Positions 1 through 40,114 of a stretch of 40,114 nucleotides of DNA are shown one piece after another. Every line of letters starts with the position of its first letter. Position 1 is the stretch's first letter. Origin of the DNA: Candidatus Thorarchaeota archaeon (lineage in GTDB: Archaea; Asgardarchaeota; Thorarchaeia; Thorarchaeales; Thorarchaeaceae); the NCBI GenBank assembly GCA_013388835.1, contig JACAEL010000002.1:1-40114 (forward strand), read 5' to 3'. Position numbers and translations under genes: made by a program. Under the pieces are notes generated by a model. It was not told the origin of the DNA. It worked only from the letters and a program-made list of their open reading frames with translations, and did not search any database.

Positions 1-750
1 GTCATCATGAACCCGACCTTCTCGATGTACTCGGTGTGTACGGTTCGGGCTGGAGGGGTACCGATATACGTCGACCTACAACCGGACTTCTCTCTGGACC
101 TTGAGGGTGTGCTTGAGGCGTGCCCGGATGCAAGCCTCGTCTTTCTCTGTTCTCCCAACAATCCGACGGGCAATCAGTTCGACACAGATGACATCCTGCG
201 AATAGTAGGAGAGACCCCCGGGATGGTCCTACTTGACGAAGCATATGTCGAGTTCGCGGACAGCTCTCTGGTATCACTCCCGCTGAAGTATGACAACGTG
301 GTCGTGCTGCGGACCATGTCAAAGGCATTCGGGCTTGCATCCCTGAGAGTGGGTTACTGTATCGCCTCTGAAGATGTGGCATTCCAGCTGAGAGAGCGAC
401 TTCAACTGCCCTATCCGGTCTCGTCAGTCGCGGTGGCAACAGCACAGAGGATGTTGAAGTGGAGAAAGGTGGTCCTAGAGGCATGCTCGCGTCTCAGTCA
501 GACAAGGGCTAGATTCCTGTCGCTTCTTGCTGAAGTGCAGGGGGTGAGCGCCTTTGACTCACAGGCCAACTTCGTCCTGATGGACTGTAACACTCCCTCG
601 GCATCTGTTGTGTCCAGAATGAGAGAACGCGGATACTTGCTCCGCGACATCGGAACGGCGTGTGGCTATCGTAACCTTGTGAGAGTGACAGTCCCGCCTC
701 CGGAGTCTCTTGATAGTGTCGTTGCAGCACTGAGGGAGGTGGTCGACTAG
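1..750 (+). CDS. hisC: Histidinol-phosphate aminotransferase, 5' partial
   Basis: PLP-dependent class I/II aminotransferase that converts imidazole-acetol phosphate to histidinol phosphate in histidine synthesis. The reading frame is open from the window edge, and about 249 residues are visible of a usual ~350, so roughly 100 N-terminal residues lie outside. Family marks seen: PTFSMY, SPNNPTG, DEAYVEF, and the PLP-lysine segment SKAFGLASLRVGY. The closing stop TAG shares one base with the GTG start of hisB. Position at the head of hisB-H-A-F-I supports a role in histidine synthesis rather than as a generic aminotransferase. The promoter of the operon is not in the window. Confidence 0.95.
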   Translation, partial: VIMNPTFSMYSVCTVRAGGVPIYVDLQPDFSLDLEGVLEACPDASLVFLCSPNNPTGNQFDTDDILRIVGETPGMVLLDEAYVEFADSSLVSLPLKYDNVVVLRTMSKAFGLASLRVGYCIASEDVAFQLRERLQLPYPVSSVAVATAQRMLKWRKVVLEACSRLSQTRARFLSLLAEVQGVSAFDSQANFVLMDCNTPSASVVSRMRERGYLLRDIGTACGYRNLVRVTVPPPESLDSVVAALREVVD

Positions 751-1328
751 TGTCTCGCAGCGCAGAGGTCGAGAGGCAGACGAGAGAGACACGCGTGGCA
801 GTTTCAGTGGACCTTGACGGCATTGGCACATCGGAGATACAGCTCAGCATGGGGTTCCTACGACACATGCTTCAGAGTCTGGCGACTCACAGCGCCATTG
901 ACATGCGTGTCACAGCAACCGGTGACCTTGATCATCATGTGTCAGAGGACACCGCACTCTGCCTAGGCGAGGCGGTGAGGAAGGCGGTGGACACGAACCT
1001 CGGTATAGTCCGTTTCGGTCACGCTGTGGTGCCCATGGACTGTTCACTCTGCGAGGTGGCCCTTGACTTGGGCGGCAGAGCATACTCGGTGATTGACCTT
1101 GGTCTTGCCAGCCCATCAGTCGAGGGGTGGTCTTCCGATGATGTGGAACACTTCTTCAGAAGTCTGTCGACGAGTCTGAAGGCCAACCTACATGTCCGGT
1201 GTCACTACAGCCGCAATGACCACCACTGTGTGGAGGCTGCATTCAAGGCGCTCGGTCTCTCATTGCGTCAAGCGACAGCACTTGACCCGCGAAGGGCAGG
1301 TGTTCCGAGCTCGAAGGGGGTGCTGTGA
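750..1328 (+). CDS. hisB: Imidazoleglycerol-phosphate dehydratase
   Basis: Dehydrates imidazole glycerol phosphate to imidazole-acetol phosphate. The 192-residue length matches the monofunctional dehydratase; there is no fused histidinol-phosphatase domain. The metal-binding repeats are visible: LDHHVSEDTALCLG in the first half and NDHHCVEAAFKALG near the C-terminus, plus the N-terminal RQTRET segment. GTG start overlapping the hisC stop by one base, so translation is coupled. The phosphatase that must follow the aminotransferase step is not in this window. Confidence 0.95.
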   Translation: MSRSAEVERQTRETRVAVSVDLDGIGTSEIQLSMGFLRHMLQSLATHSAIDMRVTATGDLDHHVSEDTALCLGEAVRKAVDTNLGIVRFGHAVVPMDCSLCEVALDLGGRAYSVIDLGLASPSVEGWSSDDVEHFFRSLSTSLKANLHVRCHYSRNDHHCVEAAFKALGLSLRQATALDPRRAGVPSSKGVL

Positions 1329-1331
1329 CTG

Positions 1332-1937
1332 TTGCGCGCGGCGCTGATCGACTATGGTGCCAGCAACACATTGAGCGTGACCGCAGCTCTTCAGCGAGCG
1401 GGATTCGCAGTCCACATCACCTCAGACTCACAGGGGCTGCTGGACCACGACGCGATAGTCATTCCGGGTGTGGGGCACTTTCGGACCGCGGCCCTTCGGC
1501 TTGTACCCATGCGCAGGGCACTCTCACAGGCGGCTGAAGAGGGGATACCTATTCTCGGGATATGCCTGGGTCTGCAGGTCCTGTTCGAGAAGAGCGAAGA
1601 GTCGCCCGAGCCGGGCCTAGGTCTGATGAGAGGCCGGGTTGCATTGATCTCCGGAGGTGAGAGAGTCCCACACATCGGATGGAACGAGATAGTGGCCACG
1701 AAGGACTCTGCCCTTCTGAACGGTATCGAGGATGGCTCGCGGGTCTACTTTGTCCACTCGTACCACGTCCTGCCGGAAGACCCAGATACAGTAGCAGCGG
1801 TGACCGACTACGGTACTACCCTCGTGTGTGTTGTTGCTGCCGACAACGTGCTCGGGACTCAGTTTCATCCAGAGAAGTCCGGTTCTGTTGGCTCTCAGGT
1901 CCTGAAGAACTTCTGCGAGATTGCCAGGAGAGGATAG
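1332..1937 (+). CDS. hisH: Imidazole glycerol phosphate synthase, glutaminase subunit
   Basis: Class I glutamine amidotransferase subunit that supplies ammonia to HisF. About 201 residues, normal for the family. Visible: N-terminal IDYGASN, oxyanion segment PGVGHF, nucleophile elbow GICLGLQ with the catalytic Cys, and QFHPEKS with the catalytic His and Glu. The start is a TTG at 1332, 3 nt after the hisB stop with a G-rich stretch upstream; no ATG is available in this frame near the expected N-terminus. The usual DYGxGN reads DYGASN. It ends one base before the hisA ATG. Confidence 0.94.
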   Translation: MRAALIDYGASNTLSVTAALQRAGFAVHITSDSQGLLDHDAIVIPGVGHFRTAALRLVPMRRALSQAAEEGIPILGICLGLQVLFEKSEESPEPGLGLMRGRVALISGGERVPHIGWNEIVATKDSALLNGIEDGSRVYFVHSYHVLPEDPDTVAAVTDYGTTLVCVVAADNVLGTQFHPEKSGSVGSQVLKNFCEIARRG

Positions 1938-1938
1938 A

Positions 1939-2655
1939 ATGATCGTGATTCCTGCTATCGACATACTTGACGGAAGAGTGGTACGTCTGGAACAGGGTTG
2001 TCCGGACCGTGAGCTGAGGATTAACGGGTCGCTGGAGTCCCTGGCGCGGAAGTGGGAAGAACAGGGTGCGGGCCTCCTGCATCTGGTGGACATTGGTGCG
2101 GCGCTGGGCCGTACGCCCTTCAACCGGGACAACGCCTTGCTGGCACAACGTATCAGGACCAGGGTGCAGATGGCCGGAGGCGTCAGAACCCGTGAGCTTG
2201 CCGCCACACTGCTGGATTCGGGTGTCTACCGTGTGGTGATGGGCACCGTGTGCGTGGAACAGCCAGCAGTACTTGAAGGACTTGTGGAGGAGTACGGGGA
2301 CGAGAGAGTTGCAGTGGCCTTGGACTGTGATGGCACAGGCATCCGCACGCACGGGTGGACGCACAGGACGGAACGGTCACTGAGCGGCTTCGTCGAGTCT
2401 CTGTGTGACGCCGGAGTCAGTGTCTTTATCGTCACTGCAGTGAAACATGACGGAATGCTATGCGGCCCTGACCTGCGGCTGATGGAGACCGTAATGGCAA
2501 GCGGGGTTTCAAGGCTTATCGCCGCGGGTGGCATAGGGTCTCTGCAGGACATCGAACGCGTGAGAGACCTTGGTGCCGAAGGAGTGGTGATAGGCCGTGC
2601 CCTGTACGAGAATAGGTTCTCGTTCAGCGAGGCATCCGCGGCCGCAAGGGGGTGA
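1939..2655 (+). CDS. hisA: ProFAR isomerase (phosphoribosylformimino-AICAR isomerase)
   Basis: TIM-barrel isomerase acting just before the HisHF synthase. About 238 residues. The N-terminal [17 protein letters not shown] is the family hallmark and fixes the ATG at 1939; GGAGAGG about 5 nt upstream, inside the end of hisH, is a good ribosome-binding site. The second-half phosphate-binding segment [11 protein letters not shown] and the catalytic-Asp segments AGGVRT and [10 protein letters not shown] are visible. A longer TTG start at 1921 is possible but would overlap hisH and lacks homology support. Confidence 0.95.
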
Positions 2656-2663
2656 AGAGTCAA

Positions 2664-3446
2664 GTGGTGCTCGCAAAGAGAATAGTGCCATGTCTGGATG
2701 TGGACCGCGGACGTGTGGTGAAGGGTGTGAACTTTCAGTGCCTCGAGGATGCCGGAGACCCTGTGAAGCTGGCCGTGAGGTACTGCCAGGAAGGAGCCGA
2801 TGAGCTGGTGTTGCTCGACATCTCAGCCTCGCACGAAGGCAGACCCACAGTGTTGGACGTCGTCCGTCGTGTGGCCTCAAACATCGACATCCCGTTCACA
2901 GTTGGCGGAGGAATACGTTCTTCACAAGATGCCCTGCGTGTACTCGAGTCTGGCGCGGACAAGGTCTCCGTTAACACGGCCGCTGTCGCAGACCCCTCAT
3001 TGATTCAGGCGGTGGCGGACGTCTTCGGCAGACAGTGTGTCGTGATTGCGGTTGACGCACGAAGAGGCGCTTCAGACAGTACTCCCCAGAGCGGCTATGA
3101 GGTGACCGTGCAGGGTGGACGCGTTGCAACTGGCAGAGATGTGGTGCAGTGGTGCCGTGAGGCCACGATGCTTGGTGGCGGTGAGATCCTGCTGACATCC
3201 ATGGACCGTGACGGTGTCAAGTCGGGCTACGATATAGAGCTGACCCGTCTGGTGACGAAGAGCGTGCGCGTGCCTGTGATTGCCAGCGGTGGTGCTGGCT
3301 CCCTACAGGACATCCATGATGTGCTCACGGAAGGTGGTGCGGACGCAGCGCTGGCCGCCTCTATCTTTCACTATGGGCAGTTCTCCATCTGTGAGGTCAA
3401 GTCGTATCTGGAGAAACGAGGAGTGGTTGTCAGGCGATGCAGGTAG
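2664..3446 (+). CDS. hisF: Imidazole glycerol phosphate synthase, cyclase subunit
   Basis: Cyclase half of the HisHF complex; yields imidazole glycerol phosphate and AICAR. About 260 residues. N-terminal [19 protein letters not shown] and the catalytic aspartates in CLDV and TSMDRDG are clear, as are the phosphate-binding loops VGGGIRS and ASGGAGS. Start choice: GTG at 2664 or 2667 gives the standard N-terminus with GGTGA about 8 nt upstream. An in-frame GTG at 2652, overlapping the hisA stop as GTGA, would add four residues and cannot be excluded. Its end overlaps hisI by 10 nt. Confidence 0.95.
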
Positions 3447-3820
3447 TGACCATTGACGAACTTGACTTTGCAAAAGGAAGCGGTCTCATGCCTGTTGTAG
3501 TCCAGGACTACACAGATGGAAGTGTTCTCACGCTTGCCTATGTGAATCGAGAGGCCCTTGTGAAGACCATCGAGACCGGCCTCGCACACTTCTACCGGAG
3601 GTCTCACGGCACCGTCATGATGAAGGGAGCCACGTCTGGAAACACACAGAGAGTTGTCGAGATTCTCACCGACTGCGACCTTGACTCCCTCGTGTTCCGG
3701 GTCATCAGATCCGGACCAGCCTGTCATCTCGGTTGGGAAAGCTGTTTCAGCCGAGTCGTCAGAAAGGAGTCGCAACAGACGATATCAGTCCGGACTTCAT
3801 CAGACACCTTAGTCTGCTGA
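3437..3820 (+). CDS. hisI: Phosphoribosyl-AMP cyclohydrolase
   Basis: Zn/Mg-dependent hydrolase opening the adenine ring of phosphoribosyl-AMP. 127 residues, the size of the stand-alone enzyme, so no HisE domain is fused and none is found elsewhere in the window. Visible: [16 protein letters not shown], the KGATSGNTQ segment, the metal-binding DCDLDSL cluster and the zinc segment [10 protein letters not shown]. Overlaps hisF by 10 nt and is the last gene of the visible his operon; hisG, hisD and hisE must lie elsewhere. Confidence 0.95.
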
Positions 3821-3943
3821 CTGCATCCTTCCAGAGACCCTGCTGTGCCGCCATGGTCACAAGTGGCAGCATGTTTATGAGCCCGGAAGAGGACGGAGGC
3901 TTGGCAGCTACGCCACAGGCGCTGTGGAGGTTATGGGTTCTGG

Positions 3944-4576
3944 TTGAGACACAGTTCTTTCCCTGAGAATCGGAGTACGCAGAAGAGCGTACAGGAAGAG
4001 TCGCCCTTTGCAAATCTGAAGAGGTACTTCGTGCACGGGCTCATCCTTGAGCTCGGTCTCGTTCCACCAGCATTCTTCGCTTTGGCCCCACTCTTGGAGC
4101 TATACATTTACAGTCCTTATTTCCCTCTCTACATTGTTCTTCTCGTTGTGCCCATGTACATGGCCACCATTGTTTTGAACAACATACTGTGCAGAAGAAT
4201 ATGGGGCATAAGACCTAAGGCTACGTGTTTGAGTCTCTTGGGACAGGGCATAGCAATAGTGTTGATCCTACCAACTCCGGTAATCCTTATTGTCGTGTTG
4301 ATGTACGAGTTGACGCCCATCGCCCCGTTCCTGCTTTACGCCCCCGCCATCTCGGTTCTTCTTGTATTAAGTGTCTTGGTGGGACACGTCGCAAAGAACA
4401 GTGCAGAGGAGTTCGAAGATGAATACGAGGGAGTTCAAGAGCTGGCGTCAATCAAGGACCGACACGTGAGTTGTCCCTACTGTGGTTGCTCCGCATTGGT
4501 CCGAAATGACCGACCGACCGTGTGCCCCAAGTGCGGACAGACCATCGGTGGTCCAACAGGTGCAGGAATTGAATGA
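3944..4576 (+). CDS. Membrane protein with C-terminal zinc ribbon
   Basis: Unrecognised protein of up to 210 residues. A hydrophilic N-terminus is followed by about four hydrophobic segments (roughly residues 30-55, 58-78, 98-118 and 122-145). An acidic linker then leads to a short zinc ribbon, CPYCG at about 175 and CPKCG at about 193, which would face the cytoplasm if N- and C-termini share a side. The TTG start at 3944 is the farthest upstream; the GTG at 4031 just before the first membrane segment is an alternative. Separate from the his operon by ~120 nt. Membrane-plus-zinc-ribbon small proteins are frequent in archaea, but no specific function can be assigned. Confidence 0.7.
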   Translation: MRHSSFPENRSTQKSVQEESPFANLKRYFVHGLILELGLVPPAFFALAPLLELYIYSPYFPLYIVLLVVPMYMATIVLNNILCRRIWGIRPKATCLSLLGQGIAIVLILPTPVILIVVLMYELTPIAPFLLYAPAISVLLVLSVLVGHVAKNSAEEFEDEYEGVQELASIKDRHVSCPYCGCSALVRNDRPTVCPKCGQTIGGPTGAGIE

Positions 4577-5034
4577 CTCGTGGTCAAGAGCCTTAGTGCA
4601 TGCTTGAGGTCGATAGTCATCCACATGGCCAAGATTCGGGAGCACGACTCGCGCGCACATAGTTCGGTGATGGCAATGCTCTCAGAGTCTACAACAGGTA
4701 CTTGAAAGCAGGGCATCGCGGAGTGTGCAGGATGCAAGAGACCATGCGGTCATCTATTCATGCAGATGTACTGACACTTTGGAGCGACTTGCCGCCGGCG
4801 GGAGTTGTGCGACGTCCACCGCACTCATTGAGAGGAGTGTATAACGTCGTCCACATGCGGGCCATGGGATCTGTAACATGCTCCCCGCGACAAATCAATA
4901 CGCCGACCTACACTGTCAGCATATTGTCGTTCTGGGGCAAGTCCTCGGCAGCGGCACTTCATCGGAAGCTTGTTCGGCAGGATTTCGACAGGCTTATTAG
5001 CACCGACCCTGACCTGATGCTCGGGGTATTCCCT
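4577..5034. other. Intergenic or uncertain N-terminal extension
   Basis: From 4702 the frame of the downstream scramblase-like gene is open, but its translation up to 5034 is rich in Arg, Ser and Pro with no recognisable domain. I treat it as mostly leader/intergenic, with a TATA-like GCTTATTA at 4992-4999. No other gene or RNA structure was recognised. Confidence 0.4.
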
Positions 5035-5631
5035 ATGAGTTTGGGTGGAGATTCCTCAGAGATTCAGAGAGACTACAAAGTAGTCCAGAAACTAGTAGCA
5101 CTCAGGCCCGTTTTTGAGGTGTACGACGAGAGCACCGGGCAAATGGTTGCTGTGGCAAGACAGACATGGACGAGCATCTTCAGGAGTACAGTGAACTTCG
5201 AAGACGCAGGCGGAAACAGGATTCTCACTGCAAAGGGTGGATTCTTGAGCAAGACATTCTGGCTGCTCGACGCCAGCGGGCAGAAGGTGGCCAAGATAAC
5301 CCGACCATGGATTGCGTTGCGAAAGAGCTTCAAGATCATATACCGTGACGAGGAGATAAAGGCACAAGGGGGGTATCTTGCGATTGGTTTTGAGGCAAGA
5401 AGTGCAGGTGGTTCCTTTGCCTTCAAGCTTAACAAGAAGATACTTGCAGTCCGCGATCAGTTCCGTGTGTCAGTAGGCAGCTACGTCGACTGGCTCCACG
5501 CAATAGCGATGGCGATTATCGTCGACAGAGTCTTCTTCAGGGGTTCGGGGTGCGGCCTGCGCTGCATCTGCTGCTTGGGACTCCTAGCTGTACTATTCAT
5601 AGCTACGCTGTCCCTCATGCTAATGCCCTAG
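5035..5631 (+). CDS. LURP-one-related / tubby-C-terminal-like (scramblase superfamily) protein with C-terminal membrane segment
   Basis: About 198 residues. Successive antiparallel strands in the pattern FEVYDESTGQMVAVARQ ... ILTAKGGFLSKTFWLLDASGQKVAKI ... FKIIYRDEEIKAQG ... FAFKLNKKILAVRDQF, then VGSYVDWLHAIAMAIIVDRVFF, resemble the 12-stranded barrel around a central helix of the LURP-one/phospholipid-scramblase/tubby superfamily. The last ~30 residues hold GCGLRCICCLG and a hydrophobic anchor, like the C-terminal helix of eukaryotic scramblases. The frame is open from 4702, but the first ~110 residues look non-domain-like; a TATA-like GCTTATTA at 4992-4999 favours ATG 5035 (or 5017). Family assignment is by pattern and the function (lipid binding or scrambling) is inference. 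Confidence 0.7.
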   Translation: MSLGGDSSEIQRDYKVVQKLVALRPVFEVYDESTGQMVAVARQTWTSIFRSTVNFEDAGGNRILTAKGGFLSKTFWLLDASGQKVAKITRPWIALRKSFKIIYRDEEIKAQGGYLAIGFEARSAGGSFAFKLNKKILAVRDQFRVSVGSYVDWLHAIAMAIIVDRVFFRGSGCGLRCICCLGLLAVLFIATLSLMLMP

Positions 5632-5992
5632 TCCTAAGTGTCGCGGCAGTCGGCTAGGAGTTGGGCAATCCGTGAGGTGTCGTGTGTGGTGCTTGCATAG
5701 CTTGATGCAGTAGCGTCGAGCTGCAGGTCGCTTCGACACCTCGACGGACCTCCAGGAGTAATCTTGGTGCCTCTTCGTGGACCGACAGGACTCCTGTGTT
5801 CAACTCCATCCGACTGACCATGAACGGGTCATTCAACTCATGTCTAGTATGCGGGTCGGGATGAACCTGCAGTCTGGGTTGGGACATCTGTCTTAGTGAA
5901 GTCATTAGACAGGACTCACAGCAGAGTGGAGCATAGTGAGCTCAGTCAGACCCGCGACCTCGGAGACTGCGATGCAGGGGCTGGGCTCTTTC
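5632..5992. other. Intergenic region between convergent genes
   Basis: Contains the structured element described separately at 5718-5827. No convincing open frame is present on either strand: short frames here have no domain-like pattern. The flavoenzyme gene ends at 5993 on the minus strand, so this is a 3'-3' spacer. Confidence 0.6.
5718..5827 (+). repeat. Structured dispersed element, copy A
   Basis: About 110 nt that aligns with 38346-38456 over its whole length (about 74% identical by hand count, one 1-nt gap). It can fold into two consecutive hairpins: AGGTC (5725-5729) with GACCT (5747-5751), and CAGGAGT (5753-5759) with ACTCCTG (5790-5796). The tail, ACTGA followed by ATGAACGG, is among the best conserved parts. 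Lies in the space between two convergent genes. It may be a small RNA, a regulatory element or a non-autonomous mobile element; orientation is arbitrary but the same for both copies. Confidence 0.65.
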
Positions 5993-7501
5993 TCACATAC
6001 TCGTGACGAAGGGCTTCCCTTCTCGCCGACAGAGTATCTGAATCACATTACGTCCGGTGAATGCGCACGCTGGTACTCCGCCGCCGGGGAGCACCCATTG
6101 TCCGGCCATGTAGAAGCAATTCAGTCCCGGGAGTGTCCGGGGTATCTGAGTCATGAGCGACTCTCTTGTCATCAGCCAGCCCATCGGCGAGCCCCTGTCG
6201 TTGAGAGTGTATCGCCACGTTGTGAACGGGGTGGCCACATCGACCATATCAACCTGAGCGGATATCCCTGGGTATACTTCCTCGAGACGCGCGATGGTCT
6301 CCCTTGCCAGCCGGGCCTTCTCTCCATCGTACCCGGTCTGGTCCTCCCTGAGCTTCTTCCAGTGGTCCCAGTCTGTCTCAAACATTACCTGAATCACGGT
6401 CTTGCAGGTGGGCGCGAACTCGTCGCTGTAGTTGAGCAACCTCAGGGGAAGGAAGCGACATGAGCGGTCTCCGATGACCATAGGGTCCTTCATGCAGAAC
6501 ACGATGAACGGCGGTGTTGAAACGAACTGCCGGTCAACCCCCAAACTCACCATCACTATCGGATCATACCGCCTCCAACGCTCATATCGATTCACAGTCC
6601 TGTCATCAACGTACTTCCCACCAAGGAGCTGGAAGATTGTGGAGTATCCATCAGCAGCAGAGACCACAATGTCCGCCCTGTGTTCGGTCCCATCAGCAAG
6701 TGTGACCCCGACTGCACTGTCATTCTCGACGATGACTCGAGTGACAGTGGACCTGTAAATGATGCGTCCGCCAAGCGCCTCATATCTTCGGACGATTGGT
6801 TCTATGAAGCCCTGACAGCCGCACTTCAAGAGACCTAGCTGACCTGCGGCTACGGAGGCAAGTATCATTATCACGAACCAGACTGGTGCTTCCGGTCCGA
6901 AGATGCTCTCAAGTACCATCCGGAGGAACGGACTACGGAGTCTTCTTGCAAACTCCCGGGTGGACTCTGCATACTTCCCAATCAGGAACTTCAGCAGCCC
7001 TCGCATCTCCCACATCTCCTTCAACGAGCCGAAGCGAGTCCGAAGCTCAGGAGGCACACCGCTCATTCCGAGGTCTGTCAAGAATGGAGCGTTTGTCATC
7101 CATCGGACCTGCTTGAGAAGGAGCTGAATCTCCTTCGCATCCTCGGGAGCAGCTGCAATCAGGTCCCTCTCAAGTCTGTCAAGGTCTGATGTGAGATCTA
7201 TGCACTTGTCGCCTGTCTCATCAACAACCCTCATATAACTCGTCATGTCCGTGAGCGTGTCCGGCTCTGCAGTCCCAAGTTCCCGGTACACACGGTTGAT
7301 GGCAGATCCGTTTCGATGCCCGATGAGAAAGTGAATGCCCCCGTCGATTAGGTAGTCTTTCCTTCGCCACGCAGCAGCCAGTCCCCCCGCTTTGGAGTGA
7401 TGCTCAAAGATGACACTTCTGTATCCGTTCATCTGCGCATAGCACCCAGTGGCAAGTCCTGCGATTCCTGCACCAATGATTATCATCGACTTCCCGCTCA
7501 C
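5993..7501 (-). CDS. Phytoene desaturase-like FAD-dependent oxidoreductase
   Basis: About 502 residues, typical of the CrtI/CrtN/amine-oxidase-like flavoprotein family. The N-terminus has the dinucleotide-binding motif IIGAGIAGLATG followed by a Glu-ended strand (VIFEHH) and AGGLAAAW; the C-terminal FAD segment reads FYMAGQWVLPGGGVPACAFTGRNV. The middle includes GCQGFIEPIVRRYEALGGRI, the GG-loop region expected for carotenoid or prenyl desaturase/isomerase enzymes. The substrate is not readable: carotenoid, another isoprenoid chain or a retinoid-like compound are possible. Start GTG at 7501 overlaps the stop of the upstream regulator as GTGA; ATG 7486 would remove five residues. Co-transcribed with that regulator. 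Confidence 0.88.
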   Translation of the reverse strand: MSGKSMIIIGAGIAGLATGCYAQMNGYRSVIFEHHSKAGGLAAAWRRKDYLIDGGIHFLIGHRNGSAINRVYRELGTAEPDTLTDMTSYMRVVDETGDKCIDLTSDLDRLERDLIAAAPEDAKEIQLLLKQVRWMTNAPFLTDLGMSGVPPELRTRFGSLKEMWEMRGLLKFLIGKYAESTREFARRLRSPFLRMVLESIFGPEAPVWFVIMILASVAAGQLGLLKCGCQGFIEPIVRRYEALGGRIIYRSTVTRVIVENDSAVGVTLADGTEHRADIVVSAADGYSTIFQLLGGKYVDDRTVNRYERWRRYDPIVMVSLGVDRQFVSTPPFIVFCMKDPMVIGDRSCRFLPLRLLNYSDEFAPTCKTVIQVMFETDWDHWKKLREDQTGYDGEKARLARETIARLEEVYPGISAQVDMVDVATPFTTWRYTLNDRGSPMGWLMTRESLMTQIPRTLPGLNCFYMAGQWVLPGGGVPACAFTGRNVIQILCRREGKPFVTSM

Positions 7502-7998
7502 GTCACCTGGACCCCCTGCTTGCCGCTTAGCGAGGACAATGACTGCCCAATGATCGTGTCCCAGACCTCCGCAATCTCAATCTCGGCTGCAATCGCTCTG
7601 CTCAGGCTTCTGTCCTTCCCCTTGTTCTGTACAGTCAAGGTCCGAAGCCGTTCAACGAACTGCCTGTTCCCCTGTAGTATCTGCTGCAGCATCGATGCTA
7701 TCAAGCTTGATGATGACATGAATCTGTAGCCATAACCCGTTTTTCGAGAGCCGGTCTTCTCAGCAACCCCGTAGGACTCGAGTACCTTGAGGGCTCGATT
7801 GACGGAGGGCACAGAAGTGGCATACTTGGGCTCCGGCAGTATCTCCCTTAGCTTGTGGGATATCATCTGCTGCGACAATTCGCCCGACTCGAGCGCCAGT
7901 AGCGCCTCGACGTATCCATAGTACTCCGGGAAACCATAGCTTCTGTACGCTCTGCCTATAGTCATCAGGAACTCCCTTCGCAGTTCGGTTTCTTCCAT
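7498..7998 (-). CDS. GbsR/MarR-like winged-helix transcriptional regulator
   Basis: 166 residues. The N-terminal part (FLMTIGRAYRSYGFPEYYGYVEALLAL) and the following helix-turn-helix with recognition segment VPSVNRALKVLESYGVAEKTG, then a short wing (RKTGYGYRF), match the GbsR/MarR fold. The C-terminal ~60 residues are helical and likely form the dimer interface. Its stop overlaps the start of the flavoenzyme gene by 4 nt. The promoter upstream has a TATA box with a perfect palindrome directly beside it, which suggests autoregulation. The effector is unknown. GAGG about 8 nt before the ATG is a plausible ribosome-binding site. Confidence 0.82.
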   Translation of the reverse strand: MEETELRREFLMTIGRAYRSYGFPEYYGYVEALLALESGELSQQMISHKLREILPEPKYATSVPSVNRALKVLESYGVAEKTGSRKTGYGYRFMSSSSLIASMLQQILQGNRQFVERLRTLTVQNKGKDRSLSRAIAAEIEIAEVWDTIIGQSLSSLSGKQGVQVT

Positions 7999-8030
7999 TT
8001 GCCCGTCCTCACGATGTACTCATGTTTCTG

Positions 8031-8056
8031 ATTATAAGAATTTCGGAAGTCCGAAA
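8031..8056 (-). promoter_or_regulatory. TATA box with adjacent perfect palindrome (probable operator)
   Basis: Read on the minus strand, TTATAAT (8031-8037) lies ~35 nt before the regulator ATG at 7998. Immediately upstream is the inverted repeat TTTCGGA-2 nt-TCCGAAA (8041-8056 on the plus strand), covering the position where archaeal TFB contacts its BRE. Binding there by the winged-helix protein encoded downstream would block initiation. The palindrome is seen; the binding partner is inferred. Confidence 0.65.
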
Positions 8057-8271
8057 GACCGAAGTTGGGGTCGCCGGTATCATCTGGCAGAATACGCTCA
8101 TGCCATGGCTTCAAAGACTGGAGCAGTTCATATCAGGGATACTGACCAGCAAAGCCCACGTTCAGTGGGGGTGATTGCTTCTACAAGATATGCCCCTGTG
8201 CTGGGCCGGCCGGAATCCTCGGCTCCGCCATGTTGAATAGGCTTTGAGTGTCAGCGTGCTAGTGACCGTCG

Positions 8272-8721
8272 GTGAGCATTGAGATAAGACGAATCGGCTG
8301 TGTTCGCGTGTCTGATGGCCCTGTGTACTCAGTCCAGTTGGAACCCGAGTACTGGGACGCCGTTCTCGGGCTGGAGCAGTTCTCACACATCATTGTCCTA
8401 TGGTGGATCTCCGGCTGTGACACGGAAGCTGCACGCAAGACCCTGAGAGTCCATCCGAGAACGCCTGAAGGTGCTGCAACTCCTCTGTCAGGGGTGTTTG
8501 CGACAAGGTCCCCAAAGAGACCCAACCCGATAGGGCTTAGCGTTGTGAGACTCATCGACATCGTGGAGTCGACCAAGTCTATCGTAGTGGACCGGATAGA
8601 TGCTTTTGAAGGCTCGCCGGTGATAGATATCAAGCCGTACATGCCATCATCCGACCGTGTCCATTGTCCAAGGACTCCCGAGTGGGCATCAGGTCTGCCG
8701 CACGCCCACGGTTCTCCGTAG
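8272..8721 (+). CDS. trmO: tRNA (N6-threonylcarbamoyladenosine37-N6)-methyltransferase family (TrmO/TsaA/YaeB)
   Basis: 149 residues, close to the single-domain archaeal members of the family. The hallmark GVFATRSPKRPNPIGLSVVRL is split across residues ~85-105, followed by the DAFEGSPVIDIKPY segment that lines the SAM pocket. N-terminal IGCVRV and LEQFSHIIVLWW are also typical. Known members use SAM to methylate t6A37 of some tRNAs. Starts with GTG at 8272 (GGTGAGC context). No C-terminal domain as in the E. coli enzyme. Neighbouring genes do not add information. Confidence 0.9.
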   Translation: MSIEIRRIGCVRVSDGPVYSVQLEPEYWDAVLGLEQFSHIIVLWWISGCDTEAARKTLRVHPRTPEGAATPLSGVFATRSPKRPNPIGLSVVRLIDIVESTKSIVVDRIDAFEGSPVIDIKPYMPSSDRVHCPRTPEWASGLPHAHGSP

Positions 8722-8786
8722 TTCCTCGACATTCATCAAAGGGCTTATGTGAAAGTGCGACGCGCGTGGAGATAGGCCTGGCAAAT

Positions 8787-9701
8787 ATGCAAAGCACGCT
8801 CTTCGATGACTTTGTGAACTTCATCGTGACTCTGCTTACTCCCTTCGGGATCGGTGACCGAGTAATCGCGACAATGATTGCGCTCATCCCCTTCTTGGCA
8901 GTGGTCTATGTAGTGTACCTGGTGGTCATCAGGAGCATTCACCTGTCTTTTCGTAGACTCGGTGTGCCAATACAGGCTCGGACCGGAGTGGTATTCGTCG
9001 TCCGCCTGTTCTTCTTCGCGATTGCCCTTGTCACTGTGATGACTGCGACCAGCCAGCCCGGAGGCGGTGCTGCTCTTGCCCTGACTACATTGATAGGTAC
9101 TGCCATCGGTCTGGCCTTCTCAAGAGCATTGTCGAATCTTGTGAGCGGCCTCTATGTGTTTGCTTCAAGGCCCTTCCGGGTCGGAGACTACGTGCGCATA
9201 GGTGACACCGAAGGGCTAGTCTTGGAGATCACGCTGAACTACACCCGGATACTTCTTCCGGACCACACCAGGCGGTTCGTCCCCAACAGCAGAGTGGTTG
9301 ATGAGGGTGTCGTGAACTACAGAGTCCGCGTCGATGACTACTGTGCGGAGAAGGGAATTGCGTGCTTCCAGACGGGTCAGGAACATGATGATCGGCACTG
9401 GGACGACGCACTTGACAAACTGAGATTCCTTGCGAAGGGCGATGAGGTGTATCGTCATGTGTTCGACATTGATACGGGTCGGGATGATAACGCGGAGGCG
9501 CTGGCCAAGGCGTTCGATGAGGTCTGCGACAAGTGGCAGTCTGTCTTTCTTGAACGACCCGAGTTCTTCATGACTCACTGGGCCAGTGGTATCGTCTACA
9601 GGTTCGCCTACATCGTGAGGAATCCCCGGTCAATACTCTCCGAGGGGATGCAGTTCCGGTTCGAGGTCGCTCAGGCGGTGTTGAGGGCAAGGGCTCTCTG
9701 A
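8787..9701 (+). CDS. MscS-family mechanosensitive channel
   Basis: About 304 residues. Three membrane segments (about residues 20-50, 65-90 and 95-120 in this numbering) lead to the pore-lining TM3/β-domain signature: ALTTLIGTAIGLAFSRALSNLVSGLYVFASRPFRVGDYVRIGDTEGLV, then NYTRILLPDHTRRFVPNSRV. The C-terminal half fits the cytoplasmic vestibule. It releases ions and small solutes on hypo-osmotic shock. The frame is open from 8664, but that start overlaps trmO; ATG 8787 or GTG 8766 (GGAGATA context) precede the first hydrophobic segment. Converges with corA 9 nt away. Confidence 0.9.
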   Translation: MQSTLFDDFVNFIVTLLTPFGIGDRVIATMIALIPFLAVVYVVYLVVIRSIHLSFRRLGVPIQARTGVVFVVRLFFFAIALVTVMTATSQPGGGAALALTTLIGTAIGLAFSRALSNLVSGLYVFASRPFRVGDYVRIGDTEGLVLEITLNYTRILLPDHTRRFVPNSRVVDEGVVNYRVRVDDYCAEKGIACFQTGQEHDDRHWDDALDKLRFLAKGDEVYRHVFDIDTGRDDNAEALAKAFDEVCDKWQSVFLERPEFFMTHWASGIVYRFAYIVRNPRSILSEGMQFRFEVAQAVLRARAL

Positions 9702-9709
9702 GTCAGACA

Positions 9710-10738
9710 CTAGACCCATCCACGCTTTCGGAATAGTACGAGCAGGGCGATTCCTAACGAGAGCATCAGGGCGAGAAGAATCGGGTAGCTGTAGGGCCAA
9801 TGGAGTTCAGGCATATACTCGAAGTTCATACCATAGATGCTGGCGAGAAGCGTCATAGGAATGAATATCGTGGAGATGACTGTGAGGACCTTCATCACCT
9901 CATTGAGTCTGTTGCTCACCGCTGAGAGATAGATGTCCATGAGTCCGCTGATGGCCTCTCGGTATATCTCCAACATGTCGACGGTCTCGATTATGTTGCC
10001 ATACAGGTCCCGAAAGTATAGGCTGGAGGACTCCTTGACGAGTGGGATCTCTGCATGGTTGAGTTTCAGGACCGCTTCTCTGAGTGGCCAGACGTGACGA
10101 CGCATGTCCATGACCGCGCGCTTCAGTTCGTATACGCGGCCAAGCACCTCCTGCGAGGCGGCTGTCTCCACGATTGTATCCTCAAGCAGCTCTATCTCGT
10201 CTCCCAGACTCTCAAGCGCCACAAAGTAACCATCCACGATGAGGTCAAGAATCGTGTGGGCCAGCATGTCGGATGACACTGTCTTGGCAGACGGTCGAGC
10301 ACCAGCCATTCTCCGGGCAATCAACTCAAAGACCTGAGGTTCAACCTCCTCGAATGAGACTACTGTTCGGTCCAAGATTAGTACACTGACTTGCTCCGAC
10401 CTGATGAGTTCTGGTGTGCCCTTGGCGACGGCAAACGCCCGCAGCACGACGTATACCCCATTGTCTAGAATATCAAGCTTCGGTCTCTGGTCTCGTCTCA
10501 CGATGTCTTCCACTATCAGAGGGTGAATCTGGAATGGCTGACACACATTCTCAACCATACTCGCATCATGAACACCTGTGACGTGAATCCACCTGACGCG
10601 GACTTCTGGTGGCGGCGGGACGCATTCCTGCGGCTGAGCCTCTCCCGCTCTCCTCGACCCGTCTTCGAAGTAGTCAAGGATCTGAATGCGCGTTCTCGTG
10701 GTCGTCTCATCGGTTGACGCAGGGTCGCTCCTGTTCAT
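9710..10738 (-). CDS. corA: CorA-family magnesium/divalent cation channel
   Basis: 342 residues, normal length. N-terminal soluble α/β domain, a long helical stalk, and two C-terminal membrane helices. The selectivity signature YGMNF is at residues 302-306, followed by a short loop and the second helix ending in the basic tail FRKRGWV. STIFIPMTLLASI before GMN is the typical end of TM1. Pentameric inner-membrane Mg2+ uptake channel. The ATG at 10738 has a GGAG about 7 nt upstream. Converges with the mscS-type gene. Confidence 0.93.
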   Translation of the reverse strand: MNRSDPASTDETTTRTRIQILDYFEDGSRRAGEAQPQECVPPPPEVRVRWIHVTGVHDASMVENVCQPFQIHPLIVEDIVRRDQRPKLDILDNGVYVVLRAFAVAKGTPELIRSEQVSVLILDRTVVSFEEVEPQVFELIARRMAGARPSAKTVSSDMLAHTILDLIVDGYFVALESLGDEIELLEDTIVETAASQEVLGRVYELKRAVMDMRRHVWPLREAVLKLNHAEIPLVKESSSLYFRDLYGNIIETVDMLEIYREAISGLMDIYLSAVSNRLNEVMKVLTVISTIFIPMTLLASIYGMNFEYMPELHWPYSYPILLALMLSLGIALLVLFRKRGWV

Positions 10739-11289
10739 GTGTCACTCCTCGTCTTCACGACATCCGCAATACGGGATGCGCACTTCAGACTCTGCTCCTC
10801 TAGATTGCACTTGGACGGCAATCAGAGTCGCTTCGCAAATGGTGACCGGTTCAAGATATGTGTGTTATCATTGGTTGTTGTCAAATGTGGAATCACAGGC
10901 GTGTCAGGCACAGCAGTGCAGGAGTCCTGTCCTGTATCCAAGCGAAGCATGGCGCGTGAGTGTGGTACTCTGTGTGCTCGTCCAGCTCCAGCCCCATGCG
11001 ACCGCTCTCCTCGTCGAGTCAATCGTGCGATGCAACCGCTTCACCGGCCGCCTTCCCGATGGTCTGGATGTGGTCTCCGCCTCCTCGTGCGCACGTGCTG
11101 TACTCTGTTCTTGATGCACCACTTCTGTCTGTCTGGAGCGCACTGACACCTCTGCCTCGGATATGCACGAACGCTGATCCGTTGTCCAACACCTGCAATG
11201 GGTGATCCTACCTCTTCGCAGAGTCACGGAATGCCTCAGGGACCACCCTTGAAGATGGGCTCTCTTACTCCACGTTTGCGATGAGGTGT
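10739..11289. other. Long intergenic region without a convincing gene
   Basis: About 550 nt. Several short frames on both strands overlap one another and have shuffled-looking composition rich in Ser, Arg, Cys and His. On the minus strand around 10900-11140, one frame reads sensibly in pieces (for example HIQTIGKAAGEAVASHD) but is broken by a stop, so a decayed gene is possible. No tRNA, repeat or clear hairpin was recognised. Confidence 0.4.
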
Positions 11290-11571
11290 CTAGCGACTGG
11301 CATCGTCTATCACATCAATGCGACAGACGCTTCGGCCATCCCTGTAGTAGATAGGGCTCCCTGAAGTCGAGCTGCCACAACGACTCGTTGGAGCGTCATC
11401 TAGATTGACCACGGACGATAGTGCCTCTTCCTCTGCCTGTGAGGATGGACTAGGCCCAGTCATCGCATCAGCCTTATGCAATGCGAGGTGCTCCAATGCA
11501 GATGCGTTGACCTCTGGTTCACCAGTATCCGGGAGGCGCATGTGTGCGTCTTCTCTGACGGACATGTGCAT
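11290..11571 (-). CDS. Possible small ORF directly downstream of eutA
   Basis: 93 codons. Its ATG follows the eutA stop with no spacing (TGA then ATG), which is compatible with translational coupling. The N-terminal two-thirds is polar and likely disordered; the last ~25 residues (GSPIYYRDGRSVCRIDVID) look more like a folded strand pair. No family recognised. It may be a real small partner of the reactivase or a chance frame. Confidence 0.3.
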   Translation of the reverse strand: MHMSVREDAHMRLPDTGEPEVNASALEHLALHKADAMTGPSPSSQAEEEALSSVVNLDDAPTSRCGSSTSGSPIYYRDGRSVCRIDVIDDASR

Positions 11572-13008
11572 TCATCTGTCGAAGACCAGTGTCTTGACTA
11601 TCACGGGGACAACGACGCCCTCGATAATTGGTTCTCCGATGTCCACAAAGTCTCCCTGCTGCAATGACACCTCGTCGATGGAGAGTATGTGGTTGGTCAG
11701 TCCGGTCTCGCGCTTCATGACGTTCCCGACGCTGTTTCCGATGTCTTCATCGAAACACATCATGATGGGTCTGCCCGTGCTGACTGTCTTTGGCAGCGCC
11801 TTCAGTACGCCCTTTGCGAAACTGGTCAGGCTGTCATAGGAGGGACGCACTGCATCATTGAAGGCGAGGATCAGGTCGTCAACGCCCTCCTCGAGGTCCA
11901 TCTGCTTCAGTGCATCTGTGATTGCCGTGCATATCTGTTCAGGTGAGGTCATTGCCCTTGGGACGCGAGGGACGACCGCGGGGAGATTACGCAACGGGTA
12001 TACGAGTCCTTCAGACAGGAACGTGGTGGAGCCGCTGACCTGCAGACTGCTCTGCCCTGCACCAATTACGGTGGCACGGATGCGATGGTCGGGTTCTATC
12101 ACGTTGTATCCGAGAGATTGAGTCCGCACGGTTATGGCTCTGGCAAGTTCTCTGCCGAGGTCTCCGAAGTCGGCCTCTTCTCGTCTGTAGATGTACTCGG
12201 CCACACCACCTGAGAAGGTGATGTCGTCGATTCGTTCAGTGAGTTTGAGCGGCGGCGTCATCATCAGCATCCGTGTGACCTGTGACTGAGCTGTACCGCG
12301 CATCGCCTCCATCAGAGAGTCGGCAAGAAACGAGCTCACTTTCTTCTTGACATCTTCGCTGATCTCCATGCCGATGTGGACCTTGAAGCCTGCCGCTTCT
12401 GAGACCAGCCTTCCCGTCTCCTCGAGACGAGTAATATGGTTCTTGTCGTCCACAGCAAGAAGCCTGCCTCCGACGTTCACTGCCGCGGTGTCCACGACTC
12501 GCCCCTGTCTGCACACTGCGATGTTGGATGAACCGCCCCCCACATCGACATTCATGATGGTCCGCCCGGTCTCGCGGGACCTCGTCACGGCGCCGGAGCC
12601 ATGAGCTGCGACCACGGCTTCGAAGTTCGGGCCTGCGGTGGCGGCGACGAATCTGCCGCTCTCACCTGCCAGAAGCGCAACTATCTCCTGGGCGTTCTGT
12701 TTCCTTGCGGTCTCTCCTGTGACTATCACTGCGCCTGTGTCTACATCCAGGACTGAGAGGTCAGCAGCAGCATAGTCTGCGAGAAACAACTCACGGAGTC
12801 GCTGAAGGTCGATTGTTGCCGGGTTGAGAAATGGTGTGAGATGAACAGGGCCCTGATGGATGACCTCTCTCTCCTTGATGACGAAGCGCTCGGTATGCCG
12901 CTCAGTGTCCTTCTGGAGCACAAGTCTGCTGAATACCAGATGAGAGGTGGTCGTACCAATGTCGATGCCGACGCTGATGAGCTCTTTGCGTGTGACTCTG
13001 GTCATCAT
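11572..13008 (-). CDS. eutA: Ethanolamine ammonia-lyase reactivating factor, EutA-like
   Basis: 478 residues, the usual EutA length. Actin/Hsp70-like ATPase fold: phosphate-1 VGIDIGTTTSH at residues 13-23, phosphate-2 MNVDVGGGSSN, NVGGRLL, and FSGGVAEYIY. Further family stretches include AGPNFEAVVAAHGSGA, RATVIGAGQSSLQVSGST, LRNLPAVVPR and, at the C-terminus, IDEVSLQQGDFVDIGEPI. EutA uses ATP to exchange damaged cobalamin on the adenosylcobalamin-dependent ammonia-lyase EutBC. No eutB, eutC or other eut gene lies within the window, so the partner is remote or different. Two consecutive ATGs start the frame. A diol-dehydratase-type reactivase is a less likely alternative. Confidence 0.9.
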   Translation of the reverse strand: MMTRVTRKELISVGIDIGTTTSHLVFSRLVLQKDTERHTERFVIKEREVIHQGPVHLTPFLNPATIDLQRLRELFLADYAAADLSVLDVDTGAVIVTGETARKQNAQEIVALLAGESGRFVAATAGPNFEAVVAAHGSGAVTRSRETGRTIMNVDVGGGSSNIAVCRQGRVVDTAAVNVGGRLLAVDDKNHITRLEETGRLVSEAAGFKVHIGMEISEDVKKKVSSFLADSLMEAMRGTAQSQVTRMLMMTPPLKLTERIDDITFSGGVAEYIYRREEADFGDLGRELARAITVRTQSLGYNVIEPDHRIRATVIGAGQSSLQVSGSTTFLSEGLVYPLRNLPAVVPRVPRAMTSPEQICTAITDALKQMDLEEGVDDLILAFNDAVRPSYDSLTSFAKGVLKALPKTVSTGRPIMMCFDEDIGNSVGNVMKRETGLTNHILSIDEVSLQQGDFVDIGEPIIEGVVVPVIVKTLVFDR

Positions 13009-13089
13009 ATGGAGTTTTCACCTCGGCTCAAACCGTCTGTCATGATGCCTATGATGTCCTGAACACTAGCTCGGCGCTCCATCTGAGGG

Positions 13090-13446
13090 CTAGACGTGGA
13101 ATCTCCTTCTGATTCCACCTTGATTCAGGTACAGGACGATGATCAAGTTGACGATGAGGGGCAGCCACGCAATGCTCGGATAGGAGATGAGCAGGAGTAT
13201 GAGATTGATGATGGCAAACACCATGTCGGCCCACCATGCCCATGACGCGAGGGATAGGAGGCCCAGACCGATGAGGACATACAGAAGCCCGACGATGAGA
13301 GTTGCGTTCGGTATGCTCAGCAGGAAACTGCCCAGAAAGAGCCATGACCACGGACTGAGGATTGACCATGAGCCGACTAGCAGCAGGATGCCCGCGAGGA
13401 TATTCAACACAGCCAGTACGACCACGCCGAGAGGTACGCTTGCCAT
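13090..13446 (-). CDS. Small four-helix membrane protein
   Basis: 118 residues when started at the ATG at 13446, where a hydrophobic segment (MASVPLGVVVLAVLNILAGILLLV) begins at once. Four membrane helices in all, with YLNQGGIRRRFHV as the basic cytoplasmic tail. The frame is open back to 13527, but that extension is charged and Cys/Gly-rich and is probably not translated. The pattern resembles small archaeal membrane proteins of unknown function. It is not clearly part of the eutA unit, being separated by ~80 nt. Confidence 0.7.
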   Translation of the reverse strand: MASVPLGVVVLAVLNILAGILLLVGSWSILSPWSWLFLGSFLLSIPNATLIVGLLYVLIGLGLLSLASWAWWADMVFAIINLILLLISYPSIAWLPLIVNLIIVLYLNQGGIRRRFHV

Positions 13447-13574
13447 GCTTGTGCACCGTCCCGCCTTGAATAACCCGTGTTGATAACCATTGTGCCTACC
13501 ACACCTGTCGCCGCCGATCACAGGCACCGGGTTAGACTTCTAACCCGCCAGCAGAGACCTGCCGGACTACCACG

Positions 13575-14063
13575 CTACTCGAGGACTACATCATTTGACT
13601 TCTTGCCCGACATGAATGATATGTCCACGCGGCCTATCATGACTCTCTGAAGGGATCCCTCGTCGACCTGCTTGGCCAAGACCTCTTCAGGGTCACTGTC
13701 GAGAGCATGCACCATCACTTCAAGGGCATGGCGCTTCTCCTTCAGGTCCTCGACGAACGATACTGTACCTTGGAACTGAGTGGTGGCATATCTATGGGTG
13801 CACTCCCCTTGGACATACCCGAAGTCCAACAAGGCCTGTCCCCACACAGAAGGATTCTGCTTGAGCACGTCTATCTTTCTGCCCTCTCGAGCACAGTGGA
13901 AGTAGACACAGTTGTTCGGCTCATCGTAGCCATGACTCAGAGTCACCAGATATGGCTGATTCCCATCAACCATTGCCAGTGTGACATGCGCGGCTCGCTT
14001 GAGTATCAGGGCCATTTCTGCATGGGTCTTGATGGCCTTCTCCTTCCGCCGAATCTCTCTCAT
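13575..14063 (-). CDS. Pyridoxamine 5'-phosphate oxidase-like / NimA-like flavin-binding protein
   Basis: 162 residues with the split-barrel FMN-binding pattern: LKRAAHVTLAMVDGNQPYLVTLSHGYDEPNNCVYFHCAREGRKIDVLKQNP, then a VSFVEDLKEKRHALEVMV helix-turn, and IDISFMSGKKS-type last strand (here VDISFMSGKK). These marks fit the nitroimidazole-resistance/flavin-reductase-like branch. Such proteins bind FMN, F420 or haem; which one cannot be told. Monocistronic as far as can be seen and divergent from the downstream TIM-barrel gene. Confidence 0.82.
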   Translation of the reverse strand: MREIRRKEKAIKTHAEMALILKRAAHVTLAMVDGNQPYLVTLSHGYDEPNNCVYFHCAREGRKIDVLKQNPSVWGQALLDFGYVQGECTHRYATTQFQGTVSFVEDLKEKRHALEVMVHALDSDPEEVLAKQVDEGSLQRVMIGRVDISFMSGKKSNDVVLE

Positions 14064-14167
14064 AAGCGGGCGGCAGACCCACTCCAGATAAGTGTGATGG
14101 GCACTTCCTCTTGTGGAAGCCTTTTAGGTTGACTTGAGTCGAGTCTGCTCCCCGCAAGGTGAGCTGA

Positions 14168-14980
14168 TTGTCCGGTATCGGAGCATCCTACTATAGTGGC
14201 TGCCCAATGCAGATCGAGGAGTTCGCAGCCCTGTGCAGTTCTTTCAAGATGAAGTACATGGAGATCCAGATGGAACCCCCATATGTCCCGTCTGAACTCG
14301 ACAATAGACAGATAGCCGCTCTCAGTGACCTCCTCTCCAGCCACTCTCTGACCCCGATAATACACGGGCCTCTACATGATGTCAACCTCTCCAGCCTCAA
14401 GGAGCGAATGCGTACGGCATCGGTCGAGTTCGTAAAGGAGTGTGTGGGACTGGCACGGAAGCTCAATGCACCTATCGCAGTGATTCATGCGGGGACCTGT
14501 CCCAGTGACCATGTTGGCAGATTCCTGCAGAAGTCCAAGTCTGCCTTCACGAACAGCCTTGGCGAACTGGCAAAGCATGCACATGAACTCGGAGTGAAGA
14601 TTGGAGTTGAGAACAAGCAGGTCGGAACAGACCGCGAGGTTGTGTTGTATCCCGAGGAGCATCTCGGATTCGTAGGCAAGTTCAAGGACCTCGGGGTTGG
14701 TGCAGTGCTTGATGTGGGTCATGCAAACACAACAGGTAGGGACCTGACAAAGTACGCGAGCATGCTGGGTGGTCTGTTGATTGAGCTTCATTTGCACGAC
14801 AACAAGGGCGTGACAGATGACCACCTCGCCATCGGCCGTGGTACTGTGGAGCTACCACGTCTGTTCCGGACACTTGACGCCTATGGATTCTCAGGCCCTG
14901 TCGTGCTCGAACTGAAGAGCCGCGAGGACTTTGAGACTAGCATTGCGGCACTCCCCTCTCTAGGACTCAAAACGGGATGA
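14168..14980 (+). CDS. Xylose isomerase-like TIM-barrel protein (sugar phosphate isomerase/epimerase or AP-endonuclease-2 family)
   Basis: About 270 residues. β-strand ends carry the family's metal ligands: HGPLHDVNL, AVIHAGT, IGVENKQ, AVLDVGHANTTG, LIELHLHDNKG with DDHLAIGRGTVEL, and the closing VLELKS. This matches the AP_endonuc_2 superfamily, which includes endonuclease IV, sugar isomerases and inosose dehydratase-like enzymes; the short loops argue for an isomerase/epimerase more than a DNA repair enzyme, but this is inference. TTG start at 14168 preceded by GGTGAGC. The next gene begins 6 nt after the stop, so both are likely in one transcript. Confidence 0.82.
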   Translation: MSGIGASYYSGCPMQIEEFAALCSSFKMKYMEIQMEPPYVPSELDNRQIAALSDLLSSHSLTPIIHGPLHDVNLSSLKERMRTASVEFVKECVGLARKLNAPIAVIHAGTCPSDHVGRFLQKSKSAFTNSLGELAKHAHELGVKIGVENKQVGTDREVVLYPEEHLGFVGKFKDLGVGAVLDVGHANTTGRDLTKYASMLGGLLIELHLHDNKGVTDDHLAIGRGTVELPRLFRTLDAYGFSGPVVLELKSREDFETSIAALPSLGLKTG

Positions 14981-14986
14981 ACACTG

Positions 14987-15979
14987 GTGGCACCTCAGAT
15001 GGTAAGCATGACGGACATTCTCTCTGCTCACAACCGGATCAAGGCTCACATCGTGAAGACCCCGGTGATGACCTCCACAACGCTCGATGCGATGACGGGG
15101 GCACATGTGTATCTGAAGTGTGAGAACTTCCAGAGGGTGGGTGCTTTCAAGTACAGGGGCGCACTGAACTTCCTGTCCCAACTCACTGAGGAAGAGCGAG
15201 CAAGAGGTGTGGTCACTCACTCGTCGGGAAACCACGCTCAGGCCCTTGCATTGGCTGCTCGGACACTCGGGATAAGAGCCACTGTGGTGATGCCAAACAA
15301 CTCTCCAAGAGTGAAACTGGAGGCGACTAGGGGTTACGGTGCCGAGGTCGTTCTGTGTGAGCCAACACTGGAATCACGCGAGGCGACCGTCAAGTCGCTT
15401 ATCGAAGAGCGCGGCAGTATTCTGGTGCATCCGTACAACGACGAACGCATCATCGCCGGTGCAGGCACGGCAACTCTGGAGCTGATTGACGAGGTCGGTC
15501 CGCTCAACCATGTCTTCGCTCCTGTCGGGGGCGGGGGTCTCCTGAGTGGCACAGCAATTGCAGCCAAGTCTCTGTGCCCTGACTGCAAGGTCACCGGTTG
15601 CGAACCAGCGAATGCAGACGATGCATACAGGTCTCTGAAGTCTGGAGTGATACAGCCCAGCATGAACCCATCGACGATTGCGGACGGTCTTCGGACCTCG
15701 CTGGGGCCCATCACGTTCGAGGTCATAAGACACAATGTGGACCGGATAGTCCGAGTCACTGAGGAGCAGATTCTTGATGCCATGCGACTCCTCTACGAGC
15801 GCATGAAACTGGTAGTAGAACCATCCGGCGCTGTCGCACTGGCGGGAGTCCTAGAGTCGTCAGTGAAGCAGGAGCTCAAGGACAGTAGAGTCGGTGTCAT
15901 CGTGTCGGGTGGCAACGTAGACCTGACAGCATTCTTCGACTCCTACAGCGATAGAGTCAGACGAACAAGAATGCCTTAA
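14987..15979 (+). CDS. Serine racemase / threonine (or hydroxyaspartate) dehydratase-like PLP enzyme
   Basis: 330 residues, fold-type II PLP enzyme. The PLP lysine lies in GAFKYRGALNFL, the substrate loop in SSGNHAQALA, the phosphate cradle in GGGGLLSG, and the C-terminal cofactor contact in VSGGNVDL. There is no C-terminal ACT regulatory domain, unlike biosynthetic IlvA. The FQRVGAFKYRGALNFL wording resembles serine racemase and threo-3-hydroxyaspartate ammonia-lyase members. Start GTG 14987, with ATG at 14999 and 15008 as alternatives. Co-transcribed with the preceding TIM-barrel gene. Confidence 0.87.
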   Translation: MAPQMVSMTDILSAHNRIKAHIVKTPVMTSTTLDAMTGAHVYLKCENFQRVGAFKYRGALNFLSQLTEEERARGVVTHSSGNHAQALALAARTLGIRATVVMPNNSPRVKLEATRGYGAEVVLCEPTLESREATVKSLIEERGSILVHPYNDERIIAGAGTATLELIDEVGPLNHVFAPVGGGGLLSGTAIAAKSLCPDCKVTGCEPANADDAYRSLKSGVIQPSMNPSTIADGLRTSLGPITFEVIRHNVDRIVRVTEEQILDAMRLLYERMKLVVEPSGAVALAGVLESSVKQELKDSRVGVIVSGGNVDLTAFFDSYSDRVRRTRMP

Positions 15980-16034
15980 GAAGCGAACCCGTTCACGCGT
16001 ATGGGCACAGAAAACTCGCACAGAGGCAGACAGC

Positions 16035-17048
16035 ATGGGTGGATATGGAAGCGACTACTCGTACAGCACATCTGATGCGGTTGTGAAGAAGACCGCAAGA
16101 CAGTACAATGTGGATCAGGGACGAGAGTACAGTCAGACCACCGCGGTGATGCCTCCTCCTCGAGGCAGAGTACTGGTCACCAAGGCGAAGCTTCCTGTCG
16201 TTGTCTCAATCGATGTCACAGGCTCGATGAGGGAGCTCCCAGCTCTGATATTCGAGAAGCTGTGCATCCTGTACAATGAGGCGGTCTACTTTCTCCCAGA
16301 TGAACTGAAGAATTCCTTTGAGATCTCCTTTGTCGCAATGGGCGATGCTTACTCGGATAAGCATCCCCTCCAAGTCACAGACTTTGACAAGGGCAGGAAT
16401 CTTGACCAGAATATCCGGAGTCTGTATGCAGAGGGCGGAGGCGGTGGGCAGTACCGCGAGTCATACGAGCTGGTGGCATACTTCTACTCAGCATGTTGTG
16501 AGATGCCAAATGCCATGAAGACTGTTCGTCCGCTCTTCTTCTTCATTGGTGACGAGGGCTATTACAGCAAGGTGAACCGCTTCCTGATCAGGGAACTGAT
16601 TGGCAATGAACCCACAACGGACCTGATTGCCCTGGACGTATTCGAAGAGCTGAAGAAGCGCTTCGACGTCTACATGCTCAGAGTCCCTTACAAGGCCATG
16701 GGAGAAGTGGATAAAGAGATTCACGCATCATGGGAGGAGGCGTTGGGCAAGGACCGCGTGATTGTCATGCAGACTCCCCGCAGAGTAGTGGACATCATCT
16801 TGGGTCTGATAGCCGCAAGCGTGGAACGGTTTGATGCATACAAGGAGAGAATCGAGGTTCGTCAGACTCCCGAACAGGTGGACCAGGTCTTCTCGAGTCT
16901 GGACGGCCTGAGACTACGAGAACGCGCTTATGTCTACAAGCTGCAGGCCCTCAAGTGTCCCTCGTGCGGTGCGAGTATTCAGGAGATGCCCTCGCCGGAC
17001 CATCCCGTGAAGTGCCAGTACTGCCAGGTGCTCCTGGTGAGGATGTAA
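16035..17048 (+). CDS. von Willebrand factor A domain protein with C-terminal zinc ribbon
   Basis: 337 residues. After a ~50-residue polar N-terminus, the vWA core begins with VVVSIDVTGSM (MIDAS residues D60, T62 and S64). It continues through SFVAMGDA, a glycine-rich loop followed by YRESYELVAYFYSA, and FFFIGDEGYY, giving the usual alternating strands and helices of a metal-dependent adhesion site. The last ~30 residues form a zinc ribbon, CPSCGAS and CQYC. Such proteins act as scaffolds that hold partners through a metal ion. Its TAA stop shares one base with the ATG of the thymidylate synthase-like gene, so it leads a four-gene unit. The ATG at 16035 is the only good start. Confidence 0.85.
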   Translation: MGGYGSDYSYSTSDAVVKKTARQYNVDQGREYSQTTAVMPPPRGRVLVTKAKLPVVVSIDVTGSMRELPALIFEKLCILYNEAVYFLPDELKNSFEISFVAMGDAYSDKHPLQVTDFDKGRNLDQNIRSLYAEGGGGGQYRESYELVAYFYSACCEMPNAMKTVRPLFFFIGDEGYYSKVNRFLIRELIGNEPTTDLIALDVFEELKKRFDVYMLRVPYKAMGEVDKEIHASWEEALGKDRVIVMQTPRRVVDIILGLIAASVERFDAYKERIEVRQTPEQVDQVFSSLDGLRLRERAYVYKLQALKCPSCGASIQEMPSPDHPVKCQYCQVLLVRM

Positions 17049-17680
17049 TGCTGACGGTTGAAGGCAAGACCATTGGAGAGTGCTGGAGGCAGGCCGTCCT
17101 TCGTATCATCCATGATGGCAGGAGGACCTGGGATGGCGATTTGCAACTCAGGGAGCTCCTGCACGTCACGCTTGCGATTGAGCATCCAGACGAGAATGAC
17201 CCCATGGCGCTGCGTCCCAGTCAGTTGGCCATGCGCGAGTGGATGCGTTCCAACTTCGAACATGTGGGACGCATCAAAGAACTCAGGGACTCGTGGAGCT
17301 ATGCGTGGCGGCTGCACAGCTTTCAGGGCCATGACCAGCTTCGGTGGGTGGTGGAATGTCTGACGAAAAAGCCGGAGTCCAAGTCGGTCACCATCACCAT
17401 GTTGCAGGCGGCTGGCACAGAGGATTACATCCCGTGTGTGAGTCTACTGGACTTCAAGCTCCGTGACGGGGTTCTCATTCTGACCGTCACCTGCAGGAGC
17501 CTTGACTTTGGACAGAAGGCCCTTCACAACCTCTGTAGCTTGTCACACGTTGCCCGCAGTGTGTGTGAACAGCTGTCCTGCAAGACCCACCGCCTCCATG
17601 TCCTCGTCATCTCGGCTCATGTGTACGAACGGGATGTCGCATCACTCGTATCGGATCTGGAGGTGTCGCCCTTTGAATGA
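17048..17680 (+). CDS. Archaeal-type thymidylate synthase homologue
   Basis: 210 residues from ATG 17048. The full catalytic set of ThyA-family enzymes is present with exactly the E. coli spacing: C130 (IPC), R150-S151-x-D153 (CRSLD), N161 (HNL) and H191-x-Y193 (SAHVY), equivalent to C146, R166, S167, D169, N177, H207 and Y209. Asn at the N177 position favours a uracil over a cytosine substrate. The shape GECWRQAVLRII ... LLDFKLRDGVL ... ISAHVYERD resembles the short TysY-type enzymes of methanogens. It could be the housekeeping dTMP synthase or a pyrimidine C5-modifying enzyme; its coupling to a QueC-like and a pyruvate-kinase-like gene favours a specialised role. Longer frame from 16955 overlaps the upstream gene and is rejected. 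Confidence 0.83.
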   Translation: MLTVEGKTIGECWRQAVLRIIHDGRRTWDGDLQLRELLHVTLAIEHPDENDPMALRPSQLAMREWMRSNFEHVGRIKELRDSWSYAWRLHSFQGHDQLRWVVECLTKKPESKSVTITMLQAAGTEDYIPCVSLLDFKLRDGVLILTVTCRSLDFGQKALHNLCSLSHVARSVCEQLSCKTHRLHVLVISAHVYERDVASLVSDLEVSPFE

Positions 17681-18464
17681 GGAACACTGGTTTCGCGTTC
17701 TTCGTAACGGCGCCCACCACTATGATGAGAATCTAAGCCGACTCAAGGAGCTGCTTGTGGCGAACAGAGGATACGTCTGGGAGAGACCGGTGGGGGAAGA
17801 TGTGATCCTGCTCCTCTCTGGGGGAATGGACTCCGTCGTGCTTGCAGACGTCCTGCTCAGAGAGTGGGACTGCCGTGTCGTGCTGATGCACTTCCTACGC
17901 GGTGCAAGAAGTCAGAAGTGGGAAGAAGCCTCCTTTGACTACTTCTGTGACTTCTATCGCAACAGGTATCCGAAGCAAGTGCTTGACTGTGTGAAGGTGT
18001 CCCTGGAGGTACCGCTACGACTGCATCGAGAGTTCATGGACTCGGCCCGTCAGAAGGTCATGGGCTTGCCGCTGCGAAATGCAACCATGTGGTTCAACGC
18101 AATGGCGCAGGCAGTGTTTCTGAGCGGAAAGTGGGGGCGGACCATCAGGACGGTCGTCACAGGTTCGGTAGGAGAGGACGACACGAGCCCTGAGTCGGGA
18201 CTCCTTGCCGTGCTGGCCGCGACCGTTGCCACATGCTGCTGTCTGGGGATGTGGACCTATCAGGTGAGTGCGCCATTCATTGATGGTACACTGGGCCGCA
18301 AGTGGACGAAGGTCGATGTCATCGAGTACTCTGAGAACCACTCCATCCCTCTCGACCGAACGCGCTCGTGTTTTGAGGACAACAGCCAGCCGTGCGGCAA
18401 GTGCCTCGGTTGCACAAACAGAGACAAGGCTTTCAGTCTGTACGCTCAGAGGAGTGCAACGTGA
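17673..18464 (+). CDS. QueC-like ATP-dependent PP-loop enzyme
   Basis: 263 residues. N-terminal ~40 residues precede the PP-loop LLLSGGMDSVVLA (SGGMDS at 49-54). GLPLRNATMWFNAMAQA (131-147) matches the QueC substrate segment, and four cysteines C233, C241, C244 and C247 (CGKCLGCTNRDKAF) form the QueC zinc site with near-identical spacing. QueC makes preQ0 from 7-carboxy-7-deazaguanine with ATP and ammonia; QueC-like proteins also occur in conflict systems (QatC of QatABCD, Cap9 of type IV CBASS). Start TTG 17673 is 7 nt after a strong GGAGGTG (17659-17665) and overlaps the thymidylate synthase-like gene by 8 nt. The frame open from 17502 upstream is antidomain and rejected. No QueD, QueE or TGT gene nearby, so a non-queuosine role is plausible. 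Confidence 0.87.
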   Translation: MNEEHWFRVLRNGAHHYDENLSRLKELLVANRGYVWERPVGEDVILLLSGGMDSVVLADVLLREWDCRVVLMHFLRGARSQKWEEASFDYFCDFYRNRYPKQVLDCVKVSLEVPLRLHREFMDSARQKVMGLPLRNATMWFNAMAQAVFLSGKWGRTIRTVVTGSVGEDDTSPESGLLAVLAATVATCCCLGMWTYQVSAPFIDGTLGRKWTKVDVIEYSENHSIPLDRTRSCFEDNSQPCGKCLGCTNRDKAFSLYAQRSAT

Positions 18465-19414
18465 ACAACCGGATTGGGCTCATGCTCTCTGCAAGACCAG
18501 ACATGAAGTACTCGAGCCAAATACTGAGGTCTCCGCTTGTTCTGGGGGCCCGCATGAACACTGGCGCACCAGTCACTGGTTCGAAGGTCTCTGCAGTGCG
18601 TGGCTTCCGCCACATGCTAGAGCCGAAACAGGCATGGATTGACTTGAAGTGCAGAGAGCTGCGTCTGGTGGAGACCGCCACCATTCCCGGGGACAGACTT
18701 GAACTGAACCACTCGATATCTGTCAGGACTCCAACGGCGGTCTACTACAATGACGGTGCAGGCGTGCTCGTGGTAGACCGAGTGGAAGAAGGGAGGTTCC
18801 TCGTCATCCGACCACCGAAGATGCAGACAGAGGGCGGCTCACTCACACTGGGCAAGGGGGCTTCCCTGAACATCCCGGACAACACACTCCACGTGGATGG
18901 CTTTCTCACTGAGAGTGACATCGAGTACATTGAGGCCTGCGTTGAGGCTGACCTTCACAACTACTTGCTATCTTTCGTCGAGTCGCGAGCAGACTTGAAG
19001 CAGCTCAGGGACTTGGACCCCCTGGCCAACGTGATACTCAAGGTCGAGTCGAAGAGGGGACTCCGTTTCGTCGCTGAGGACTTTGATCCGGTGAGGGACA
19101 GAGCAACTCTGCTGCTCGCAAGAGGCGACCTGTTTGTAGAGCTCGACTACGTTCATCAGATACTTGGTGCCGCAAGAGACCTGATTGCAAGAGACCCCAA
19201 CGCAATCGCCGCATCGCGGCTTCTACTCTCCTTCATGAGGGAAGACTCAATGCCCAGCTGTGCGGATGTGTTTGACGTCGGGTATCTGCTTGAGATTGGG
19301 TACCGGCAGTTCCTCCTCGGCGACGAAGTGTGCACGGATGAGACCACCCTGTCAAGTGTCATTGGGTTCTTCTCTGCATTGGAGAAAGACTACTTCTCAG
19401 CGCGAAAGGCGTAG
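18461..19414 (+). CDS. Pyruvate kinase-like protein lacking the C-terminal domain
   Basis: 317 residues against ~470 for pyruvate kinase. Alignment by eye covers the A and B domains. ARMN (30-33) sits at the ARLNFSHG position. IDLKCRELR (60-68) matches LDTKGPEIR. A B-domain with GG-LTLGKGASLNIPD (about 125-139) follows, then LLSFVESRADLKQLR. K194-V-E196 matches the catalytic/metal AKIE, ARGDL (220-224) retains the metal Asp, and FMREDSMPSCADVFDV resembles the SM..PRPTRAE.SDV helix. The allosteric C-domain is absent. GTG start overlaps the QueC-like stop as GTGA, with GAGGAG 6 nt upstream. True pyruvate kinase activity, phosphorylation of a modified nucleoside diphosphate, or another enolpyruvyl/phosphoryl reaction are open. 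Confidence 0.75.
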   Translation: MNNRIGLMLSARPDMKYSSQILRSPLVLGARMNTGAPVTGSKVSAVRGFRHMLEPKQAWIDLKCRELRLVETATIPGDRLELNHSISVRTPTAVYYNDGAGVLVVDRVEEGRFLVIRPPKMQTEGGSLTLGKGASLNIPDNTLHVDGFLTESDIEYIEACVEADLHNYLLSFVESRADLKQLRDLDPLANVILKVESKRGLRFVAEDFDPVRDRATLLLARGDLFVELDYVHQILGAARDLIARDPNAIAASRLLLSFMREDSMPSCADVFDVGYLLEIGYRQFLLGDEVCTDETTLSSVIGFFSALEKDYFSARKA

Positions 19415-19672
19415 GCTACTTCCATCGATGAGGACGGTGACGCACATTGAAGGCGCGTTGACAAGCGCTGTCCCGTCCGACTGCCTAACGCGTGCCGGTC
19501 TGCTGACGAAGATGCAATGCGCACTGGCATGGCTGCAAGGTGAAGCCAGGCATGTCTATCATCGTTCTCTCAGGACTCTGGCACTGCTGCTCTTGACCCA
19601 ATACCTTCGGTCACCTCACCCGCACGTGAATGTACGATTGCGCGGACTGCGCTGCGAGATAACAGAGAATAG

Positions 19673-19699
19673 AGACCCCTACCCGTCGAGGTAGGGTCT
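19673..19699 (+). promoter_or_regulatory. Stable hairpin in the dinB leader
   Basis: AGACCCCTACC (19673-19683) pairs with GGTAGGGTCT (19690-19699) with one bulged C and a 6-nt loop. It ends five bases before the GTG start of dinB, and its right arm holds the only purine-rich stretch that could act as a ribosome-binding site. May limit translation of dinB or mark the end of the upstream transcript. No T-run follows, so a classical terminator is unlikely. Confidence 0.5.
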
Positions 19700-19704
19700 G
19701 GTCA

Positions 19705-20805
19705 GTGGACCGATGGATCTGTCTGATTGACATGGACGCTTTCTTCGCGTCAGTTGAACAGTATCGTAATCATCCTGAGTTGATAGGGAAGCCCGTCTGT
19801 GTCGGACATGACCCACGAGGCGGCCACGGGAGAGGTGTCGTGCGGTCAGCGTCATACGAGGCTCGGGCGGCGGGCGTGAAGTCTGGGATGCCGGTCTCAA
19901 GAGCTTACTGGCTCTGCACGGATGCTGTGTTCATAGACGGAGACTTCGCAAGCTATCTTGAGGCATCAGAGGAAGTCATGTCAGTGCTTGCGGAGTTTGC
20001 AGACGGAGGGAGGCTGCGAAGAGCGAGCATCGATGAGGCGTATATCGAGATAACGTCGGGCGTGGCGGCGTATGAGAGCCCTCGTGCAATGGCCCGAGCC
20101 ATACAGGAAGCAGTGAAGGCCAAGACACAGCTTCCGTGCTCGATTGGTGTGGCTTCAAGCATGTCGGTGGCAAAGGTCGCATGCAAGATGCACAAACCGA
20201 TGGGAATCACCGTCGCGCCTCAGGAACCGGATGAGGTCAGACGATTCCTCGCGCCCCTTCCCGTGAGTGCGATCAATGGAGTAGGTGAGAAGACGACCAT
20301 GCATCTGAACAGCCATGGCATTGAGACGCTCGGTCAGATTCAGGCGATGACCCTTCCGGAGCTGTGGCCTATCATGGGCAAGTCTTCAGTATGGCTTCAT
20401 CAGAGAGCCAGTGGGATTGACGACCGGCCAGTCATTGACAGCGGACCGCATGTGCGGATGTCCATCGGAAAGGACAGGACATTCATGGAGGATGTTGATC
20501 CCAAAGAGACCGAAGTGCTCAGAGACTCCGTCTCAATGGTCTGTACGAGGATTGCAGACAAGATTGCTTCCAAGTCGCTGCTCTACAAGACCGTCACTGT
20601 GAAGATGAGATATGCCGATTACGATACATTACAGAGGAGCAGAAGCCTGCCCGTGGCCACTGATGACCGACAGACACTCACCGCACTCGCACTCGAGCTG
20701 TTTGAGCGCAACCGGGATCCACACAGAGCAATGCGTCTCATAGGGGTGAGGGTCTCCGGTCTCGAAGAGAGGGGGCCCCAGATGCTTCTGACCGAGTTTG
20801 TCTGA
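19705..20805 (+). CDS. dinB: DNA polymerase IV (Y-family, DinB/Dpo4)
   Basis: 366 residues. Error-prone translesion polymerase. Catalytic carboxylates D9 (LIDMDAFFASVE) and D110-E111 (ASIDEAY) are intact, as are the nucleotide-binding SYEAR (50-54), SIGVASSMSVAKVACKMHKP and the HhH segment INGVGEKT. The last eight residues, QMLLTEFV, are a degenerate PCNA-interacting (PIP) motif of the kind archaeal Dpo4 carries at its C-terminus. GTG start at 19705, directly behind a hairpin. It follows the pyruvate-kinase-like gene by 290 nt on the same strand, so it could belong to the same locus but is not tightly coupled to it. Confidence 0.94.
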   Translation: MDRWICLIDMDAFFASVEQYRNHPELIGKPVCVGHDPRGGHGRGVVRSASYEARAAGVKSGMPVSRAYWLCTDAVFIDGDFASYLEASEEVMSVLAEFADGGRLRRASIDEAYIEITSGVAAYESPRAMARAIQEAVKAKTQLPCSIGVASSMSVAKVACKMHKPMGITVAPQEPDEVRRFLAPLPVSAINGVGEKTTMHLNSHGIETLGQIQAMTLPELWPIMGKSSVWLHQRASGIDDRPVIDSGPHVRMSIGKDRTFMEDVDPKETEVLRDSVSMVCTRIADKIASKSLLYKTVTVKMRYADYDTLQRSRSLPVATDDRQTLTALALELFERNRDPHRAMRLIGVRVSGLEERGPQMLLTEFV

Positions 20806-20820
20806 TGCGGTTGTGCGATG

Positions 20821-22626
20821 TCAGCGACCGCCTCTTGACTGACGGGGGATTCTTATCCTGAACGTGGTCTTCTCAGTGGGAGCGAGTTCCACTGTCCAAC
20901 CATGCGCCTCGACGATTCGTTTCACTATGCCGAGACCGCGACCCCCTCCCGTCTTGGTCGTGAACCCATCGACGAATATCCTGCTTCTTGCACTTGCCGG
21001 GATTGGCTCCCCGTCGTTGGAGATGAGGATGGACAGACTATCATCCTCACGCACTGTGGACACCTCGATGGTTCGAGCCTTTCCGTGCTCAACAGCGTTG
21101 CTCAGGAGGTTCTCGATGACCTGAAGCATCTTCACGCTGTCACACTCGATGGTCGGGAGTCGTTTAGCACGTATGGTTACACCCGAAAGGAATGCAGACT
21201 TGCTTGCAGTCGATATCAGGTCCGCCAGACGCACCCTATCTCTGCGACCGATGACCAGGCCTGCATCCGCGAGGGCTACCGACTGGCTTATTGTCCGCTC
21301 AACCCTCTCCACAATCCGCACTATCGCGTCGACTCTCTCGTCCTTCGTTTCGTCGTGCAGCAGAGCTGCGTATCCAAGTATTGTGTGGAACGCGTTGCGG
21401 AGATCATGAGCCATGCTGTGAGCGAACTCGGACAGTTCCTCTCTCTGACGGCTGAGCAGTTCCTCTCTTAGTTTCTCCTCCGTCAGGTCCGTCACTACTA
21501 AGAGGACAGTGTCAGCGTTGATCCGTACGCACTGAAAGCGCGAGTGGTAATTGGCACCATCGATTATTGAAGTGAACGAGGTGGTTGTCTCGATGAGCCC
21601 CTCAGTATCGAATGCACGCTCGACAAGCAGCTTCACATCAGGAATGTGTGAGTATAGTTCATCCAGTGACTTGCCCGGCAGATGGAACCCCCTCTCTTTG
21701 TGATACGCCAGTGTAGCTCTGCTCGCACCATCAATCGTGACAGAACCATCAGCATGCCGTTTCCAGAGTATTGTCCATTCTGGCAGGTTATCGAAGAGAT
21801 CTCTGAAACTGGGTCCCTCGGCCATCTGAGGTCCAGAGACACAGGGTTCGCCAGTGCGACCGGGAGTGTCTATGTCATTGAGCTCCCTGATCAACACTGC
21901 CAGCTCATGGACCTTGCCGTCTTCCAGCATGGGGACAATGGTCAGTGTCATAGCTTTGGTGTCGGCATCCCCGCGTACTGAGTCAGTGTTGAACTCCTGT
22001 ACAGTCCCGCTCGACGATGCCATGCTGAAGAGACGCTTGATCTCTCTTCTGATTCTGGCAGGTATCACGTCAAACAGGCTGAGGCCGACGGGATGCCTTG
22101 TACGCGACATGTCTGCATGACCCGCCTCCAGTATCCGCCCGTTCACATCAACAATCATGAGCTCGAATGGCAGCGACTCTCTCAGCCATTTCCATCTTGA
22201 CGCGGTCGCCTGTGTGTGTTCATCTTGTCGTCCCTGTTCGAGTGATGACTGAAGCAGTCGCAGAACCTCAGCGTGACCCTCAACTGGACTCTTGTACGCA
22301 GTTTCATACTCCTTTGCCCGAACAGTCACAGCCCGTATTGTCCCCTTTCCGAGACCACCAGGGTCGAGCACTATGAGAGGCGCATCGACCCCCCGTTTCA
22401 GCTCTTCGATAAGCATGTCGAGCCAAGTCTTCTCACGAATCGTGCATTCACACACGACTGCATCCGGACAGTCGCGTGCGAGCCTCGTCGCTGCCTCCTC
22501 AATCGACTGAGCCGTAATGAACTCGACTGCTGGGTCTGGATAGATGATTGACGATACTGCACGCATGTTCTCAGCGGACTCGTTGCCCACCAGCAGTATG
22601 CGAGCTCTTCCCCTTCCGCGCGTCAT
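20821..22626 (-). CDS. Sensor histidine kinase with degenerate N-terminal receiver and two PAS-like domains
   Basis: 601 residues from ATG 22626. Residues 1-125 have receiver topology (RILLVGNESAEN ... DAVVCECT ... YKSP), but the acidic pair is G14-N15 and the phosphoacceptor position is Glu60, so it should not be phosphorylated normally. Two PAS-like regions follow (about 145-250 and 272-385). The H-box FAHSMAHDLRNAFHTILGY carries H407; the ATPase domain has ENLLSNAVEHG (N), SNDGEPI (G1) and GGGRGLGIVKRI (G2). No membrane segment, so cytoplasmic. No response regulator gene adjoins it. A start at 22671 would add 15 residues. It converges with dinB. Confidence 0.88.
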   Translation of the reverse strand: MTRGRGRARILLVGNESAENMRAVSSIIYPDPAVEFITAQSIEEAATRLARDCPDAVVCECTIREKTWLDMLIEELKRGVDAPLIVLDPGGLGKGTIRAVTVRAKEYETAYKSPVEGHAEVLRLLQSSLEQGRQDEHTQATASRWKWLRESLPFELMIVDVNGRILEAGHADMSRTRHPVGLSLFDVIPARIRREIKRLFSMASSSGTVQEFNTDSVRGDADTKAMTLTIVPMLEDGKVHELAVLIRELNDIDTPGRTGEPCVSGPQMAEGPSFRDLFDNLPEWTILWKRHADGSVTIDGASRATLAYHKERGFHLPGKSLDELYSHIPDVKLLVERAFDTEGLIETTTSFTSIIDGANYHSRFQCVRINADTVLLVVTDLTEEKLREELLSRQREELSEFAHSMAHDLRNAFHTILGYAALLHDETKDERVDAIVRIVERVERTISQSVALADAGLVIGRRDRVRLADLISTASKSAFLSGVTIRAKRLPTIECDSVKMLQVIENLLSNAVEHGKARTIEVSTVREDDSLSILISNDGEPIPASARSRIFVDGFTTKTGGGRGLGIVKRIVEAHGWTVELAPTEKTTFRIRIPRQSRGGR

Positions 22627-22679
22627 ATGTCGAAAGTCATCCTGCTGATTCGTGCCTAGACTGAGGAACAAACGGCTAT

Positions 22680-22907
22680 TTGGGAGTATCGTATGGGGAA
22701 GGCATCCTCAACAGCTGGCTTTGCGACTACCGGTTGTGCGTGTGTGACATTGTCGGAACGCGGATACAGTGTCAGACCTGTGCGCGAAACGAGGAGGATA
22801 TTAGAGAGTTGGTGACAGGTTTGACACGCACTGTGTCTGAAATGTCCCTCTATGTGCGAACGTGTTGGAGGCAGGATTATACATGCGAGCTGTCGGAGAG
22901 AGACTGA
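22680..22907 (+). CDS. Possible small cysteine-rich ORF upstream of the membrane protein
   Basis: 75 codons from a TTG. Cysteines cluster as LCDYRLCVCD and IQCQTC, followed by an amphipathic helix-like stretch EEDIRELVTGLTRTVSEM. It overlaps the start of the following membrane-protein gene in another frame. It could be a small zinc protein, but there is no family match and no clear ribosome-binding site, so it may be a chance frame. Confidence 0.22.
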   Translation: MGVSYGEGILNSWLCDYRLCVCDIVGTRIQCQTCARNEEDIRELVTGLTRTVSEMSLYVRTCWRQDYTCELSERD

Positions 22908-24043
22908 ATGCACCTCTCTCACTTGCCATGCGGCTCACACCCCTTGTGCTAGCCCCCTACCATTGGCGTGTGGGGGACTCCAGCCTCGAGGTCGAGAGCT
23001 TCTTCTGGACCTATTCGACCGATAGGGCATTCAGCTTCGGCATCGATACGGTGATTGGGCTCGAGCTCGCAATCGTTCTTGCACCATTCATCTACTTTGC
23101 GTGGTGGATCCAGTCCGAGGAGAGAGAAGCTTCATGTGTCCGACTTGCGGTCGCCACTGTTTCTGTGAGCGCCCTCTCTCTGTATACGATGGTATGTCTG
23201 ATAACATACTTCGAATGGTTTCCCGGATATGACATGGGATTAAGCGTCAGCTCGCCTCTGAGTGGCGCATTTGTCATTGCCACACTCTACATTGTCCTGC
23301 CTCCTGTCATGAGGGAACGATTCGCAGCGGACAATCATGCTTGCGGTGTCCTCGGGGCGGAACATGTCACAGGCAGAGTGCACGGCGTGTACTGGTGGGT
23401 CTTACTGCTGATTATTACGTTCCTTCCTAGACAAATCTCCTATATGAGGTTCACTCTAGAGGGAAGCCTGACGGCCACACGTACTGACACGCTAAACCAT
23501 CCTCTTTGGACCATAGTCACGGAACTGAGGATGTACGAGGGTCACTATTCCAGTGGCGACATGTCCTTCTGGATAGGGTTGTGGTTCCCAGTTGGCAGGG
23601 CGACCTCTGGGCTCTTGTTGCTCACGCTGACCGGTCTCTTGCTGTTCGCAATAACGAGGCCTCCTTCAAGCCGCCATTACAGGGCCTTTGTCTACGTTTC
23701 TCTGTTACTGAATCTGGTGGAGCCCGCGCTGACCACTGTGACAGGAATCTCGTATCTGCTGAGGCATACGGGATTAGTCATGCCACTTCCGTTCCTTCCG
23801 GTTGCGGGGTTCTACCACTACCGGTGCAGGTCGGCCGAATGCAGAAGGCATACTGAAACGCCACCGGTGGAACAGACGGACATCCGTGATGCCTTCCGTT
23901 CTTGGCCGGAGGTTGAGAGCAAGCCAGCGGCCGAGAGCGGATTCACTACAGTGAGAGTACCTATGCTATATGTGCTCAGGAGCAGACTGATTCAGGCAAC
24001 TCGTGCAAGACGGCGCAGGCGCAAACAGGATGTGGTGACTTAG
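22883..24043 (+). CDS. Polytopic membrane protein, first gene of an ABC exporter operon
   Basis: About 386 residues with some seven or eight hydrophobic segments (for example around TVIGLELAIVLAPFIYFAWW, VSVSALSLYTMVCLITYF, GAFVIATLYIVLPPVM, YWWVLLLIITFLP, ATSGLLLLTLTGLLLFAI and FVYVSLLLNLVEP). The last ~75 residues are cytoplasmic and end in a strongly basic tail (RARRRRRK). ATG 22883 with AGGA 6 nt upstream is preferred over GTG 22862. The next gene begins immediately after its TAG. No family recognised; by position it may be an accessory or partner of the exporter. Confidence 0.7.
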   Translation: MRAVGERLNAPLSLAMRLTPLVLAPYHWRVGDSSLEVESFFWTYSTDRAFSFGIDTVIGLELAIVLAPFIYFAWWIQSEEREASCVRLAVATVSVSALSLYTMVCLITYFEWFPGYDMGLSVSSPLSGAFVIATLYIVLPPVMRERFAADNHACGVLGAEHVTGRVHGVYWWVLLLIITFLPRQISYMRFTLEGSLTATRTDTLNHPLWTIVTELRMYEGHYSSGDMSFWIGLWFPVGRATSGLLLLTLTGLLLFAITRPPSSRHYRAFVYVSLLLNLVEPALTTVTGISYLLRHTGLVMPLPFLPVAGFYHYRCRSAECRRHTETPPVEQTDIRDAFRSWPEVESKPAAESGFTTVRVPMLYVLRSRLIQATRARRRRRKQDVVT

Positions 24044-24964
24044 TTGTCGGAAGTACGTGCAGATGTCATCCAGAAGATGAGTGCAAAGGACCTTCTTAAT
24101 CTGGCAGAGACCCTTAGGATACCCTTGACCCAGCGTGAGTTGAGTAGACGATCCTTGGAAGAGCTTGTGGTCGGCGAACTGCAGAGAAAGCATGCCGACC
24201 GCCCCGTCCCATATCAGCTTCATGACCCGGCAATCTCCATGGTCGGAGTCTGGAAGACTTTCGGCAAGAAGGTTGCAGTGGAGGACCTCAACCTTGAGCT
24301 CAGGCCCGGACAGATTCTCGGTCTGGTAGGTCCTAACGGAGCAGGCAAGACGACCACTCTGAGAATACTGACAGGAATCATACGCGCAGACACTGGCATG
24401 GTGAGGGTGGACGGGACGAACATCGTGAAGTCCTCGGTCAAGGCCAAGATGAGGATTGGGTACATTCCTGAGAGATCCAGCTGCTATGCCAACCTACGGG
24501 TCAGAGAGTACCTGACATTCATGGGACGGATCTACCGGGTTCCCAGACACGAGGTACTGCTCAGGATTTCGGAGTATGCGGACCTTCTGCAGCTCGGTGA
24601 GTTCCTTGATTCATACATTGGAACGCTGTCAAAGGGTAACCTGCAGAGGACGCTCCTGGCAGGGGTCTTCGTAAGACCCCCACCCTTCATACTAGCCCTC
24701 GATGAACCCTTCCAAGGACTGGACCCGAGGGGAGCGTGGGTGCTGAAACGTCTAACAAAGAGGTTGCGTGACGACGGCTCTGCAGTTCTCCTCTCTACGC
24801 ACGTACTTGAGGTCGCCGAGGGTCTGTGCGACACCTTCGTGATTCTGAACCATGGACGGGTTGTCGGTCGTGGTACTCTGGCAGAGCTGAGGAAGCAAGT
24901 GCCAGAGGCACGTAATCTCGAAGAGGCATTTCTTGCGCTGACAGGTGGAATACCACCAGAATAG
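24044..24964 (+). CDS. ABC transporter ATP-binding protein with N-terminal SAP/Rho-N-like extension
   Basis: 306 residues. The ATPase core starts at about residue 64: Walker A GPNGAGKT (96-103), Q-loop region RIGYIPE, variant signature LSKGN (195-199), Walker B FILALDEP (215-222) and H-switch STH (251-253). The order and length fit the drug/Na+-export (ABC-2) class. The first ~50 residues (AKDLLNLAETLRIPLTQRELSRRSLEELVVGEL) form a helix-loop-helix like SAP or Rho-N modules, unusual for this family. TTG start abuts the upstream stop. Powers the permease encoded next, with which it overlaps or nearly abuts. Confidence 0.92.
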   Translation: MSEVRADVIQKMSAKDLLNLAETLRIPLTQRELSRRSLEELVVGELQRKHADRPVPYQLHDPAISMVGVWKTFGKKVAVEDLNLELRPGQILGLVGPNGAGKTTTLRILTGIIRADTGMVRVDGTNIVKSSVKAKMRIGYIPERSSCYANLRVREYLTFMGRIYRVPRHEVLLRISEYADLLQLGEFLDSYIGTLSKGNLQRTLLAGVFVRPPPFILALDEPFQGLDPRGAWVLKRLTKRLRDDGSAVLLSTHVLEVAEGLCDTFVILNHGRVVGRGTLAELRKQVPEARNLEEAFLALTGGIPPE

Positions 24965-24974
24965 GTGTGCGACA

Positions 24975-26555
24975 ATGTACTCCATGACACTCGCTATGAT
25001 CCGGAACGAGTTCCGGATGCTATTCAATGGTCTCAAGAGAACTGTCCGCACGCCCTCGATGCTGGGGTTCTACTCCGTCACCATAGTTGGAAGCTACGCT
25101 CTGATGCGCGTGATTGGTGGAATTGTGAATCTGGGACCACTGACCGATAGCCTTCTTGCATTCGTGACCGAGTATCTTCCGACGCAGTCTCTGTATCTGG
25201 TATTCGGTGCCCTCAGCGCGGCGGCTGTTGCCGGGGGCTATGTGGGAAGAGGTCCAGCTGCTGTACTGGAGGCGCAAGATGAGCACTTGCTGATGCCGTC
25301 TCCGGTCCTCCCGCATCAGGTCTTCCTGAGCAGATATGTGCGCCGCATCGTTCGGAAAGCCGTGATACTCTCTCTTGGATTGTTCGTGCTCAGCCCCCTT
25401 GCTCGCTTTGGGCAAGCCCTCTACTCGTGGGTACTAGTCCTTGTCTGTCTTGTCCTCTTTCTTGAATTCAACTACGCGCTCGGGGGAATATCGTCACAGG
25501 TCCGACACAGACTCTCGAAGAGATATAGCACTCCGCTGAGGCATTCAGTTGTCATGCTGCTGGTTGCCCCGTTGGTACTCCTAAGCAGCCCGGACGCCCT
25601 ATCGAACGTCGCACTTCAGCTCATAGTCCCAAGCAACGCGGTGGTGTCCCTGCTTCTGGTTCAGCTCGGAATGTACGGCTACATGGTGGGGGTGCCTGCG
25701 CTCATGATATTCATCGTCGAAGTCTGGGTGATTGGACTATTGGTTCTCGCGCTGCTATGCGACAGTCACTATTACGAGGTCTTCTCTGTCGCACTGAGCA
25801 ATGAGTCGTCCGATGCGGCGTTCAGCAGGTTGTTCCGCGGTGAAGTGGATTTCTCTCGCTCAAGATGGAATGACCCAATGCTCTGGATTGTGCTGAAGGA
25901 CTTCTGGATTAGGATGCGCTCCCCTGCGCAAGTGTGGAAGTACATCTCAGTCGCCGTGTCAACGCTCTCAGTGGCTGTGCTGTTCACAATCCAGCCCGCA
26001 TGGCTGCCTCCGTTTACTGTGCCCGACACACTACGCGGCTCAGCAGTGCCTGCGTTCCTCTTGATGCTCCTCGTACTCACTCAGATGGCGAGCATGACAT
26101 CGATGCTCTCCTTTGTCGACGAGAAGGATAACGTCTATCTCTTGAAGTCTGCCCCGTTTAGGAACATGGACGTCGTCCTTGCCAAGTACGTTGGAAGTCT
26201 GGTTGAAGTGAGCCTCTCCGCTCTGCCGCTCTACGGCTTTCTACTATACTTCTTCCGTGTCAGTGGTTCTGGCATCCTCATATTCTTGGGTCTGCCTCTG
26301 CTCTTGGTGTTCTGTTCTGTGGGCGTCATGGTGGGAGCATACGTGCCGGTCTTCACCAGCAATCCGAGGGAACCGCCGGTCCCTCTCGCTTTCTCCTTCC
26401 CTGCAATCAATCTCGTTCTTGGAGTCTTTATTGCGCTTGTGTCTGTGGTCTTCGCAGACGACCCTCTCATCTATCTGATCCTGCCGGGCGTCACTACACT
26501 CATCGTTGGCGTTTTCCTACTTGCATCCGTCTTGGCTTTGAGGTCGTATATGTGA
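24975..26555 (+). CDS. ABC-2-type exporter permease
   Basis: About 526 residues, twelve or so hydrophobic segments in two halves separated by a central cytoplasmic loop (about residues 275-330: FSRLFRGEVDFSRSRWNDPMLW), a layout seen in large ABC-2 permeases. N-terminal IRNEFRMLFNGLKR is the typical amphipathic lead-in. Starts at ATG 24975 with AGGTGTG upstream, 10 nt after the ATPase stop; a start at 24945 would overlap. Substrate unknown. Its 3' end overlaps the convergent P-type ATPase gene by 39 nt. Confidence 0.88.
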   Translation: MYSMTLAMIRNEFRMLFNGLKRTVRTPSMLGFYSVTIVGSYALMRVIGGIVNLGPLTDSLLAFVTEYLPTQSLYLVFGALSAAAVAGGYVGRGPAAVLEAQDEHLLMPSPVLPHQVFLSRYVRRIVRKAVILSLGLFVLSPLARFGQALYSWVLVLVCLVLFLEFNYALGGISSQVRHRLSKRYSTPLRHSVVMLLVAPLVLLSSPDALSNVALQLIVPSNAVVSLLLVQLGMYGYMVGVPALMIFIVEVWVIGLLVLALLCDSHYYEVFSVALSNESSDAAFSRLFRGEVDFSRSRWNDPMLWIVLKDFWIRMRSPAQVWKYISVAVSTLSVAVLFTIQPAWLPPFTVPDTLRGSAVPAFLLMLLVLTQMASMTSMLSFVDEKDNVYLLKSAPFRNMDVVLAKYVGSLVEVSLSALPLYGFLLYFFRVSGSGILIFLGLPLLLVFCSVGVMVGAYVPVFTSNPREPPVPLAFSFPAINLVLGVFIALVSVVFADDPLIYLILPGVTTLIVGVFLLASVLALRSYM

Positions 26556-28490
26556 GCTCTCCTCGAGAGCTCTGGTCAACCGCAGTGCATTGGCAACGAC
26601 GACCAATGTCAGTCCCATGTCGCCAACTCCGATTGCCAGCCAGAGTGTGGAAGCCCCGATGACCGCAAGAAGTGCGACCACCGCCTTGACTATGAGCGAC
26701 ACAGTCACATTCTCTCTGGCTATTCGCATCGCCCGCCTGGAGAGTGAGATCAGGTACGGGAGTCTTGACAGGTCATCGTTCATCAGAGCAACGTCTGCGG
26801 TCTCAAGTGCCACATCGGCGGCTATGGCTCCCATGGCGATACCGACATCTGCCGCTGCAAGGGCGGGCGCATCGTTGACTCCGTCACCCACCATCATGGT
26901 CGGGCCCTTTAGACTCAGCCTTCTTATCACGTCTACCTTTTCATGTGGGAGCAGTTCAGCTGCGTACTGAGACACGCCCACTTCTCGGGCAATCATCTCT
27001 GCAGCGATGCCGTTGTCCCCGGTCAGCATCAATGTCTCGATTCCCATTTCTGACAGTCTGGCCAACGCCTGCCTGCTCTGGACTCTGGGTGTGTCCGACA
27101 GCACTATCGTTCCCATGTCCGTTCCATCACGTACCACTGAGACATGCGTCCCCTGTCCGCACGAGTGCTCGTCGTGCTCATCACTTGCAGACCCAGCGTC
27201 CCGTGTCTGGAGTCTTCCGACTTGATATCGTGAGCCCTCGAAGTAGCCCTCAATGCCCCGACCTGCTATCGTGGTGATGTCTGTCGCTTCGGCCAGACCC
27301 AAGTCACCAGCGTGTGCAGCAGCAATGATGGCTCGTGAGATTGGGTGTTCAGACTTACTCTCCAGTGATGCAGCTGCCCGTAACAGCTCCTGTTGACTGT
27401 GCGTGGAGTGCATACAGATGTCGACCACTTGCAGTCTGCCTTCGGTAAGAGTCCCTGTCTTGTCAAACGCGGCATACCGTATCTTGCTCAGGGTCTCGAT
27501 GTAGGTGGAGCCCTTGATCAGCACACCGTTGCGAGCCGCGCTACTCATGGCAGACACCATCGTCACAGGAATGGATATGACAAGCGCACACGGGCAGGCC
27601 GTCACAAGTAAAGTCAGTCCTCTGTAGACAGCCGATTCAGGAGACCATGTCAGAATGAACCAGATGGCAGTCAGCACAACTGCTGCCGCCACCACCAGTG
27701 GTGTGTATACGTGGCTGAACCTGATGATTGTGCCCTCCGTTCTCGATCGACTGTCCCGTGCAGACTCCACAAGCGACACTATCCTCGATAGCACAGTGCC
27801 TTCCGGACTGGATGACACTCTGAACTCGAAGTAGCCCTCTTGGTTGAGCGTACCCGTATACACCGGGTCGCCGGGTGCCTTTGCCACCGGTATCGACTCA
27901 CCTGTTATCGCAGACTGGTCCACCAGACCTGACCCCTCGGTGACAACCCCGTCAAGTCCGATGCGTTCCCCGGGTCTCACACAGACGGTCTCACCAACTC
28001 GAACATCGTCAGGATGTACTCGCTCCTCGCCCTCTGGTGTCTTTCTGGACACCTCCGCAGGCTCAAGTTCCAGGAGAGTCTGTATGTCTCTCTTGACACG
28101 ATAATTGACCCTTACCTCAAGAAGCTCGGCGAGCGAGAAGAGCAACATGACCGAAGCGCCTTCCGCCGGCGCACCGATCAGTATGGCACCGAATGCAGCC
28201 ACCGTCATCAGGAAGTTGATGTCAAGATGTGCCTTCGATGCTCCTCGGATGCCTCGCGGAATCACTTGGTAGCCTGCGGCAAGCATGGAGAGTATGAATA
28301 GAGCATAGTGTGCATGAGGTGATATGCCTGCAAGCTCCACAGCAACCCCGAGAGCCATCATCGCTCCTGCAAGAATCAGCATGCCGTACTGCACTCGGAA
28401 GTTGGGACGCTTCCTCCTAGCCTCTTCCGCAGCACAGTACTTGCAGGCAAACTCCGCATGCTCCTTTTCGATTGGTGTGCGATGTGACAA
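26517..28490 (-). CDS. P1B-type heavy-metal ATPase (Zn2+/Cd2+/Pb2+ exporter, ZntA/CadA type)
   Basis: 657 residues. All P-type marks present: TGES (196-199), CPC (299-301) in the metal-binding membrane helix, DKTGT with Asp343, the SEHPI nucleotide-domain His-Pro, and GDGVNDAP. The last two helices have SLIVKAVV and GVGDMG, matching Lys693 and Asp714 of ZntA, hence subgroup P1B-2. There is no N-terminal HMA domain; a single CKYC (16-19) replaces it. A short His/Asp/Cys loop (DEHDEHSCGQGTH) sits in the N-domain and may sense metal. TTG start at 28490. Exports soft divalent metals across the membrane. Confidence 0.94.
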   Translation of the reverse strand: MSHRTPIEKEHAEFACKYCAAEEARRKRPNFRVQYGMLILAGAMMALGVAVELAGISPHAHYALFILSMLAAGYQVIPRGIRGASKAHLDINFLMTVAAFGAILIGAPAEGASVMLLFSLAELLEVRVNYRVKRDIQTLLELEPAEVSRKTPEGEERVHPDDVRVGETVCVRPGERIGLDGVVTEGSGLVDQSAITGESIPVAKAPGDPVYTGTLNQEGYFEFRVSSSPEGTVLSRIVSLVESARDSRSRTEGTIIRFSHVYTPLVVAAAVVLTAIWFILTWSPESAVYRGLTLLVTACPCALVISIPVTMVSAMSSAARNGVLIKGSTYIETLSKIRYAAFDKTGTLTEGRLQVVDICMHSTHSQQELLRAAASLESKSEHPISRAIIAAAHAGDLGLAEATDITTIAGRGIEGYFEGSRYQVGRLQTRDAGSASDEHDEHSCGQGTHVSVVRDGTDMGTIVLSDTPRVQSRQALARLSEMGIETLMLTGDNGIAAEMIAREVGVSQYAAELLPHEKVDVIRRLSLKGPTMMVGDGVNDAPALAAADVGIAMGAIAADVALETADVALMNDDLSRLPYLISLSRRAMRIARENVTVSLIVKAVVALLAVIGASTLWLAIGVGDMGLTLVVVANALRLTRALEESSHIRPQSQDGCK

Positions 28491-28620
28491 CGGGGCTCAT
28501 CCAACAACACGCCTCGTCAAACCATAGTTAACTGTTCCTCTTGCTGCAGTGCGTTTGTCCAACAAATCATTATTACATGGTATACGTCTTGGCAGAGACA
28601 GAAGCAACCAGTGCCAGTAA

Positions 28621-28637
28621 CGACCCTCCGGAGGTCG
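28621..28637 (+). promoter_or_regulatory. Palindrome containing the ribosome-binding site of the redox histidine kinase
   Basis: CGACC-C-TCC meets GGAGGTCG in a near-perfect inverted repeat. The right half includes the strong GGAGGTC ribosome-binding site 5 nt before the ATG at 28642, so a folded leader would hide it. The fold is predicted by eye only; with no loop it may instead be a DNA palindrome. Confidence 0.35.
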
Positions 28638-28641
28638 ACAG

Positions 28642-30393
28642 ATGGACGAGGCCCATGCCAGTGTCAGTTTCTTTGACATGATTGACCTTGCGACAGATGG
28701 CGTAGTGGTAATAGCGGACGGAAGCGTTGTAGTAGCGAACACATCGTTCCTGAAGATGGTTGCATATGAGAGAGACGATATAATAGGCCATCCTTTTGAC
28801 ATCTTGTTAGACCCGGGCACAGCACACATCTTCCGCGCAGCCAAGGACCGGATGGAGAGTTCAGCAGAAGAACGGGCGACGGTACGAGTCAAGCTCGTGA
28901 CGAAGAAGCGGTCGCTGATCACCGTCGAGATGCTGGTCGCCAAATCGATGCACAAGGGGTGTCCTTCCCTGCTGCTCATCGTGAGAGACATGACCCAAGA
29001 GCTCGAACTGAGAGACGCGCTTGCCGCTTCCGAAGCAAGGTACAAGGCCCTGTTCGACAGCTCTCCCGTGGCGCATCTCACACTGTCCAGAGCAGGGACG
29101 ATCACGCAGGCCAATGAGGCAGCCGCAAGGCTCCTTGGCTACAGTGTCGATGACCTTCTAAGGCGTAATATCACAAGCTTCCTCAGCAAGGCGCATGACG
29201 ACATGGGCACTCAAGTGGTGCAGGCTGCTCTGGAGGGCAACGTTCTCAAGCAGGTGGAGATGCGTGTCAGAAACAAGTCCGGAGAGGACGTCTGGGTAAG
29301 CGTCACATCGAACCCGCTCACTGAGAACGGCAAGGTTGTCGCCGTGAGCTTCCGCGCCGCCGACATCAGCAGGAGGAAGCTCGCGGAGGCGAGAGCCCAG
29401 ACGGAGAGGGAACGAGCAAACCTGTATCTTGACGTGATGACTCACGACCTGAACAACGTTAACCAGACAATCATGTTTGCGCTCGGTATACTGGAAGAGG
29501 CATTTGACCTTCCTGATGAGGCAAGACGCCTGCTCGTTGAATCCCAGCTGAATGTCCGGAGGGCCGCCCGCATAATCGACAATCTGCACCAGATCATTAC
29601 CGTGACAGAGTCGCCTCCTATCTGTGAGCCTGTTGATCCCCACCGTTACATGCTGGAGGCAATCGAGGCTGTACGACAGGACTTCGCACCTCAGGAAAGA
29701 AGACTGGTCGTCAACATGAACATGCAGGATGGCGTGTACAGAGTTGCAGCACATCGGTTTCTGAGAACCGTGTTCTTCAACATCATCCACAACTGTATGA
29801 TGTTCTCGCCCCACCAGACCGTCACGGTGGATGTCTCAGCTCGGGTGATTCCCGCTGAGAAGTCACTGGAGATAGCGATTGAGGACTATGGCCCCGGTAT
29901 TCCAGACTCGATGAAGGAGTTCATTTTCAAGAGGACAGGGCAGCCACAGGCACAAGTGATTGGTCGAGGTCTCGGTCTCACATTGTCAGACCTGATAATG
30001 CGGAGCCTGTCCGGTCGCATATGGGCCGAAGACCGTGTCAAGGGCGACCACACACAGGGTGCCCGAATGGTGATTCGTATTCCTGTTTGGCAGGACATTC
30101 GCGTCCCGGAATGCGGTCGCGCCGCATGCATTCTGTTCTACAAGTCGAGGCACTGCCTGTTCTGCGAGCCATCACTTGAGGTGGTCAGAGAAGCGATGAA
30201 GAACATGGGAATACCTGAGTGCCTCCTACAGATTCTGGACATCGATGACCCTGATGTTGACCTGTCTGGCGAGAGCCTCCCGGTATTGCCCTATGTGCGC
30301 GTCTGTGACTCAGAGATGTCCGGGCTTATCAACTACGACGACTTGGTCAGTATCCTCGTGACCCTGGAACTCAAGCCATGCTACCCGGGTTGA
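28642..30393 (+). CDS. PAS-PAS histidine kinase with C-terminal thioredoxin/glutaredoxin-like domain
   Basis: 583 residues, no membrane segments. PAS-like domains at about 8-120 and 132-250 (the second with YKALFDSSPVAHLTL and NEAAARLLGYS). The H-box is DVMTHDLNNVNQTIMF with H268. The ATPase domain has NIIHNCMMFS, EDYGPGIP and GRGLGLTLSDLI. After about residue 490 a separate module begins, CILFYKSRHCLFCEP with C505-x-x-C508, followed by a helix, DIDDPD and LPYVRV with a likely cis-Pro550: the order of a glutaredoxin/thioredoxin fold. This suggests kinase output tied to dithiol redox state, or transfer of oxidising equivalents. Strong GGAGGTC upstream of the ATG. No response regulator in the window. 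Confidence 0.87.
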   Translation: MDEAHASVSFFDMIDLATDGVVVIADGSVVVANTSFLKMVAYERDDIIGHPFDILLDPGTAHIFRAAKDRMESSAEERATVRVKLVTKKRSLITVEMLVAKSMHKGCPSLLLIVRDMTQELELRDALAASEARYKALFDSSPVAHLTLSRAGTITQANEAAARLLGYSVDDLLRRNITSFLSKAHDDMGTQVVQAALEGNVLKQVEMRVRNKSGEDVWVSVTSNPLTENGKVVAVSFRAADISRRKLAEARAQTERERANLYLDVMTHDLNNVNQTIMFALGILEEAFDLPDEARRLLVESQLNVRRAARIIDNLHQIITVTESPPICEPVDPHRYMLEAIEAVRQDFAPQERRLVVNMNMQDGVYRVAAHRFLRTVFFNIIHNCMMFSPHQTVTVDVSARVIPAEKSLEIAIEDYGPGIPDSMKEFIFKRTGQPQAQVIGRGLGLTLSDLIMRSLSGRIWAEDRVKGDHTQGARMVIRIPVWQDIRVPECGRAACILFYKSRHCLFCEPSLEVVREAMKNMGIPECLLQILDIDDPDVDLSGESLPVLPYVRVCDSEMSGLINYDDLVSILVTLELKPCYPG

Positions 30394-30769
30394 CATGTGG
30401 CTGGCACTGCGTTAGGCTTCCAACACTGCCTTGAAGATGTACGACAATGCACGGCCGCTCGCCCTTATGTGGCTGGGCAGTATGTCCCGTCATGAGAAGA
30501 GAGACCGGCTGTGTCTGGTAACGACACCAGATGCCGCTGACCACACGGAGACCCCGGCCGCCTGTGAAGAGTAACAAGTGTCACCGGCACAGGCCATTCG
30601 ACAACATTCAGGTATCCAGGCAGGCACCGACCAATTCATGAGAGAGAAACAGTACGAGAGGAGTCTCAGACGCCACACAGGTTCTGCACAACTGCCTCTC
30701 TTTGTCACACACAAAGACAGAGAATCGCGTCGGACTCAAAAGGGAGAGGGGCGAGACCCCTCTCATGTA
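30394..30769. other. Intergenic region between converging transcription units
   Basis: Holds the hairpin terminator of the DsrE-like gene at its right end. Short frames in it have no domain-like content. Nothing else was recognised. Confidence 0.5.
30744..30764 (-). terminator. Hairpin terminator after the DsrE-like gene
   Basis: GAGAGGGG and CCCCTCTC form a perfect 8-bp stem around a 5-nt loop, 5 nt past the stop codon on the minus strand, and are followed on that strand by CCTTTTGAG. A stem plus short T-run suits transcript ending or 3' protection. Confidence 0.6.
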
Positions 30770-31132
30770 CTAGAAGACAATTACCCTATCGTGCTTGAGT
30801 ATGCCGTCAATCATGGTGGCGGCGCCAGCGATTGTGATCCTGGAGTCTCTCAGGTCCTTCTCGTCGAGTTTTCTGAACGTCGCCGAGTTCGAGCACACCT
30901 CAATCTTGCCGCCTGCCTCAAGGAAGGTGTCGATGAGTTCCGGAAGAGGTGGGAACCCCGGAGCCTTGATCTTCTCAGCGACCCCCTTCTTCATGAGCCA
31001 GACGGCGTCCATCATGAGGAATATTGTGGCATCGACGTTCTGAGCCTGAGCCGTTGTGCCTGTTACAAAGGGGCCGTAGCAGCGCTCAGCCGCCTCAGGA
31101 CCCCACTGTCCAATAATGTATAGTGAGGGCAT
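30770..31132 (-). CDS. DsrE-family protein
   Basis: 120 residues, Rossmann-like α/β fold of the DsrE/TusD superfamily. After SLYIIGQWGPEAAERCYGPF comes NVDATIFLMMDAVWLMKKGVAEK and then GGKIEVCSNSATFRKL, where the Cys in VCSN sits at the sulfur-carrying position of active members; the C-terminal ITIAGAATMIDGILKHDRVIVF closes the sheet. Family members accept and hand on persulfide sulfur, often with TusA, encoded 720 nt away on the other strand. ATG at 31132 behind AGGAGATGAT. It follows the membrane protein by 14 nt as a two-gene unit. Confidence 0.87.
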   Translation of the reverse strand: MPSLYIIGQWGPEAAERCYGPFVTGTTAQAQNVDATIFLMMDAVWLMKKGVAEKIKAPGFPPLPELIDTFLEAGGKIEVCSNSATFRKLDEKDLRDSRITIAGAATMIDGILKHDRVIVF

Positions 31133-31146
31133 TTCGTATCATCTCC

Positions 31147-31539
31147 TTACATTCCTGCGAGTGGGACATAGTAGATTACAAGTCCCAGTGTCAGGAAGAA
31201 CATAACCAGCAGATTCGTCATGTGTGAGCTGTGTATCGGTCCGCCTTGCATCGTCTTGAGCAGGATGGGGAGCACTTGAACGAACTCCATCACCATCCCA
31301 AGAAGGACGAGTACGAAGTTCACGATCAGTATCCAGTGGAGTAGGTCGAACAGCGCGGGGACTGGTGGAAAGAACAGACCTACCGCCAGCGCAACCGCTG
31401 AGACGAGCATTCCGAACATCAGCATCATGACCTGCATCATCAGGTACATCCCCATTCTTCTTGCCAGCATGAATCCAGAGAACATGGTGGCTGCTGACAA
31501 GCCGAACAGGACGAACAGAATCAGTTGAAACAGTGCCAT
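31147..31539 (-). CDS. Small four-helix membrane protein, partner of the DsrE-like gene
   Basis: About 130 residues with four hydrophobic segments and a Met-rich stretch (MGMYLMMQVMMLMFGM). ATG 31539 is 5 nt behind AGGTGA; a GTG at 31548 would add three residues. Unrecognised family; by co-transcription with the DsrE-like gene it may move a sulfur compound or anchor the sulfur relay at the membrane, which is inference. Confidence 0.72.
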   Translation of the reverse strand: MALFQLILFVLFGLSAATMFSGFMLARRMGMYLMMQVMMLMFGMLVSAVALAVGLFFPPVPALFDLLHWILIVNFVLVLLGMVMEFVQVLPILLKTMQGGPIHSSHMTNLLVMFFLTLGLVIYYVPLAGM

Positions 31540-31656
31540 GTTGGTCACCTATTTGACCGTTAACACTACTGTGACGTTATTAACTGTTAGGAAATGTACA
31601 CGGGGAGAACAATACGATTCCGATTTGCAACCCATACGTGCAAGGACCGAAGACAT

Positions 31657-31782
31657 ATGGACAATCAAGTTGCTAGAGTCGTGGGTAGTTGGCTCGTTTC
31701 GACTTCGCCCAGCGTTCGGTCTTGCAGCCGTTGTCGAAAGCATCACGCCCGGCATCGTGACCGCAGGCAACCCCTTGCTTGA
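31657..31782 (+). pseudogene. Possible truncated duplicate of the tusA 5' end
   Basis: ATG then two codons, then the same 16-nt ATCAAGTTGCTAGAGT found at the same offset after the tusA ATG (31664-31679 and 31863-31878). The frame then diverges, lacks the CPMP cysteine and stops after 41 codons. It may be a remnant of a tandem duplication. Confidence 0.3.
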
Positions 31783-31810
31783 CATCGCAGCAGTCACGAT
31801 ACCCCATGAA

Positions 31811-31850
31811 AACCATTAAAACACGGGGACGAACGCATACCCTTCGGAGA
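31811..31850 (+). promoter_or_regulatory. tusA promoter and ribosome-binding site
   Basis: ATTAAAAC, a TATA-like box in AT-poor surroundings, lies ~40 nt before the tusA ATG, and GGAGAT sits about 6 nt before it. Assigned by position and composition only. Confidence 0.45.
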
Positions 31851-31855
31851 TACTA

Positions 31856-32092
31856 ATGTCCCATCAAGTTGCTAGAGTTTTCGATGCCAGCGGGCTCCGA
31901 TGCCCCATGCCCATTCTCAAGACAAAGAAGGAGATTGAGCTCGTGAAGGTCGGCGAGATTCTGAAGGTCATTGCCACTGATGTCGGAACGAAGAAGGACT
32001 TCCCGGCATGGGCAGAGCGCACAGGCAATCAGATTCTTGAGATGAAGGAAGAGGGTGGCAAGCTCATCTGGTTCATCAAGAGGACGGCCTAG
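31856..32092 (+). CDS. tusA: Sulfur carrier protein TusA/SirA family
   Basis: 78 residues, normal for TusA. FDASGLRCPMPILKTKKEI carries the persulfide cysteine in the invariant CPMP, and GEILKVIATDVGTKKDFPAWAERTGNQIL is the family's second strand-helix. The protein shuttles sulfur from desulfurases to tRNA thiolation, molybdopterin or sulfur-oxidation partners; DsrE-like proteins are typical partners and one is encoded divergently nearby. ATG 31856 with GGAGAT upstream. Confidence 0.93.
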   Translation: MSHQVARVFDASGLRCPMPILKTKKEIELVKVGEILKVIATDVGTKKDFPAWAERTGNQILEMKEEGGKLIWFIKRTA

Positions 32093-32324
32093 AGGCATAG
32101 CCGAAAGCAAGCTCACCGATGGCGGGCACTGTATACGACATGTCTATCGCCCGTTGCTGGTTGTACAGAGTCTTGGGCTCAGGAGTCTTCCAGATCAGTC
32201 TCATGAAGCGGCAATACGGTCACTCCGCGAGGTGTCATGAGGAGTCGAGTTGATCTCGGGAGTCATGTGCCCATACAGAGACGCATGAGCACCATGGTCG
32301 TCAAGTGAGTGAGTCGGCTGTCGG

Positions 32325-32801
32325 CTACCTGATTGGTCGAAGGCCATATCGAGAGATTCTCATCTTAAGGATGGCCGCGTGTCGCGACAGGTGGCGGGCA
32401 GAGTCGACAAGGACCGCAGCAGGGGTCTGTAGAAGCAGGTTCTTGGATTCTTCCATCGTGTCAGGCGACATCTGCTCCGCAAGCGGGCACTGTGAGAGGA
32501 ACACCTCGCCCGAGCTCATCTGGATGACCGGGAATGCTCTGCATCTGAGTGGGCGAACCTCGTAGATGGCGCATCCATCGTCTGTAAGGTACGGGCAGAC
32601 GCCATCGTCACCCCACCGAGTCATCCATGCCCCCTCAGACACTTGTTCGAAGTAGTCTGGGTAACCATGTGCACGGATAGCCTCTACCTCCTCCTCCATG
32701 GCCAGTGCACCGCCCAGCTTGCAGCACATCGCGCCGCATGCGATGCACACACCTCTGTTGTCTCCGGTCTTGGTCGATGAGATGGGCATGAGACGTGCCA
32801 T
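32325..32801 (-). CDS. YkgJ-family cysteine-cluster protein
   Basis: About 158 residues. CIACGAMCCKLGG near the N-terminus and VCPYLTDDGCAIYEVRPLRCRAFP in the middle are the CxxCxxxCC and C-x-C-x-RPxxCR signatures of the YkgJ/CxxCxxCC zinc- or Fe-S-binding family (function unknown). QCPLAE adds a further Cys. ATG 32801 is preceded by GGAAGG; a GTG at 32813 would add four residues. A TATA-like CTTATTTG lies just upstream at about 32825. Lies beside the sulfur genes, which may or may not be meaningful. Confidence 0.82.
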   Translation of the reverse strand: MARLMPISSTKTGDNRGVCIACGAMCCKLGGALAMEEEVEAIRAHGYPDYFEQVSEGAWMTRWGDDGVCPYLTDDGCAIYEVRPLRCRAFPVIQMSSGEVFLSQCPLAEQMSPDTMEESKNLLLQTPAAVLVDSARHLSRHAAILKMRISRYGLRPIR

Positions 32802-32851
32802 GGTTCCTTCCACGACCAGTCACAAATAAGAGTTGCAGTTCAGACGAAGAC

Positions 32852-32868
32852 GCACACGCCCCGTGTGC
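32852..32868. promoter_or_regulatory. Perfect hairpin upstream of the YkgJ-type gene
   Basis: GCACACG and CGTGTGC pair over 7 bp around CCC. It lies between the 3' end of the flotillin gene and the start of the YkgJ-type gene, both on the minus strand. It could be an operator of the latter or part of the former's 3' end. Confidence 0.4.
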
Positions 32869-32893
32869 ATACCATCTCACGAACAGAGATGCA

Positions 32894-32915
32894 GGACCCC
32901 CACGGCTGGGGGTCC
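32894..32915 (-). terminator. Strong hairpin after the flotillin gene
   Basis: GGACCCCCA and TGGGGGTCC form a perfect 9-bp stem with a CGGC loop, 20 nt past the stop of the flotillin gene on the minus strand. No T-run follows, so termination is inferred from position and stability. Confidence 0.5.
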
Positions 32916-32934
32916 ACGAATGTGCTTGAAGTGT

Positions 32935-34269
32935 CTAGCCCTGCTGCTTCTTGGGTCTCTTCGCCTCGTCCTCCGAGGATGCCAGCTCGCCCAGCGACTC
33001 CTTCATGATCCCCCTGAAGTCAAAGCCCATCATCTTTGATAGGAGTATCATTGGTAGTAGCACGTTGCCGAACACCTGGAACGCACCGGCGCCAGAGCCA
33101 CCATCCTCTCCGACAGCGCCACCACCGGCGCCTCCACCACCAAAGAGTGTGACATCGCCTATCTTGATGTGCTCGTATATCTGAGGAATCATTGACACAA
33201 AGTCCCTCGCGAAAGCCTGAGGCGAGTAGTCCTTTGCAGCCTCAAGGGTCTTCTTGATTCCCTCAGCCTGAGCCATCGTCACCTTTCTAATCCTGTCCGC
33301 CTCGGCGTTTGCAAGAATGGCGATTCTCTCAGCCTCGGCCTGGGCTTCCTGAAGGATTCTCTGGGCCTGGACTTCGACCTCCTGCTTGATCCTCCGCTGC
33401 TTCTCAGCCTCGGCGTTCAACTTCGCCACCTCGAGGTCCTTGGAAGCCTCTACTTCCGCCTTCTGCTTCTCGTAGCGCTTCTGCATCAGGTCCTTCTGGA
33501 GCTCGATCTCAAGCACGCTCTGCTCACGCTGCTTCTCCGCCTCCTGTATCGCCCTCAACTGCATCTGTTCCTGGACACCAACAAGCTGGTCACGCTCAAT
33601 CTCCTTCTCGCGAAGCGCACGGGAACGCTCGATGTCCCTCTGGCCAGTTGTCTGGTCCGCCTCAATCAGTGCCATCTGCGCAGTCCGGTGCATCTCCGCC
33701 TCACGCGGCTTGGACATGTCGCGAAGGAACGACTCGTTGACAACCGACACATCGACTAGCTCAACCGTCACGACCTTGAGACCCCACTCGCTGACTATGT
33801 CGATGAGCTCTTTCTTGATCGCCTCAATGATCTTCTGGCGCTCCTCCAGTATCTCCTCCACAGAGAGCTGAGCACAGGCTGTTCGTATCACCGACTCGAT
33901 GATGGCAGTGAGCCGCGATGGTATCTCGCTCCACTTGACGTTGTTGATGGTCGCGATAGCGTTCTCAGCCTGCCACTGCAACACAGCACTCAGCTTGATC
34001 TTCTGCTTTTCTCTCGATAGCACTGACTCTGCATGAATGTTGAGTTGCTGAACAGTCCTGTCAATTGCCAGTATCCTGTCGAAGAACGGCCTTCGGACGA
34101 CCATGCCGCCCTCGCCCTGCTTTATGGCCTTCCCCTTTCTCAGATGAACATAGAATATGTTCGGTTCGAATATCTTCACGTACTTGAAGAAGTAGAACAC
34201 CAGAAGGACAAGAACCAATACTCCTCCCAAGAATAGTGATACCACCAGATTGCCGAATACATCCTGCAT
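32935..34269 (-). CDS. Flotillin-like SPFH/band-7 protein
   Basis: 444 residues. One N-terminal membrane helix (about 8-30), then an SPFH domain (VHLRKGKAIKQGEGGMVVRRPFFDRI ... TINNVKWSEIPSRLTAIIESVIRT ... WGLKVVTVELVDVSV), then a ~170-residue charged coiled coil rich in Glu, Ala, Gln and Lys, and a Gly-rich C-terminus with a short hydrophobic patch. Flotillins oligomerise into membrane microdomain rings. The NfeD-like gene upstream on the same strand is its usual partner. A CTTTATAA box at 34489-34496 would give a ~190-nt leader, so floT may be transcribed on its own. Confidence 0.93.
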   Translation of the reverse strand: MQDVFGNLVVSLFLGGVLVLVLLVFYFFKYVKIFEPNIFYVHLRKGKAIKQGEGGMVVRRPFFDRILAIDRTVQQLNIHAESVLSREKQKIKLSAVLQWQAENAIATINNVKWSEIPSRLTAIIESVIRTACAQLSVEEILEERQKIIEAIKKELIDIVSEWGLKVVTVELVDVSVVNESFLRDMSKPREAEMHRTAQMALIEADQTTGQRDIERSRALREKEIERDQLVGVQEQMQLRAIQEAEKQREQSVLEIELQKDLMQKRYEKQKAEVEASKDLEVAKLNAEAEKQRRIKQEVEVQAQRILQEAQAEAERIAILANAEADRIRKVTMAQAEGIKKTLEAAKDYSPQAFARDFVSMIPQIYEHIKIGDVTLFGGGGAGGGAVGEDGGSGAGAFQVFGNVLLPMILLSKMMGFDFRGIMKESLGELASSEDEAKRPKKQQG

Positions 34270-34488
34270 GTGCCGTCACATCCTTCCTCTACCGGTCGCT
34301 GCTGTCAGCGCGTCACTCCCCATTCCCGATGTGCTGTTGCACATTCCCGACCGGGCTGAATGGGCCAGCCCTTCTAGAGCCCTGTGACAGTAGAACCACC
34401 ATTGGTGTCTGGCCACTGACTCCTACTCAGGAATGCGTCCCAGTCTTCGTTAGGGATACGCACTCAAGCTACAATGGGAAATGAAACG

Positions 34489-34496
34489 TTATAAAG
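34489..34496 (-). promoter_or_regulatory. TATA box for the flotillin gene
   Basis: CTTTATAA on the minus strand lies in the 290-nt space between the NfeD-like and flotillin genes, in otherwise GC-rich sequence. The predicted leader of ~190 nt is long for an archaeon. Confidence 0.45.
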
Positions 34497-34560
34497 ATAG
34501 GCCCGTGATGGCTGCCGCTTCCCGACTCGATTGATGAAGCTGCCATCTATCCACGGGGTA

Positions 34561-35454
34561 CTAGTCAGACTCATTCTCTTGAGGTGAGGCCTTCTCTCCC
34601 TCTCTCTGCTTCTTCGATTGCTTCTGAAGCCAGCGAACGAGGTCCCGGTTCGGATCGACATAGACATACTTGTCATTCGCAGAGATGATGAATAGGACAG
34701 TCCCCTTCTGGAACACCGACCCCTTTCGGAATGGGCGTGCGTTGAATCTGCGAAGTCCCATCTCGGTCTCTGTCCTCACCTCTCCAAAGTCATCCTTCAC
34801 AGTCGACGCCGCCTCCACCTGCCTTCCCACCAGATGCCTCGGTTCCAGGTAGTAGCCCGACTCAACAAATGCCTTGCCCAACACTGTTCGGACCGTGTAG
34901 ACGACCAGAGCAACACCGACGACTTGCCCCAGCACCTTCAATGGAAATGGCATCGGCAGTCCCTCGTAGTAGAACACCAGTCCGAAGAAACCAAAGAAGA
35001 TCAGGCCGGTCCCTATCGTCACACCAAAGGGTGCCCCCTGCTCACTCTCAAAGAAGCCTGAATGCTCTGTCGAAGGCAGGTCATGACCAACATCAACTTC
35101 GCCATGCTCAAGATCATGCTCAATGTCTTGGTCGATATCATAGTCGACATCCTGCGGGACATCCAGGTCCATGCCATGGTCCACATCATGTTCAACGTCA
35201 TGTTCAATGTCCTGATCGATGTCTTGGTCTATGTCATGTCCAACATCCTGGTCTATGTCATGTTCAACGTCTTGGTCTATGTCATGTTCAACGTCCTGGT
35301 CTACATCATGGTCGACCTCGTGGTCCGCCATATCGGACAGCACCGAGAAGACCCTGCCTAGGGCGAAGAGACCGAATGTGTAGAACAGCCCAAGCAGGAA
35401 GATAGCGAGTGATACCTCTCTGAGCAACGCAGCCAGCTCTAGGAACTCTTGCAC
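34561..35454 (-). CDS. NfeD-like membrane protein with Asp/His-rich tandem repeat
   Basis: 297 residues. A membrane helix (about 14-35) is followed by ~80 residues (44-125) built from the 4-residue unit D-[IV]-[DE]-[QH]. Two further membrane segments lie at about 143-160 and 168-190, then an OB-fold-like C-terminus (LVGRQVEAASTVKDDFGEVRT ... VLFIISANDKYVYVDP) as in NfeD. NfeD-like proteins pair with flotillins in membrane microdomains. The repeat is not part of the family and, on the predicted topology, lies between membrane helices; its acid/His spacing suggests binding of divalent cations. GTG start. Likely not in one transcript with floT given the intervening promoter. Confidence 0.85.
   Translation of the reverse strand: MQEFLELAALLREVSLAIFLLGLFYTFGLFALGRVFSVLSDMADHEVDHDVDQDVEHDIDQDVEHDIDQDVGHDIDQDIDQDIEHDVEHDVDHGMDLDVPQDVDYDIDQDIEHDLEHGEVDVGHDLPSTEHSGFFESEQGAPFGVTIGTGLIFFGFFGLVFYYEGLPMPFPLKVLGQVVGVALVVYTVRTVLGKAFVESGYYLEPRHLVGRQVEAASTVKDDFGEVRTETEMGLRRFNARPFRKGSVFQKGTVLFIISANDKYVYVDPNRDLVRWLQKQSKKQREGEKASPQENESD
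35080..35325 (-). repeat. Tandem 24-nt/12-nt repeat inside the NfeD-like gene
   Basis: On the minus strand the unit GACGTTGAACATGACATAGA plus CCAA (24 nt, encoding DVEHDIDQ) recurs with small changes, giving about twenty 4-residue repeats. Slippage could change copy number. Confidence 0.85.
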
Positions 35455-35875
35455 AGTGCTTCGGCCTCCGTCAGACCGTTCGTGCCCTCCGGACCGGTCC
35501 TGTGTATGATTACCATCTGTATGAATATAAACTCTGAGGGCGGTCCCAGTCTTCCTCTCGCCATCCTGGCACGTACCCGCAACCTCAATGAGCCCACTGA
35601 GTGTACCACCGCCCCTTCAGAGCGACAATGTCTGCAGGAATGCTGCCAATGCGCATATCAGAGCCCCTGCACGCTGCAGACTACTCTCACTACGGCTACC
35701 GAATGACACCGGAAACAGTGCGGAACCCTGCCCAACTCTTGCTTCAGGCGCGGGCACTACGGCTGTAGACTACACATGAACAATGGTCGTGGACGGAGTG
35801 AATCAGCCAGGCAGCAGAAGCATCGATTCCTTGTTCATCCACCCCGAGAATCCTAGTATCTGTCTGCGCGGCCTG
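35455..35875. other. Intergenic region, 5' of NfeD-like gene and 3' of STAND NTPase gene
   Basis: Apart from the promoter described separately at 35491-35531, about 340 nt hold no gene-like frame, repeat or clear RNA structure. Confidence 0.5.
35491..35531 (-). promoter_or_regulatory. NfeD promoter with 10-bp palindrome
   Basis: TTTATATTC on the minus strand (35523-35531) is a TATA box; GGACCGGTCC (35491-35500), a perfect palindrome, falls where transcription should begin, about 40 nt before the GTG start. A possible operator. Confidence 0.45.
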
Positions 35876-38038
35876 TCAGAGTTGATCAGAACTGTAGTAT
35901 CTATCGTAGAGGCCCGCATCCTTGAGCGCCTTCTGACATTCCGCGTCGTTTCGAATCGTGCCAATTCTCAACATCCCTTCTATTACCGAGTGTTCAGCCT
36001 CGCTGCTGGATAGATACTCCCGAATCTCGGGAAGCCTGCACTGTACTGCCTCTTCTATCATCTGGTTGTTGGAGCGATCGGCCATACTGCCTACGAGTTG
36101 AACCATGAGCCATAGCTTGTTCGACTGTCGAATGGCGCTTGCAAGCTTTGGGACGGAGGACATCACTGCTGACCGGATGTCCACCTTCTCTCTCAGTTCC
36201 CGCCAGTCTTTGATAGCCCAGATGACCAGCCACGGCTCGTCCGAGTCTAGAATGGCGCTGGCAAGAACCCCAGCGACTTTGTCACAGCCGGTGGTCGTGT
36301 TCAAAGCCCGGACCCGCCTGAGTACAATCATGAGGTCGTATGCGGTGTCCACTTTAGCAAGGCCCGCTGCAAACTCCGCCGGTATGGACATGAGATAGTC
36401 ATACATTCCCTTGGAAAGGTCTTTTGCTAGGTGTCGCATCGACATGGCAAGGATGACAGCAGCCCGGTCCTCTTCTTGGTTGGTCAGGAGGTAGTGATGG
36501 ACCGCAATGATGGCTTGCTCTTTAGGCCCCACAGGATTACCGGCCTGAATCTGCAAGGGGGTCCCACTTCGCATGAGTTTCATACTCAGGAATTGCTCGA
36601 ACGACTTCTTCACATCTTTAAACTCATCGGGGTACACTCTTGGCAGCTCTTCGGCTATGCTGAGGTGTGGATGGAGCAGGTCATTCTCCGTGCCCACAAG
36701 ATCGCCCCTATCCCAGAGGATGTTGATGATTCCCGGTGACATGCGTTGACTCGCCTGGGGTTCGAGGACTTCGCATAGCAGAGGCCTATAGGCGGGAATC
36801 TCCATGCTGGAGTAGATGCTGACGAAAAGCAACACCCGTCTCACCATAACTCTCAACTGATCATAGTTTTCTGGCTTCATGGCGTCGAGTATTCCCCTTA
36901 TGACTGAATACTCGTAGTAGTTGCATAGCGACTTCTTCAGGTCGGCCTTCTTGACCTGCTCGACATCCCCAGCATGCTTGGTGCCCACGTCACTGAGAAG
37001 AAACTTGAGGAGGACAAGACTCTCCCTCGACTTGGACGTGTACTGACGCATCAGCTCCTCACGATCTTCAAGAGATTCGGAGTACGATTCCACGATCTGC
37101 TTAATGGCTTTCTCGAAATCATCTGATTCGAGCGTGAAGTACGAGAGTCCTGACTCCTCCTGTGCACTCTTGGCATATCCGTCGTCCGGTCTCAGTAGTC
37201 TCTCCCATTCCTTCTTGTCTTCTGCGACCGACGCTCTGGTGACTCTGGCGACGAGAAGGCATCTCACATTCTTCTCGAATTGACCTCGCAAGTCATTCAT
37301 GCACTTTCCAACCAGACCAGGAGTCAGGTGTACATTGTCTATGATGACAAGTGCCATGCTGTTTGAGAGACCTTGCTTGGCCATGCGGTCACTCACACCC
37401 CGGATACACTCGGTGGGATCTCCGAATCCGAGCCTTCCCGCGTCCCAGTACACTACGAACCGCCATCCCCGCTTGGTCAGCAGCTCGTACCCGAGGTGCA
37501 GGGTTAAGGTGGTCTTGCCGGCGCCGGACAACGCGAGCAACATGGTGACGCTGTTGTCTTGAATCGCCTTGAAGAGGTCATCCAGTTTCTCTCTGCGACA
37601 GACATGCTCCTCGAAGTCCACCCACTTTGGGGGAATCCTAAACCATATCGGCTCAGTCTTCTCTCGCATCTGGAGTTCTCTTTGGAGGATGGGGGCGATC
37701 TTCTCTATCCACCTCTCAGCCTCTAGTCTCGCGCGCCGATAGTTGATTAGATGAAACAATGGATAGAAGAACAATAAGGACGCGACCGCTCTGACGTCAG
37801 CAAGATAGTCAATCAGGTGGCGGGGATTGTCCCATCCCTGTGCAATGAAAAGGGAATAGAAGAGCAGAACGCCACCGAAGGACAGTGCGAGGACTGGACC
37901 TATGGCGAGTGCTTCGAACTGGGTCAGGGTTCGGACCTCCTCCACTATTGGCGGCCCGGGTCTCCCTCTTACCCGCGACCTGATCCGTATTCCTGCCTCA
38001 CGCAATCCGTCAAGCATGTGCGAAGACATCCCTCTCAT
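35876..38038 (-). CDS. Membrane-anchored STAND-type P-loop NTPase
   Basis: 720 residues. Two membrane helices near the N-terminus (about 42-66 and 84-100) are followed by a helical linker and the segment VCRREKLDDLFKAI that precedes STAND/NACHT modules. Walker A is LALSGAGKTTLTL (172-177 GAGKTT), Walker B ALVIIDNVH (229-237), and VRCLLVARVTR resembles sensor 1. Beyond ~330 come a winged-helix-like region and long helical repeats to the C-terminus. STAND ATPases act as signal-dependent switches in defence and regulation; no effector domain (nuclease, TIR, protease) is evident, so the membrane helices might be the effector. ATG 38038; ATG 38029 or 38017 possible. Confidence 0.83.
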   Translation of the reverse strand: MRGMSSHMLDGLREAGIRIRSRVRGRPGPPIVEEVRTLTQFEALAIGPVLALSFGGVLLFYSLFIAQGWDNPRHLIDYLADVRAVASLLFFYPLFHLINYRRARLEAERWIEKIAPILQRELQMREKTEPIWFRIPPKWVDFEEHVCRREKLDDLFKAIQDNSVTMLLALSGAGKTTLTLHLGYELLTKRGWRFVVYWDAGRLGFGDPTECIRGVSDRMAKQGLSNSMALVIIDNVHLTPGLVGKCMNDLRGQFEKNVRCLLVARVTRASVAEDKKEWERLLRPDDGYAKSAQEESGLSYFTLESDDFEKAIKQIVESYSESLEDREELMRQYTSKSRESLVLLKFLLSDVGTKHAGDVEQVKKADLKKSLCNYYEYSVIRGILDAMKPENYDQLRVMVRRVLLFVSIYSSMEIPAYRPLLCEVLEPQASQRMSPGIINILWDRGDLVGTENDLLHPHLSIAEELPRVYPDEFKDVKKSFEQFLSMKLMRSGTPLQIQAGNPVGPKEQAIIAVHHYLLTNQEEDRAAVILAMSMRHLAKDLSKGMYDYLMSIPAEFAAGLAKVDTAYDLMIVLRRVRALNTTTGCDKVAGVLASAILDSDEPWLVIWAIKDWRELREKVDIRSAVMSSVPKLASAIRQSNKLWLMVQLVGSMADRSNNQMIEEAVQCRLPEIREYLSSSEAEHSVIEGMLRIGTIRNDAECQKALKDAGLYDRYYSSDQL

Positions 38039-38345
38039 GCTTCGAACGGGTTCTGATGATCAGGCGTGGCATATGAGCTCTTCTGGTTCAGAGGAGTTCT
38101 GCCTGTCCACATTCTCGTTCCCTTGCTATTGGGGCTGCAATCGGGAGAGACGACTCAGAGAGACCCAGTGACATACCGGATGCACGAGCGACCTGAGCGA
38201 AAGAATAACGCAGCGTACAGGGTCTCCATGCTCGCACGGGCCTGCACACACATGTACAAATCGCGTTTCGACCAGTGTGGGTGCAGAACACCAATTCCTT
38301 ATCATGAGGGGACCAGGATAGCCAGAACGTCCGTATGGGAACTGA

Positions 38346-38456
38346 GAGCTCGAGGTCGGTTCGACACCTCATGAGACCTCGAGGAGTGACCCCAGTGCCG
38401 TCTCCTGGGAGTGACAAGACTCCTGTGTCCAATTCTGTCCAACTGAAAATGAACGG
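38346..38456 (+). repeat. Structured dispersed element, copy B
   Basis: Aligns with 5718-5827 at about 74%. Hairpin 1: CGAGGTC (38351-38357) with GACCTCG (38375-38381), 7 bp. Hairpin 2: AGGAGT (38382-38387) with ACTCCT (38419-38424), extended by an inner CCCAG (38391-38395) with CTGGG (38405-38409). The outermost pair of hairpin 1 is C-G here and G-C in the other copy, a compensatory change. Located upstream of both flanking genes. Function unknown. Confidence 0.65.
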
Positions 38457-38637
38457 TACATGTGCACCACGCAGTGATGTCCAAGGCCGTCCAACCTCTG
38501 GGGAGCTGCTGCTGACCCGTGAAGTGATACGGCATCAGCGGCAACAATACGACTCATCAATGGTTTTAGTATGGGAGTGTGCAGAACGCTGCGTTCCGAG
38601 GGCAACGATGGGTGATGCGCACCGACATCCAAAGAAT

Positions 38638-38653
38638 GTTAATATGGTATATG
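38638..38653 (+). promoter_or_regulatory. TATA box of the YbjN-like gene
   Basis: GTTAATATGGTATATG lies ~30-40 nt before the GTG at 38682, which would make a nearly leaderless transcript. Confidence 0.5.
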
Positions 38654-38681
38654 CGGGTGATTGGGTTGAGGTGTTCGTTGC

Positions 38682-39074
38682 GTGGGTATCATCGACCATG
38701 TTTCGAATCTCTTGAGTCAAGCGGACATAAAGTACACCCGTGAGGGCAATGCTCTCACCATGAGATGGAAGACAGACCACTTTGAAGACCTGAAAATAAA
38801 GGTAGTTGCTAACAGGGACGAATCGTGGCTCTACATTGTCGCGCCATTCACTAACTTTCACCAGGTCGGCGAGGCGAACAAGATGAAGTTGGCCTTCGAT
38901 ATGCTGAAGGAGTCATGGCGAGCCAATGGAGTGAAGTTTGCCATCGACGATGATGATGATATCATTGTCATAGCCGAGACAAACGACACGGACCTTAACG
39001 TCCAAGAGGTCAGGACCCTGGTGGGTCATGTGGTTCATGCATGCGACCGGCTTTGGGAAATATATCCCGGTTAG
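38682..39074 (+). CDS. YbjN-like (secretion-chaperone-fold) small protein
   Basis: 130 residues. An α-β-β-β-α pattern: an N-terminal helix (GIIDHVSNLLSQADIKY), three strands (LTMRW, LKIKVVANRD, LYIVAPFTNF), a helix (ANKMKLAFDMLKESWRANG), strands around VKFAIDDDDDIIVIAE and a last helix (EVRTLVGHVVHACDRLWEIY). This matches YbjN and type III secretion chaperone-like domains, which bind other proteins. GTG start next to a good TATA box. No specific partner visible. Confidence 0.65.
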   Translation: MGIIDHVSNLLSQADIKYTREGNALTMRWKTDHFEDLKIKVVANRDESWLYIVAPFTNFHQVGEANKMKLAFDMLKESWRANGVKFAIDDDDDIIVIAETNDTDLNVQEVRTLVGHVVHACDRLWEIYPG

Positions 39075-39191
39075 TCGAGTTCTGTATAGACAACACGTTG
39101 CGGCTCAGTTCCAGTGGACTGGGCCGTATCCCGTTTTTTTCGACACCTTGATAAGAGTGCTCGCTCGTTCTCGACTTCTGGCGAGACTCTG

Positions 39192-39728
39192 ATGACTTCA
39201 ACCACACCAGTGCCATTCCCGCCCGAGAAACGAGAGCGCCTTGTCGCCATACTGTATCCGAAGAGGATTGGGTTTCTGTGGGCGTACGTGGTTGGCGTGA
39301 TAGTATTCATGGTGGGCTTCCTTTCGAACGTAGCGGCTTCGGCAGGGTGGATTATTCACAACGAGCTGTCATGGGACATTTCCATAATTGGTCTTGTGGC
39401 AGGCGCACTCATAGTGTCAGAGGCGGAAACGCGGCGTCGATCCACGCTGTACATAATCACAACATGGAACGTACGGGTCAGGACAGGACTGCTAAGGAAG
39501 AGAACAGTGCGCCTGTTCTATGACCAGATAAAGGAAATACGACTGCAGGTCGATCCGCAACGAAGGCGCATTTCGATTGGAGATTTGCAGTTCTACTCAC
39601 AAGCTGGAGGAGATACTCCCGTCCTTGTCTTCAGGGACGTCTACAGTCCCGATGGCATAAAGGAGCTGATAACCCGGTTCATCGAGACCACTCCCAGCAC
39701 GCCACCCTGGGCCCATGTGCCACGCTGA
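39192..39728 (+). CDS. Membrane protein with bacterial-PH-like (bPH2/YdbT-type) domain
   Basis: About 178 residues from ATG 39192. Two membrane helices (about 25-50 and 60-78) are followed by TLYIITTWNVRVRTGLLRKRTVRLFYDQIKEIRLQVDPQRRRISIGDLQFYS and then VLVFRDVYSPDGIKELITRFIE, the strand order and I-x-D-[LI]-x-[FV] wording of membrane-attached PH-like domains. The frame open from 39114 would add 26 unlikely residues. Function unknown; such proteins may sense or organise the membrane. Confidence 0.75.
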   Translation: MTSTTPVPFPPEKRERLVAILYPKRIGFLWAYVVGVIVFMVGFLSNVAASAGWIIHNELSWDISIIGLVAGALIVSEAETRRRSTLYIITTWNVRVRTGLLRKRTVRLFYDQIKEIRLQVDPQRRRISIGDLQFYSQAGGDTPVLVFRDVYSPDGIKELITRFIETTPSTPPWAHVPR

Positions 39729-39846
39729 GACTGGTGCGTCGGACGGATCAAGTAGTCTTAGCAATCCTCAATAGGCAGTGGAGCCCAATAGTCCTGTCTG
39801 CTTGAGAGCAGGTCAGGGTGTTTGTGCGTTGAGCAGGGCGACAATA

Positions 39847-40114
39847 ATGTACACGACGCACAGTGGTGAGGCGCTGAAGACAGAGCTAGACACAGGTCTC
39901 ATGACACTTGACTTCAACCAACTGACAATATCCTCAATCGACCTCTCAGAAGTCCATCGGTTCGAGGACCTTCGTGAACTCTCACTCTCGAACAACTACA
40001 TCACAAGCCTTGACCTGACTCCGCTTCGTGCCTGCAGGAGACTTGAGTCGGTGGACCTATCGGCCAATGCTCTCTCAGAGGCCCGGCTGGAGCCCATATG
40101 CGAGTGTCCGCGAC
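39847..40114 (+). CDS. Leucine-rich-repeat protein, 3' partial
   Basis: ATG at 39847; 89 codons visible before the window ends with the frame open. A short N-terminal cap leads into LRRs of the form L-x-x-L-x-L-x-x-N: FEDLRELSLSNNYITSLDLTPLRACRRLESVDLSANALSEARLEPI. Protein-binding module. LRR proteins are plentiful in Asgard archaea and rare in most other archaea. Whether further domains follow cannot be seen. Confidence 0.85.
   Translation, partial: MYTTHSGEALKTELDTGLMTLDFNQLTISSIDLSEVHRFEDLRELSLSNNYITSLDLTPLRACRRLESVDLSANALSEARLEPICECPR

Follow-up and report, generated by a model that had tools for sequence, protein, structure and literature searches.

A four-gene cluster of Asgard archaea that may join a nucleobase to the N-terminal glycine of a vWA-domain protein

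In type IV CBASS, the QueC-family enzyme Cap9 attaches a deazaguanine to the glycine at the N-terminus of its partner (N-terminal deazaguanylation, NDG). The partners of QueC-family protein ligases have an N-terminal glycine that is essential and a tail that is long and disordered (PMC13279940), and Cap9 carries a base-recognition signature that consists of YxDC and Y/FxQ(x)5E (PMC13329287). For E. coli QueC, the tyrosines Y35, Y131 and Y189 are essential, and R99 is also listed as such (PMC13329287). Y131 and D133 are the counterparts of the Cap9 residues that stack on and read the deazaguanine (PMC13279940), and these two base-reading residues are replaced in QatC, too. Here, we compare with these systems a four-gene cluster from Candidatus Thorarchaeota archaeon. 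Our searches of the open-access literature turned up no account of this operon, nor of the module of vWA, PurA-like, DnaJ-kinase and pyruvate-kinase-like genes to which it is related.

The window, i.e., the whole stretch of 40,114 nucleotides that was analysed, carries four overlapping genes on the plus strand at 16035-19414, and both the open reading frames and the sequence bear out the arrangement and junctions given in a preliminary description. The first gene (16035..17048) encodes a vWA-domain protein of 337 amino acids with a C-terminal zinc ribbon (CPSC...CQYC), whose first 30 residues (16035..16124), starting with MGGYGSDY, form a tail that conservation and an AlphaFold model suggest as the putative acceptor. 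It is followed, at a TAATG junction, by a thymidylate-synthase-like (TS-like) enzyme of 210 amino acids (17048..17680; PF00303, 45.8 bits), a predicted QueC-like ATP-dependent ligase of 263 amino acids (17673..18464; PF06508, 51 bits) and a pyruvate-kinase-like (PK-like) protein of 317 amino acids, which has barrel and lid and is without the C-terminal domain (18461..19414; PF00224, 47.4 bits). The QueC-like gene starts with TTG at 17673, which gives an overlap of 8 nt with the TS-like gene, and a Shine-Dalgarno-like GGAGGTG lies within the latter (17659..17665, plus strand), 7 nt 5′ of this start codon. The PK-like gene starts with GTG at 18461, the junction being GTGA. The Pfam matches to Thymidylat_synt, QueC and the PK barrel are all above cut-off, and the vWA protein has no Pfam match. 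The flanks of the window, where genes were partly recognised by eye, hold histidine biosynthesis genes, sugar and amino-acid enzymes, DNA polymerase IV and a histidine kinase. Defence-gene neighbours were not recognised in the flanks examined, and there is no sign of a defence island; a PADLOC scan gave matches only to the QueC/QatC models.

Among 228 genomes of the phylum that were searched, close homologs of the vWA protein occur in only five others (57-60% identity, near full length), and the other genomes of the family to which the window belongs gave no match. The same four genes stand together in loci L023-L026, which come from three further families of the phylum, with identities of 57-60% for vWA, 46-48% for QueC, 39-46% for TS and 40-44% for PK. 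At all four uncut loci of the five genomes, the TS-like, QueC-like and PK-like genes adjoin the vWA gene, with the PK gene of L024 lying approximately 2 kb off on the opposite strand; in the fifth genome, the contigs with the vWA gene are cut, and the QueC-like and PK-like genes are found together on a third contig. The carriers of the set are Freyarchaeota, Sigynarchaeota/Lokiarchaeota, Helarchaeota and one Nanoarchaeon (L036), in which the set is joined by a second vWA protein and a Ham1-type nucleotide pyrophosphatase. A search of genome contigs with the vWA alignment did find relatives, whereas scanning them with the single QueC-like sequence gave none, and a scan of viral contigs with the QueC-like protein also found none. 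With its linkage in other families and in the Nanoarchaeon, the cluster is more than a chance arrangement and forms a functional unit that has been conserved. That these are housekeeping genes adjacent by chance, which had been proposed as the outcome if the genome had no other TS or PK and the genes were scattered in relatives, is ruled out by this conserved linkage and because the genome, which is 97.6% complete, has a separate ordinary TS (211.2 bits, passing TIGR03283) and a separate full-length PK.

Since none of the three enzymes reaches the curated equivalog cut-off set for its canonical family, we regard each of them as a paralog. The QueC-like protein belongs to the PF06508 superfamily (51 bits against a gathering score of 22) and has SGGxDS as well as C(x)nCxxCxxC, but reaches only 34.3 of the 150.3 bits required by the QueC equivalog TIGR00364. 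Residues were compared with E. coli K-12 references, for the QueC-like protein on the basis of six sequences (n=6). In these, the ATP site (SGGMDS) and LPxRN are kept, as are the zinc cysteines with the exception of one cysteine in the Nanoarchaeon. In contrast to canonical QueC, with which it shares the ATP and zinc sites, essential tyrosines are replaced: all members have Y35 changed to R, YPDC to [SNE]PE[SL] and Y189 to F. Furthermore, Q37 is A or S, while R99 is kept. Judged by this alignment, the QueC-like protein is without the residues needed to recognise 7-carboxy-7-deazaguanine. A source of this base in the window's genome is also not evident, because canonical QueC was not found there and the best candidate for QueE turned out to be NrdG2. 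Canonical QueC is absent from 45 of the 47 genomes of the window's family, and it is present as well in other carriers of the set; the window's genome does have a TGT gene.

The structural model of the QueC-like protein (pLDDT 80.9) has as its top structural match in the PDB chain 9nto_B, from the complex of Cap9 and CdnD with an N-terminal deazaguanine (E 1.4e-8, TM 0.83 by target length), which is far ahead of other PDB chains, and a sequence-profile search of the PDB also gave Cap9 as the top match. This supports the earlier suggestion of a recruited QueC-type enzyme, for which Qat and type IV CBASS are the precedents. The likeness to Cap9 comprises the QueC-family fold, SGGxDS and the zinc cysteines, and the vWA protein, like the Cap9 partner, has a disordered tail with an N-terminal glycine. 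However, the four genes include neither a CD-NTase nor Cap10 (TGT-like), the YxDC and Y/FxQ(x)5E signature is missing with the replacement of the base-recognition residues, and the QueC-like protein has a 40-residue N-terminal extension. Moreover, the partner is a vWA protein, and TS-like and PK-like genes are added. As for qatABCD, QatBC likewise pairs a QueC-family enzyme that has a remodelled base site with a partner that has an N-terminal MG and a long disordered tail, a likeness between QatB and the vWA protein that lies in these N-terminal features and not in a sequence comparison. Here, the cluster has neither the QatA ATPase nor the QatD TatD nuclease, and the QueC-like protein fails the QatC equivalog NF041925 (19.2 against 280 bits). 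By its sequence, the cluster thus contains a member of the QueC superfamily that is neither canonical QueC nor Cap9/type IV CBASS nor Qat; by analogy of structure, it may work like Cap9.

The TS-like protein scores 90.4 bits against 174.55 for the archaeal TS equivalog TIGR03283. In the system members aligned, it keeps C146, R166, S167, D169, N177, H207 and Y209, and R126/R127, which bind phosphate across the dimer in TS, are changed to K/S. We speculate that its substrate could be a pyrimidine base, or a base that is already attached to the protein. The PK-like protein falls short of the full-length PK equivalogs (58 against 306.4 bits); R32, N34, D66, K68, K220, E222 and D246 are kept, T278 is S and the C domain is missing. 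Evidence that it raises or traps phosphorylation state, as had been suggested, was not found.

The vWA alignment search matched 393 genome loci and 111 viral loci, of which 80 each were read, and these show the vWA protein in four settings. Type A is the combination of QueC-like, TS-like and PK-like genes described above. Type B, in Woesearchaeota and one Planctomycete, has NAD-salvage genes (canonical NadE with NMNAT, NAPRT, nicotinamidase and NAD kinase) together with a protein kinase and a PK-like gene. Its NadE passes the equivalog (151-218 bits against 63.65) and is the partner of vWA proteins that lack glycine at position 2. Type C consists of PurA-like, PK-like and DnaJ-kinase genes, with a uridine-kinase-like gene added in Clostridia, and type D of PurA-like and DnaJ-kinase genes, with a NUDIX gene added in Actinobacteria. 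Loci resembling type D are common on large viral (jumbo-phage-like) contigs, and another group of viral loci combines DnaJ-kinase, vWA and PK-like genes but has no PurA. In the PurA-like enzymes, the P-loop for GTP is retained; four that were tested reach 115-224 bits, where the PurA cut-offs lie near 400 and E. coli PurA has 697. The canonical aspartate-binding motif TTGR(x)RR is found in 0/106 of them, with no motif recognised at this position by the pattern in 42 of the 106 and mostly [WYF]QGx[FLW]R in the other 64. The amine donor of the PurA-like enzyme has therefore probably changed, too. Hence, as far as alignments tell, types A, C and D have in common that an enzyme whose usual reaction is to join an amine and a nucleobase is altered at its acid or amine site. 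The operons of bacteria and phages resemble the archaeal cluster in this respect and in their homologous vWA hub with its Met-Gly start, as well as in the PK-like gene of the Clostridia group. They differ in that a PurA-like enzyme replaces QueC/TS, a DnaJ-kinase is present and the chemistry is that of GTP, not ATP.

The vWA domain is known for metal-dependent ligand binding, and its conserved motifs in this protein are the MIDAS DVTGSM, GDA, EGGGGG and GDE. The AlphaFold model (pLDDT 82.0) has an integrin/vWA-like core with vWA domains as structural neighbours, although a sequence search of the PDB gave no match. Residues 1-30 have a pLDDT below 50, which marks a disordered tail, and yet the first eight residues, MGGYGSDY, are identical in 7/7 Asgard proteins. 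Because of this conserved disordered N-terminal MGG tail, we prefer the vWA protein as substrate over its role as scaffold, as which it was described earlier. Among 141 vWA proteins with readable starts, a Met-Gly start is present in all 112 that have a QueC-like or PurA-like gene, and the vWA proteins without Gly2 are all (24/24) in loci without such a gene. Five have Gly2 with no partner enzyme seen, in at least two of these (L033 and L034) since the vWA gene runs off the end of its contig. In a tree of the vWA proteins, there are just two changes of state at Gly2, and type A lies inside a clade of NadE/PK loci, such that a test of the association on the tree has one informative independent pair, which is too few for significance. 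The co-occurrence of Gly2 with a QueC-like or PurA-like enzyme is therefore suggestive and not significant. The link could stem from shared ancestry, and the conserved glycine may serve something else.

Taken together, we propose that the four genes form one protein-modification system, in which the QueC-like ligase would join a carboxylated base to the N-terminus of the vWA protein by analogy to Cap9. We give this reading a probability of about 45%; we infer the ligation, the identity of the base, the roles of the TS-like and PK-like proteins and the purpose of the system. In this scheme, removal of the methionine would expose the N-terminal glycine on the flexible tail of the vWA protein, and the QueC-like enzyme would adenylate the carboxylated base with ATP. 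The activated base would then form an amide with the glycine, as Cap9 does on its CD-NTase partner. The TS-like and PK-like proteins would probably make, alter or read the base, and the vWA domain would be the output. The base is probably not ordinary 7-carboxy-7-deazaguanine, or it is recognised differently, because the residues that would bind it are altered and the window's genome offers neither a canonical QueC nor an evident QueE.

A broader proposal, which we put forward tentatively and with the odds against it, is that of a hitherto undescribed class of nucleobase-to-protein conjugation, in which the N-terminal glycine of the vWA protein would be tagged by unrelated, retooled nucleotide enzymes, assisted by the PK-like protein and the DnaJ-kinase. 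In Asgard archaea and Nanoarchaeota, the tagging would be done by the QueC-like enzyme, while in bacteria and jumbo phages, a PurA-like enzyme would join the N-terminal amine of the vWA protein to C6 of a purine.

Among other explanations for the cluster, one that we find unlikely is a small-molecule pathway, in which the product of the TS-like, QueC-like and PK-like enzymes would be a modified nucleobase or nucleotide in free form, serving as a signal or an antimetabolite, that the vWA protein binds or delivers. The catalytic cores kept in all three enzymes speak for it, as do the Ham1-type nucleotide pyrophosphatase of the Nanoarchaeon and the uridine-kinase-like protein of type C loci. However, it leaves unexplained both the invariant disordered tail and the link of Gly2 to QueC-like and PurA-like partners, and the closest structure is that of a protein-modifying QueC. 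For a free modified nucleotide as the product, which the preliminary description had entertained, we found no evidence.

It is rather improbable that the vWA and PK-like proteins (with a kinase at other loci) regulate nucleotide supply by controlling enzymes that raise dTMP, AMP or NAD under stress. While the canonical NadE and the NAD-salvage genes of type B would suit such a regulator, the enzymes of the QueC and PurA groups fail their equivalog cut-offs and have lost substrate residues, and the window's genome has a TS and a PK of its own. Since TS-family and QueC-family enzymes are involved in the synthesis of modified bases in phages, one could also envisage that the TS-like and QueC-like enzymes modify bases of DNA or RNA. 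This is very unlikely, because the cluster contains no transglycosylase, QueD or QueE, and the same vWA hub pairs with PurA-like enzymes and NadE. Finally, that archaeosine synthesis in this genome relies on the QueC-like protein as its preQ0 synthase, for which the TGT gene and the absence of canonical QueC could be cited, is rejected on the replacement of the Y35, Y131 and Y189 equivalents in all members, with canonical QueC coexisting in other carriers, the family mostly lacking it anyway and QueE not found in the genome, such that synthesis of queuosine or archaeosine, already doubted from the gene neighbourhood, is disfavoured.

Deazaguanylation is a rare and only recently described protein modification, so far known from a single immune system and suspected to operate in another. 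If the reading of the cluster as a protein-modification system is true, base-to-protein ligation would reach the archaea, with a vWA protein as a new acceptor and probably with a new base. Furthermore, the locus draws attention to bacteria and jumbo phages, in which a parallel family has adenylosuccinate synthetase as its basis.

Genes for TGT were present in all nine genomes checked of family f1, to which the window's own genome belongs (there, C71), whereas a full-length canonical QueC was found in only 2 of the 47 genomes of this family.

In the Helarchaeota locus L024, the TS-like and QueC-like genes are separated by one for a protein (9381-10463) that matches E3 UFM1 ligase 1 (PF09743, 50 bits) and PCI. 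One Nanoarchaeon locus, L036, carries two vWA genes in tandem (6962-7894 and 8001-8927), and both encoded proteins begin with MGGMSS.

Complete NAD-salvage operons also contain vWA, kinase and PK-like genes (loci L037, L038, L039-L043, L045, L049 and L050), with an ADP-ribosylglycohydrolase additionally present in L040; here, the vWA protein starts with M-Y-x-W-G, not M-G. A divergent locus in genome G133 (L029, 6869-11124) combines a vWA protein (24% identity) with a kinase, an NMN-adenylyltransferase-like protein and a PK-like protein.

The vWA hub is furthermore carried by large viral contigs from IMG/VR (L165-L244), many of them 80-512 kb long, which go unmentioned in the literature found. 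Among these, roughly 50-60 combine a PurA-like enzyme with a Met-Gly vWA start, and about 20 have a DnaJ-kinase and a PK-like protein with the vWA protein, which in this group shows starts such as MSESADY.

Adenylosuccinate-synthetase-like enzymes adjoin the vWA gene at loci L020 (8880-10169) and L052 (4732-6186) as well as in about 100 further cases, and in these enzymes the GTP P-loop is intact and the aspartate-binding loop is absent. These enzymes possibly represent a separate finding.

Follow-up and report, generated by a model that had tools for sequence, protein, structure and literature searches.

In the genome of a Candidatus Thorarchaeota archaeon, an NfeD-like protein encoded beside a flotillin gene carries, between its first two predicted transmembrane (TM) helices, a long loop of acidic residues in alternating positions. 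This loop is an unusual, selection-maintained addition to the known NfeD-flotillin partnership: selection preserves the alternation, whereas loop length changes by whole units, which suggests a function. Little is known about what the NfeD-type partners of flotillins do, and few studies seem to have dealt with flotillins in the Asgard archaea, which are related to the ancestor of eukaryotes; a literature search returned no title on the topic. Literature searches on the repeat strings, on alternating aspartate peptides and on aspartate-rich NfeD proteins found nothing on this loop. Selected alternation combined with length drift in whole units provides a testable handle on the role of NfeD-type partners, and an example of a natural alternating acidic sequence kept, seemingly, for physical reasons.

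The gene occupies positions 34561..35454 on the minus strand of the window, that is, of the whole stretch of 40,114 nucleotides analyzed. It encodes an NfeD/YqiJ-like protein of 297 residues with three TM helices and a GTG start, also used by the orthologues L031, L032 and L041, while the remaining full loci start with ATG. An AlphaFold2 model of the full protein was built with 21 sequences. The N-terminal TM helix 1 (residues 1-43, positions 35326..35454, minus strand) is modelled as a helix over residues 2-43, with a hydropathy peak at 14-32. It is followed by the alternating acidic repeat (residues 44-127, positions 35074..35325, minus strand), supported by Tandem Repeats Finder, shuffling and composition; by TM helices 2 and 3 (residues 143-199, positions 34858..35028, minus strand; modelled helices 143-161 and 170-199, with hydropathy peaks); and by an OB-fold domain (residues 205-271, positions 34642..34842, minus strand) recognized through VIA-align matches to NfeD domains. 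The model contains a confident beta domain at residues 205-270, and leaves residues 44-140 almost free of secondary structure, at a pLDDT below 50. The repeat is predicted to be the TM1-TM2 loop; since three helices are predicted, loop and OB domain would face the same side, a placement that depends on the three-helix prediction. This side is presumably the cytosol, by transfer from bacterial NfeD, as the OB domain of Staphylococcus aureus NfeD is described as cytosolic (PMC11222466).

The assignment to NfeD comes from structure. In VIA-align comparisons of the OB domain, the top four places are taken by NfeD domains (3cp0, Z 11.7; 3wwv, 9.8; 2k5h, 9.2; YuaF 2k14, 8.7), with 3cp0 superposing at 1.4 A over 63 residues, and two other NfeD matches rank lower (2exd, Z 7.7; QmcA-YbbJ 8z5g, Z 6.6). 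PcsB (4cgk) ranks above 2exd at Z 8.1, with a match that extends no further than residue 200 and so does not reach the OB domain; non-NfeD OB proteins reach Z 5.9 at most. The top three Foldseek matches of the domain are all NfeD (E 3.4e-4 to 5.9e-4), and sequence identity to known NfeD OB domains is 11-25% over the matched part. No match to the Pfam families PF01957, PF07290 or PF21001 was found in the window protein or in the other nine of ten members scanned, and PF07290 matched in 0 of 59 genomes; among six proteins scanned, two relatives gave matches below the cut-off (L104 to PF01957, E 0.014; L099 to PF21001, E 0.014). Because its OB fold matches NfeD domains best, the window protein is, as far as the model goes, NfeD-type by structure, despite the lack of a Pfam NfeD or YqiJ match. 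The first-pass annotation, which had called the protein an otherwise normal NfeD, needs correction to this extent. Elsewhere in the host genome there are two ordinary PF01957 genes, and its Band_7 genes number three in total.

The flotillin neighbour recognized at first reading is confirmed: a flotillin-type SPFH protein is encoded at 32935..34269 on the minus strand (Band_7, 2.4e-21; Flot, 7.4e-7). A single scan of named genomes, using peptide patterns outside the repeat, retrieved 21 related loci, labelled Candidatus Thorarchaeota (19), Lokiarchaeota (one) and archaeon only (one). A homologous flotillin lies downstream of the NfeD-like gene in 20 of them, the other locus (L051) reaching a contig end; about 1.5 to 3 kb separate the two genes in L044, L045 and L049, and other genes stand between them in L044 and L045. 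In L045 (WJMJ01000042.1), a 730-aa protein that reads as response-regulator/PAS/histidine-kinase-like is encoded between both genes. In L038 (CP070658.1) the flotillin match is partial (residues 7-64 only), and in G022, which seems to be the same genome, a second fragment lies at a distance of about 98 kb; this is a broken gene or an assembly rearrangement. The flotillin neighbour recurs in 18 of 20 loci from other Asgard families. Among 47 genomes of the window's family, 21 hold both genes, 2 the NfeD-like gene only, 1 the flotillin only and 23 neither, a co-occurrence (Fisher 4e-10) computed with genomes counted as independent and to which incomplete assemblies may add absences. By coordinates, G217 and G223 are at contig ends, and the match in G218 stops where the contig of L051 ends. 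As six genera contain genomes with both genes and genomes with neither, both genes seem to have been acquired or lost together on several occasions. Segments of the window flotillin carry net charges of -2 to +1, and no strongly basic one stands out as an obvious docking site for the loop.

Two further genes flank the pair. Upstream of the NfeD-like gene, a 720-aa STAND-like NTPase (35876-38038, minus strand; PF25199, E 3.4e-7, just under the cut-off) was rejected as an operon member because none of the 21 named loci gave a match to it. A short way downstream of the flotillin is a gene for a CxxCxxCC putative zinc- or iron-chelating domain protein (32325-32813, minus strand; PF03692, E 5e-10), for which tblastn found no match in the same 21 loci.

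Residues 44-127 comprise 37 acidic, no basic, 11 His and 7 Gln residues. The estimate of about twenty four-residue units made at first reading holds: 20 tetrads follow one another in register, the first at residue 46, and 13 of them fit the canonical [DE]-[VI]-[DE]-[HQ]; when the same residues were shuffled 5000 times, at most 4 (mean 0.6) were obtained. In the DNA, Tandem Repeats Finder detects the array at periods of 12 nt (69% matches), 24 nt (77%) and 48 nt (81%); the residue unit is therefore 12 nt long, and the 24-nt DNA unit given in the first-pass annotation, while present as a period, is a pair of such units. Near-identity of DNA units is confined to three consecutive 24-nt units (residues 54-77): the 12 canonical 12-nt units counted from residue 50 have a mean identity of 75%, with 4 of 66 pairs identical. 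GC3 is 0.48 in the repeat, against 0.68 for the rest. No further repeat of this kind was found in the host genome outside the gene. Elsewhere, a weak repeat-type match (G163:C127:2760-3017, E 2.3e-4) falls within a 1722-aa open frame, and alternating acidic repeats may therefore also occur in another, unrelated protein. Two matches to the repeat itself were discarded: the T4 gp5 spike domain PF22178 (E 0.026 in the window, best 0.0034, 7 of 10 members), below the cut-off in the window and attributable to composition, and a PDB sequence match to negative elongation factor E (E 0.014), a low-complexity chance match.

Comparison of repeat number across relatives, as first proposed, finds the repeat in all 21 named loci and its length variable, with 61-133 residues between the two flanking cores (120 in L045; in L051 the contig breaks off after the loop). 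Writing the unit as D-phi-[DE]-x, these relatives mostly have His at x, with 12-34 His and 0-3 Gln per loop; the 7 Gln set the window protein apart, the relatives mostly having His at these places. A paralogue (L025, G006:C131), with the same core, a short loop free of the repeat and no flotillin match on its contig, is a natural control for loop function. Of 227 Asgard genomes searched with a profile, 91 had matches, some weak ones of which may rest on the repeat alone. In 20 of 20 stretches taken from matching genomes of other families, acid-alternating loops are visible by eye, the least regular being L101. The loop types include D-H-D-F, S-[VI]-D-H-D-[VI], D-K-D-[IL]-[ST]-[IV] and D-V-D-A-D-I; x is H, K, A or V in the D-phi-D-x loops of these lineages, and some loops are devoid of His (L089, L090, L093, L100, L103-L105).

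Loop statistics were drawn from 42 proteins (the window protein, the 21 named loci and the 20 from other families). A density rule for loops of at least 30 residues retained 37, with L047, L088, L101, L102 and L106 under 30. Adjacent acidic pairs are absent from 30 of these 37 loops and number at most one in 35, where shuffling predicts 5-26. Since acidic pairs are scarcer than in shuffles while the x residue varies, the conserved feature is, judging from these sequences, the placing of hydrophobic residues between successive, alternating acidic ones, and not His. The genome searches covered the window's own phylum, and the bacterial comparison consisted of three YqiJ-type proteins that were read; plasmids gave no match to the window protein or to either of two Asgard relatives used as queries.

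How the loop changes was followed in the four closest pairs (core identity of at least 92%; three of the pairs share members). Loop lengths differ by 4, 12, 16 and 12 residues, and seven of seven loop alignment gaps (4; 20, 4 and 4; 20 and 4; 12 residues) are multiples of four, the events behind them being fewer than seven; gaps of other lengths occur in some less close pairs. Copy-number change, one part of the first interpretation, is thereby borne out. Recent expansion, the other part, is not supported: because units differ at many synonymous sites and the repeat is common to the family, the repeat is old, with ongoing turnover. Loop dN/dS is 0.15, 0.16, 0.09 and 0.06 in the four pairs, for a core value of 0.08-0.10; as repeat alignment tends to favour matches, the loop ratios are lower bounds for change. 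In four more distant pairs, synonymous sites of the loop are saturated, so that no ratio is given. Neutral simulation at the core synonymous rate predicts the loss of about 15.5 of 29 and 19.5 of 27 His in two of these four pairs, where 1 and 1 were seen; for acidic residues, 5 and 0 positions were lost, against 21 and 30 expected. Loop exchanges are mainly D/E and I/V. By these measures, the loop is under purifying selection in the closest pairs.

Our preferred reading, held tentatively and as somewhat short of probable, is that of a selected polyanionic strip on the flotillin-NfeD platform, for which an ion or pH response is suggested by analogy. The protein would be an NfeD-like flotillin partner of the YqiJ/YuaF kind, whose TM1-TM2 loop would form a strip that is under selection, varies in length and has acidic residues in strict alternation with others, on the OB-domain side, presumably in the cytosol, beside the flotillin assembly. 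Operons of bacteria and archaea are described that combine YqiJ/YuaF, flotillin and sometimes an AAA+ ATPase (PMC11237479), and S. aureus NfeD is reported to bind the flotillin FloA, stabilize its oligomers and help hold unfolded proteins (PMC11222466). SPFH complexes are described with 22 and 26 subunits (PMC12624060). If many copies are crowded in a flotillin ring, they would create a dense polyanionic layer at the membrane. Loops with a charge of about -37 would be extended and mutually repelling at low cation activity; once neutralized by cations or protons, they could pair as acid-faced beta strands, and the state of the loop would tune platform packing and contact with client proteins. 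A response of this kind is suggested because synthetic alternating charged/hydrophobic peptides are described as unfolded until their charge is screened, acidic ones folding on protonation (PMC12940918). A more specific version, which we consider distinctly unlikely, makes the loop an ion- and pH-responsive switch from repelling brush to acid-faced beta sheet across neighbouring subunits. Through it, the level of cations or protons in the cytosol would open, stiffen or load a flotillin dome, at a threshold that each lineage would adjust through unit number and through the residue (H, K, A or V) in fourth place.

Several observations weigh against the strip. AlphaFold2 predicts no strands in the loop, and a plain disordered linker would fit the models equally well. 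The x residue differs from lineage to lineage (H, Q, K, A or V), which by sequence leaves no single chemistry conserved, the flotillin offers the loop no obvious docking site, and the twofold range of loop length indicates that an exact reach is not needed. Moreover, three bacterial YqiJ-type proteins have no repeat, so the basic NfeD role can do without it.

The best of the alternatives is a rather unlikely one in our estimate: an unspecific but selected acidic disordered bristle, a spacer or solubilizer in which charge and length alone matter. It agrees with the predicted disorder, the wide length range and the variable x; however, it accounts neither for a strict alternation kept beyond composition nor for purifying selection at hydrophobic and His positions. 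The retention of His, far above neutral expectation in the closest pairs, speaks for the metal-binding strip proposed at first reading, where Asp/Glu and His of D-phi-[DE]-H units would chelate transition metals or Mg2+/Ca2+ and buffer or sense metal at the platform. The many His in Thorarchaeota-type relatives point the same way. COG2268, which we take to include YqiK along with flotillin-like proteins, offers a further hint: knock-out of a Shewanella COG2268 protein is reported to lower free iron (PMC1468410). However, His is absent from the loops of several other Asgard lineages, so that His-based metal binding is not the general function; the window has its 7 Gln where relatives mostly have His; and RTX motifs are lacking, while EF-hand-like strings occur in 4 of 42 proteins only. 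We therefore regard this explanation as unlikely. The DxDxDG loops typical of EF-hands and thrombospondin type 3 repeats were also considered on their own and rejected, being absent from the window protein and confined to those 4 proteins, with models that give the loop no structure.

Very improbable is a neutral or selfish minisatellite, produced by slippage of 12-nt units in a tolerant loop: the whole-unit length differences, the tandem array visible in the DNA and the distinct codon use of the repeat would all be expected, but the low loop dN/dS (0.06-0.16) largely refutes it, and a repeat present at every named locus and preserved in type across families also speaks against it. The beta-roll suggested in the first-pass annotation, calcium-dependent and of RTX kind, has regular Asp spacing alone in its favour and is hardly credible, given that the RTX motif (GGxGxDx[hydrophobic] repeats) occurs in 0 of 42 proteins, that AlphaFold2 gives no strands or other loop structure either in the full protein or in a regular relative's loop alone, and that the loop is predicted to be cytosolic.

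Asp-rich repeats are shared with RTX beta-roll proteins, but the window protein is a membrane protein, predicted to expose its repeat to the cytosol, and lacks the glycine-rich nonapeptide motif. The same strict charged/hydrophobic alternation is found in MAX-type designed beta-hairpin peptides, which resemble above all the D-V-D-A loops of family f2; these peptides are designed, short and provided with a turn, and the likeness is a physical analogy, not homology. The OB domain is shared with YbbJ in the QmcA-YbbJ complex (8z5g) and with the NfeD domains 3cp0, 3wwv, 2k5h, 2k14 and 2exd (Z 6.6 to 11.7), to which the window protein adds its acidic loop. The TM1-TM2 loop of E. coli YqiJ and two plasmid-borne relatives is free of the repeat, and the window protein differs from them in having no Pfam match; with the YqiJ/YuaF NfeD2 proteins (PF07290, PF21001) it nevertheless shares the three TM helices described for them (PMC11237479), the C-terminal OB fold and the flotillin neighbour.
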